Positions 1 through 41,639 of a DNA stretch of 41,639 bases are shown here, piece after piece. The stretch covers positions 1 through 41,639 of the forward strand of contig JAOZVS010000133.1 of assembly GCA_025869435.1 (NCBI GenBank), read 5' to 3'. The notes under the pieces are model-generated. The model was given only the letters and a program-made list of their open reading frames with translations. It was not told where the DNA came from and searched no databases. Position numbers and translations under genes: made by a program. Within the stretch, counting starts at the first letter, position 1, and every line of letters starts with the position of its first letter. The stretch comes from Zavarzinia sp. (lineage in GTDB: Bacteria; Pseudomonadota; Alphaproteobacteria; Zavarziniales; Zavarziniaceae).

Positions 1-101
1 CTCTCCCCCCTGAAGGGCGGAGAGGGAGAAGAGGCCCCCTCTCCGCCCGCTTGCGGGGGGAGAGGGCGGGGGGTGAGGTGGGGAGGGCTCGATCCCCCAT
101 G
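1..101. repeat. Palindromic intergenic repeat at window edge
   Basis: The stretch is made of complementary C/T-rich and G/A-rich blocks. CCCTCTCCGCCCGC at about 37-50 faces GCGGGGGGAGAGGG at 53-66 across a two-base loop, with related half-copies on both sides (CTCTCCCCCC near 1, GGGCGGAGAGGG near 15). This is the style of the short interspersed palindromes common between genes in high-GC proteobacteria. It follows the ABC ATPase stop codon on the minus strand and could fold as an mRNA 3' hairpin. No T-tract is seen. Confidence 0.55.
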
Positions 102-113
102 CGATACCCGACA

Positions 114-1622
114 TCACGCCGCCACCTGCCCGCTCATCATCAGGCCGATGCGGGCGACGGAGGCTTCGGCGATGGGCAGGACGCCCATGATGCCCCCCTC
201 GTAGAGGACGGCGATGCGGTCGGATATCTGGAACAATTCCTCGAGGTCCTCGGAAATGACGATGACGGCGCGGCCGGCGGCGCGCAAGGACAGGAATTGC
301 TCGTGCACGAAACGGGCGGCGCCGACGTCGAGGCCACGGATCGGCTGGGCGGCGAGCAGCACGAGCGGGTCCTGAGACAGCTCGCGGGCCAGCAGCGCCT
401 TCTGCAGATTGCCGCCCGACAGGGTGCCGGTGCGGGCGTCGGGGCCGGCGGTGCGGATGCCGAAGGCGGCGATCTGTTCGGTCACGAAACGGCGGATCGC
501 GCCATGGTCGATGAAGCCGAAGCGACTGTAGGGCTTTCGGCCGACGAGGGGCAGGACCATGGAATCCGACAGCGGCAGGCTGGTGATCAGGCCGGTGGTC
601 ATGCGGTCTTCCGGCACACGGCCGATGCGCAGCGCCTGCATGACGCGGGGCGAGGTCTCGCGCACCGGCAGGCCGCCGACACTCAGCGTGCCCGAGGCGA
701 CGGGCAACATGCCGGCGATGACATCGGCCAGTTCCCGCTGGCCATTGCCCGAGACACCGGCGATGCCGAGGATCTCGCCGCCGCGAAGCTCGATACTGAC
801 ATCCCGCAGCCGCACCCGGCGCCCGCTGGCGGTGGAGACGCCTTGAAGCGACAGAAGAACCTCGCCGGTCTCGCTCGCCGGCTTTTCCGGCGGGGTCAGT
901 CCATGGCCGCACATCAATTCCGCCAGCTGGCGGTCGGTGATCGCGTCCGACATGTCGAGGCTGGCGGCGATGCGGCCCTGGCGCAGCACCGTGACCTTAT
1001 GGGTCAGGCTGCGCACCTCGTGCAGCTTGTGCGAGATGAAGACGACACCGAAGCCTTCCGCCGCCATGGCGCGCAGGGCGGCGAACAGGCCCTCAGCCTC
1101 CTGCGGGGTGAGGACGGCGGTCGGCTCGTCGAGGATGACGATGCGGGCGCCCCGGAACAGGACCTTGATGATCTCGAGCCGCTGCTGCTCGCCGATGGCA
1201 AGGCCGGAGACCAGGGCGTCCGGATCGAGTCCGAGGCCGAAGCGCGCCTTCACGTCGGCGAGACGCGCCCGGGCGCCGGCCTCGTCGAGGCGGAGGCCCT
1301 TGCCGGGCCGGCCGATCATCAGGTTTTCCAGCACCGTCATCGATGGCACCAGATGGAAATGCTGGTGCACCATGCCGATGCCGAGGGCAAGGGCATCTGC
1401 CGCCGAATGAATGGCGACGGGCTTGCCGTCGATGGCGATCGTGCCTTCGTCCGGCGCATAGGTGCCAAAGAGGACATTCATCAGCGTGGTCTTGCCCGCG
1501 CCATTCTCGCCGAGCAGGCCGAGGATGTCGCCGGGCAGCAGGGAGAGATCGACGCGGTCGTTGGCGACGACCGCGTCGAAGCGCTTGGTGATGCCCCGCA
1601 TCTCCAGCAGGGCTTGCGCCAT
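114..1622 (-). CDS. ABC transporter ATP-binding protein, BMP/nucleoside-type importer
   Basis: A 502-residue tandem ATPase of the RbsA/YufO type that would energise import of a nucleoside, purine or related solute. The first half has an intact Walker A (GENGAGKTT, residues 38-46), a signature region IGEQQR and Walker B ILDEPTAV. The second half has a degenerate P-loop (GVSGNGQRE) but a good LSGGNLQK signature, the asymmetry typical of this family. It starts 6 bp after the stop of the BMP-type binding-protein gene, so the two are one operon. The permease genes expected next are not seen: only a palindromic repeat lies between the stop codon and the window edge, although an open frame starting at the overlapping TGATG runs off the window. 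The substrate is inferred from neighbours only. Confidence 0.93.
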   Translation of the reverse strand: MAQALLEMRGITKRFDAVVANDRVDLSLLPGDILGLLGENGAGKTTLMNVLFGTYAPDEGTIAIDGKPVAIHSAADALALGIGMVHQHFHLVPSMTVLENLMIGRPGKGLRLDEAGARARLADVKARFGLGLDPDALVSGLAIGEQQRLEIIKVLFRGARIVILDEPTAVLTPQEAEGLFAALRAMAAEGFGVVFISHKLHEVRSLTHKVTVLRQGRIAASLDMSDAITDRQLAELMCGHGLTPPEKPASETGEVLLSLQGVSTASGRRVRLRDVSIELRGGEILGIAGVSGNGQRELADVIAGMLPVASGTLSVGGLPVRETSPRVMQALRIGRVPEDRMTTGLITSLPLSDSMVLPLVGRKPYSRFGFIDHGAIRRFVTEQIAAFGIRTAGPDARTGTLSGGNLQKALLARELSQDPLVLLAAQPIRGLDVGAARFVHEQFLSLRAAGRAVIVISEDLEELFQISDRIAVLYEGGIMGVLPIAEASVARIGLMMSGQVAA

Positions 1623-1628
1623 TAAGGA

Positions 1629-2672
1629 TTACTCCGACTTCGGAATGGATTCGTCGACGTCGACGCGATAGGTGCCGTCCATGATTTCCGCGGTCTTCCT
1701 GGCGACGAGCTCTTTCACCTCGGCGGGCAGGAGGGTGTCGAACTTGTGATAGGGCGCGAGATAGGAGCCGCCCTTGCTCATGGTGGAAAAGCCGCCGAAG
1801 TCCTGCGCGGTGAAGACGCCGGCCTTCACCAGCTTGATCATCTGGTTGACGGTCGGGCTCATGTCCCAGACCGGGCCGGTGATCACCGTGTCGGGGCCGA
1901 GCGACGACTGGTCGGACATGTTGGAAATGGCCAGGACCTTCTTCTCGACCGCGGCCTCGACGACGCCGAAGCGTTCGGCGAAGATGACGTCGACGCCGGA
2001 TTCGATCTGGGCGAGGGCGGCTTCCTTGGCCTTGGGCGGATCGAAGAACGAACCGATGAAGGAGAATTTGCACTTCACCTCGGGGTTGGCTTCCTTCGCC
2101 CCGGCGCAGAAGGCATTGACGAGGCGGTTCACCTCGGGGATCGGCATGGCGGCGACGGCACCGACCACCTTGGTCTTGGTCATCTTGCCGGCGATCAGGC
2201 CCGACAGATAGGCGGGCTCGTGAATCCAGTTGTCGAAGACGCCGAAATTGGGCTCCGCCGGGCCGATGCCGGAGCCGAAGACAAAGGCGACATCCGGGTA
2301 ATCCTTGGCGACCTTGCGGGCGATGCGCTCGGCGCCGAAGGCGTCGCCGGTGATCAGCTTGTAACCCTTTTCGGCATATTCGCGCATCACCCGCTCGAAA
2401 TCGGCGGATTTCACGCTTTCCGAATAGGCATAGTCGATGCCGTGCTCGGTCTTGGCCTTTTCGAGGGCGACGTGGATCTGGTTCACCCAGGGTTCCTCGA
2501 TCGGGGTCTCGAACACGGCGGCGACTTTCAGCTTCTCCTCGGCGGCGGCGGGCGCCGGCGCGGTGAAGGTGCCGGCCAGCAGCGCGGCGGCGGCGAAAAG
2601 CCCGAGGAGGCCGCGCCTGGTGGCGCCCCGGCCGACGGAAAGACGACAGGCTGACAGCATCTGATCCCCCAT
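1629..2672 (-). CDS. BMP-family ABC transporter substrate-binding protein
   Basis: A 347-residue periplasmic binding protein of the BMP (PnrA-like) family, whose members bind nucleosides, purines and similar solutes. The N-terminus has a Tat-like signal (TRRGLLGLFAAAALL) and a likely cleavage site after PAPAAAEE. The mature part opens with KVAAVFETPIEEPWV, the usual BMP beta strand, followed by GYKLITGDAFG and VAFVFGSGIG. ATG 2672 has AGGG upstream; ATG 2660 is an alternative that would shorten only the signal region. It is first in the operon with the ATPase and is divergent from a RutR-like regulator. Control by that regulator is plausible because a RutR-type operator lies in the shared intergenic region. 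Confidence 0.93.
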   Translation of the reverse strand: MGDQMLSACRLSVGRGATRRGLLGLFAAAALLAGTFTAPAPAAAEEKLKVAAVFETPIEEPWVNQIHVALEKAKTEHGIDYAYSESVKSADFERVMREYAEKGYKLITGDAFGAERIARKVAKDYPDVAFVFGSGIGPAEPNFGVFDNWIHEPAYLSGLIAGKMTKTKVVGAVAAMPIPEVNRLVNAFCAGAKEANPEVKCKFSFIGSFFDPPKAKEAALAQIESGVDVIFAERFGVVEAAVEKKVLAISNMSDQSSLGPDTVITGPVWDMSPTVNQMIKLVKAGVFTAQDFGGFSTMSKGGSYLAPYHKFDTLLPAEVKELVARKTAEIMDGTYRVDVDESIPKSE

Positions 2673-2757
2673 GTTGCCCTGATGTTCGGCATTGCCCGCG
2701 GCCCAGCCCGCGAGCGCCCAAAACTTTCACACCCGCACCGGGGGCGATCAAGAAAAA

Positions 2758-2773
2758 TTGTCCAACTGGTTAG
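2758..2773. promoter_or_regulatory. Candidate RutR-type operator
   Basis: TTGTCCAACTGGTTAG lies between the divergent BMP transporter and RutR-like regulator genes. It matches the known RutR consensus TTGACCA-nn-TGGTCAA at 11 of 14 defined positions and keeps the CCA-nn-TGG core. A further half-site TTGGTCA follows at 2777-2783. Assignment to the adjacent regulator is an inference from position and consensus. Confidence 0.65.
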
Positions 2774-2847
2774 GTTTTGGTCACGGCGCCGCTTCCCTTC
2801 GCCGCCCGCATCCGTTAACGGTTAGAGGAGAGGGAGGCGAGGCGCGC

Positions 2848-3510
2848 ATGGTGCACAGCTTCGATATCGAGGATGACGGCGGCGCCGAGGCGGCGCCCCA
2901 GGGCGGACGCATCCGCCAGCGCAACAAGGCGCGCATCATCGCGGCGGCGGAAAAGGTCTTCGCCGAACGCGGCTATGACGGCGCGACCACGGCGGAAATC
3001 GCCGAGATCGCCGGACTCGCCAAGTCCAACGTCCATTATTACTTCGGCACCAAGGAAGCGATCTACCGCGAGGTGGTGGCCGGCATCGTCGATCTGTGGC
3101 TGAAGGCCTTCGGCGAGATCACCGCCGAGGATGATCCGGCCACGGCGATCAGTGCCTATATCCGGCAGAAGCTGCTCTATTCCCGCAAGCGCCCGCTGGC
3201 TTCCCGCATCTTCGCGACCGAGATCATCAGGGGCGCGCCCATCCTGCGGCCCTTCCTCGAAGCGGACCTCCGCGACTGGGTGGAGGACAAGGCCAAGGTG
3301 CTGGCCCATTGGGCGGCGCAGGGGCGGATGGACGAAGTCTCGCCCCATCACTTCTTCTTCATGATCTGGGCGGCGACCCAGACTTACGCCGATTTCGCCA
3401 GCCAGATCGCCGCCGTTCTCGGCCACAAGCGCCTGCGCGAGGCGGATTTCGAGGAAGCGATCGCGACGGTGACCGCCATCGTCCTGAAGGGCTGCGGCAT
3501 CAGGGCCTAG
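2848..3510 (+). CDS. TetR-family regulator, RutR-like
   Basis: A 220-residue TetR regulator. The N-terminal HTH spans about residues 20-70 (AAEKVFAERGYDGATTAEIAE, then NVHYYFGTKEAIY). The C-terminal ligand domain shows landmarks of E. coli RutR, the uracil/thymine-responsive regulator of pyrimidine degradation: IYREVVAGIVDLWLKAF, EIIRGAPILRPFL and HHFFFMIWAATQTYADF. An open frame extends upstream, but ATG 2848 is chosen because the homology starts just after it and purine-rich AGGGAGG lies about 10 bases upstream. It is divergent from the BMP transporter, and a RutR-like palindrome lies in the gap. The likely role is local control of nucleobase uptake and its own gene; the ligand is not known. 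Confidence 0.88.
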   Translation: MVHSFDIEDDGGAEAAPQGGRIRQRNKARIIAAAEKVFAERGYDGATTAEIAEIAGLAKSNVHYYFGTKEAIYREVVAGIVDLWLKAFGEITAEDDPATAISAYIRQKLLYSRKRPLASRIFATEIIRGAPILRPFLEADLRDWVEDKAKVLAHWAAQGRMDEVSPHHFFFMIWAATQTYADFASQIAAVLGHKRLREADFEEAIATVTAIVLKGCGIRA

Positions 3511-3523
3511 CCGGGCCCGATAT

Positions 3524-3604
3524 CGTCATGCCGGCGAAGGCCGGCATCTTGGGCCGGCAAGGGCGCCCCCTCGTCGAAAGGCCCCGGCCTGCGCCGGGGC
3601 GACG
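3524..3604. repeat. Palindromic interspersed element with two hairpins
   Basis: An 81-bp element bounded by CGTC and GACG. It contains two perfect 8-bp stems: ATGCCGGC/GCCGGCAT (3528-3535 and 3540-3547, loop GAAG) and GCCCCGGC/GCCGGGGC (3581-3588 and 3593-3600, loop CTGC). The GTCATGCCGGCGAA.GCCGGCAT pattern is typical of short interspersed repeats in alphaproteobacterial intergenic DNA. It sits directly after the tetR stop codon and may act as a transcript 3' end. Confidence 0.6.
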
Positions 3605-3718
3605 AGCGAGAAAGCGGCTTCAGCTTTACGCAAGGCTGGCATGACCGTAACTTGGCGTGCGGTCCGGCGAACCTGTCCTTGCGGCAGGCGATGCCGCATC
3701 CGAGACGGAGACGAAACC

Positions 3719-4345
3719 ATGACCTCCTGCCCGATTCCGACGGGGCGCGGCCTCACCCCCGCCCAGTTTCCCGATCCCGCCCGCGATCTGTCGCCCGTGG
3801 CCGGCGAACAGGTGGCGGTCATCGCCGGGGGCTGCTTCTGGTGCACGGAGGCGGTTTACCGCGCGGTCGACGGCGTGATCGACGTCGTGCCCGGCTATGC
3901 CGGCGGCACGGCGGAAACCGCCGATTACAAGACGGTGTGCACCGGCCGGACCGATCATGCCGAGGCGATCCTGATCCGCTTCGATCCGGCGCGTACCAGC
4001 TATGGCCAGCTGCTGAAACTGTTCTTCTCGGTCGCCCATGACCCGACCCAGCTGAACCGCCAGGGCAACGACATCGGCCGGCAGTACCGCTCCGCCGTCT
4101 TCCATGCCAATGCCGAGGAGAAGGCCGTGGCGGAAGCCTATATCGCCCAGCTCGCGGCGGCAGGCGCCTTCACCGCGCCGATCGTCACCACGCTGGAGCC
4201 CCTGACCGCCTTCTGCGAGGCGGAGGAATATCACCACGATTACGCGGCGCGGAACCCGTACCAGCCCTATATCGCCCATGTCTCGCGGCCGAAGGTCGAC
4301 AAGCTGAAGGCCTATTTCCCCGAGCGGCTAAAGAAGGCGTGAGGG
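3719..4345 (+). CDS. msrA: Peptide methionine sulfoxide reductase MsrA
   Basis: Reduces the S-epimer of methionine sulfoxide in proteins using thioredoxin. The catalytic motif GGCFWCTE is present, with the nucleophilic Cys at residue 39, followed by YAGGTAETADYKTVCTGRTDHAEA and the C-terminal EEYHHDYAARNPYQPYI region, all diagnostic of MsrA. ATG 3719 is selected because GGAG (3707-3710) is well spaced and the product then has the usual size of about 208 residues; the reading frame itself is open further upstream. The stop codon TGA is at 4340-4342. The gene stands alone, convergent with the downstream protease gene. No msrB is seen in the window. Confidence 0.95.
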
Positions 4346-4358
4346 GCGCTCCCCGCCC

Positions 4359-5990
4359 TCAGTGACTGCCTGCGCTCGGCCCCGGGCGCAGGAATTCCTC
4401 GGCGGCGATGGCGAAGTTCAGGTTCTGGGTATCCTTCAGCATGAAGGTGGTGATGCCCAGCAGGTTGCCGCGCGAATCGAACAACCCGCCGCCGGACGAG
4501 CCCGGCGAGATCGGCGCGCTGGTCTGGACATATTGCTGGCCCTCGTTGCGGCGCTTCGACGAAACGAGCCCCTCGCCCAGCGTGAGGTCGAGGCCGGAGG
4601 GCGCGCCGATCGTATAGGCGCGCTCGCCGATCACCACATCGGCATGGCTGCGGATGGTGACGAAACTGGGCAGGTCCGGCTTGTCGACCCGGATGATGCA
4701 GCGGTCGCCTTCCTCGTCGCGCAGCTTGATCGAGACCGGGCGCAGGTCCGACATGTCCTCGTTCCTGAATATGCCGAAGAACTGCTGGCCCTCGAGGACA
4801 TGGCAATTGGTGAACAGGTGCTGCGCCGTCACCGCGACGGCCGAGCCCTGGCTGAAGCCATCCTCGAGAAAGGGCTGGCCATTGCGCAGGGGCGCGGCGA
4901 CGACGACCCAGACCGCGTCCTTCACCTTCTGGAAGACGCCGGATGGATCGAGCGCCTGGGTCGCGACCGGCATCGGCAGGGTGGGCAGGGGCACCTGATC
5001 GCTGGCTTCGGCGGCGGACGGCGGCCGGCCGGGCTTGCCCGGCTGGTCGGGCCGGCTCGGGCGGGCGGGCTGGGCCGGCTCGTCCCCGGCGACATCGGGG
5101 ACGGAAGCGGCCGAACCCTCGCGCGCCTCGTCCTTGGCATAGAAGCCGACCACCGTGTCCGGCGGCGTTGCTTCCGGCGGGGCCAGCCTGTCGGGCACGA
5201 CGAATTCGGAAACGATGGCGGCGACCAGGCCCTCGTTCGCCGGCGCGTCCGCCGGCGGATAGTAATAGGTGAAGCCGACCGCGCCATTTTCGCGCCGGTC
5301 GACCCGACCGGTGAAACGCTGGTCGCCCTCCATCCCCTCGAAGACGAAATAGGCCCCCATGTTCACCGCCCTGGTCACCCGCTTCCCGCCATCCTTCAGG
5401 TTGCGGATGGTGTTGAAGAAGGTGAGGTATTCGGACGCCGACATGGATGCGATCACTTCGACGTCGAGCAGGCGCGATCCATCGGCGCTGGTGAAGGTGC
5501 GGGCGCCCCCGTCGCCTGGCCGGGTCTTCGTCAGTTGAACCGCCGGATAGCCGATGCGAAAGCCGAGATCCTGACTGATGTAGGAGGTCCAGCCGACCTT
5601 GGCCCGGGCTTCGGCGCCGATGCGCAGCAATTCCAGGGTCTGGTCGGCGGTCAGCGTTCCGGTGGTGCGGACACCGGTGTCGCGCTGGAAGGCCTTGATC
5701 GCGTTTCGCGAGGCGTCGTCCAGCGTGCCGGTGGCGATATCGGTCGAATAGCCGGCCCAGATCAGCGCCAGTTGGAGGATGCGAGGGTCATTGGCCGCGG
5801 CGATTTCCGAAAGACCATTGCTCGAATCGCCTTCGACCGAGCCGGCCGGGCCGGACGGTGTCGTGGCTTCGGGGGCAGGGCGCGCGCCGCCCGGCCGGAT
5901 GGAGCCCTTTTCCCCGGCCATGGCCCCCTGAACCGCGAGCGCCAGCACCATGATCGCCGCCGAAACAGCCGAACCTAACCGCTTTGCCAT
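4359..5990 (-). CDS. Exported trypsin-like serine protease with peptidoglycan-binding domain
   Basis: A 543-residue protein. An N-terminal signal peptide (MAKRLGSAVSAAIMVLALAVQGAMA) leads to a peptidoglycan-binding-like helical module at about 65-120 (NAIKAFQRDTGVRTTGTLTADQT). A middle segment of unknown fold follows, then a Pro-rich linker (about 310-340) and a C-terminal trypsin-like domain. The catalytic triad can be proposed as His397 (TNCHVLEG), Asp429 (DRCIIRVD) and Ser499 (PGSSGGGLF). There is no PDZ domain, unlike DegP/HtrA. It probably acts in the periplasm near the cell wall. ATG 5990 gives a clean signal peptide. It is transcribed toward msrA and divergently from the 620-residue anchored protein. 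The substrate is unknown. Confidence 0.85.
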   Translation of the reverse strand: MAKRLGSAVSAAIMVLALAVQGAMAGEKGSIRPGGARPAPEATTPSGPAGSVEGDSSNGLSEIAAANDPRILQLALIWAGYSTDIATGTLDDASRNAIKAFQRDTGVRTTGTLTADQTLELLRIGAEARAKVGWTSYISQDLGFRIGYPAVQLTKTRPGDGGARTFTSADGSRLLDVEVIASMSASEYLTFFNTIRNLKDGGKRVTRAVNMGAYFVFEGMEGDQRFTGRVDRRENGAVGFTYYYPPADAPANEGLVAAIVSEFVVPDRLAPPEATPPDTVVGFYAKDEAREGSAASVPDVAGDEPAQPARPSRPDQPGKPGRPPSAAEASDQVPLPTLPMPVATQALDPSGVFQKVKDAVWVVVAAPLRNGQPFLEDGFSQGSAVAVTAQHLFTNCHVLEGQQFFGIFRNEDMSDLRPVSIKLRDEEGDRCIIRVDKPDLPSFVTIRSHADVVIGERAYTIGAPSGLDLTLGEGLVSSKRRNEGQQYVQTSAPISPGSSGGGLFDSRGNLLGITTFMLKDTQNLNFAIAAEEFLRPGPSAGSH

Positions 5991-6094
5991 AAAAACGCCG
6001 CCTGTATGAGTTCCCCCTGAAGCTGGCCAGCCTAAGCGATCCCGTGGCGGCGGCCAATCCCGGCGAAAGGCCGCGGCGCGGATAATGCGTCGTC

Positions 6095-6107
6095 AACGTG
6101 TGACGTT
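6095..6107. promoter_or_regulatory. Short dyad in divergent intergenic region
   Basis: AACGT-GTG-ACGTT is a perfect 5-bp inverted repeat in the 240-bp gap between the divergent protease gene and the 620-residue anchored protein gene. It could be an operator, but no neighbouring regulator suggests which, and no convincing -35/-10 pair was assigned in the gap. Confidence 0.25.
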
Positions 6108-6230
6108 CAGCATTGTCTCGCCTCGGCGAAACTGTTGGGCTAGTTTGCGCCCTGGAAATGGCCCGGTTTCCGGGTCGGGCCTGGGGGATGTCCGCGCAAG
6201 GACAAAGCTGATCCACCGAGAGGGGAGACC

Positions 6231-8093
6231 ATGAACAAGATTGTCGTTGGCGCCGTGACCGCCGTCGTGGTGGGCGTCGGGGCCGCCGCCGGCTGGTATT
6301 TCATCGGCAAGGAAAGTGGCCCGGGCGTCGCCGATGTGTCGGGCGCGCCGCCGCTCGACTGCGCCAATATCAAGACCGATGTCGACGCCACCCTGGCGGC
6401 CCTGCCGCCGGAGCTGAAGGCGACCTATTCGGGCCTTGAATGCTCGGGCACCAAGCTCAGCTTCGCCGAACTCCGCTTTGGCGTTCTTGGCGCCGGCGCG
6501 ATCGAGGAAGGCGCGGTCAAGATGACCGGCGTTCTCGTCGACGGCGGCTTTGCCGCCAACGCGAAGAAAGTCTTCAACGCCGCTTCCTATCCCGCCGGTC
6601 AGGCCCCCTCGACCGAGCGGCTGCCGATCGCATCCCGCATCACGGCGGCCAAGGTGAACATCGGCCCCGAAGCGGGTGGCGGTGTCAGCTTCGAGAATTT
6701 CGAGATCGCCGACCTCTCGGCCCGTCCGTTCGCCAAGGCGCCACCCGCCACCCTCGCCGACCTCGGCGCGGCCGGCCCCGCGGAAATCGCCGACCTGCTG
6801 CAGGCTTTCGGCTTCTCCTCGATCAGCTTCAAGTCGGTCGCCGGCGGGCCGCCGCCGGCCGCGGGCCAGGCGCCGACCCCGGTGGTGACGATCGCCTCGG
6901 TCGTCTTCTCCGCCTTCGACGGCCAGCGCCTCGGCGCCTTCGACCTGACCGGTCTCGCGGGCAAGCCCGAGTCGGGCAGCGGCACCTTCGGCCTCGCCAG
7001 CCTGTCCCTGAAGGGGGTCGGCGTCGGCGATCTGGCCGCGATCTTCTCGTCGGCCTCGGCTGGCGGCATGGTCAATAGCGATGCCATGGAAATGAAGACC
7101 CTGCTGGCGATCAGCGCCGATTCGGCGAGCCTGAAGGATTTCCACGTCGCGGGCTTCAGCGCCCCCGACGACGAGATCCGGCTGGCCAGCATCACCCTCG
7201 ACCAGTTCAAGGCGCTCAGCTTCTCGAAGCTGGCGATCGATGGCGTCGAGGGCCATGTCTCCGACATCGGTTACAGCTTCAAGCTCGCCCATCTCGCCCT
7301 CAAGGGCGTCGATTTCGGCGCGGCCCTGCGGGGCATCGCCGACGGCAGCGCGAGCGAACCCGATTTCGCCAAGCTGCGGATCGATGGCTACGACCTGTCG
7401 GATCTCGCCTTCGGGCCGAAGGACGGCGAGAAGGTCACCCTCGCCTCGGTCGTCGCCAGTTCGAGCGATTATGTCGATGGTATCGCCACCAAGGGCACGG
7501 GCAAGCTGACCGGCTTCGCCATGCCGATCTCCATCATCCCCGAGGAATATCGGGGGCCGTTCACGGATCTTGGCTATCCGGTCATCAAGCTCGAGATGAC
7601 GACCGACTACAGCTTCGATCCCAAGGCGATGGCGCTCGACATCAAGGACGTGACGCTGAAGCTGGCGGATGGCGGCGCGCTGACGCTGAAGGTCAATCTC
7701 GGCAATTTCGATCTGAAGGCCATTCAGGCGGCGTCGCAGTCGATGGAGCCGCCAGCGGCGCTCTTCGAGGCGAAGCTGATCGCGGCCTCCCTCGGCTACA
7801 CGGATGATTCCCTGTTCTCCCGCGTGCTGAAGCTGATCGCCAAGGAACAGGGGGCGACACCCGACGCCCTGCTGGAACAGGCCAAGGCGATGCTGAAGAT
7901 GCAGATGGATGCCGCGCCGGGGCCGGTGACCAAGGCTTTCCTCAAGGGTCTCGAGGATTTCCTCACCGGGCAGAAGAGCCTGACGATCAGCGTCGCGCCC
8001 TCGACCCCGCTGTCGTTCGACGAGATCGGCAGCAAGTTCGACAACCCGGAGGCGGCCGCCGCCGCCCTGAAGCTGACCGCCAGCGGCAAGTGA
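6231..8093 (+). CDS. Unrecognised membrane-anchored or exported protein, 620 residues
   Basis: No family could be assigned. The N-terminus (NKIVVGAVTAVVVGVGAAAGWYFIG) is a single hydrophobic segment that would anchor or export the protein. The rest is Ala/Leu/Ser-rich with many alternating hydrophobic strands and recurring short units of the type L-x-L-K-G/D-V/F (SLSLKGVGVGDL, SASLKDFHVAGF, HLALKGVDFG, DVTLKLADGG), suggesting a long beta-rich fold of repeated modules. There are only two cysteines (DCANIKT and LECSGTK), near the N-terminus of the mature part, which could form a disulfide. A Pro-rich insert (GPPPAAGQAPTP) lies near residue 210. The start is supported by GGGGAG just upstream. 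A strong terminator follows, so the gene is probably monocistronic. Confidence 0.75.
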   Translation: MNKIVVGAVTAVVVGVGAAAGWYFIGKESGPGVADVSGAPPLDCANIKTDVDATLAALPPELKATYSGLECSGTKLSFAELRFGVLGAGAIEEGAVKMTGVLVDGGFAANAKKVFNAASYPAGQAPSTERLPIASRITAAKVNIGPEAGGGVSFENFEIADLSARPFAKAPPATLADLGAAGPAEIADLLQAFGFSSISFKSVAGGPPPAAGQAPTPVVTIASVVFSAFDGQRLGAFDLTGLAGKPESGSGTFGLASLSLKGVGVGDLAAIFSSASAGGMVNSDAMEMKTLLAISADSASLKDFHVAGFSAPDDEIRLASITLDQFKALSFSKLAIDGVEGHVSDIGYSFKLAHLALKGVDFGAALRGIADGSASEPDFAKLRIDGYDLSDLAFGPKDGEKVTLASVVASSSDYVDGIATKGTGKLTGFAMPISIIPEEYRGPFTDLGYPVIKLEMTTDYSFDPKAMALDIKDVTLKLADGGALTLKVNLGNFDLKAIQAASQSMEPPAALFEAKLIAASLGYTDDSLFSRVLKLIAKEQGATPDALLEQAKAMLKMQMDAAPGPVTKAFLKGLEDFLTGQKSLTISVAPSTPLSFDEIGSKFDNPEAAAAALKLTASGK

Positions 8094-8103
8094 CATGATG
8101 CGG

Positions 8104-8132
8104 GGAGGGCGCCGCGAGGCGCCCTCCTTTTT
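8104..8132 (+). terminator. Rho-independent terminator
   Basis: A perfect 10-bp stem GGAGGGCGCC/GGCGCCCTCC (8104-8113 and 8118-8127), loop GCGA, then TTTTT (8128-8132), begins 10 bp after the stop codon of the 620-residue protein gene. It is the only textbook intrinsic terminator in the window. Confidence 0.92.
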
Positions 8133-8179
8133 CTGCCGAGCCGGGGCTTTCCGGTACCCGGATACACGGGCGAGGGGCC

Positions 8180-9337
8180 ATGCGCCGCGTCATCCTGATT
8201 GTTTTCGCCGTTCTGATCCTGCTTGGCTTCGCCGCCTATCGATACCGCTTCGACCTGCTCGCCTTCATGGTGACGCCGTCCGGCGGCTTTGACGCGGCCC
8301 GGGTGCCGCCAGCACCCGACTACCGGCGGGCGGAGGCCTGGCTGGCCCTGCCCGACCATCAGGATGCCGCCGATGAAGTCCCCGCCGGGGCCATTCCCGG
8401 CGACAATCAGGGCCGGGCCCCGGCCGATGTCTTCTATATTCATCCGACGACCTATGTCGATCCGGCGGGCTGGAATGCCGCCTGGAGCGATCCGGCCGCG
8501 GCCGAACTCGCCGGCCAGCTCACCCAGGCTTCCGTCTTCAACGGTTGCTGTCGGGTCTTCGCCCCCCATTACCGCCAGGCGACCCTGGCCGCCTTCGCCG
8601 ACGAGAGCCGGGTGGAGGGGCGGGCCGCGCTCAAGGTCGCCTATGGCGATGTCGAGGCGGCCTTCCGGCAATATCTGGCCGCTTACGGCGGTGACCGGCC
8701 CTTCATCCTCGCCGGGCACAGCCAGGGCTCCTTGCTGCTCCAGCGCCTGCTGGCGACGGTGATCGCGCCCGATCCCGCGCTTCGCGCGCGGCTTGTCGCG
8801 GCCTATGCCGTTGGCTATCCGCTGCCCCTCGACCAGTTCGACGGCCCGCTGGCGCCCTTGCGCCCCTGCGCCTCGTCAGGCATGACGGGTTGCGTGCTGA
8901 CCTGGACCAGTTTCGTGCGCGCGGGCGATCCCGATTTCTACCGCCGCCGGGCCGAGATCTGGAATCCGGCGTCGATCAGCGGATTTTCGCCTGTCGCGGG
9001 GCGGCCCATCCTCTGCGTCAATCCGATCAGCTTTCGCATGGACGACGTGCTGATCCCGCGCGAGGCGAATCGCGGTGGCACGGTCCATTCGATGATTTCC
9101 GGCGGGCCCGAACCGCTCACCCGTGGCCTCGTCGATGCCCAGTGCGTGGACGGCATCCTGCGCATTTCCGAGCCGGAGCCCTTCGTCTTCCGCGCCATCC
9201 TGCTGCCGGGTCAGGATTATCATGTCTATGACTACGCCCTGTTCTGGCAGGACATGCGGCTCGACGCCATCGCCCGGGTGAACGCCTATATCGCCGCCCG
9301 CGGTCCGCCCGGCGCACCGGCGGTCCAGACCCCATGA
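8180..9337 (+). CDS. DUF3089 alpha/beta hydrolase-like protein
   Basis: A 385-residue protein of the DUF3089 family, which has an alpha/beta-hydrolase (lipase-like) core. An N-terminal hydrophobic segment (VILIVFAVLILLGFAAYRY) anchors it to the membrane or acts as signal. Family landmarks are DVFYIHPTTYVDPAGWNAAW and RVFAPHYRQATLAAF. The nucleophile elbow is LAGHSQGSLLLQRLL, giving a Ser nucleophile in GHSQG. The substrate is unknown; lipid or ester cleavage is the family-level guess. ATG 8180 has GAGG about 6 bases upstream. The 3' end lies 6 bp from the end of a convergent hydrolase gene, so both share the short gap at 9338-9343. Confidence 0.85.
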   Translation: MRRVILIVFAVLILLGFAAYRYRFDLLAFMVTPSGGFDAARVPPAPDYRRAEAWLALPDHQDAADEVPAGAIPGDNQGRAPADVFYIHPTTYVDPAGWNAAWSDPAAAELAGQLTQASVFNGCCRVFAPHYRQATLAAFADESRVEGRAALKVAYGDVEAAFRQYLAAYGGDRPFILAGHSQGSLLLQRLLATVIAPDPALRARLVAAYAVGYPLPLDQFDGPLAPLRPCASSGMTGCVLTWTSFVRAGDPDFYRRRAEIWNPASISGFSPVAGRPILCVNPISFRMDDVLIPREANRGGTVHSMISGGPEPLTRGLVDAQCVDGILRISEPEPFVFRAILLPGQDYHVYDYALFWQDMRLDAIARVNAYIAARGPPGAPAVQTP

Positions 9338-9343
9338 GAGCGT

Positions 9344-10096
9344 TCAGCGGGCGCTGATCCGGGCCTGGTGGTAGGGCCGCCACAGACCCTCGGGCTGGGC
9401 CAGCCGGTCGGCGATGATGCGCAGGCTCAGCGGGTTGTGGGCGAGGCCGAGGTGGCTGGAGAAGACTTCCACGCTTTCATGCATCGGGCCTTCCGCCTCG
9501 AGACAGGCCTGCCAGGCCACGAGGCCATCGCTTGGGCTGTAGATCGCCGTCGTCGGCACCGGGGGCGCCTTGGAGATCCGCTCGCGCATGGAGCCGACGG
9601 CGAGGCGCAGGGCCTCGATCAGGCTCATCGGGGCATCGTCGCTCAGCACGTCTTCCGAAGCCTGGCGCGTGGGCGTGCCCAGGGTGATGACGGCGCGGAC
9701 CGCGCCCGGCCGGCTCTTGGCCGCCTCGCGGGCATAGATGCCGCCGACCGAAACGCCGACGAGGCTCACCCTGGTGCCGTGAAGATCGGCCAGATGGGCG
9801 ACCCTGGCCTGCAGGATGGACATCACGTCGGGTCGGGGTCCCAGGTTGAAGCCCTGATCCCAGCCATAGACGGCGTAGCCCCGGTCGGTCAGGAACTGGC
9901 GCAGCGGCCAGGTGGCGATGTCGCCGGTCAGGAATTCGGGAATGACGAGGACGGGATGGCCATCGCCCCGTGCCGTCGCCGACAGGAATCCCCAACTGGC
10001 GGCGAGGCCCGCCAGTTCGAGGCCGGCCCTGGCTTCGGCCGCCAGCAGGAACGAGCGGCGGAAAAAGCTGAATGCGCTGGTGATACGGTCTGCCAT
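9344..10096 (-). CDS. Alpha/beta hydrolase, paralogue of the 10879 gene
   Basis: A 250-residue lipase-like hydrolase with HPVLVIPEFLTGD at the oxyanion region, nucleophile elbow VGVSVGGIYAREAA, acid residue in YSPSDGLVAWQ and catalytic His in SSHLGLAHN. It aligns over nearly its whole length with the plus-strand hydrolase at 10879-11676 (shared GDGHPVLV, RGYAVxxWDxGxNLGP, VITLGTP/VITLGSP). The two paralogues bracket the glutathione peroxidase gene. The region around residues 20-40 is Ala/Leu-rich but is not a clear signal peptide. The ATG at 10096 has CAGG close upstream. The substrate is unknown; an acyl ester or lipid is likely. Confidence 0.85.
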   Translation of the reverse strand: MADRITSAFSFFRRSFLLAAEARAGLELAGLAASWGFLSATARGDGHPVLVIPEFLTGDIATWPLRQFLTDRGYAVYGWDQGFNLGPRPDVMSILQARVAHLADLHGTRVSLVGVSVGGIYAREAAKSRPGAVRAVITLGTPTRQASEDVLSDDAPMSLIEALRLAVGSMRERISKAPPVPTTAIYSPSDGLVAWQACLEAEGPMHESVEVFSSHLGLAHNPLSLRIIADRLAQPEGLWRPYHQARISAR

Positions 10097-10125
10097 GTCC
10101 TGCCTGTCGCGGCGTCGATCACGTT

Positions 10126-10131
10126 TATAAT
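10126..10131 (+). promoter_or_regulatory. Possible -10 element (TATAAT)
   Basis: A perfect TATAAT lies in the 124-bp gap between the divergent hydrolase and glutathione peroxidase genes, about 90 bp before the peroxidase start. The -35 position 17 bp upstream (CCTGTC) is a weak match, so the promoter is only a candidate. Confidence 0.35.
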
Positions 10132-10220
10132 ACGCCCAATGCCAACAAGGCGACTATCGCATCTGTCCGTCCTGGTGCATTGATGGACGAAAGGCGAAGA
10201 CAAGGCCAAAGGAGAGCGTG

Positions 10221-10793
10221 ATGCTGGGGAAACTCGGGAAAATCCTGTCCGACAATCCGCTGACCGGGATCGCGGCCGCCGTCGTCGACAAGGCGACCGG
10301 CAAGGCGCCCGCGGGTTCGGCCCATCAGTTCAGTTTCGAAGGATTGCGCGGCGGCGCCCTGCCTTTGTCGCAATTCGCCGGCAAGCCGCTGCTGGTGGTC
10401 AATACCGCCTCGAAATGCGGCTTCACCCCGCAGTACAAGGGGCTGGAAGCGCTCTACGAGAAATATCACGATCAGGGCCTCAACATCATCGGCGTTCCGT
10501 CCAACGATTTCGCCAATCAGGAACCCGGCGCCGCCGACGAGATCGCCGAATTCTGCGAGATCAATTACGGCGTGACCTTCCCCCTCGCCGCCAAGGTGCC
10601 GGTGACCGGCGACGAGGCGCATCCCTTCTTCAAGTGGATCGCCGACGAGCGGCCGATGGCCCGGCCGCGCTGGAATTTTCACAAATATCTGTTCGACGGT
10701 CAGGGCCGTCTGGTCGAGGCGGCCGCGTCGGTCACCAGTCCGTCCGCGCTGGCGCCGGCCATCGAAAAACTGCTCGCCGCCCCGGCCAAATAG
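10221..10793 (+). CDS. Glutathione peroxidase family protein (thiol peroxidase)
   Basis: Reduces hydroperoxides; non-selenium bacterial members usually draw on thioredoxin or glutathione. The peroxidatic Cys lies in VVNTASKCGFTPQYKGLE. The second conserved segment reads VPSNDFANQEPG instead of the more usual FPCNQF.xQEPG, so a resolving Cys at that place is missing. The Trp/Asn segment is PRWNFHKYLFD. An N-terminal extension of about 35 residues before the core (GKLGKILSDNPLTGIAAAVVDKATGKAP) is longer than usual for the family and not a signal peptide. ATG 10221 is preferred over GTG 10218 because GGAG (10211-10214) is then 6 bases away. It is flanked by two paralogous hydrolase genes. Confidence 0.9.
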   Translation: MLGKLGKILSDNPLTGIAAAVVDKATGKAPAGSAHQFSFEGLRGGALPLSQFAGKPLLVVNTASKCGFTPQYKGLEALYEKYHDQGLNIIGVPSNDFANQEPGAADEIAEFCEINYGVTFPLAAKVPVTGDEAHPFFKWIADERPMARPRWNFHKYLFDGQGRLVEAAASVTSPSALAPAIEKLLAAPAK

Positions 10794-10838
10794 ACCATGC
10801 CTTTACCGGTGAGTGGTCAAATGCTGGCGGAAAGCCGT

Positions 10839-10856
10839 GACGGCCCGTCGGCCGTC
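10839..10856 (+). other. Hairpin GACGGCC/GGCCGTC
   Basis: A perfect 7-bp inverted repeat with loop CGTC between the glutathione peroxidase stop and the hydrolase start. There is no T-tract. It would lie in a read-through transcript or the hydrolase 5' leader. Confidence 0.35.
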
Positions 10857-10878
10857 GGCATCGAGGCCCTGTGAAGTG

Positions 10879-11676
10879 ATGCGCGCGATCGATAAAGACC
10901 CCGCCCCGCCGTCCACGCTGCTCGCCATCGCCGAGGTGCGGGCCGTCGCGGAATTGCTGCAGTCCATCCAGGCGAGCCCCCTGCTGCGCCTCGCGCCGCG
11001 GGGCGACGGTCATCCGGTGCTGGTGCTGCCGGGTTTTCTCGCCAGCGACCTGTCGACCGTGTTGCTGCGCCGTTTCCTCAAGCATCGGGGCTATGCCGTC
11101 CATGCCTGGGACCTCGGCCGCAACCTCGGCCCCAACGCGGCGGTCGAGGAAGGCCTGCGCGAGCGCCTCGTCGATATCGTGCGCGAGCATGGCCGCAAGG
11201 TCTCGATCATCGGCTGGAGCCTGGGCGGCGTCTACGCCCGGGAGATCGCCCGCGAGGCGCCGCAACTGGTGCGCCAGGTGATCACCCTGGGCAGTCCCAT
11301 TTCCGTTGGCCCCAAATCGACCAACGCCTGGCAGATCTTCGAGCGCCTCAGCGGCCAGTCGGTCGACGATGTCGCGCAGGCCTATGTCGAGCGCCTGCGC
11401 CAGCCGGTCGAAGGCGTGCCCTCGACCGCCATCTTCTCGAAGTCCGATGGCATCGTCGCCTGGCGCGGCTGCCTCGAGGCGGATGGTCCCTTGCGCCAGA
11501 ACATCAGGGTGCGGGGCAGCCATTGCGGCCTTGGCCACAACATGGCGGCGCTGTTCATCATCGCCGACCGGCTGGCGCAAGCGGAAGGCGAATGGAAGCC
11601 CTTCGTGGCCAGGGCGCCCCTGTCGCTGCTGCTGCCGGGGAGCGGCCGGCACCACGACCGGCTGGCATCCGCTTGA
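10879..11676 (+). CDS. Alpha/beta hydrolase, paralogue of the 9344 gene
   Basis: A 265-residue lipase-like hydrolase. It shows HPVLVLPGFLASD, the nucleophile elbow IIGWSLGGVYAREIA, an acid residue in FSKSDGIVAWRG and the catalytic His in GSHCGLGHNMAAL. It shares most core segments with the minus-strand hydrolase ending at 9344. An upstream extension of the open frame shows no homology; ATG 10879 is used, and GTG 10876 (with GAGG about 9 bases upstream) is a close alternative. It follows the glutathione peroxidase gene by 85 bp, with a small hairpin between, so a shared transcript is possible. The substrate is unknown. Confidence 0.85.
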   Translation: MRAIDKDPAPPSTLLAIAEVRAVAELLQSIQASPLLRLAPRGDGHPVLVLPGFLASDLSTVLLRRFLKHRGYAVHAWDLGRNLGPNAAVEEGLRERLVDIVREHGRKVSIIGWSLGGVYAREIAREAPQLVRQVITLGSPISVGPKSTNAWQIFERLSGQSVDDVAQAYVERLRQPVEGVPSTAIFSKSDGIVAWRGCLEADGPLRQNIRVRGSHCGLGHNMAALFIIADRLAQAEGEWKPFVARAPLSLLLPGSGRHHDRLASA

Positions 11677-11734
11677 CCGGAAGGCCGGAATTGGCCACGA
11701 CTGACAGATTATCGGCAACAACCGACCCGAGGCC

Positions 11735-12991
11735 ATGTCCCAGACCCAGCCCATTCCCTTGAGCGACGACGAGAAGGCGGCGGCGCTGCGCCGCATGAAG
11801 ATCATGGCGGGATCGATGATCCTGGTCATGGCCGCCATTTTCCTGGCCAGCCGCTTCCTGGCGCCGATCCTGCCCTGGATCGAGATTCCGGGCGCCTTCG
11901 CCGAGGCGGCGCTGGTGGGCGGTCTCGCTGACTGGTTCGCTGTAACCGCGCTGTTCCGACACCCCATGGGCATTCCCATTCCCCATACGGCGATCGTGCC
12001 GCGCAATCAGGCGCGTATCGGCAGCACGCTGGGCCGCTTCGTCGCCAACAATTTCCTGAAGCCCGAGGAGGTGACGGCGAAGCTGCGCCAGATCGACCTG
12101 CCGCGCATCATCGCCGACTGGCTGGACAAGCCGGAGAACCGCCAGCGGGCCGCCGAGCGCATGGCGAAATCCGTGCCCGGGATCCTGAACGCCCTCGACG
12201 ACGAGGATGTCGGCCGTTTCCTGCAGACCAATCTGTCGGCCCGGGTGAAGGATATCGGCGTCGCCCCGATCCTCGGCCAGATCGTGCAATTGCTGACCAA
12301 CGAGGGGCACCATCAGCGCCTGCTCGACGAATTGCTGGAGCGGGCCGCCCGCCTCGTCCACGACAACAAGGAGTTGATCGAGAAGCGGGTGGATGAACAA
12401 TTGCCGCGCTGGCTACCCAAGGCGGTCGATCGCGCGGTCTATCAGAAGGTTCTGGCCGCCCTCGACAGCACGCTCGAGGAAATCCGCAATCCGGAAGGTC
12501 CCTGGCGCCAGCAGTTCGACGAAGCGACCAAGGCCTTTGTTCACGAGCTGCGCACCAGCCCCGAGATGCGGGCGAAGGGCGAGGAAATCCTGCACCGCCT
12601 GCTCGGCAACGACACGCTGAAGCAATATTTCCGCGATATCGCCCGCAGCCTGAAGGAGCGTATCCAGAGGGATGCCATGGCCGAGGATTCGGGCCTGCGC
12701 CGCCAGATCGACAGCGCGATGCGCGTCTATGGCGAGACCCTGACCCGCGACCCGGCGATCCGCGAGACCTTGCAGCACTGGATCGAACAGGCGGTGAATT
12801 CCACCGTCGTCGGCCGGCGCGAACAGATCGGCGAATGGATCGGCTCGATCGTCCAGAAATGGGACCCGGACACGATCGTGACCAAGCTGGAAACCCAGGT
12901 CGGCCGCGACCTGCAGTTCATCCGCATCAATGGCACAGTCGTTGGCGGCCTGATCGGACTCGGTCTCTATCTGGTCGAGCGCGTGATCTGA
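11735..12991 (+). CDS. DUF445 family membrane protein
   Basis: A 418-residue member of DUF445 (E. coli YjiN group), whose function is not established. One transmembrane segment lies near residues 25-45 (AGSMILVMAAIFLASRFLAP). The family signature follows: FAEAALVGGLADWFAVTALFRHPMGIPIPHTAIVP (given here only as a landmark starting at about residue 54, with the invariant ADWFAVTALFRHP core). A long helical region runs to a second hydrophobic segment at the C-terminus (GTVVGGLIGLGLYLVERVI), so the protein probably spans the inner membrane at both ends. The start has GAGG only 2 bases upstream, so initiation may be weak. It is close to the preceding hydrolase and may be co-transcribed. Confidence 0.88.
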   Translation: MSQTQPIPLSDDEKAAALRRMKIMAGSMILVMAAIFLASRFLAPILPWIEIPGAFAEAALVGGLADWFAVTALFRHPMGIPIPHTAIVPRNQARIGSTLGRFVANNFLKPEEVTAKLRQIDLPRIIADWLDKPENRQRAAERMAKSVPGILNALDDEDVGRFLQTNLSARVKDIGVAPILGQIVQLLTNEGHHQRLLDELLERAARLVHDNKELIEKRVDEQLPRWLPKAVDRAVYQKVLAALDSTLEEIRNPEGPWRQQFDEATKAFVHELRTSPEMRAKGEEILHRLLGNDTLKQYFRDIARSLKERIQRDAMAEDSGLRRQIDSAMRVYGETLTRDPAIRETLQHWIEQAVNSTVVGRREQIGEWIGSIVQKWDPDTIVTKLETQVGRDLQFIRINGTVVGGLIGLGLYLVERVI

Positions 12992-13143
12992 GCGCGGCCG
13001 ATATCTCGGCAGGTCACACGCAAACCTACTTGCATTTTGCGAGCGGCGGACCAAAGGTTGTCAGGTCGGGCAGACGCGGCCAGATCGACGGTGCCTCAGG
13101 CTCGTGGATTCACTGGCTGCGTTGGCGTGGCTGAGGGTGCTCC

Positions 13144-14856
13144 ATGACGGATATCAATCGTGCCTTGCCGTGGTCTATCAGCGCCGAGACGCTGTCCCTC
13201 GTGCTCGACGCCGTTCCAGCCCCGGTGTTCATCATCGACCGCCAGCACAATATTCCTTTTGCCAATGCGGCCTTCTGCCAGTTTTTCGGAACTTCCCGGG
13301 AACAGATGCGGGAGGATGGCGACGGCGCCGTTCTGAGTCCCGAACAGCGCGAGGCGGTTCACCGGGTTGACGATCTGGTCTTCGCGAACGGAATGCCGAT
13401 CGACAACGAGGAAGTGGTCACCGACGGCCGTGGCGGGTTGCGGGTCGTGCACACGTCGAAACATCTCATCCATCTCGAAACGCCCGAGGGGCGCACGCCC
13501 TATATCGTCGCCCACATCCTCGATGTGACCGAGGTTCGCGAGACCGAGGCCAAGGCACGTTTCCGGGCCGAGCACGACGACCTGACCGGCCTGTTCAATC
13601 GCGCGCAGTTTCTCGCTCACCTTTCGGTGCTGATCGATGGGGATGCGGGGAAAGGCAAGCTGGCGGCCGTCGTCATGCTCGATGTCGATGGCTTCAAGGC
13701 GGTCAACGACCGGCATGGCAGCGTCATCGGCGATGAATTCCTGCGCACCGTCGCCCGCAGGTTGCTGGGGCAGGTCAGAAACACCGACCTGCTGGCCCGC
13801 ATCAATGGGGACAGTTTCGGCATCATCGTTGGCGACTTGCGCCAGCCGAGCGACGTCGACCGCCTGGCCGAGAGGATACTGGCCGCGGTCGGCGCGCCGA
13901 TGTCGCTGGGCGGGCATCCGTTCTCGCCATCGATTTCGGTCGGTGCCGCGGTCTATCCGATGGATGCCGTCAATGCCGAAAACCTGATCCGGCTGGCGGA
14001 ACAGGCCCTGAACCAATCCCGTCAGCGTCGGCGCCATGCCTATCTGCGCAGCGACGGCGCCAATGCCGATGTCGTGGTGGCACCCGATCACCAACTGGCC
14101 GACGACATGCCCGGCGGTCTCGCGCGGGGCGAATTCTTCATGGTGTTCCAGCCCCAGGTCGACGCCAAGACCGGGCTGACCACGGGGTTCGAGGCTTTGG
14201 CCCGGTGGCGCCATCCGGAACGGGGCCTGATCTCGCCCGAGATATTCATCGGCCTCGCGGAGAAATCGGGGTTTATCCACGAATTCGGACGCTGGGTTCT
14301 CGAAGAGTCCTGCCGACAGGCGGCGGGCTGGCCCTGGCCGCTCCGGGTGGCGGTCAACGCATCGCCCATCCAGCTCGAGTCCGAGGATTTCGTCACCGCC
14401 GTGGCCGAGGCGCTGAAAAGCACCGGCCTCGACGCCCGGCGCCTGGAAATCGAGGTAACCGAGACGGCGCTGCTGGGCAATACCGATCAGGTGATCGAGG
14501 TGTTCGAGCGTTTGAAATCCCTGGGCGTCGCCATCGCCCTCGACGATTTCGGCACGGGGTGGTCGTCGCTGGCCACTCTCCAGAGGTTTCGCTTCGACCG
14601 GCTGAAGATCGATCGCAGCTTCGTCGAGCGTATGGAATTCGACACGCGGTCGCTGGCCATCGTGCGCGCCGTCCTGAACCTCGGCCAGGCGCTGGACGTG
14701 CCGGTCACCGCCGAGGGCGTCGAGCATCCGGGACAGTTCGCGGCGCTGAAACAGCTGGGCTGCGCCGAGCTTCAGGGCTTCATCCTGGGCCTGCCGGAGG
14801 TCGAGGCGAGCCTGGTGCCGGTGGTTCCCTGGACCTCCAGGGCCAGGGAGGCCTGA
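13144..14856 (+). CDS. PAS-GGDEF-EAL protein, probable c-di-GMP phosphodiesterase
   Basis: A 570-residue cytosolic signalling protein with no transmembrane segment. A PAS sensor occupies about residues 20-135 (PAPVFIIDRQHNIPFANAAF), a GGDEF domain about 140-300 and an EAL domain about 310-560. The GGDEF loop is degenerate: the site reads INGDSFG, so cyclase activity is unlikely and the domain may only bind GTP or regulate. The EAL half keeps the main catalytic residues: FEALARW, NASPIQLE, EVTETAL, ALDDFGTGWSSL, KIDRSFV and TAEGVEHPGQ. It should therefore degrade c-di-GMP under control of the PAS domain. It stands alone and is convergent with the exported hydrolase. Confidence 0.92.
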   Translation: MTDINRALPWSISAETLSLVLDAVPAPVFIIDRQHNIPFANAAFCQFFGTSREQMREDGDGAVLSPEQREAVHRVDDLVFANGMPIDNEEVVTDGRGGLRVVHTSKHLIHLETPEGRTPYIVAHILDVTEVRETEAKARFRAEHDDLTGLFNRAQFLAHLSVLIDGDAGKGKLAAVVMLDVDGFKAVNDRHGSVIGDEFLRTVARRLLGQVRNTDLLARINGDSFGIIVGDLRQPSDVDRLAERILAAVGAPMSLGGHPFSPSISVGAAVYPMDAVNAENLIRLAEQALNQSRQRRRHAYLRSDGANADVVVAPDHQLADDMPGGLARGEFFMVFQPQVDAKTGLTTGFEALARWRHPERGLISPEIFIGLAEKSGFIHEFGRWVLEESCRQAAGWPWPLRVAVNASPIQLESEDFVTAVAEALKSTGLDARRLEIEVTETALLGNTDQVIEVFERLKSLGVAIALDDFGTGWSSLATLQRFRFDRLKIDRSFVERMEFDTRSLAIVRAVLNLGQALDVPVTAEGVEHPGQFAALKQLGCAELQGFILGLPEVEASLVPVVPWTSRAREA

Positions 14857-14867
14857 ACGGAAGGGAT

Positions 14868-14916
14868 GCGCGCCCGCGCCCCGACTCCGTCGTCGCGGAA
14901 CCGGGTGCGGGCGCGT
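14868..14916. terminator. GC-rich inverted repeat between convergent genes
   Basis: CGCGCCCGC (14869-14877) faces GCGGGCGCG (14907-14915), extendable on both sides to about 14 bp if G-U pairs are allowed, with a loop of about 21 nt. It lies between the convergent EAL protein and hydrolase stops. There is no T-tract, so it is a bidirectional terminator-like hairpin at best. Confidence 0.4.
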
Positions 14917-14921
14917 GCCTC

Positions 14922-15869
14922 TCAGCGTTTCAGCTTGCGGTCGAGAAAGTCGTGGACCAGCGCCGCGATTTCCGGGCCGCGGCTTTCGAGGGCGAAATGC
15001 CCGGCGTCGAGCAGATGGATTTCCGCCGTCGGCTGGTCGCGCCGATAGGCTTCGGCCCCCGCCGGCAGGAAGAAGGGATCGTTTCGGCCCCAGGCCGCCA
15101 GCAGGGGCGGATGCTGCGTGCGCAGGTAGCGCTGGAATTCGGGATAGAGCGCGACATTGCTCTGATAATCGCCGAACAGGTCGAGCTGAATCTCGGCATT
15201 GCCAGGCCGGGCCAGATAGGCCGCATCGAGCGCCCACGCATCCGGCGTCAGGATCTCAGGATTGGCAACGCCATGAGTATATTGCCACTGCACCGTCTCG
15301 GGTTTCAGGAAGCCGCGCAGCGCCTCGCGGTTGGCGTCGGTCGGGTCTTTCCAATAGGCCTGGATCGGGTTCCAGCCATCGCTCAGCCCCTCGAGATAGG
15401 CGTTGCCGTTCTGCGAGACGATGGCGGTGATCCGCTCCGGATGGCGCAGGGCGAGGCGGAAGCCGACCGGCGCGCCATAGTCGAAGACATAGATCGCGTA
15501 ACGCGACAGCGCGAGGCGTTCGGTGAAGGCCTCGGTGACCTTGGTCAGGTTCTCGAACGTATAGGCGAATTCGCCGCGCGGCGGCGCGACGGTCTGGCCG
15601 AAGCCCGGCAGGTCGGGGGCGACCACGTGATAGCGGTCGGCCAGCGCCGGGATCAGGTCGCGGTACATATGCGACGAGGTCGGGAAGCCGTGCAGCAGCA
15701 GGACGGTCGGCGCCGCCGGGTCGCCCGCCTCGCGGTAGAACATGGTGACGCCGGCGACGTCGACGGTGTGATAGCTGGTGGCATGGGCCGGCGCCGGCGT
15801 CGAAGCCGCCGAGGCGTCGAGCGGCGACAGGCAAGCCGCGGCCAGCAGGGAAAGTGCGATGAGGCGCAT
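14922..15869 (-). CDS. Exported alpha/beta hydrolase of the epoxide hydrolase/haloalkane dehalogenase type
   Basis: A 315-residue protein with a cleavable signal peptide (MRLIALSLLAAACLSPLDASA) and a core hydrolase fold. The oxyanion segment is LLLHGFPTSSHMYRDLIP. The nucleophile elbow is VFDYGAPVGFRLAL: an Asp replaces Ser, as in epoxide hydrolases and haloalkane dehalogenases. The second acid is probably in WGRNDPFF and the catalytic His in DAGHFALES. ATG 15869 is chosen because AAGG lies 6 bases upstream and the signal peptide begins there; an upstream in-frame ATG at 15911 would add 14 unlikely residues. It is divergent from a CGNR regulator gene with a strong dyad between them, so it is the probable target of that regulator. 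Confidence 0.87.
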   Translation of the reverse strand: MRLIALSLLAAACLSPLDASAASTPAPAHATSYHTVDVAGVTMFYREAGDPAAPTVLLLHGFPTSSHMYRDLIPALADRYHVVAPDLPGFGQTVAPPRGEFAYTFENLTKVTEAFTERLALSRYAIYVFDYGAPVGFRLALRHPERITAIVSQNGNAYLEGLSDGWNPIQAYWKDPTDANREALRGFLKPETVQWQYTHGVANPEILTPDAWALDAAYLARPGNAEIQLDLFGDYQSNVALYPEFQRYLRTQHPPLLAAWGRNDPFFLPAGAEAYRRDQPTAEIHLLDAGHFALESRGPEIAALVHDFLDRKLKR

Positions 15870-15929
15870 GGGGAACCTTTCGGGGTAGTAACCATTGAAC
15901 ATGGCAAACAACAGTTACGGCGAATGAGG

Positions 15930-15957
15930 TAACTTGTAAATCGGAATTTACCGGTTA
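15930..15957. promoter_or_regulatory. Operator-like dyad for the CGNR regulator
   Basis: TAAC-TT-GTAAAT-CGGA-ATTTAC-CG-GTTA is a 28-bp dyad in which 10 of 12 half-site positions pair, with perfect GTAAAT/ATTTAC arms. It lies in the divergent gap between the exported hydrolase and the CGNR regulator and is notably AT-rich for this genome. It is the best candidate for autoregulation and control of the hydrolase. Confidence 0.6.
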
Positions 15958-16001
15958 TGTTTGTGTCGGCCGGATATCGCCGGCCCTCCCCGGAGACCGC
16001 G

Positions 16002-16652
16002 TTGCCGGACCTGCGCCCCGCCCCCTTTTTCATCGCCGACGATCCGGCGCTGGATTTTCTCAATTCCATCGCGTCGCCCGCGGGTACGCCGGTCGAATGG
16101 ATCGCCGACGGGCGCGACCTGCTGGACTGGATGGTGGCGGCTGGCCTGTTGCCGGCGGAAGTTGCTGCGCGCTACCGCGCCGAAGCCGTGCTCGACGAAC
16201 TCGATTCCGTTGCCGCCCGGGCCCGGGCGCTGCGGGAATGGTTCCGCAGCCTGATGGCGGCGCATGCGGGGAAGCCGGCGGAGCCGGCGCTGGCCGCCGA
16301 AATCGAGCCACTGAACCGGTTGCTGCGCCGGGATATTCGCCATCGGGAAATCGGCCTTGCCGAAACGGGCGCCGGGGCGGAGGCAGGACAGGGGGTGCTG
16401 CATTGGCGCGACATCCGCCAGTTCGCCGCGCCAGATTCTCTGCTGGCGCCGCTGGCGGAGGTGATGGGCGATCTGCTCTGCCGCCGCGACCTGACCCTGG
16501 TGCGCCCCTGCGAGGGGGTGGGGTGCACCCTGTGGTTTTTCGATGCCAGCAAGCGCCATGGCCGGCGCTGGTGCAGCATGGCCGCCTGCGGTAACCGAGC
16601 GAAGGCCGCCGCGCATCGGAATCGGCATCGTCCGAATCTTCGCTGCGACTAG
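16002..16652 (+). CDS. CGNR zinc-finger (ABATE domain) transcriptional regulator
   Basis: A protein of about 216 residues. The N-terminal ABATE/DUF1470 domain opens with RPAPFFIADDPALDFLNSIAS, and the C-terminal CGNR zinc finger reads PCEGVGCTLWFFDAS...RRWCSMAACGNRAKAAAHR, with four Cys for one zinc ion. CGNR proteins are putative DNA-binding regulators, often beside hydrolases or oxidoreductases. TTG 16002 is preferred as start: GGAG (15992-15995) is 6 bases upstream and the homology begins 3-4 codons later. ATG 15957 would add 15 residues, has no ribosome site and lies inside the operator-like dyad. The gene is divergent from the exported hydrolase and followed by the HbpS/GlcG-like gene. 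Confidence 0.85.
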   Translation: MPDLRPAPFFIADDPALDFLNSIASPAGTPVEWIADGRDLLDWMVAAGLLPAEVAARYRAEAVLDELDSVAARARALREWFRSLMAAHAGKPAEPALAAEIEPLNRLLRRDIRHREIGLAETGAGAEAGQGVLHWRDIRQFAAPDSLLAPLAEVMGDLLCRRDLTLVRPCEGVGCTLWFFDASKRHGRRWCSMAACGNRAKAAAHRNRHRPNLRCD

Positions 16653-16664
16653 ATGGCGCGATTG

Positions 16665-16695
16665 ATAACCTTTAAAATATAATATAGAAGGTTAT
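16665..16695. promoter_or_regulatory. AT-rich inverted repeat ATAACCTT/AAGGTTAT
   Basis: Perfect 8-bp arms (16665-16672 and 16688-16695) are separated by a 15-bp spacer composed almost only of A and T. It lies just after the CGNR stop and about 50 bp before the HbpS/GlcG-like gene. It shares the half-site GGTTAT with the dyad in front of the CGNR gene (15953-15958), so it may be a second operator or a promoter region. Confidence 0.45.
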
Positions 16696-16742
16696 TTGCG
16701 GTCGGCCGCCGGGGCCGATCCCGATCTGTCCGAGGTAACGAC

Positions 16743-17285
16743 ATGAAGACGATATTGTTGCGCGCGGCCGCCCTTGCGGTCGCGGGTGTGGGGGCGCTTG
16801 CGCCCGCGATGCAGGCGGAAGCCCAGGTGGCGAAAAGCGGGGCGGTCCTGCCGCTGTCCCTCGCGATCGAGGCGGCGAGCGCGGCCATCGCGGCCTGCGA
16901 GGCCGGCGGCTACAATGTCTCCGTCGCCGTCGTCGACGCCTCGGGGGTGGTGAAACTGCAAGCCAAGGGCGATCACAGCACGATCCACACCAGGGATTCG
17001 AGCTTCCGCAAGGCCTATTCCGTGGTCACCCTCGGCCCCGTGTTCAAATTCGAGACCAGCGGCGATCTGGCGGCGCTGGTGGCGAAGAGCCCGGCGGGGC
17101 CGGCGCTGGCCTCGCTTCCCGACATATTGCCGCTGGCCGGTGGCGTCGCCATCAAATCGGGCGACGAGATCATCGCCGCCATCGGGGTCGGCGGCGCGCC
17201 GGGCGGCGACAAGGACGAAGCCTGCGCGCAGGCCGGCGTCGCCCGCATCCGCGACCGAATCCCGACCGGCCCCCATGCGTCCTGA
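16743..17285 (+). CDS. Exported HbpS/GlcG-family heme-binding-like protein
   Basis: A 180-residue protein with a signal peptide (LLRAAALAVAGVGALAPAMQAEAQ) followed by a GlcG/HbpS (DUF336) domain: LPLSLAIEAASAAIAACEAGGYNVSVAVVDASG, then DSSFRKAYSVVTLG, LPLAGGVAIKSGDEIIAAIGVGGAPGGDKDEACAQAGV (landmarks only). The family binds heme in Streptomyces HbpS and is of uncertain function elsewhere. ATG 16743 has GAGG about 7 bases upstream. It follows the CGNR regulator by 90 bp, with an AT-rich inverted repeat between, so it may be part of that regulon. The periplasmic location is inferred from the signal peptide. Confidence 0.85.
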   Translation: MKTILLRAAALAVAGVGALAPAMQAEAQVAKSGAVLPLSLAIEAASAAIAACEAGGYNVSVAVVDASGVVKLQAKGDHSTIHTRDSSFRKAYSVVTLGPVFKFETSGDLAALVAKSPAGPALASLPDILPLAGGVAIKSGDEIIAAIGVGGAPGGDKDEACAQAGVARIRDRIPTGPHAS

Positions 17286-17312
17286 GGCGCGAAAAATTCT
17301 CCGGCCCGCGGC

Positions 17313-17338
17313 GTAACCTCCCGCTGCGCTTCGGCGAA
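17313..17338 (+). promoter_or_regulatory. SigF/ECF16-type promoter GTAACC-N16-CGAA
   Basis: GTAACC (17313-17318) is followed after exactly 16 bases by CGAA (17335-17338). This is the promoter pattern known for the extracytoplasmic sigma factor SigF of Caulobacter, which controls heavy-metal-responsive bufferin (DUF2282/DUF692) genes. Here it lies about 90 bp before the bufferin-like gene, giving a 5' leader of about 85 nt that includes a hairpin. The other GTAACC occurrences that were checked in the window lack a correctly placed CGAA. Confidence 0.75.
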
Positions 17339-17347
17339 CCTGTCAAT

Positions 17348-17373
17348 ACGGCCCCGGAGATGCTCGGGGCCGT
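17348..17373 (+). other. 5'-leader hairpin ahead of the bufferin-like gene
   Basis: A perfect 9-bp stem ACGGCCCCG/CGGGGCCGT with an 8-nt loop begins about 10 bases after the predicted transcription start of the SigF-type promoter. No T-tract follows. It could protect the transcript 5' end, or mark the end of the preceding HbpS/GlcG-like transcript. Confidence 0.5.
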
Positions 17374-17429
17374 CGGCGGATGAAAAGGAAACCGCCGCCC
17401 CCCACCCCCGATGTTATCTGGAGCATACC

Positions 17430-17681
17430 ATGAGCAGGACCGGTCTTACTCTCGCCGCGGCGGCTGCCGCCCTCTTTTCCGCCGGCAGCATGATGCTGGC
17501 GCCGGTCGCGGCCCATGCGGCGGGCGGCGTGCATTGCGTCGGCGCCAATGCCTGTAAGGGCCAGAGCGCCTGCAAGACCGCCACCAATGCCTGCAAGGGC
17601 CTCAACGAGTGCAAGGGCCAGGGCTTCGTCGAACTCGACAGCAAGGCGGCCTGCGAGTCCGCCGGCGGCCACGTCGGCTGA
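17430..17681 (+). CDS. Small Cys-rich exported protein, BufA2-like bufferin metallophore
   Basis: An 83-residue precursor with a signal peptide (about 1-30, ending AHA) and a short mature part with six Cys in spaced motifs: VHCVGANACKG, SACKTATNACKG, NECKGQGF and KAACESAGG. This layout is that of the BufA2-type bufferins, small periplasmic peptides whose Cys are modified by an MNIO enzyme (BufB, DUF692) and which bind copper or other metals. Neither bufB nor bufC is present nearby. It lies behind a SigF-type promoter and upstream of a DUF1223 gene, suggesting a metal-stress transcript. ATG 17430 has GGAG 6 bases upstream. The family assignment is by motif recognition, not by a search. Confidence 0.78.
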   Translation: MSRTGLTLAAAAAALFSAGSMMLAPVAAHAAGGVHCVGANACKGQSACKTATNACKGLNECKGQGFVELDSKAACESAGGHVG

Positions 17682-17771
17682 TAGCGGAGGGATCGCGGCC
17701 CCGCACCCCACGGCCGTCCGGCGCGCACCCCCCGACGCCGGACCGGCCAGCGCGGTCCACGATCTTTCCCA

Positions 17772-17823
17772 GCACGGATCCGGCGCGCCCCCCGGATCCG
17801 TGCGCCCCTTGACCCAAGGGCGC
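17772..17823 (+). other. Two overlapping, mutually exclusive hairpins before the DUF1223 gene
   Basis: A perfect 12-bp stem GCACGGATCCGG/CCGGATCCGTGC (17772-17783 and 17792-17803) overlaps at its last bases a second stem GCGCCCCTTG/CAAGGGCGC (17802-17811 and 17815-17823, one bulged C). Both lie between the bufferin-like and DUF1223 genes, just ahead of the GGAG ribosome site. They could set the ratio of the two proteins by attenuation or RNA stability. Confidence 0.45.
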
Positions 17824-17840
17824 GGACAGGAGAATTCGCC

Positions 17841-18527
17841 ATGCGTCTCGCCGCCCTCGCCCTGCTGCTCGCGGCCGCCGCGCCCGTCGCGGCCAACGCC
17901 GGCAAGCCCGTCGTCGTGGAACTTTTCACATCGCAGGGATGTTCGTCCTGCCCGCCCGCGGACGATTATCTGCGCAGTCTCGCCACCTCCGGCGACGATG
18001 TCCTGCCCCTGGCCTTCCATGTCACCTACTGGAACCAGCTCGGCTGGTCCGATCCCTATTCGCTGGAAGCGGGCACGCAACGTCAACGTCTCTATGCCTC
18101 GCTGCTCGGCCAGCGTCAGATCTATACGCCGCAGATGGTGATCGACGGCCGCTGGCAGGCGGTCGGCTCGGATCGCGCCGCCGTCGGCCGCCTGATCCGC
18201 GACGCCGCGGCCGAGGACGAAGCCGTCGCCATCGAGGCGCGGCGCGATGGCGCGGAACTCAGCATCCGCATCGGCGCGTCCCCGGCAGCCGGGCGCGGCC
18301 TGGTCCTTCTCGTCGGTTACGATCCCGAGCATCGCACCGCTATCGGCCGCGGCGAGAATGGCGGCCGCACCCTGACCGAGGCCAATATCGTGCGCAGTCT
18401 CGATATCGCCGGCGAATGGCGGGGCGAGAGCCTGGGCCTTCGGGTCCCCCTCGGCGATGGCGCGCGCTTCGCCGTGCTGCTTCAGGGCGAGGACGGACGC
18501 ATCATCGGTGCCGCCCGCGCGGATTAA
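17841..18527 (+). CDS. Exported DUF1223 thioredoxin-fold protein
   Basis: A 228-residue protein with a signal peptide (MRLAALALLLAAAAPVAANA) and a DUF1223 domain that begins VVELFTSQGCSSCPPADDYL. The CSSC sits where thioredoxins carry CxxC, and FHVTYWNQLGWSDP and IYTPQMVIDGR are further family landmarks. The biological role of DUF1223 is not established; a periplasmic redox or metal-related function is a reasonable guess. GGAG (AGGAGAA) lies about 8 bases before ATG 17841. It follows the bufferin-like gene by 159 bp with hairpins between and may share the SigF-type promoter. Its stop overlaps the stop of the convergent AraC gene by 4 bp. Confidence 0.87.
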   Translation: MRLAALALLLAAAAPVAANAGKPVVVELFTSQGCSSCPPADDYLRSLATSGDDVLPLAFHVTYWNQLGWSDPYSLEAGTQRQRLYASLLGQRQIYTPQMVIDGRWQAVGSDRAAVGRLIRDAAAEDEAVAIEARRDGAELSIRIGASPAAGRGLVLLVGYDPEHRTAIGRGENGGRTLTEANIVRSLDIAGEWRGESLGLRVPLGDGARFAVLLQGEDGRIIGAARAD

Positions 18528-19411
18528 TCGACGGCCAGGACGGCCGGCGCCGCCTTCAGCCGGGCGATGTCCCGCACCGGCGGCGCCCCGAACAGGCGGC
18601 GATACTCCCGGCTGAACTGGGACGGGCTTTCGTAACCGACGGCGTGGCCGGCGCTGGCGGCGTCTGACGCCTCAGCCAGGATCAGGCGCCGCGCCTCCTG
18701 CAGGCGGATCTGCTTCTGGAACTGCAGGGGGCTCATGGCCGTCACCTGCTTGAAATGATGATGCAGCGCCGACGGGCTCATGCAGGCGATGGTGGCGAGT
18801 TCGCCGATCGACAGGGGCGCGGCGTAATTCTCCTTGATCCAGGCGATCACCCGGTTGATCTGGCGCATCCGACCTTCGCCGGCGGCGATCTGGCGCAGCC
18901 GCGCGCCCTGCTCGCCCCGCAGCAGGCGATAGAGGATTTCCCGCTCCGCCAGCGGCGCCAGGGCGGCGATATCGCCCGGGCTGTCCAGCAGGCGAACCAG
19001 CCGCGTCGCCGCGTCGGTCACCGCCGCCGTCAGGGTGCTGACCGCGATGCCGGGCAGAGGCATGGCCGGCGTCGGCGTGGCGTCGGTTTCGAGGATCAGC
19101 GCCGCCAGCAGGCCGGGATCGAGGTCGAGGCGAAGCGAGGCATAGGGCGCCTCGGTCACCTGACCGGCGACGGGCGTGTCGATCGACACGATCAGGTAGC
19201 GGGCCGGGTCATAGACATGGACCGCATCCCCGCTGATCACCCGCTTGCTGCCTCGCGCGACGATGCACAGCGCCGGCCGGTACAGCACATGGGTCGGAGA
19301 CGAGGGCTGACGGGCAGCGAACAGATGCAGGCGGGGAATGGTGGTCGTCAGACTGCCGTCGCCGCCGGTGAATCGTTCAATAAGGTCGGCCAGGGCCGCA
19401 GCCGTCGTCAT
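18524..19411 (-). CDS. AraC-family transcriptional regulator
   Basis: A 295-residue regulator. The N-terminal AraC_N-type cupin domain (PRLHLFAARQPSSPTHVLYRPALCIVARG, here a landmark near residues 26-54) is followed by two helix-turn-helix units at about 190-285: LSIGELATIACMSPSALHHHF and AGHAVGYESPSQFSREYRRLFG. It resembles the YqhC group that activates aldehyde or ketone reductase genes. It is divergent from an SDR gene with 179 bp between, and three phased AGGATCG repeats in that gap are the likely binding region. The signal it senses is not known. Confidence 0.9.
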   Translation of the reverse strand: MTTAAALADLIERFTGGDGSLTTTIPRLHLFAARQPSSPTHVLYRPALCIVARGSKRVISGDAVHVYDPARYLIVSIDTPVAGQVTEAPYASLRLDLDPGLLAALILETDATPTPAMPLPGIAVSTLTAAVTDAATRLVRLLDSPGDIAALAPLAEREILYRLLRGEQGARLRQIAAGEGRMRQINRVIAWIKENYAAPLSIGELATIACMSPSALHHHFKQVTAMSPLQFQKQIRLQEARRLILAEASDAASAGHAVGYESPSQFSREYRRLFGAPPVRDIARLKAAPAVLAVD

Positions 19412-19488
19412 GATGAAAGCCCTCCCTCGCCGGGACCATGTGTGCCGGCATGGTTCACCGCCGGGCCGTCCGGGTCAAGCGCGGCGGG

Positions 19489-19516
19489 AGGATCGTGCAA
19501 GGATCGTCGAGGATCG
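19489..19516. promoter_or_regulatory. Three phased direct repeats AGGATCG
   Basis: AGGATCG starts at 19489, 19500 and 19510, a spacing of 11 and 10 bp that places all copies on one face of the helix. Direct repeats at one-turn spacing are typical of AraC-family binding regions. The site lies between the divergent AraC and SDR genes, about 75 bp before the SDR start. Confidence 0.5.
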
Positions 19517-19590
19517 ATCTACCGCCGACTTTCACCGGGGGAGCATGGTGTCCCGGCGCCGCGATGCGACGCAAGCGAAGGAATGAAGCC

Positions 19591-20322
19591 ATGACCACCA
19601 TCGACAAGATCATCCTGATCACCGGCGCCAGCAGCGGCATCGGCGAGGCCGCCGCCCGGCTTCTGGCGGCGCGGGGCGCCCGTGTCGTCCTCGGCGCGCG
19701 CCGCGTGGATCGTCTCGCCCGCATCGTCGACGAAATCGGGGGCGCCGGCGGCCAGGCCCGGGCGATGGCGCTCGATGTAACCGATGCCGATCAGATGAAG
19801 GCTTTCGTCGCCTTCGCCGAGGCCGAATTCGGCGCGCCCGGCGTCATCGTGAACAACGCCGGGCTGATGCCGCTGTCGCCCATGGCCGCGCTGAAGACCG
19901 ACGAATGGAACCGCATGGTCGACGTGAACATCAAGGGCGTGCTGAACGGCATCGCCGCCGTGCTGCCGGGCTTCATCGCCCGAAAGTCCGGCCATGTCGT
20001 CAACATCGCCTCGATCGCCGCGCACCGGGTGATCCCGACCGCCGCCGTCTATTGCGCGACGAAATACGCCGTCCGCGCCCTGTCGGAAGGGTTGCGCATG
20101 GAAAGCCCGGATATCCGCGTGACCGTGGTCAGCCCCGGTGTCGTCGAATCCGAACTGTCCTCGACGATCACCCATGAAGCGACGCGCGAGATGATCGAGA
20201 ATTATCGCGCCACCGCCGCATTGACGGCCGACGCCATCGCCCGGGCCATCGCCTATGCCGTCGAGCAGCCCGAGGATGTCGACGTGAACGAGATCATCGT
20301 CCGCCCGACCCGGGCCACCTGA
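19591..20322 (+). CDS. Short-chain dehydrogenase/reductase (classical SDR)
   Basis: A 243-residue NAD(P)-dependent oxidoreductase with the cofactor motif TGASSGIG, the NNAG motif (VNNAGLMPL), catalytic Ser in NIASIAAH and the YxxxK pair in YCATKYA. Lys/Arg residues after the first strand (GARRVDRL) suggest NADP preference. ATG 19591 is preferred, with AAGGA 8 bases upstream; a longer open frame upstream lacks homology. It is probably activated by the divergent AraC regulator. Its last 70 bases overlap the 3' end of the convergent HAD gene. The substrate is unknown, though AraC-linked SDRs often act on carbonyl compounds. Confidence 0.9.
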   Translation: MTTIDKIILITGASSGIGEAAARLLAARGARVVLGARRVDRLARIVDEIGGAGGQARAMALDVTDADQMKAFVAFAEAEFGAPGVIVNNAGLMPLSPMAALKTDEWNRMVDVNIKGVLNGIAAVLPGFIARKSGHVVNIASIAAHRVIPTAAVYCATKYAVRALSEGLRMESPDIRVTVVSPGVVESELSSTITHEATREMIENYRATAALTADAIARAIAYAVEQPEDVDVNEIIVRPTRAT

Positions 20323-21098
20323 GCCTGGGCCAGCAAGGCCGTCGCGAGGGCCGACATGCCGGGCACCGTTACCTCGGCCCCGGCATCCAGCCCCTCCGGC
20401 GGCAGGCCCGGGCGGTTGAGCCAATAGCTGCGATAGCCGAACCAGCGCGCCCCCGCCGCATCCCAGCCGGCGGAGGCGACGAAGCCGATATCCCCCGCGG
20501 GCAGGCCGAAGGCCTCGGTGCCGAGGGCATAGGCTTCCCGGGCCGGCCTGTAGGTTCTGGCCGTGTCGGTGCTGAGCACATGCTCGAACAGGCCATCGAG
20601 GCCGCTGTTGGCAAGGGCGCGGTCGAGGAAGGCGCGGGTGGGATTGGTGAGCACGGCGAGGCGATAACCCGCACGGCGCAGGGCGCCGAGGGTAGGTGCG
20701 ACGTCCGGAAAGGCCCCGATGGCGGCGAAAGCGCCCAGCAGGCGCGCACGATCCGGGGCGTCGAGCGTCAGCCCGAGCGAGGCCACGGCGAAATCGAGGG
20801 CCCCGGCGATGCAGGCCTCGAACGGGGCATAGCGCCCGGCCGCAACGCGCAGCCAGGTATATTCGAAGATATGGCTGCGCCAGGCGGCGGACAGCGCAGC
20901 GCCCTTGCCCGGAAAAATCTCCTCCGCCTGGGCGAAGACCGGGCGGAGATCGAACAGGGCGAAGCCGTCGAACGCCAGCGCCTTCGGCCGGGGCGCCGCC
21001 AGGGCCGGGCACTGGCCGGCCACCAACAGGGCGGCCGCCCCGGCGCCGAGCAATCGGCGGCGGTCGAGCGCGAGCGGATGCAATGTCACGGATTTCAT
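20253..21098 (-). CDS. Tat-exported HAD-family protein, haloacid dehalogenase type II-like
   Basis: A 281-residue protein with a twin-arginine type signal (LDRRRLLGAGAAALLVAG) leading to a HAD fold similar to L-2-haloacid dehalogenases. The nucleophile Asp44 is kept in ALAFDGFALFDL, but the usual DxYGTLFD is one residue shorter and lacks the Thr. The SN motif is LTNPTRAFL, the expected Lys before Pro is Arg (TYRPAREAY), and the usual SNAWD is SAGWD. Several catalytic positions thus differ, so classical dehalogenase activity is doubtful. It is last in the Prx-Trx-CcdA-HAD operon, starting 9 bp after the ccdA stop with GAGG upstream, and probably acts in the periplasm. Confidence 0.82.
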   Translation of the reverse strand: MKSVTLHPLALDRRRLLGAGAAALLVAGQCPALAAPRPKALAFDGFALFDLRPVFAQAEEIFPGKGAALSAAWRSHIFEYTWLRVAAGRYAPFEACIAGALDFAVASLGLTLDAPDRARLLGAFAAIGAFPDVAPTLGALRRAGYRLAVLTNPTRAFLDRALANSGLDGLFEHVLSTDTARTYRPAREAYALGTEAFGLPAGDIGFVASAGWDAAGARWFGYRSYWLNRPGLPPEGLDAGAEVTVPGMSALATALLAQAQVARVGRTMISFTSTSSGCSTA

Positions 21099-21107
21099 GG
21101 GCGGCCC

Positions 21108-21827
21108 TCAATATCGGGTGGTCAGTTCGGTCAGCCAGACCGGCGAGAGATCGACCAGGAGGGTTTCCACGCTGCGGTCGATCCCGCTGAGGATGAAGAG
21201 GCCGAGCAGGCCAAGCATGACCCCCAGCAGCCGCTTGCCGCCCTTGCCGGCACCGAGCAGCCGGCGGCGCCAACGCGTCATCGCCTCGCGCGAGGCAAGG
21301 CCGATCAGGACGAGGGGCAGGCCCGCGCCGATGCCGAAGGCGGTCATGACCAGGGTGACCTGACCGAGGTCGCGGCCCTGCGCCGCCAGCACCGAGGCTG
21401 CCCCCAGCGTCGGCCCGACGCAGGGCGACCAGACCGCGCCCAGCAGCAGGCCAAGGCCGAACTGGCCGATGGGGCCGCCGGGCTGGAGCTGGTTCAGCCG
21501 CTGACCGGCCCAGTCGCCGACCGGGCCGGCGAAGGTGCTCAGACGGTCCTGCAGGGCCGGGACCAGCAGCAGCACGCCCGCGCCCAGCAGCAGGACGGCG
21601 CCCGCGCGGCGAACCACGGCGCCATCGAAGCCGAGGCCATAACCGATCGTCGCGATGAAAAGCCCGATGGTGACGAAGGACAGGGCAAGGCCGGCGGCAA
21701 GGCCGAGCGGGCCCAGCGGGTGCCGTGCGCCGGCGGCGCCCAGCACGATGGGCAGCAGCGGCAGCACGCAGGGCGACAGGATCGACAGGACGCCGGCCAG
21801 AAAGGCCAGGGCTTCGTGACCGAACAT
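21108..21827 (-). CDS. ccdA: CcdA-type membrane thiol-disulfide transporter
   Basis: A 239-residue polytopic protein of the CcdA/DsbD-beta family, which passes electrons from cytoplasmic thioredoxin to periplasmic thiol proteins. The first helix has LSPCVLPLLPI and a later helix WSPCVGPTLGAA: the two redox Cys with adjacent Pro expected for the family. Six hydrophobic segments are visible. ATG 21827 is chosen because the protein then begins MFGHEALAFLAGVLSILSP and GGAG lies 4 bases upstream. It starts 11 bp after the thioredoxin-like gene, which is its likely periplasmic partner, and is followed 9 bp later by the HAD gene. Confidence 0.9.
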   Translation of the reverse strand: MFGHEALAFLAGVLSILSPCVLPLLPIVLGAAGARHPLGPLGLAAGLALSFVTIGLFIATIGYGLGFDGAVVRRAGAVLLLGAGVLLLVPALQDRLSTFAGPVGDWAGQRLNQLQPGGPIGQFGLGLLLGAVWSPCVGPTLGAASVLAAQGRDLGQVTLVMTAFGIGAGLPLVLIGLASREAMTRWRRRLLGAGKGGKRLLGVMLGLLGLFILSGIDRSVETLLVDLSPVWLTELTTRY

Positions 21828-21838
21828 TGCGCTCCGCC

Positions 21839-22240
21839 TCAGGGTGCGACGGCGCTTTGGATCAGCGCGGCGATGGAGTTGGGGCGCGTGTCGCCGATGG
21901 AACGGCCGGTCTCGACCTTGCCGCGATAGGCGATCAGCGTGCTCTGGCTGCGGGCGTCGAAGGCGCGGACGACATCGGCCTGCCGGTCGAAATCGACCTC
22001 GAACACCAGCAGGGTCTCGTTGCCGGGGGCCGCCAGGAGACTGTCGATGATCGGCTTCTGCGCCCGGCAGGTCGGGCACCAGTCGGCGGCGATGTCGATC
22101 AGGATGGGGGCGCCGATGGCTTGCGCCTCGGCGAAGGCGGCGGCATCGAAGGGCAGGCGGCTGCCGGACCAGGCGGGGCCGGCGAGGGCGGCGAAAGCGG
22201 GCACGGCCAGAATGGCGGCCAGCACCTGGCGTCGGTTCAT
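21839..22240 (-). CDS. Exported thioredoxin-like protein
   Basis: A 133-residue protein with a signal segment (RRQVLAAILAVPAFAALAGPAWSG) followed by a thioredoxin fold whose active site is ADWCPTCRAQ (CPTC). The layout matches small periplasmic thioredoxins that receive electrons from CcdA, or the DsbD gamma domain. It lies between the peroxiredoxin-like gene (16 bp gap) and ccdA (11 bp gap) in one operon. Its likely role is to reduce periplasmic disulfides, perhaps of the co-encoded HAD protein or other exported partners. Confidence 0.9.
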   Translation of the reverse strand: MNRRQVLAAILAVPAFAALAGPAWSGSRLPFDAAAFAEAQAIGAPILIDIAADWCPTCRAQKPIIDSLLAAPGNETLLVFEVDFDRQADVVRAFDARSQSTLIAYRGKVETGRSIGDTRPNSIAALIQSAVAP

Positions 22241-22256
22241 CGGATTATCCTTAGGG

Positions 22257-22919
22257 TCAGAGATCGCCCAGCCAGCGCAGCAGCAAGGCGGGCTCGAGCC
22301 GGCGGCGGTAGTCGGCGGTCAGGAAGCTATGGGTGATGATGCCGTCCCGCGAGACGACATAGGTGGCGGCGAGCGGCAATTCCCAGCTGTCGTCGCCATT
22401 GCGCGCGGGCAGGTCGACGCCGAAGGCGGCATAGATCGGCCGCAGGCGGTTATCCAGCGCATAGACGAGGCCGAACTGGCGCGCGACCACGTTGCCGACG
22501 TCGGAAAGCACGGGGAACGCCAGATTCAGCTTCTGCCGCATGTTCATGGAGTCGTCGGGCAGGGTGGGGGCGATGGCGACAAGGGTCGCGCCATGCTCCG
22601 CGATGGTGGGCAGGTGGCGCTGCAACGCCGCCAGTTGCAGGTTGCAGTAAGGGCACCATTCGCCGCGATAGAAGGTGACGATCAGGGGCCCTTTGTCCAG
22701 CAGGGCGCGGCTGTCGAGCGTCCGGCCGGTGGCGTCCGGCAGGGTGAAATGCGGCATCGCGTCGCCGATGGTCAGGGCCTTGCCGGCGATGCCGCTGTCG
22801 GCCAGCGCCGCCAGGGCATCGGCCATCAGGGCGATGACATCGCCGGGGGCCTGCGCCGCGAAATCGCGGGTGAGATGTTCGAGTTGCTGTTCCAGCTCTC
22901 CGGCCAAAGTCGCCTCCAT
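22257..22919 (-). CDS. Peroxiredoxin-like protein (AhpC/TSA-type redoxin)
   Basis: A 220-residue thioredoxin-fold peroxidase-like protein. The core opens with GDAMPHFTLPDATGRTL and carries a CxxC in FYRGEWCPYCNLQLAALQ, then LVAIAPTLPDDSMNMRQKL and FPVLSDVGNVVARQFGLVY. It has no signal peptide and is presumably cytoplasmic. Start choice is uncertain: ATG 22919 gives the usual N-terminal helix (EATLAGELEQQLEHL), while ATG 22982 adds 21 residues; neither has a good ribosome site. It is the first gene of the Prx-Trx-CcdA-HAD operon. The function is presumably peroxide removal or thiol redox control. Confidence 0.85.
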   Translation of the reverse strand: MEATLAGELEQQLEHLTRDFAAQAPGDVIALMADALAALADSGIAGKALTIGDAMPHFTLPDATGRTLDSRALLDKGPLIVTFYRGEWCPYCNLQLAALQRHLPTIAEHGATLVAIAPTLPDDSMNMRQKLNLAFPVLSDVGNVVARQFGLVYALDNRLRPIYAAFGVDLPARNGDDSWELPLAATYVVSRDGIITHSFLTADYRRRLEPALLLRWLGDL

Positions 22920-23009
22920 GCCCGTGTCGACCGATAACGCGGTCTCACATCGGGGTTCGCCGGCGGAACCCGAAGGTTTCATGCCGGCAGGGCATGGGAG
23001 GTCTGACGA

Positions 23010-23036
23010 GGGCGGGAAGCGTGATCGCCCCCGCCC
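23010..23036 (-). other. Inverted repeat GGGCGGG/CCCGCCC after the DAO-GcvT gene
   Basis: Perfect 7-bp arms (23010-23016 and 23030-23036) with a 13-nt loop lie 7 bp after the DAO-GcvT stop and before the Prx operon. No T-tract is seen on the minus strand. It may mark the 3' end of the upstream operon. Confidence 0.35.
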
Positions 23037-23042
23037 AAGGGA

Positions 23043-25490
23043 TCAGGCGCGGATGCGTTCGCCCTTCGGATCGTGGAAGGGGTGCAGCGAGACTGTCGCC
23101 GGGAAGCGTTCGGTGGCGATTTCGAGCTCGTAAGTGCCCGACAGCACGAAATCGGCGTCGACACCTGCCTCCCGCCGGACATAGCCGTAACCGATGGCCT
23201 TCCCCACCGTGTAGCCGAAGCCGCCGGACGACAGCCAGCCGACCCGCTCGCCGTTCCGATAAATGGTCTCGCGGCCCAGCAGCACGGCGGCGGGGTCATC
23301 GACGGTGAAACCCGACATCAGGCGGGGCAGGGGCCTTGTCTTGGCCTCGATCAGGGCCTCGCGGCCGAGGAAGGGGATGCCGGATTTCAGCTTCACGGCA
23401 AAGCCGAGGCCCGCCTGATAGGGATTGTGATCCGGCCCGATGTCCGAGCCCCAGGCGCGGTAGCCCTTTTCCAGCCGCAGGCTCTCGATCGCGCGGTAGC
23501 CGGCGTCGGCCAGGCCGAGGTCGGCGCCGGCCGCGAACAGGGTGTCGTAGAGCTTTGCCGCGAATTCGGTGGGGACGTGAAGCTCCCAGCCCAATTCGCC
23601 GACATAGGTGATGCGGATGGCCAGCACCGGGGCGCCGCCGATCTGCAAGTGCTTGGCCGTGCCGAAGGGAAAGGCGGTGTTCGAGACATCGGCGTCGGTC
23701 AGCCTCGCCAGAATGTCCCGGCTCCTCGGCCCCATGAGCGAAAGGGCGGAGAAGCCCGAGGTGACATCGACCAGATGGGCATCCAACCCTTCCGGGATAT
23801 TGCGCCGGATCCAGTCCATGTCGTGGGTGGCGAAGCCGGTGCCGATGACGATGTAATAGCGATCCTCGGCCAGCCGGGTCAGGGTCAGGTCGGTCTCGAT
23901 CCCGCCCCGCGCATTCAGCATCTGGGTATAGATCACCTTGCCCGGTGGCTTGGCGACATCATTGGCGCAGATCCAGGAGAGCGCCTTTTCCGCGTCGCGG
24001 CCGATGACATAGGCCTTGGCGAAACTGGTCTGGTCGAAGACGACGGCGGCCTCGCGGCAGGCCTTGTGCTCGCGCCCCACCGCCTCGAACCAGCCGGGCT
24101 TCGTGAAGGAATAGCGGTCGACCGGGGCCTCGCCTTCGGCGGCGAACCAGTTCGGCCGCTCGAAGCCCAGTTTCTCGCCGAAGCAGGCGCCCTTGGCCTT
24201 CAGCCGGTCGTAGAGCGGCGAGCGGCGCAGGGGCCGGCAGGAAGTGAACTCCTCCGCCGGCCAGGCGATCGTGTAGTGACGGGCATAGGCTTCCAGCGTG
24301 CGGTCGCGCACGAAGCCGGTGTCGAGATGGTTCTTGCCGAAACGGCGGATATCGACGGGCCACAGGTCATAGGGCGGCTCCCCGTCCGCGACCCATTCGG
24401 CCAGCGCCATGCCGGCGCCGCCAGCCGAGGCGATGCCGAAGGCATTGAAGCCCGCGCCGATGAAGAGGCCGGGCGCCTCCGGCGCCTCCCCGATCATCCA
24501 GTTGCCGTCCGGGGTGAAACTCTCGAGGCCGTTGATCATCTGCTTGACCCCGGTCTCGGCCAGCGCCGGCACCCGGCCGAGGGCGAGTTCCATGATCGGC
24601 TCGAAATGATCGAAATCGTCGTCGAGCAGGCGGAAGGCGAAATCCTCCGGCGCGCTCTGCCCGCTCCAGGGAATGGGGTTCGGCTCGTAACCGCCCATGA
24701 CCAGGCCGCCGACCTCTTCCTTCCAATAGGTCAGGCGGTCGGGGTCGCGCAGCGTGGGCAGGGAGGAGGTAACCCCGGGGATGGCTTCGGTCATGATGTA
24801 CTGGTGCCGGATGGGATAGAGCGGGACATTGACCCCGGCCTTCGCCGCAAGCAGCCGGGTCCACAACCCGCCGCACAGCACGACCTTCTCGGCCCGCACC
24901 ACGCCCCTGTCGGTGACGATGCCGCGCACCCTTCCGTTCTCGATCACGAAATCGGAGACCGAGACAGTCTCGGCCATCTTCGCGCCGGCCATGCGCGCGC
25001 CCTTGGCGAGGGCCTGGGTGATGTCGGACGGGCTGGCCTGACCGTCTGTCGGAAGAAAAGCCGCGCCGACCAGATCATCGATCGCCATCAGCGGCCAGAG
25101 GTCCCGGGCTTCCCCGGGGCTGAGGAGATGCATCTCGAGGCCGAAGCTGCGCGCCGTGGTCGCCTGGCGTTTCACCTCGATCCAGCGGTCCTCGTTGCAG
25201 GCAAGGCGCAGGCCGCCATTCATCTTCCAGCCGGTGGCCTGACCGGTCTCGGCTTCGAGCTTGCGGTAAAGCTCGACAGAATAGCCCAGCAGCTTCGTGA
25301 TATTGGCCGAGGTGCGGAGCTGGCCGACGAGACCGGCCGCGTGCCAGGTCGAGCCGGCGGTGAGCTGGTGGCGCTCGACCAGCAGGGTCTCGATGCCCCT
25401 CTTCGCCAGATGATAGGCGGTGGAACAGCCGACGATGCCACCGCCGACGACGATGACTTTGGCGCTTGCAGGCAGATCGCTCATGATCAT
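23043..25490 (-). CDS. DAO-GcvT flavoprotein, dimethylglycine/sarcosine dehydrogenase-like
   Basis: An 815-residue two-domain enzyme. The N-terminal D-amino-acid oxidase-type FAD domain (about 1-370) has GGGIVG at 16-21 and the TWHAAG motif with His50, the position of covalent flavin attachment proposed in mammalian relatives. A short FAO_M-like segment follows, then a C-terminal GcvT folate-binding region (about 440-815) with DQTSFAKAYV and TYVGELGWELHVP. Such enzymes oxidatively demethylate dimethylglycine or sarcosine and pass the methyl carbon to tetrahydrofolate. ATG 25490 overlaps the TGA of the preceding phosphotransferase gene (ATGA), so translation is probably coupled; ATG 25484 is an alternative. 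The exact substrate cannot be told. Confidence 0.92.
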   Translation of the reverse strand: MIMSDLPASAKVIVVGGGIVGCSTAYHLAKRGIETLLVERHQLTAGSTWHAAGLVGQLRTSANITKLLGYSVELYRKLEAETGQATGWKMNGGLRLACNEDRWIEVKRQATTARSFGLEMHLLSPGEARDLWPLMAIDDLVGAAFLPTDGQASPSDITQALAKGARMAGAKMAETVSVSDFVIENGRVRGIVTDRGVVRAEKVVLCGGLWTRLLAAKAGVNVPLYPIRHQYIMTEAIPGVTSSLPTLRDPDRLTYWKEEVGGLVMGGYEPNPIPWSGQSAPEDFAFRLLDDDFDHFEPIMELALGRVPALAETGVKQMINGLESFTPDGNWMIGEAPEAPGLFIGAGFNAFGIASAGGAGMALAEWVADGEPPYDLWPVDIRRFGKNHLDTGFVRDRTLEAYARHYTIAWPAEEFTSCRPLRRSPLYDRLKAKGACFGEKLGFERPNWFAAEGEAPVDRYSFTKPGWFEAVGREHKACREAAVVFDQTSFAKAYVIGRDAEKALSWICANDVAKPPGKVIYTQMLNARGGIETDLTLTRLAEDRYYIVIGTGFATHDMDWIRRNIPEGLDAHLVDVTSGFSALSLMGPRSRDILARLTDADVSNTAFPFGTAKHLQIGGAPVLAIRITYVGELGWELHVPTEFAAKLYDTLFAAGADLGLADAGYRAIESLRLEKGYRAWGSDIGPDHNPYQAGLGFAVKLKSGIPFLGREALIEAKTRPLPRLMSGFTVDDPAAVLLGRETIYRNGERVGWLSSGGFGYTVGKAIGYGYVRREAGVDADFVLSGTYELEIATERFPATVSLHPFHDPKGERIRA

Positions 25491-26377
25491 TCCATGTCGA
25501 GGAAAAGGGTCCAGGCGGCTTCGAAACGCGCCAGGTTCTCGCCCGTGTAGGCGATATAGTCGAATTCGAGATCGGAATGGATCTCGGAGACCATGCTCCA
25601 CATCGCCTCGCGCAGCAGGGAGGCGCATTGCACGGCCTTGAAGCGGCGGCGCAGGGCATCGTCCGGGGATCGCCCGAAATACTGGCCCAGCATCGCGTCC
25701 TCGTCCGTGGCGTCGAAGCCGTTGTTGGACGACAGGCCGCCAAGGTCGAACAGCGGCGAATTGAAACCGGCGTAATCCCAGTCGAGCAGCCACAGGCGCT
25801 TGCCGTCGTCGATGAAGTTGGCGGCGAGCAGGTCGTTGTGACCGAAGACGAGGTCGATGGCGCCGGTCGCCGCTTCCAGCCGCGCCGCCTTGCCGGCGAA
25901 TTCGGGCAGGCGGTCCAGCAGGCGGTGGTCGCCGTCGCGCAACGTATGCGCATAGTCGCTCAGGACGTGGAAGACATTGAACGACAGGAGGGGGCCCCGC
26001 AGGTGGCCTGCGATGTCACGGTGGGTCCGGGCGATCAGGGTGGTGCAATCGTCCCGCCGCTTGCGAACGTCGGCGGCGCTCAGGGTAACGCCCTCGATAT
26101 AGTCGAGGACGAGGAGGCCGGGGCCGGCCGCCCGCACGGCGGGCGAGATGCCGGCGGCGGCGGCGGCCCGGCTGGCGGCATGTTCGTTGAAGCGCATGAT
26201 GCCGTGGACGGGAATATCGCCCCCCACCCGGACGACGGCCTTGCCCCGCCGGTCGGTGACGATGAAATTGCGGTTGGTGATGCCGCCTGAAAGGGGGGCG
26301 ATGTCGACGCGGCCCTGCCACAGGGGCAGGGCGCGGATGGTGGCCTCGATGGAATCGACATCCGCCGATGGGGGCAT
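25487..26377 (-). CDS. Choline/ethanolamine kinase-like phosphotransferase
   Basis: A 296-residue protein of the choline kinase/aminoglycoside phosphotransferase fold. Landmarks are LSGGITNRNFIV (nucleotide loop), VVRVGGDIPVHGI, the catalytic FGHNDLLAANFI (Brenner-type HxD/N motif with Asp) and WLLDWDYAGFNSPLFDL (metal-binding Asp). Choline or ethanolamine is suggested by family and by coupling to the dimethylglycine/sarcosine dehydrogenase-like gene, which it overlaps by 4 bp. ATG 26377 has a strong GAGGATGG upstream. It is divergent from the leuA leader region. Confidence 0.87.
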   Translation of the reverse strand: MPPSADVDSIEATIRALPLWQGRVDIAPLSGGITNRNFIVTDRRGKAVVRVGGDIPVHGIMRFNEHAASRAAAAAGISPAVRAAGPGLLVLDYIEGVTLSAADVRKRRDDCTTLIARTHRDIAGHLRGPLLSFNVFHVLSDYAHTLRDGDHRLLDRLPEFAGKAARLEAATGAIDLVFGHNDLLAANFIDDGKRLWLLDWDYAGFNSPLFDLGGLSSNNGFDATDEDAMLGQYFGRSPDDALRRRFKAVQCASLLREAMWSMVSEIHSDLEFDYIAYTGENLARFEAAWTLFLDME

Positions 26378-26519
26378 TCCATCCTCGTTTCAAGCCGCGA
26401 CTGGCGGATTCTGGGCCTTTCCCGAGGGCTTGGCAATGTGCCGCGCACAGGGTTTCGCGCGCCGCGACACGGAATTAAGGGCTTGACCTCGGGGCGGGCA
26501 GCCGTTCATGGTATCGGCC

Positions 26520-26564
26520 ATGATGACCCGCGCGATGTGGACCCTCCTTACCCGACTTATTTGA
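26520..26564 (+). CDS. Putative leucine leader peptide of leuA
   Basis: Encodes the 14-residue peptide MMTRAMWTLLTRLI and ends in TGA. Three of fourteen codons are Leu and one is Ile, with LL and L-I close to the stop codon. Leader peptides rich in the regulated amino acid are established for branched-chain amino acid operons in proteobacteria. The codons ACC CGA C (26550-26556) can pair with GTCGGGT (26581-26587), so ribosome position over the Leu codons could decide the downstream fold. No ribosome site is obvious, and the transcript may begin very near the ATG. Confidence 0.55.
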   Translation: MMTRAMWTLLTRLI

Positions 26565-26602
26565 CCGACGCCTTTCAGGTGTCGGGTGGAACTTCGTGTT
26601 CC
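26550..26602 (+). other. Alternative RNA hairpins in the leuA leader
   Basis: Three pairings compete. ACCCGAC (26550-26556) pairs with GTCGGGT (26581-26587). CCGACGCC (26565-26572) pairs with GGTGTCGG (26578-26585, one G-U). GGAAC (26588-26592) pairs with GTTCC (26598-26602). The first two are mutually exclusive because they share 26581-26585, and the first includes leader-peptide codons. No T-tract terminator is evident. Confidence 0.5.
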
Positions 26603-26666
26603 CTGCGGTCGTCTTCGGTCCATCATCCCCGGTAAAGCATTCTCCCATGCCCGTTTCTCGTCGTAA

Positions 26667-28514
<1,848 letters not shown>

Positions 28515-28530
28515 AGTCCGATGGCATTAT

Positions 28531-28562
28531 GATCACCTGTGAACTATAGTTCACAGGTGATC
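28531..28562. promoter_or_regulatory. Perfect 32-bp palindrome, TA operator/promoter
   Basis: GATCACCTGTGAACTA is followed directly by its exact reverse complement, a 16+16 palindrome with no spacer. Its centre contains TATAGT (28545-28550), a good -10 match, and its right arm contains the GTG start codon of the toxin (28557). Binding there by the antitoxin (or toxin-antitoxin complex) would block the promoter, the usual autoregulation of type II systems. Confidence 0.8.
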
Positions 28563-28850
28563 GAAGTCCGCCAGACCATCACCTTCCGGAACTGGCTCGA
28601 CGGTCTGAAGGACCGCCGGGCGCGGGAGCGCATCGCGCAGCGGATCGTCCGATTGCAGGCCGGCTTGTTCGGTGATGTGAAATTCTTCGACGGTATCGGC
28701 GAGCTGCGTGTCGATCATGATCCGGGATACCGGGTCTATTTCGTCCAGCGCGGCAGACTTCTGATCATTCTCCTGTGTGGCGGAGACAAGGGCTCGCAGG
28801 ACAGGGATATCAGAAAAGCCCAGGCGTTGGCCGCCGAGCTGGAGGTTTGA
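28557..28850 (+). CDS. RelE/HigB-like toxin of a type II addiction module
   Basis: A 97-residue RelE-superfamily toxin of the 'addiction module killer protein' group, probably a ribosome-dependent mRNA nuclease. Landmarks are VRQTITFRNWLDGLKDRRARERI, GELRVDHDPGYRVYFV and LLCGGDKGSQDRDIRKA. GTG 28557 is preferred over GTG 28539 because family members begin with an (M)IEVRQT-like sequence, and the -10 at 28545-28550 would start the transcript about at this codon, giving a leaderless mRNA. The toxin comes before the antitoxin, the reverse of the classical order but usual for this group. The antitoxin ATG follows one base after the stop. Confidence 0.88.
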   Translation: MIEVRQTITFRNWLDGLKDRRARERIAQRIVRLQAGLFGDVKFFDGIGELRVDHDPGYRVYFVQRGRLLIILLCGGDKGSQDRDIRKAQALAAELEV

Positions 28851-28851
28851 C

Positions 28852-29136
28852 ATGGCCGAGACGATTGTGCCCTTCAATGCGGCTTGCTATCTCGAAAGCC
28901 GCGAGGCCCAGGCGGAGCTGCTCAGCGAAGCCTTTGCCAGTGGCGATACGGCCTTCATCGCCGTCGCCCTCGGCACGATTGCCCGTGCCCGGGGCATGAC
29001 CGAGGTCGCCCGGGAAGCCGGGGTGACGCGGGAGGCGCTCTACAAGGCCCTCAGCGGCGAGGGCGATCCCAGATTGTCGACACTGCTCGGCGTAATGCGG
29101 GCGCTCAATCTCACGATCCGGGCCGAGGCGAGCTGA
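28852..29136 (+). CDS. HTH antitoxin of the addiction module
   Basis: A 94-residue 'addiction module antidote' protein. It opens with PFNAACYLESREAQAELLSEA and has an XRE/HigA-like HTH at about 45-80 (ARARGMTEVAREAGVTREALYKAL, then GDPRLSTLLGVMRAL). It neutralises the toxin and should bind the upstream palindrome. ATG 28852 has a strong GGAGG (28841-28845) inside the end of the toxin gene, with toxin TGA at 28848-28850, so the two are co-translated and the antitoxin probably made in excess. Its 3' end overlaps the convergent rhodanese gene by 26 bp. Confidence 0.9.
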   Translation: MAETIVPFNAACYLESREAQAELLSEAFASGDTAFIAVALGTIARARGMTEVAREAGVTREALYKALSGEGDPRLSTLLGVMRALNLTIRAEAS

Positions 29137-29539
29137 TCGCGGCTTCCGCCCCCTCGAACGCGAAGCCTTCGTCGGCCCAGCCGGTCATACCGCCGATCAT
29201 CAGTTTCACCGGCCGGCCCAGGCTGGCGAGGCGAAAGGCGGCGCGATCGGCGCCATTGCAATGGGGGCCGGCGCAATAGACGACGAACACTGTCTCCATC
29301 GGCCAGGCCTCCAGCCTTCGGGCATTGATGTCGAGGTGCGGCAGGCTGACCGCGCCCGGGACATGGGCGCGGGCGAAAGCCTTGCGGCCGCGCACGTCCA
29401 GCAGCACGAAATCGGCCGATCCCCGCGAGATCGCGGCGAAGACATCGGCGCAATCGGTCTCGAAGCCGAGTTTCCGGCCGAAATGGGCCAGGGCCTCGGC
29501 GGGGGTGGCGGCGGGATGGTCGGTGACGGCGCTCGGCAT
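29111..29539 (-). CDS. Single-domain rhodanese
   Basis: A 142-residue sulfurtransferase-like protein. The domain runs from about residue 30 (DVFAAISRGSADFVLLDVRGRKAF) through HVPGAVSLPHLDIN to the active-site loop VYCAGPHCNGADRAA, in which the first Cys is the expected persulfide carrier. ATG 29539 has AGGAG 6 bases upstream. The gene is divergent from ftrA with only 85 bp between, an arrangement often seen with FtrA regulators, and is probably its target. The physiological sulfur donor and acceptor are unknown. Confidence 0.9.
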   Translation of the reverse strand: MPSAVTDHPAATPAEALAHFGRKLGFETDCADVFAAISRGSADFVLLDVRGRKAFARAHVPGAVSLPHLDINARRLEAWPMETVFVVYCAGPHCNGADRAAFRLASLGRPVKLMIGGMTGWADEGFAFEGAEAAISSPRPGS

Positions 29540-29588
29540 GGCTCGCTCCTGCTGGATCGGGAGCAGTCTCGCGCGGGAGCGCCGAGGC

Positions 29589-29609
29589 TGGCAGATGGCG
29601 CGATTGCCA
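29589..29609. promoter_or_regulatory. Dyad TGGCA-N11-TGCCA between rhodanese and ftrA
   Basis: Perfect 5-bp arms lie in the 85-bp divergent gap, ending 15 bp before the ftrA start. With one helical turn of spacing it could be an FtrA site or part of one, although AraC-type regulators more often use direct repeats. Confidence 0.35.
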
Positions 29610-29624
29610 TGTATCGTCAAGATC

Positions 29625-30677
29625 ATGCCAAACGAAACCGCGTCCCTGGTCGTCGCCCTTGCCTATGACGGACTGTGCACCTTCGAGTTCGGCCTCGCAG
29701 TCGAGGTCTTCGGCCTGCCGCGGCCGGAAATGAGGCCGGACTGGTATCGTTTCGCCGTCGCGAGCGTCGATCCGGGGCCGTTGCGGGCGACCGGCGGCGT
29801 GCGCCTACTGGTCGACGGCGGGCTCGAAATGCTCGATCAGGCGGGGACCATCATCGTGCCCGGCTGGCGCGGGGCCGATGTCCCTGTTCCGGAAGCCTTG
29901 CGCGAGGCGCTGCGCCGGGCGGCGGGGCGGGGGGCGCGCCTGCTCTCGATCTGTTCCGGGGTCTTCGTGCTGGCGGCGGCCGGCCTCCTGGACGGGCGGC
30001 GGGCGACCACCCATTGGCGTTACGCCGCGCGGCTGGCCGCGGCCTATCCGGCGATCATGGTCGATGCCGATGTCCTCTATGTCGACGAGGGCCAGGTGCT
30101 GACCTCGGCCGGATCGGCCGCCGGCCTCGATCTCTGCCTGCATCTGGTGCGGCGGGACTTCGGCGCCGAGGCGGCCAACCGGGTGGCGCGGCGTCTGGCC
30201 GTGCCGGCCCATCGCGACGGCGGCCAGGCGCAATTCATCGAGCGGCCGGTGCCGAGGGCACCGGCGGGGGCAAGGGTGGCGCCGGTGCTCGATTACATGC
30301 TGGCCCGGCTGGACCAGGCCCATGGACAGGCGGCGCTTGCCCGTCTGGCGGGCATGAGTCTGCGCAGTTTCCTTCGCCATTTCCGTTCGGCGACCGGGCT
30401 TGCGCCGGGGGAATGGCTGTTGCGGCAACGGCTCGCCCGGGCGCGGGAATTGCTGGAGACGGGTGATTGCGGGGTCGAACAGGTCGCCGTGGCCTGCGGC
30501 TTCGGCACGGCGGCAACACTGCGCCATCATTTTCATCGCAGGCTGGGCCTCGGCCCGTCCGACTACCGTCGCCGATTCCGCCGGGAAGGCGCGGGAAACA
30601 AGGTTTTCGCGCCGTCTGGCGCGGGCGGGACGGAGGATGGCGTTTCAGCCGCCGCCCTTGCCCCCGGGGATGGGTGA
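29625..30677 (+). CDS. ftrA: Transcriptional regulator FtrA (GlxA/AraC-type)
   Basis: A 350-residue regulator with an N-terminal DJ-1/PfpI-like domain (VVALAYDGLCTFEFGLAVEVFGLPRPEM near residues 9-36; LLSICSGVFVLAAAGLLDGRRATTHW near 105-130, whose Cys occupies the amidotransferase-like elbow) and a C-terminal AraC HTH at about 230-325 (LARLAGMSLRSFLRHFRSATG and VACGFGTAATLRHHFHRRLG). The opening sequence is typical of proteins annotated FtrA. ATG 29625 begins the homology. A rhodanese gene is divergent from it. The C-terminal tail after residue 325 is Gly/Ala-rich and probably disordered. Confidence 0.88.
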   Translation: MPNETASLVVALAYDGLCTFEFGLAVEVFGLPRPEMRPDWYRFAVASVDPGPLRATGGVRLLVDGGLEMLDQAGTIIVPGWRGADVPVPEALREALRRAAGRGARLLSICSGVFVLAAAGLLDGRRATTHWRYAARLAAAYPAIMVDADVLYVDEGQVLTSAGSAAGLDLCLHLVRRDFGAEAANRVARRLAVPAHRDGGQAQFIERPVPRAPAGARVAPVLDYMLARLDQAHGQAALARLAGMSLRSFLRHFRSATGLAPGEWLLRQRLARARELLETGDCGVEQVAVACGFGTAATLRHHFHRRLGLGPSDYRRRFRREGAGNKVFAPSGAGGTEDGVSAAALAPGDG

Positions 30678-30756
30678 ACTTAGGTTCAGGGCAGGAATGT
30701 TTTCCCCCCGATTCCGTTCGCCGGTCCCCTGGGCCGGGCGGACAAGGAGTTGCGTC

Positions 30757-31062
30757 ATGTCCGCCTCCCGTCTTCGCCTCATCGCCGGTCTCGCGCTGGC
30801 TTTCGGTCTGTCCCTTGGCGGCACGCTGACCGCCCACGCCCAGCAGGTGCAGGGGCCGGATGATGAGAGCCGTCCGCCGCTGCTCTCGGCCCCACCGGCC
30901 ACGGCGGCGTCGCCCGCGACCGATGCCGCCCGGCGCGCGCCGGGCGCCCAGACCGATCAGCCGCCGACCACCACTTTCTTCGACGACTACCCGCCGGAAG
31001 TCGTGCCGCCGTCGTCGACCCGGCGCGATCCGACGCTGGAAGGCAGTTCGGCCGTGAAGTGA
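30757..31062 (+). CDS. Small exported Pro-rich protein
   Basis: A 101-residue protein of unknown function. A signal peptide (LRLIAGLALAFGLSLGGTLTAHAQ) precedes a Pro/Ala/Thr-rich, probably disordered mature part, with DDYPPEVVPPSSTRRDPTLEG at the end and no Cys. AAGGAG (30744-30749) is 7 bases before ATG 30757, which supports the start. It follows ftrA by 79 bp on the same strand and ends in a strong hairpin shared with the convergent PspA gene. It could be a periplasmic linker or outer-envelope component. Confidence 0.7.
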   Translation: MSASRLRLIAGLALAFGLSLGGTLTAHAQQVQGPDDESRPPLLSAPPATAASPATDAARRAPGAQTDQPPTTTFFDDYPPEVVPPSSTRRDPTLEGSSAVK

Positions 31063-31065
31063 GGC

Positions 31066-31092
31066 CGGGTCCCCGCGACAGGCGGGGACCCG
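31066..31092. terminator. Strong hairpin between convergent genes
   Basis: A perfect 11-bp stem CGGGTCCCCGC/GCGGGGACCCG (31066-31076 and 31082-31092) with a 5-nt loop begins a few bases after the small exported protein stop and ends 7 bp before the PspA stop. It lacks a T-tract on either strand but is well placed as a bidirectional terminator or 3' stabiliser. Confidence 0.6.
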
Positions 31093-31099
31093 AAGCCGC

Positions 31100-31870
31100 T
31101 TACTTGCCCAGCTTGGCCTTGATCGCCGCCAGCCGGTCGGTGACCGTCACCGGCTTCGGCCCGGCCGCCTCGGCGAGGGCGGCGGCGATATTCGCGTCGT
31201 CTTCCTCGGGCTTGGTCGGCTTCAGCAGGCTGGCCTTGGAATTGGCCGCCTCGGCCGCGATCAGATCCTTTTCCGCCGCATCCTGCATGGTCTTCAGCGC
31301 GACGCTGAGGCCCGACGTCGTGCTGGCGAGGCCGGCGGCCCGCTTGGCGGCATCGGCCTGACGCTCGGCCATGTCGCGCTGCTGTTCGGCGCGGGACATC
31401 TGGCGCTGGGCGCGCTCCAGCTCGCTGCGGGCTTCCTTCAGCTTGACCCCGGCCGAGGCATAGGCTTCCTCGAGCTGGACGAGGAAGCTCTGCGCGTCCT
31501 CGGCATCTTTCACCTCGCGGTCGATCTCCGGCGCCATTTCCTCGAGCAGCTTCAGGAGCTGGGCGAGGCTTTTCTCGAGGCTGACCTTGCGGTCCGGGTC
31601 ATTGGCGGCATCGGCCTGGGCCTGCAGGCTTTCGGCGGCGGCAAGGCGCTGTTCGCTCAGGGCCTTGATCGCGTCGGCTTCCTTCCGCTCCTTCACGAGC
31701 GACAGGCGGGCGCGGGCGACTTCGGTGCCGAGTTCGTCGAGGCGCTGTTCCATGGTGCGGAGTTCCGCCTCGGTCGCGGCCTTGGGGTCCCAGCGCACCA
31801 GGGCTTCGAGGCCGGACTGCACCGCCTGGTTGGTCTTCACGCCGAGCAGGTTCTTGATGAAGGTGATCAT
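31100..31870 (-). CDS. PspA/IM30-family coiled-coil protein
   Basis: A 256-residue, almost wholly helical protein with long heptad-like coiled coils (about 30-190: AELRTMEQRLDELGTEVARAR; ELERAQRQMSRAEQQRDMAERQADAAKRA). PspA/Vipp1/IM30 proteins bind stressed inner membranes and assemble into ESCRT-III-like rings. It resembles the YjfJ branch, which lies beside DUF350 and DUF2491 genes in E. coli, the same neighbours as here. It is the last gene of the DUF4332-DUF2491-DUF350-PspA operon, 29 bp after DUF350. No pspF, pspB or pspC is present. A membrane-protective role is inferred from family. Confidence 0.87.
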   Translation of the reverse strand: MITFIKNLLGVKTNQAVQSGLEALVRWDPKAATEAELRTMEQRLDELGTEVARARLSLVKERKEADAIKALSEQRLAAAESLQAQADAANDPDRKVSLEKSLAQLLKLLEEMAPEIDREVKDAEDAQSFLVQLEEAYASAGVKLKEARSELERAQRQMSRAEQQRDMAERQADAAKRAAGLASTTSGLSVALKTMQDAAEKDLIAAEAANSKASLLKPTKPEEDDANIAAALAEAAGPKPVTVTDRLAAIKAKLGK

Positions 31871-31899
31871 GGTTTTCCTCTTCGGGATTGGATGGACGA

Positions 31900-32337
31900 T
31901 CAGCCGGCCATGGCGCCGGCGTTCAGCAGGGCAACCGCGATCTGGGCGGCGGCAAGGCCAAGACCCGCGGCGACATTGCCCGCCTCGACCCCGGCCTTCA
32001 GACCGCGGAACACGAGGGTGATGACAAGGAAGGTGACGAGCTGGATGACGAGGGCGACAAGACCCCAGACGATGATGTCGGCGAGCACGGTCGAGGTCGC
32101 GAGCGTCGCCGCCAGCGGGATCGTCAGGGCGAGGATCGAGCCGGCGAGGACGACGCCGGCCGCGACATTGCCCTCGCCGATCAGGCGGCGCTCGTGGAAC
32201 GGGGTGATCGCCTGATAGATGGCGACGCCGATGCCCAGCAGGACCACGGTGGCGCCGAGCTGGGTCAGCAGCACCGGCAGGCCCGTGCCGAGGATGGTGA
32301 GGATCTGGTCGAAGGTCGACGGCATGGGATTGTCCAT
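31900..32337 (-). CDS. DUF350 membrane protein (YjfL-like)
   Basis: A 145-residue inner-membrane protein with about four transmembrane helices. The protein is an internal duplication: EGNVAAGVVLAGSILAL and AGNVAAGLGLAAAQIAV are matching repeats of the DUF350 unit. The family accompanies PspA and DUF2491 proteins and has no established biochemical role. ATG 32337 overlaps the stop of the DUF2491 gene by one base (TGATG), pointing to translational coupling; ATG 32325 is an alternative. The PspA gene follows 29 bp later. Confidence 0.88.
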   Translation of the reverse strand: MDNPMPSTFDQILTILGTGLPVLLTQLGATVVLLGIGVAIYQAITPFHERRLIGEGNVAAGVVLAGSILALTIPLAATLATSTVLADIIVWGLVALVIQLVTFLVITLVFRGLKAGVEAGNVAAGLGLAAAQIAVALLNAGAMAG

Positions 32338-33965
32338 CAGCTGAGGGAAAGCGCGCTGGGGTTGATGTCGATGCCGGCGTGCAGGGCGACGAAGGCTTCG
32401 CGCTCGCCCCTGACCGCCGTCACCAGCAGATATTCGGTCTCGGGCGCCGGGGCCTTGCCGCCGGTCGCCCGGGCATAAAGCATGGAGATGTGGCGGATCT
32501 CGGTCTTGCCGTTCAGATCCTCCCGCGTCTCCTGCAACTCGCGCGGGGCGACATGGTTGGGACCGGGGCTCCACACCCTTTTATAGGACTTGCCGTCCTT
32601 GGTCTCGAATTCGGGCCAGCCGATCATGCCCTCGTCCTTGTCCAGCCAGAAGGACCATTCCTCGCGGTCGGCAGGCTGGACTTCGTCGAACTGCCGGAAA
32701 TAACGGCATTCGGCGGGGAAGCCCTGGCCATCCAGCACCAATTGGAAAAAGGCGCCCTCGTCCTCGAGATAGAGCCGGTGATAGGTCCCGCCCCGGTCGG
32801 TCAAGGTGCCGAGGGCATCGACCCCGATCATGCCGTTGTCGGTCGCCGCCCGGGGCGCCGTCACCTTGGTCAGCCCTTCGGCGAGGATGAAGGGCGTCGG
32901 ATCGAGGGTGAGCGGCATCCCGACCCGGAACAGGTCGGGCCTGTAGACTGCCCCGGTCATCTTGTTGCGCAGGATCGCCGTGGCCGAGCCCAGCGCGCTG
33001 CCGCCGCCGCCGATGGTTTCCTTCACGTCGCTGACCTTTCCCGCCGCGCTGGCGCCGGGCTTTGGCCGGCGCAGGTTCTTCACGATCATGAACAGAATGA
33101 CGCCCAGAATGAGGAGGGCGATGACAAGGCCGAAACCGCCGGACGACGCGGGCGGCGGGGCGATGTCGGGCGGCAGTTGCCCGGCGCGCGACGGATTGCC
33201 CGGCGCCGCCGCCAACTGGGCGTCGAGGGCGTCGAGCTTGGCCTTCAGCGCGGGATCGCTTTCCGCCGCCTTGTCCGCCTCGGCCCGCCACTCGCGGTAA
33301 CCGGGGTCGTCGCGGTTGTCGCGGAAGAAATCGGCATGGCCGCGATCGCTCAGGGTGTCGAGCAGGAACCACAGCATGACCGCGTCGAAGACGCCGAAGC
33401 TGGAGCGCCCGCCATAGGCGTAAGCGGGCGTCCGATAGCCGCGACTGCCGTAATAGTCGGTCGTGGCGCGCCGACGCGGGCTGGGCGTGCTGCCGACATC
33501 GCCCCAGCCGCCGCCACTGCCGGCGCTGCTGCCGCTGTCCCGGGTCGAGGGGGTGCGCGAGGGCGCGGGGCTGAGGAAATCGTCGAGGGCGTCGCGCGAC
33601 TGCCCGCGCGAGGCCGAACGGTCGGAGCCGGCGGTGGAGCCACCCCAGCCGCCGGACGAGCCACCGCCACCTGGTCGGGCATAGCCGCCGCTCGACGACG
33701 AGCCGCCGCCAAAGGATGGCGTCCGGGCATAGCCGCCGCTGGAGCCGCCGCCCGGCCGGCTGTAACCACCGCTGGAGCCGCCGCGCCGCTTGGCCTCGGC
33801 CTCGCTCGCCCCGGGGCCGAGCCACAGGGCGGCGACACCGGCCCCGATCGCCAGCCGCAGGGCCGGCGCCGACAGGTTGGCGCCAACGGGACCAAGGCCG
33901 ATGACGGCGGCCAGGACAATCGAAAGCAACCGGCGCCCGCGGCCCCGGTTGGTTACATCGGTCAT
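32337..33965 (-). CDS. DUF2491 protein (YjfK-like) with Gly/Ser-rich exported segment
   Basis: A 542-residue protein. The N-terminus has hydrophobic segments (LLSIVLAAVIGLGPVG; LAIGAGVAALWLGPGA), followed by a long Gly/Ser/Tyr/Arg-rich region (about 60-190, repeated SSGGYARPGGG-type units). A second transmembrane helix (GFGLVIALLILGVILFMIVK) precedes the C-terminal DUF2491 domain (about 350-540: YRPDLFRVGMPLTLDPTPF; WPEFETKDGKSYKRVWSPG). The two membrane segments and the low-complexity loop suggest an envelope protein with a cytoplasmic C-domain. It lies in the PspA/DUF350 operon. E. coli YjfK consists mainly of the DUF2491 part, so the long N-terminal extension is unusual. Confidence 0.82.
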   Translation of the reverse strand: MTDVTNRGRGRRLLSIVLAAVIGLGPVGANLSAPALRLAIGAGVAALWLGPGASEAEAKRRGGSSGGYSRPGGGSSGGYARTPSFGGGSSSSGGYARPGGGGSSGGWGGSTAGSDRSASRGQSRDALDDFLSPAPSRTPSTRDSGSSAGSGGGWGDVGSTPSPRRRATTDYYGSRGYRTPAYAYGGRSSFGVFDAVMLWFLLDTLSDRGHADFFRDNRDDPGYREWRAEADKAAESDPALKAKLDALDAQLAAAPGNPSRAGQLPPDIAPPPASSGGFGLVIALLILGVILFMIVKNLRRPKPGASAAGKVSDVKETIGGGGSALGSATAILRNKMTGAVYRPDLFRVGMPLTLDPTPFILAEGLTKVTAPRAATDNGMIGVDALGTLTDRGGTYHRLYLEDEGAFFQLVLDGQGFPAECRYFRQFDEVQPADREEWSFWLDKDEGMIGWPEFETKDGKSYKRVWSPGPNHVAPRELQETREDLNGKTEIRHISMLYARATGGKAPAPETEYLLVTAVRGEREAFVALHAGIDINPSALSLS

Positions 33966-33982
33966 GATTCGCGCCTTGACCC

Positions 33983-34393
33983 TCAGTAGGTCAGGATGGG
34001 GGGCAGCGATTTCGCCTGTTCGATCCAGTCGGCGACATCGGCTTCGCTCGGCAGGCGCCGGACGAGGTTCTTCGCCTCGTTCACCTCGACCAGTTTCTTG
34101 TAGAGATTGGCCGGCACGCGGTGCTGCAATTCCTTCACCGTGTCGACACCGGCGAATTCCAGCAGGTCGCCATATTCCTCGCCGACGCCCTTGATGCGCA
34201 TCAGATCGGCGCGATTGGCCCATTCCAGGATTTGCTTGGTGGAAAATCCGGTCTTCTCGGCGAGGGCCTCGCGATCCGCTGGCGAGGCGGCCGCCTTCAG
34301 CAATTCGCCGGTCGTGTCGATACTGACTTCCCTCAGCCTGGCGCCAAAGACGGGACCGATACCTTCGATCTTTTCGATGGGATAGGACGACAT
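33983..34393 (-). CDS. DUF4332 helix-hairpin-helix protein
   Basis: A 136-residue protein with two helix-hairpin-helix-like units (IEKIEGIGPVFGARLREVSI and LMRIKGVGEEYGDLLEFAGV), as in DUF4332. Such units usually contact nucleic acid or mediate protein contacts; the role here is unknown. ATG 34393 with GGGGAG about 9 bases upstream is chosen over an in-frame upstream ATG. It is the first gene of the operon that continues, 17 bp later, into DUF2491, DUF350 and PspA. It is divergent from the universal stress protein gene. Confidence 0.85.
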   Translation of the reverse strand: MSSYPIEKIEGIGPVFGARLREVSIDTTGELLKAAASPADREALAEKTGFSTKQILEWANRADLMRIKGVGEEYGDLLEFAGVDTVKELQHRVPANLYKKLVEVNEAKNLVRRLPSEADVADWIEQAKSLPPILTY

Positions 34394-34486
34394 GCGTTGC
34401 GACTCCCCTCGCTCGTGATGCTGAAAAGGTACAGGCTGATGCCGCCAAGGCAATCGCTAAACATCGCGGCGGTTGCGCGCGTGCGT

Positions 34487-34529
34487 TTGATCCTGATCAA
34501 GGGGCAGACACCCCGTCCGGGCCTACATA
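34487..34529 (+). promoter_or_regulatory. FNR/FixK-type box and class II promoter of usp
   Basis: TTGAT-CCTG-ATCAA (34487-34500) is a perfect match to the FNR/Anr/FixK consensus TTGAT-N4-ATCAA. A -10-like TACATA at 34524-34529 would place the transcription start near 34535, with the box centred close to -41.5, the classical activating position. The USP gene starts at 34556, so it is probably induced at low oxygen. Confidence 0.8.
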
Positions 34530-34555
34530 GGACGGGTCAGACCAAGGAAAGTGCC

Positions 34556-34996
34556 ATGTACAAACATCTTCTCGTGCCGACGGACGGTTCCGCGCTTTCA
34601 CTGGCGGCTGTCGATTCGGCCTTTGCGCTGGCCAAGGAAATGGGCGCGAGCGTTTCGGTGGTCGCCGTCGCCGAGCCCTATCCGACCATCTATTACACCG
34701 AGGTCCTGCAGGTCGACACGCTGCGGGCGGAATTCGAGCAGCGCTCGCTCGATCAGTCCAAGGCCGCCGTCGCCGACGCCAAGACCAAGGCGGCGGCCCT
34801 CGGCCTGGAATGCGATACCGCCGTCGTCGTTCATGCCGAGCCCTACAAGGCGATCATCGATCAGGCCGAGTCCAAGGGCTGCGATCTCATCGTGATGGCC
34901 TCGAACGGTCGGCGCGGCATATCTGCCCTGCTTCTGGGCAGCGTGACCACGAAAGTGCTGACGCATTCGAAAATTCCTGTACTTGTCTATCGCTGA
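34556..34996 (+). CDS. Universal stress protein (UspA family)
   Basis: A 146-residue single-domain USP: MYKHLLVPTDGSALSLAAV at the N-terminus, then the C-terminal nucleotide loop ASNGRRGISALLLGSVTTKVL. This loop matches the ATP-binding G-x2-G-x9-G(S/T) pattern, except that the first Gly is Ala, so ATP binding is likely but not certain. AAGGAAA precedes ATG 34556. A perfect FNR box at about -41.5 argues for activation under oxygen limitation. It is divergent from the DUF4332-PspA operon and upstream of nadE. Confidence 0.93.
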   Translation: MYKHLLVPTDGSALSLAAVDSAFALAKEMGASVSVVAVAEPYPTIYYTEVLQVDTLRAEFEQRSLDQSKAAVADAKTKAAALGLECDTAVVVHAEPYKAIIDQAESKGCDLIVMASNGRRGISALLLGSVTTKVLTHSKIPVLVYR

Positions 34997-35070
34997 GCGT
35001 GGCCCCGACGCGGCCCGCCCGGTAAAGCCCGCCGCAGCGGCGGCGGGCCGCAACAGGATCTGTGCCGCCG

Positions 35071-37107
35071 ATGGATTTCGCTTCGCTCTACGCCCATGAC
35101 TTCGTCCGCATCGCTTCCTGCGTGCCGCGCGCGGCGGTGGGGAACCCGGGATTCGCCGTCGACGAGACCCTGAAACTCGCCCGGGCGGGCGATGCTGCCG
35201 GTATAGCGGTGCTGCTGTTCCCGGAACTGGGCCTGTCGTCCTATGCGATCGATGACCTCCTGTTCCAGGATGCGATGCTCGACGCGGTGGAGGCGGCGAT
35301 CGCCCGTCTGGTCGACGAATCGAAGGCGCTGCTGCCGGTTCTCGTCGTCGGCGCGCCGCTGCGGTCCGCCGGAAGGCTCTACAATACCGCCGTCGTCATC
35401 CACCGGGGCGAGATCCTGGGCGTGGTGCCCAAGGCTTACCTGCCCAACTACCGCGAATTCTACGAGCGGCGCCATTTCACCCCGGGCCTCGGCGTCATGG
35501 GGCGCGAGATCACGGTCGCCGGCCGCGCGGTGCCTTTCGGCATGGACCTGCTGTTCCGCTCCACCGGCAGCGTCGCCTACACGTTCCATATCGAGATTTG
35601 CGAAGACGTCTGGGTGCCCCTGCCGCCCTCCACAAGGGGCGCGCTGGCCGGGGCCGAGATCCTGCTCAATCTGTCCGCCAGCAATATCACCATCGGCAAG
35701 GCGGAAGACCGCCGCCTGCTTTGCGCCAGCCAGTCGGCGCGGATGATCGCCGCCTATGCCTATTCGGCGGCGGGGCCGGGCGAATCGACCACGGACCTCG
35801 CCTGGGATGGTCAGGCCGCGATCTTCGAGAACGGCCGCCTGCTGGCCGAGACCGAGCGTTTCCCCGTGAGGGCCGAAATGGCGACCGCCGACATCGACCT
35901 TGCCCGCCTGCGGCAGGAGCGGATGCGGGTGAACACTTTCGGCGACTGCCAGAGGGAAGAGGGCGAGGCGGCATTCCGCACCGTCGCCTTCGCCCAGGAC
36001 GCGCCTGAACGCGCCGTGACCCTGGGCCGGGTGGTGGAGCGTTTCCCCTTCGTGCCGGCCGATCCCGCGCGCCTGCGCGAGGATTGCTACGAGGCCTATC
36101 ACATCCAGGTCCAGGGCCTCGCCAAGCGGCTGCAGGCGACCGGCCTGTCCAAGGCGGTCATCGGTGTCTCCGGCGGGCTCGATTCGACGCAGGCGCTGAT
36201 CGTCGCGGTGAAGGCAATGGATCTGCTTGGCCGGCCGCGCGGCGATGTCCTCGCCTATACGCTGCCCGGCTTCGCCACCTCGGACGAGACCAAAAGCAAT
36301 GCCTGGGCGCTGATGCGGGCGCTCGGAGTGACGGCGGCCGAAATCGACATCCGCCCCGCCGCCCGCCAGATGTTGGCCGACATGGGCCATCCTTACGCCG
36401 ATGGCCGCGCGGTCTATGACGTTACTTTCGAGAATGTCCAGGCGGGCCTGCGCACCGATTATCTGTTCCGCCTCGCCAATCACAACGGCGGCCTCGTCGT
36501 CGGCACGGGCGACCTGTCGGAGCTGGCGCTCGGCTGGTGCACCTATGGCGTCGGGGACCATATGTCCCACTACAACGTCAATGCCTCGGTGCCGAAGACG
36601 CTGATCCAGCATCTGATCCGCTTCGTCGCCCGCTCGGGCGATGTGGACGAGGAGACGGTGGAAATCCTCCAGGCGATCCTCGCGACCGAAATCTCGCCCG
36701 AACTGGTGCCCGCCGCGCCCGGCCAGCAGATCCAGTCGACGCAGCAGATCGTCGGCCCCTACGCCTTGCAGGATTTCACGCTCTATTACCTGACCCGCTA
36801 TGGCTTCCGGCCGTCGCGCATCGCCTATCTCGCCCATCACGCCTGGGGTGATGCCAATGCGGGCGTCTGGCCGATGGATCTGCCGGCGGCGGAGCGCCGG
36901 GCCTATTCCCTGGCCGAGATCCGCCGCTGGATGGAGGTTTTCCTGCGCCGCTTCTTCACCAGCCAGTTCAAGCGCTCGACCTTGCCGAACGGGCCGAAGA
37001 TCAGCTCCGGCGGTTCGCTTTCGCCCCGGGGCGACTGGCGCGCACCCTCGGACGGCGAGGCGTCGGTCTGGCTGGCCGAACTCGCGGCCAACCTGCCGAA
37101 GGACTGA
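35071..37107 (+). CDS. nadE: Glutamine-dependent NAD+ synthetase
   Basis: Makes NAD+ from nicotinate adenine dinucleotide, using ammonia from glutamine. The N-terminal nitrilase-type glutaminase domain (about 1-300) has the Glu52, Lys121 and Cys177 triad ([29 protein letters not shown]). The C-terminal synthetase domain has the ATP-binding P-loop GVSGGLDST and further landmarks [15 protein letters not shown] and STLPNGPK. At 678 residues it matches the long glutamine-dependent form, as in Mycobacterium. ATG 35071 is preferred by this numbering; GTG 35062 is an in-frame alternative with AGGA nearby. pncA, for nicotinamide salvage, lies 0.6 kb downstream. Confidence 0.96.
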
Positions 37108-37113
37108 TCGCGG

Positions 37114-37533
37114 TCAGAGCATCTCGGTTTCGATCTCGGAGAGCGAGGCGCCCAGTTGCTCCAACCCTTCCTCGACGAAATCGCCGACGAGGGGAATGCC
37201 CAGCAGATAGCGGGCGGTGCGGTGCTTGTTGGCGGCGGCGTGGGCGCGCAATTCGTCCCAGTCGTCGAAATCGCCATCGCCCCGGCCCAGCCAGACGAGG
37301 GCGACGAGATCGACCTTCTCGTCATCGTTGAGGCCGTTGATGAAGGCGAACAACTCGGCCCGCACGGGATCGTCGCCATGATCCTCGAGCACCGAGACCA
37401 TGCCGTCGTCGCTGGCGTTGGAGCCGCCGTCTTCCGCGTCGTTCGGCGCTTCCTTCACATCGTACTCGCGCACCTTCAGGACGAAATAGGCGAGTTTCTC
37501 GAGGGGGATGGTCAGGTCGTCGGCAGTGGCCAT
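37114..37533 (-). CDS. DUF3775 family protein
   Basis: A 139-residue acidic, probably cytosolic protein matching DUF3775, a family of unknown function. Landmarks are LEKLAYFVLKVREYDVKE, a middle Asp/Gly/Asn/Ser-rich stretch (APNDAEDGGSNASDDG) and LVALVWLGRGDGDFDDWDELRAHA followed by RTARYLLGIPLVGDFVEEGL. ATG 37533 has GGAG 7 bases upstream. It lies on the opposite strand between nadE and pncA, convergent with nadE. A 9-bp hairpin (37552-37572) lies in its 5' leader. Confidence 0.85.
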   Translation of the reverse strand: MATADDLTIPLEKLAYFVLKVREYDVKEAPNDAEDGGSNASDDGMVSVLEDHGDDPVRAELFAFINGLNDDEKVDLVALVWLGRGDGDFDDWDELRAHAAANKHRTARYLLGIPLVGDFVEEGLEQLGASLSEIETEML

Positions 37534-37551
37534 CAGTATTCTCCATGGCGC

Positions 37552-37572
37552 CCGGGGCGATCTTCGCCCCGG
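37552..37572. other. Perfect hairpin CCGGGGCGA/TCGCCCCGG
   Basis: A 9-bp stem with loop TCT lies 19 bp upstream of the DUF3775 start, in the gap between divergent DUF3775 and pncA. It could be an operator or a leader hairpin; no regulator gene is adjacent. Confidence 0.4.
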
Positions 37573-37681
37573 AACTCCCGGCCATTGATGCACCGCCGCG
37601 CCCGGACATGCGTTGCGCTGGATCAACGCTGCCCCACCTCGTGCTAGGCTTGCCGCCGGAACCTGACGAGGATATGTGCCG

Positions 37682-38326
37682 ATGCCGCTCGCCCCCGCCG
37701 ACAGCGATCTCCTGCTGGTCGTCGACGTGCAGAATGATTTCTGCCCGGGCGGCCGCCTCGCGGTGCCGGATGGCGATGCGGTGGTGCCTGTGATCAACCG
37801 CTTGGCGCGGGCCTTCGCCCATGTCGTGCTGACCCAGGACTGGCATCCGCCCGGCCATCGCTCCTTCGCCAGCGCCCATGACGGCCGCCAACCGTTCGAG
37901 ACCGTCGACATGCCTTATGGCGCCCAAACCCTGTGGCCCGACCATTGCGTGCAGGGAACGGCCGGCGCCGCCCTGCATGGGGATATCGACATTCAGAACA
38001 GCCAGTTGCTGCTGCGCAAGGGCTGGCATCCAGGCATCGATTCCTATTCCGCCTTCTTCGAGAACGACCGCCGCACCCCGACCGGCCTTGCCGGCTACCT
38101 GCGCGAGAGGGGCTTGACCCGGGTCTTCATCGCCGGCCTCGCGCTCGATTTCTGCGTCCGCTATTCGGCCGAGGATGCTCATGACGCGGGTTTCGAGGCG
38201 GTGGTGGTCGAGGATGCCTGCCGGGCGATCGATCTCGCCGGCTCGCTGGATGACGCGCATCGGGCTTTCACCGGCCGGGGCATCGCCCGGGTCAAGGCGG
38301 GGGATGTGACGCGGGGGTGGCGGTGA
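37682..38326 (+). CDS. pncA: Nicotinamidase
   Basis: Converts nicotinamide to nicotinate, feeding the NAD+ salvage route that ends in nadE. It is a 214-residue isochorismatase-fold protein with the catalytic Asp15 (VVDVQNDFCPGG), Lys in LLRKGWHPGIDSYS and Cys in LALDFCVRYSAEDA; metal binding uses QDWHPPGH. ATG 37682 is chosen because GAGGA lies 9 bases upstream; GTG 37676 is too close to it. The stop TGA overlaps the likely GTG start of the DNA methyltransferase gene (GTGA), so the two are probably one transcript. Confidence 0.95.
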   Translation: MPLAPADSDLLLVVDVQNDFCPGGRLAVPDGDAVVPVINRLARAFAHVVLTQDWHPPGHRSFASAHDGRQPFETVDMPYGAQTLWPDHCVQGTAGAALHGDIDIQNSQLLLRKGWHPGIDSYSAFFENDRRTPTGLAGYLRERGLTRVFIAGLALDFCVRYSAEDAHDAGFEAVVVEDACRAIDLAGSLDDAHRAFTGRGIARVKAGDVTRGWR

Positions 38327-39723
38327 AGCCCGCGCCGGACTGGATCCGGCAGGGCCGGCAGGCGCGCGGCCTCAGCCAGGCCGCGCTGGCCCGGCTGACC
38401 GGCCTGCCGCAACGCCGTCTCTCCCACTGGGAGCGCGGGCTGAGGCTGCCCGATCCGGCGGATGTCGCCGCCATCCGTGCCGTCTTCGACCGTCTCGACG
38501 CCGAGACCGCCGCCGGCCTGCCGGGGCGGCGGAAAGCCCGCTGGCGCCTGCTCCATGGCGGCGCGGGCGGCGCCCCACCTCGCGGCCGGATCGAGGCGGC
38601 CGCCGTTGACGCCTTCGTCCGTGGCATCGATCCCGTTTTCTCGCACCGGCGGGCGCTGGCGCTGGCTCCCACGGGCGGCCTCAGGGCACTGTCGCTGTTC
38701 TCGGGCTGCGGCGGCCTGTCGGCGGGCTTTGCCTGGGCCGGTTTCGATCTCGTTGGCCATGTCGAGATCGAGGCGGCGGCCCGTGTCGTGCATCAGGCCA
38801 ATCTGCCCGGTTGCCCGGTTCTTGGCGCCGACATCGGCGCCCTGGCGGATGATGCGCTGGCCGCGCTCGGGACGGTCGATGTCGTGTTCGGGGGCCCGCC
38901 CTGTCAGGGCTTCAGCCTGACCGGCAAGCGCCGGGTCGAGGATCCGCGCAATCTTCTGTGGCGGGAGTTCCTGCGGGTGGTCGGCATCGCGCGGCCCGCG
39001 GTATTCGTGATGGAGAACGTGCGCCTGATGGCATCGATGCGAACGCCGGCCGGCGGGCTGGTGATCGACGAGATGACCGCGGCCTTCGCCGCCCTTGGCT
39101 ATCGCCTGACCATGGGCAACCTCAACGCGATGGATTTCGGCGTGCCTCAGTCGCGACAGCGCTGGTTCGTCATCGGTAGCCGCGCGGGCGAGCCCGGCCT
39201 GCCGACTGGGATCCCGGGGCCGCCGCGCACCCTGCGCGATGCCATCGGCGATCTTGCTCCGCTTGACTCCGGCGAGGCCGATGCGCGCGATCCCCTGCAT
39301 TTCGCGGTGCGCCATCCGCCCCATGTCATCGCGATGCTGCGCGACGTGCCCGAGGGGGCCAGCGCGCATCAACATCCCGATCCCGCCCTGCGGCCCCGTT
39401 CGGGCTATAACACGACCTACAAGCGCCTGGTCCTTGATGCGCCCGCGTCGACCGTCTCGACCAGCTTCGGCATGATTTCGGGCTCGCGCAATGTGCACCC
39501 CCGGGCGACCCGCTCCCTCACCATCCGCGAGGCCGCGCGCTGCCAGAGTTTTCCCGATGATTTCCGGTTTTTCGGCACGCTGGGGCAGGTGCGCGCCATG
39601 ATCGGCAATGCCGTTCCGCCCCTGCTGGCGCTGGCGGTCGCCCGTCATGTCGAAGGCCTGGTGCCGCGTGTCCGACTTGAACGGACGACCTACCGCTTAC
39701 AAGGCGGTTGCTCTACCAGCTGA
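38323..39723 (+). CDS. DNA (cytosine-5) methyltransferase with N-terminal XRE domain
   Basis: A 466-residue protein. An XRE-type HTH lies at about 8-60 (RQARGLSQAALARLTGLPQRRLSHW). The C5-methyltransferase domain (from about 118) carries the ordered motifs LSLFSGCGGLSAGFAWAGF (I), GGPPCQGFSLTGKR with catalytic Cys (IV), MENVRLM (VI), QSRQRWFVIG (VIII), LTIREAARCQSFP (IX) and GNAVPPLLA (X). No restriction endonuclease is adjacent. HTH-fused methyltransferases such as M.SsoII also repress transcription. GTG 38323 overlaps the pncA stop; GTG 38317 is an alternative. The last 20 codons (after about ARHVEGL) are antisense to tRNA-Thr and look non-native, suggesting the gene end was joined to the tRNA. 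Confidence 0.9.
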   Translation: MKPAPDWIRQGRQARGLSQAALARLTGLPQRRLSHWERGLRLPDPADVAAIRAVFDRLDAETAAGLPGRRKARWRLLHGGAGGAPPRGRIEAAAVDAFVRGIDPVFSHRRALALAPTGGLRALSLFSGCGGLSAGFAWAGFDLVGHVEIEAAARVVHQANLPGCPVLGADIGALADDALAALGTVDVVFGGPPCQGFSLTGKRRVEDPRNLLWREFLRVVGIARPAVFVMENVRLMASMRTPAGGLVIDEMTAAFAALGYRLTMGNLNAMDFGVPQSRQRWFVIGSRAGEPGLPTGIPGPPRTLRDAIGDLAPLDSGEADARDPLHFAVRHPPHVIAMLRDVPEGASAHQHPDPALRPRSGYNTTYKRLVLDAPASTVSTSFGMISGSRNVHPRATRSLTIREAARCQSFPDDFRFFGTLGQVRAMIGNAVPPLLALAVARHVEGLVPRVRLERTTYRLQGGCSTS

Positions 39724-39734
39724 GCTAACGCGGC
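39659..39734 (-). tRNA. tRNA-Thr (anticodon TGT)
   Basis: A full cloverleaf can be drawn: acceptor GCCGCGT/ACGCGGC, D arm GCTC...GAGC, anticodon stem ACCGC/GCGGT around loop CTTGTAA (anticodon TGT), a five-base variable region AGGTC, and T arm GTCCG/CGGAC around TTCAAGT. The discriminator base is A and CCA is encoded (39659-39661). The 3' half is overlapped antisense by the end of the methyltransferase reading frame. Threonine tRNA near an rlmB-type gene fits the conserved gene order around tuf in many proteobacteria. Confidence 0.95.
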
Positions 39735-39750
39735 CCGGGAACCAGGCGCC

Positions 39751-39780
39751 CTTATAATCGCGACACCGGCCCGAGGGAAA
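39751..39780 (-). promoter_or_regulatory. Candidate promoter of tRNA-Thr
   Basis: On the minus strand TATAAG (39756-39751) is a 5/6 match to -10, with TTTCCC (39780-39775) 18 bp upstream as a weak -35. It would start transcription roughly 10 bases before the mature tRNA. Confidence 0.4.
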
Positions 39781-39788
39781 GAGCAAAT

Positions 39789-39808
39789 GGCGGGCGCTTC
39801 AGCCCGCC
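39789..39808 (-). terminator. Hairpin at the SDR stop codon
   Basis: GGCGGGC/GCCCGCC (39802-39808 and 39789-39795) with loop TGAAGC, which holds the SDR stop codon TGA, followed by ATTTGCTC. The T-tract is weak, so the terminator call is tentative. Confidence 0.4.
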
Positions 39809-40734
39809 GTCAGCCAGGAGACGCCGGTCAGCGATTCCGACAGGGACCAGAGCGCGGCGCCCTTCTTTTCGCTGCGGGCGGCGCCGGTGCTTTTGGCTGG
39901 CACGACACCCCGGCCCCACAGCTCGAAGGCGCCGTTCGGCCCCCAATAGCCGCCGGGGGCGAGGTCGGCGGTTGTCGCGGCGTGGAGGATGGGGATCGCG
40001 CCCCGGTCCGCCGACTGGGCGAGCAGGGCGCCGCCCAGCGCCATGGCGGCCTTGCCCAGCGCCGAATTCTCCATCCGGGGGCCGGCCATCAGCAGGTTGG
40101 TGGCGGCGAAGCCCGGATGGGCGGCGACGCTGACGACGCGGCTGCCGGCCGCGCGCAGGCGGCGGTCGAGTTCCAGCGCGAAGACAAGATTGGCGAGCTT
40201 GGCCTGGCCGTAGGCGCGCCATTTATCGTAGCGCCGCTGCCGCCAGTTCAGGTCCTCGAAATCGAGACCGCCGGTCCTGTGGGCAAGGCTGGCGACGGTG
40301 ACGATACGGCCGGCGGGGGCGGCTTCCAGTTTCGGCAGCAGGCGGCCGGTCAGGGCGAAATGGCCCAGGTGGTTGGTCCCCACCTGCATCTCGAAGCCGT
40401 CCCGGGTGCGGGTCAGGGGCAGGGCCATGACCCCGGCGTTGTTGATCAGCAGGTCGATATGGCCGACCTCGGCCGACAGCGCCTCGGCGAAGGTGGCGAC
40501 GCTGGCGAGATCGGCGAGATCGAGGGGGCGCGTCTCGACTTCGGCCGCCGGGTAATTGGCCCGGATCGCCGCCGCGGCCGTCTCGGCCTTGACGGTGTCG
40601 CGGCAGGCCATGACGACCCGCGCGCCCCGGGCCGCCAGGGCATTGGCCGTGTGATAGCCAAGGCCACTGTTGGCGCCGGTGACGACGGCGATGCGCCCCG
40701 TCTGGTCTGGAATGCTGGCGATCGACCAGGCCAT
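39799..40734 (-). CDS. Short-chain dehydrogenase (retinol/WW-domain oxidoreductase type)
   Basis: A 311-residue SDR with cofactor motif TGANSGLGYHTA, NNAGVM motif, catalytic Ser in TVASLAHRTGG and YGQAKLAN (YxxxK). The insert between Ser and Tyr (GGLDFEDLNWRQRRYDKWRA) is typical of the larger retinol dehydrogenase-like branch. ACRDTVKAE after the second strand suggests NADP. ATG 40734 has GGGGGAG about 6 bases upstream. The gene lies 29 bp after the end of the rlmB-like gene on the same strand and is probably co-transcribed with it. It is followed by the tRNA-Thr gene. The substrate is unknown. Confidence 0.9.
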   Translation of the reverse strand: MAWSIASIPDQTGRIAVVTGANSGLGYHTANALAARGARVVMACRDTVKAETAAAAIRANYPAAEVETRPLDLADLASVATFAEALSAEVGHIDLLINNAGVMALPLTRTRDGFEMQVGTNHLGHFALTGRLLPKLEAAPAGRIVTVASLAHRTGGLDFEDLNWRQRRYDKWRAYGQAKLANLVFALELDRRLRAAGSRVVSVAAHPGFAATNLLMAGPRMENSALGKAAMALGGALLAQSADRGAIPILHAATTADLAPGGYWGPNGAFELWGRGVVPAKSTGAARSEKKGAALWSLSESLTGVSWLTAG

Positions 40735-40763
40735 GTTTCTCTCCCCCGTTTTCCGCCGCAGGG

Positions 40764-41639
40764 TCAGGTGCCGCGGACCAGTTCGTACAGAGCAACCGCC
40801 GCCGCATTGGAGACATTCAGCGACTCCATGCCCTTGATCGGCAGTTTCGCCATCGTATCGCAGCGCTCCCGCGTCAGGCGGCGCAGGCCGACGCCTTCGG
40901 CGCCGAGGACGATGGCGACCGACCCCGTGGTGTCGCATTCGGCCAGGCTCTGGCCGGCGTCGGCGTCGAGGGCGACGCGCCAGTAGCCCATCTCGCCCAA
41001 TTCGTCGAGCGCGCGGGCGAGGTTGACCACGCGCACCAGCGGAATGACATCGAGCGCGCCCGAGGCGGATTTCGCCATGACGGCGGTCGCGCCCGGGGCG
41101 TGGCGGTCGGTCACGATCACGGCCCGCGCCCCGAAGGCGGCGGCCGAGCGCAGGATGGCGCCGACATTATGCGGGTCCGTCACCTGGTCGAGCACGACGA
41201 CGACCGCGCGTTCGCCATCGTCGCGGGCGCAGGCCTCGTCGAGGGAAAGCTCTTCCAGCGGATCGACCTTGAGGGCGAGACCCTGATGGACCGAGCCGGC
41301 GGGCAGCATCCGCTCAAGGACGTCCCGGGGCACGCTTTCGACCGGAATGTCGCGCGCCTCGATCGCCTCCCGCAGGGCGGGCGAAAGTTCGTCCGCGCTT
41401 TCGACCGTGGTCACCAGCCGGTGGCAGCGCCGGGCCTCGTTGCCGAGCGCGGCGAGCACCGGGTGCTGGCCGTAAAGCCAGAGACCGGCCTCGCGCGGGG
41501 GCCGGCGCGACCGCTCGGGCGCGGCGGCGGCGGCGGGCCCTTGCGGGGCGCGGGCCGGCGGGCGAGCCGCCGGCTTGGCGCCCAGGGGTTTGGCGCCCAG
41601 GGGTTTGGCGCCCGGGGGTTTGGCGCCCGGGGGGTTGGA
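40764..41639 (-). CDS. rlmB: rRNA (guanosine-2'-O-)methyltransferase RlmB/TrmH family, 5' end outside window
   Basis: A partial SPOUT methyltransferase. The substrate-binding part begins LWLYGQHPVLAALGNEARR and the catalytic domain has LDQVTDPHNVGAILRSAAAFGA, IVLGAEGVGLRRLTRERCD and LPIKGMESLNVSNAAAVALYE: the three SPOUT motifs. The frame stays open to the window edge. Upstream of the usual domain it encodes a basic, Pro/Ala-rich tail that includes four tandem 15-bp repeats coding (P/L)GAKP at about 41568-41627. A GTG at 41459 is not the start, because conserved residues precede it. It would modify G2251 of 23S rRNA if it is RlmB; other TrmH-type targets are possible. Confidence 0.88.
   Translation of the reverse strand, partial: SNPPGAKPPGAKPLGAKPLGAKPAARPPARAPQGPAAAAAPERSRRPPREAGLWLYGQHPVLAALGNEARRCHRLVTTVESADELSPALREAIEARDIPVESVPRDVLERMLPAGSVHQGLALKVDPLEELSLDEACARDDGERAVVVVLDQVTDPHNVGAILRSAAAFGARAVIVTDRHAPGATAVMAKSASGALDVIPLVRVVNLARALDELGEMGYWRVALDADAGQSLAECDTTGSVAIVLGAEGVGLRRLTRERCDTMAKLPIKGMESLNVSNAAAVALYELVRGT
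41568..41627. repeat. Four tandem 15-bp repeats in rlmB
   Basis: Four consecutive in-frame copies of a 15-bp unit encode (P/L)GAKP on the minus strand. They differ at a single Leu/Pro codon and at the wobble bases of the last unit. The repeat is part of the coding frame, not intergenic. Confidence 0.9.

Follow-up and report, generated by a model that had tools for sequence, protein, structure and literature searches.

The locus studied here raises the question of whether an exact SigF-type promoter string in front of a bufferin gene that stands without its modifying enzyme marks a genuine regulon unit, and what such a unit would do. In the window, by which we mean the whole 41,639-nt stretch of DNA analysed, GTAACC-N16-CGAA was found as a single copy at positions 17313-17338 (+) by pattern search, with GTAAC as -35 box and CGAA as -10 box. 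A preliminary description had taken it for a SigF-type promoter with a hairpin-containing leader and a bufferin-like gene behind it, and had proposed that a SigF/NrsF-type pair is encoded outside the window and that the unit responds to copper or another metal. We consider it quite probable that the window holds a unit of a SigF (ECF16-type) regulon, consisting of this promoter, a bufA2 gene and probably a DUF1223 gene, and that its BufA2 peptide would be modified in trans and bind metal.

Place and conservation of the promoter element

The SigF promoters of Caulobacter, examined by 5' RACE, read GTAACC-N16-CGAA (PMC3511200), and the ECF16 consensus is quoted as (T/C)GTAAC-N17-CGAA (PMC8315932), which positions 17312-17338 fit as CGTAAC-N17-CGAA. 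Dinucleotide shuffles of the window gave a mean of 0.02 matches, with a match in 2 of 100 shuffles. The element lies 27 nt 3' of the stop codon of an HbpS-like gene, with 91 nt separating it from the bufA2 ATG downstream, and both boxes are unchanged in the alignment with Z. aquatilis. The HbpS-like gene (haem-degrading protein, 16743-17285, same strand) directly precedes the promoter and itself lies behind an ABATE/CGNR regulator gene. A looser form of the element was found exactly twice in the window, before bufA2 and before msrA. The latter gene (3719-4342 (+)) encodes peptide-methionine (S)-S-oxide reductase (PF01625, 193.9 bits; TIGR00401, 170.2 bits, above cut-off), and its SigF-type element, the second of the window, reads GTAACT-N15-CGAA (3647-3671 (+), pattern search).

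The genome scan suggested in the preliminary description gave 7 exact matches to GTAACC-N16-CGAA in the window's genome versus 2 for the reversed pattern, and looser forms were not clearly enriched: GTAAC-N16/17-CGAA had 18 matches versus 39 for the reversed pattern, and GTAACY-N15/16-CGAAC had 45 versus 63 across six Zavarzinia genomes. The genome-wide motif count was dropped as evidence because the looser forms are rarer than their reversed control; the string alone is no proof, and place and conservation carry the case. These low counts are what would be expected if the match had arisen by chance and another sigma factor started the gene. However, with 18 matches spread over 6.97 Mb of strand, about 0.0006 would be expected in the 250 nt ahead of any one gene, whereas each of the 4 bufA and msrA genes identified in this genome (3 bufA and 1 msrA by family search) is preceded by the element, so that the matches exceed chance by position. 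Five of the 18 matches lie before bufA1, the operon bufA2, the window bufA2, msrA and an msrQ-like gene; most of the remaining 13 fall within called genes or lack a gene close downstream, and a few precede other genes. The match on contig C89 precedes a 99-aa exported-looking protein, for which the family search returned no family. A matching element was also seen at like places in the window's genome (contig C129, L150:2579-2604) and in Z. aquatilis (contig C32, L152:2783-2808), in both just 3' of a called ORF ending there.

Across the family, GTAAC-N16/17-CGAA precedes 15/15 bufA genes found in seven genomes, starting 81-129 nt 5' of the ATG. These are 6 bufA1 and 7 bufA2 genes adjoining bufB, plus 2 stand-alone bufA2 genes, one in the window and one in Z. 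aquatilis; the count covers family rows, with 8 of 23 rows left out because they come from non-family genomes (a match is present in 2 of these 8). Set against the 0.0006 expected per gene, even though the 15 genes are related and not independent, this result makes a chance match very improbable. The element was likewise found before 7/7 msrA genes of the genus Zavarzinia, one of them that of the window (a 30-residue fragment on a contig of genome G003 was omitted), and before 5/5 Zavarzinia msrP genes with readable upstream DNA; a contig end truncates the sixth msrP, which belongs to the genome of the window, and five weaker matches of 27-30% identity were omitted. Since the genes are related by descent, these 27 cases (15 bufA, 7 msrA, 5 msrP) are not independent events. 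Among them the boxes stay while the spacers and leaders differ; compared with Caulobacter, the elements of bufA1, most msrA and some bufA2 genes have a spacer shorter by one base. At least 23 of the 45 GTAACY-N15/16-CGAAC matches in the six genomes precede bufA, msrA, msrP, msrQ-like or DUF1223 genes; 30 of the 45 were read in their surroundings and the others by coordinates, leaving out at least five (G004 C12:231202; G005 1866424, 3581127 and C16:290283; G003 C453). The reading as a SigF-type promoter was borne out by the consensus fit and the 15/15 bufA genes, and a dependence of the putative window promoter on SigF/ECF16 is supported at the sequence level.

The stand-alone bufA2 gene and the DUF1223 gene

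The gene behind the promoter (17430-17681 (+), 83 aa) was identified as bufA2 by NCBIfam NF050166, with 92.6 bits against a cut-off of 60, while a Pfam search of the ORF gave no match. Its product has six Cys, the same number as the operon copies, and its start looks like a signal peptide by eye. A hairpin with a 10-bp stem was found by folding in the leader (17348-17373 (+)), near where the transcript is expected to begin; its stem is kept in Z. aquatilis with one G-C/G-U exchange each way, as read by eye from an alignment of these two sequences only. Both the bufferin-like gene and the hairpin-containing leader had thus been correctly described from the start. Among named genomes, the best match in the BufA2 search was Zavarzinia aquatilis HR-AS (99%), with 248/252 bases the same and a changed residue in 1 of 84 codons. 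The corresponding numbers of identical bases were 517/543 for HbpS, 619/687 for DUF1223 and 83/91 for the leader, so that bufA2 is the best kept of the three genes compared.

In a standard bufferin cluster, bufA is adjoined by bufB (MNIO) and bufC (DUF2063). As searched by tblastn, no bufB lies near the window bufA2 or its Z. aquatilis orthologue; bufB adjoins 13 of the 15 family bufA genes and is absent beside these two copies. MNIO matches in the window's genome were found only on contigs C38 and C138, and C138 carries a complete bufA2-bufB2-bufC2 set with its own element of the same type. In a tree of 85 BufA2 proteins, the two stand-alone copies lie inside the family's BufA2 group (9 rows, 99/90; 8 rows, 100/96) and close to the operon copies, the finer placing being unsure with 87 columns. 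Given this position, the window bufA2 is most simply explained by duplication of the operon BufA2 gene and not by acquisition from afar.

Because no bufB stands beside the window copy, any modification of its peptide would occur in trans, and there is reason to expect such modification, since an ECF16-type promoter is common to the stand-alone bufA2 and the bufA2-bufB2-bufC2 operon of the same genome. A further gene for a modifying enzyme is possible, as this genome is 75.5% complete. Stand-alone bufferin precursors have been reported in sizeable proportions, and the available text of that report admits two possibilities, modification by enzymes of another locus and no modification at all (PMC12452194). 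The extra BufA2 could accordingly be a plain Cys-rich peptide, metal-binding or sacrificial, that is never modified, as its lack of a neighbouring bufB would allow. On the other hand, it has six Cys like the operon copies, the genome also encodes BufB2 and BufC2 downstream of an element of this type, and Table 3 of PMC12452194 gives 0/864 genomes with Buf_6-12Cys precursors and without an MNIO gene. An unmodified peptide is unlikely on these grounds, and the shared promoter bears on the point left open by PMC12452194, namely that enzymes for precursors without a neighbouring MNIO gene may be coded elsewhere.

Similar genes were then found in other lineages. Among the BufA2 loci in named genomes (best 80 of 253), 30 had no nearby MNIO match. 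GTAAC-N16/17-CGAA was found within 250 nt of 9 of these 30 and of 6 of 49 MNIO-linked loci, where the remaining sequence of these loci predicts 0.0013; one locus of the 80 (L130) was dropped because its upstream DNA was too short, and for 8 of the 30 loci without MNIO less than 2.5 kb downstream is available. Three of the 6 MNIO-linked loci with the element belong to the Zavarzinia family, and one of the 9 MNIO-less loci is the Z. aquatilis copy. The other eight, outside Zavarzinia (L074, L078, L081, L098, L122, L136, L140 and L141), read GTAACG-N16/17-CGAA, with MNIO judged near the locus only, and a DoxX gene comes next in 6 of the 8. Stand-alone Buf2 under ECF16 may therefore be a repeated design, in which one enzyme set serves several peptides and they are tied together by a shared sigma factor, not by an operon.

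Downstream of bufA2, a DUF1223 gene was found at 17841-18527 (+), starting 159 nt after bufA2 (PF06764, 200.6 bits, cut-off 30.7). Its product contains a CxxC motif (CSSCPPAD), begins with a signal-peptide-like stretch by eye, and matches PDB 2axo with an E value of 3.4e-33; DUF1223 is described as a thioredoxin-fold family (PMC3091736). Co-transcription of bufA2 and DUF1223 is likely, given how the genes are arranged and that no second element of this kind lies between them. A perfect 12-bp hairpin with no T run lies between the two genes (17772-17803 (+), by folding) and is identical in Z. aquatilis; it is possibly an attenuator or an mRNA 3' end and may reduce read-through into DUF1223. A DsbD-like membrane gene and a thioredoxin-like gene were also noticed on the other strand at 21108-22240, 2.6 kb past DUF1223.

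Z. aquatilis keeps the promoter, bufA2 and DUF1223 in order, with 68 of 687 bases differing in DUF1223 and 23 of its codons changing the residue. The promoter might serve mainly DUF1223, with bufA2 as a passenger that was copied into the leader and is now being lost. Such a history would agree with Z. marina, where DUF1223 follows the element at a distance of 39 nt without an intervening bufA2, and with family genome G006, where a GTGAC variant precedes DUF1223, but it sits poorly with the conservation of bufA2, the best kept of the three genes against Z. aquatilis, and we hold it to be distinctly improbable. DUF1223 was not found in the genus genomes G002, G003 and G005. In a survey of 51 loci from 49 genomes, among 115 genomes of the class searched, the element was found within 330 nt upstream of the DUF1223 domain at 2/12 loci in genomes with NrsF and 0/39 in genomes without it; the window locus was scored as a miss because bufA2 lies between, the 51 loci come from 52 matches (the second piece of the G010 gene was omitted), and L223 has only 98 nt upstream. 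DUF1223 as a general SigF target was rejected on these numbers, which make its link with the element a feature of few lineages. A literature search on the family name found no link with bufferin or ECF16 in the text available. For the window we propose, tentatively and as something that could well prove wrong, a further kind of output of SigF, in which a duplicated BufA2 that has no enzyme genes of its own and was captured between an ECF16 promoter and DUF1223 would be matured in trans by enzymes of another operon under the same regulator, and DUF1223 would be a dedicated periplasmic thiol or copper partner.

The sigF-nrsF pair and the nature of the signal

The SigF/NrsF-type pair predicted to lie outside the window was confirmed. 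NrsF is encoded on contig C38 at 3313-3924 (L034:3280-3933; Pfam PF06532, 69 bits), and an ECF sigma gene (Sigma70_r2, r4_2) lies directly before it. Absence of an ECF16 sigma gene from the genome had been named as a finding against the proposal; the gene is present, its ECF16 class being judged from its NrsF neighbour. Divergent from nrsF are bufA1 (DUF2282), bufB1 (MNIO, above the BufB cut-off), bufC1 (DUF2063) and a DoxX gene. NrsF was found in 6/6 genomes of the genus, one per genome, and was not found in family genome G006 (92% complete), though the bufA2 of this genome has the element. Autoregulation of sigF was rejected for the window's genome: sigF has no such element in front of it there, and C38 carries a single match, the one before bufA1.

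The control that NrsF exerts in Caulobacter is influenced by two conserved Cys, C131 and C181 (PMC3511200). Of the Cys in Zavarzinia NrsF, one is the residue present in all 11 NrsF of an alignment and another, at position 116, is common to 7 of the 11; none stands where two of the 11 (G010 and G025) carry a further one. From the alignment we infer that this further Cys corresponds to Caulobacter C181, and stress sensing by Zavarzinia NrsF may differ from that in Caulobacter.

The signal was considered from the putative targets. An msrQ-like gene on contig C114 scored 114 bits, below the MsrQ cut-off of 130, with the element upstream; such a gene is preceded by the element in two genomes, which gives no independent test because the gene was met through its element. 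The SigF-controlled genes that Cu upregulates in Caulobacter comprise two bufferin-type operons, sigF-nrsF and MsrPQ, and the sigF mutant is Cu-sensitive (PMC8224329); the regulon is also induced by chromate and cadmium (PMC3511200). The Brucella ECF16 pair answers to hypochlorous acid and controls msrQ/msrP-like genes (PMC8315932). With Cu in Caulobacter, HOCl in Brucella and Msr genes behind the element here, two signals are possible, metal or oxidant, and the response of the window unit to copper or another metal, as first proposed, is plausible by analogy as one of two live options.

The other option keeps the SigF-dependent promoter and takes an oxidant of methionine and cysteine, hypochlorous acid or similar, as the signal, with bufferins acting as thiol sinks or guarding against copper-driven oxidation and the metal response secondary. 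It draws on the Brucella precedent and on the element before msrA and msrP in the genus and before the msrQ-like gene in two genomes. However, bufferin units make up 3 of the 6 targets named, the Caulobacter regulon including MsrPQ was Cu-induced under all conditions tested (PMC8224329), and it was reported unresponsive to ROS-generating agents (PMC3511200). An oxidant signal is a serious but less favoured possibility.

Proposed course and comparison with known systems

According to the reading that we prefer, periplasmic stress would inactivate the membrane anti-sigma factor NrsF, and freed SigF would switch on bufA1-bufB1-bufC1-doxX, bufA2-bufB2-bufC2, the extra bufA2 with DUF1223, msrA, msrP and the msrQ-like gene. 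The Cys of the extra BufA2 would be modified in trans by BufB2/BufC2 of the other operon, and the modified peptide, once exported, would capture surplus copper, or a different soft metal, in the periplasm. In that compartment the DUF1223 protein would be a thiol/disulfide or metal-handling partner.

The literature search found nothing joining bufferin, SigF and Caulobacter, nor Zavarzinia and a sigma factor, which is a weak negative with most subscription journals outside its scope. Sigma/NrsF genes are reported with Buf1 but not Buf2 clusters in the accessible part of PMC12452194; for comparison, a bufA2-bufB locus of Reyranella (L108) has an NrsF match beside it (near 4244 and 4974) and GTAACC-N16-CGAA before bufA2.

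The Zavarzinia system resembles the Caulobacter SigF/NrsF regulon, as far as described in the available text of PMC3511200 and PMC8224329, in the promoter GTAACC-N16-CGAA, in NrsF, in DUF2282/DUF692 bufferin-type operons and in MsrPQ targets. Unlike that regulon, it adds msrA, the stand-alone bufA2 and DUF1223 as putative targets, lacks an element before sigF, differs in the Cys of NrsF and has some spacers one base shorter. The Brucella BcrS-AbcS (ECF16) system, which controls bcrXQP, is alike in promoter consensus, sigma/anti-sigma class and Msr targets, whereas its signal is HOCl and the methionine-rich peptide BcrX takes the place of a bufferin (PMC8315932). Like the Buf2 bufferins, which are six-Cys MNIO-modified RiPPs, the window gene encodes a six-Cys precursor, here predicted to be exported; unlike those described in the accessible part of PMC12452194, its next gene is DUF1223 and its promoter is of ECF16 type. 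The DUF1223 gene itself agrees with the family of PDB 2axo in thioredoxin-fold family and sequence match. Promoter, regulator and peptide are all of known kinds; what is new, as far as searched, is their arrangement, in which an ECF16-type promoter is followed by a BufA2 gene without enzyme genes and by DUF1223. The shared promoter type also suggests that the SigF regulon of Zavarzinia includes msrA and a DUF1223 gene, which would tie the buffering of copper to the repair of methionine and to a thioredoxin-fold family that is uncharacterised.
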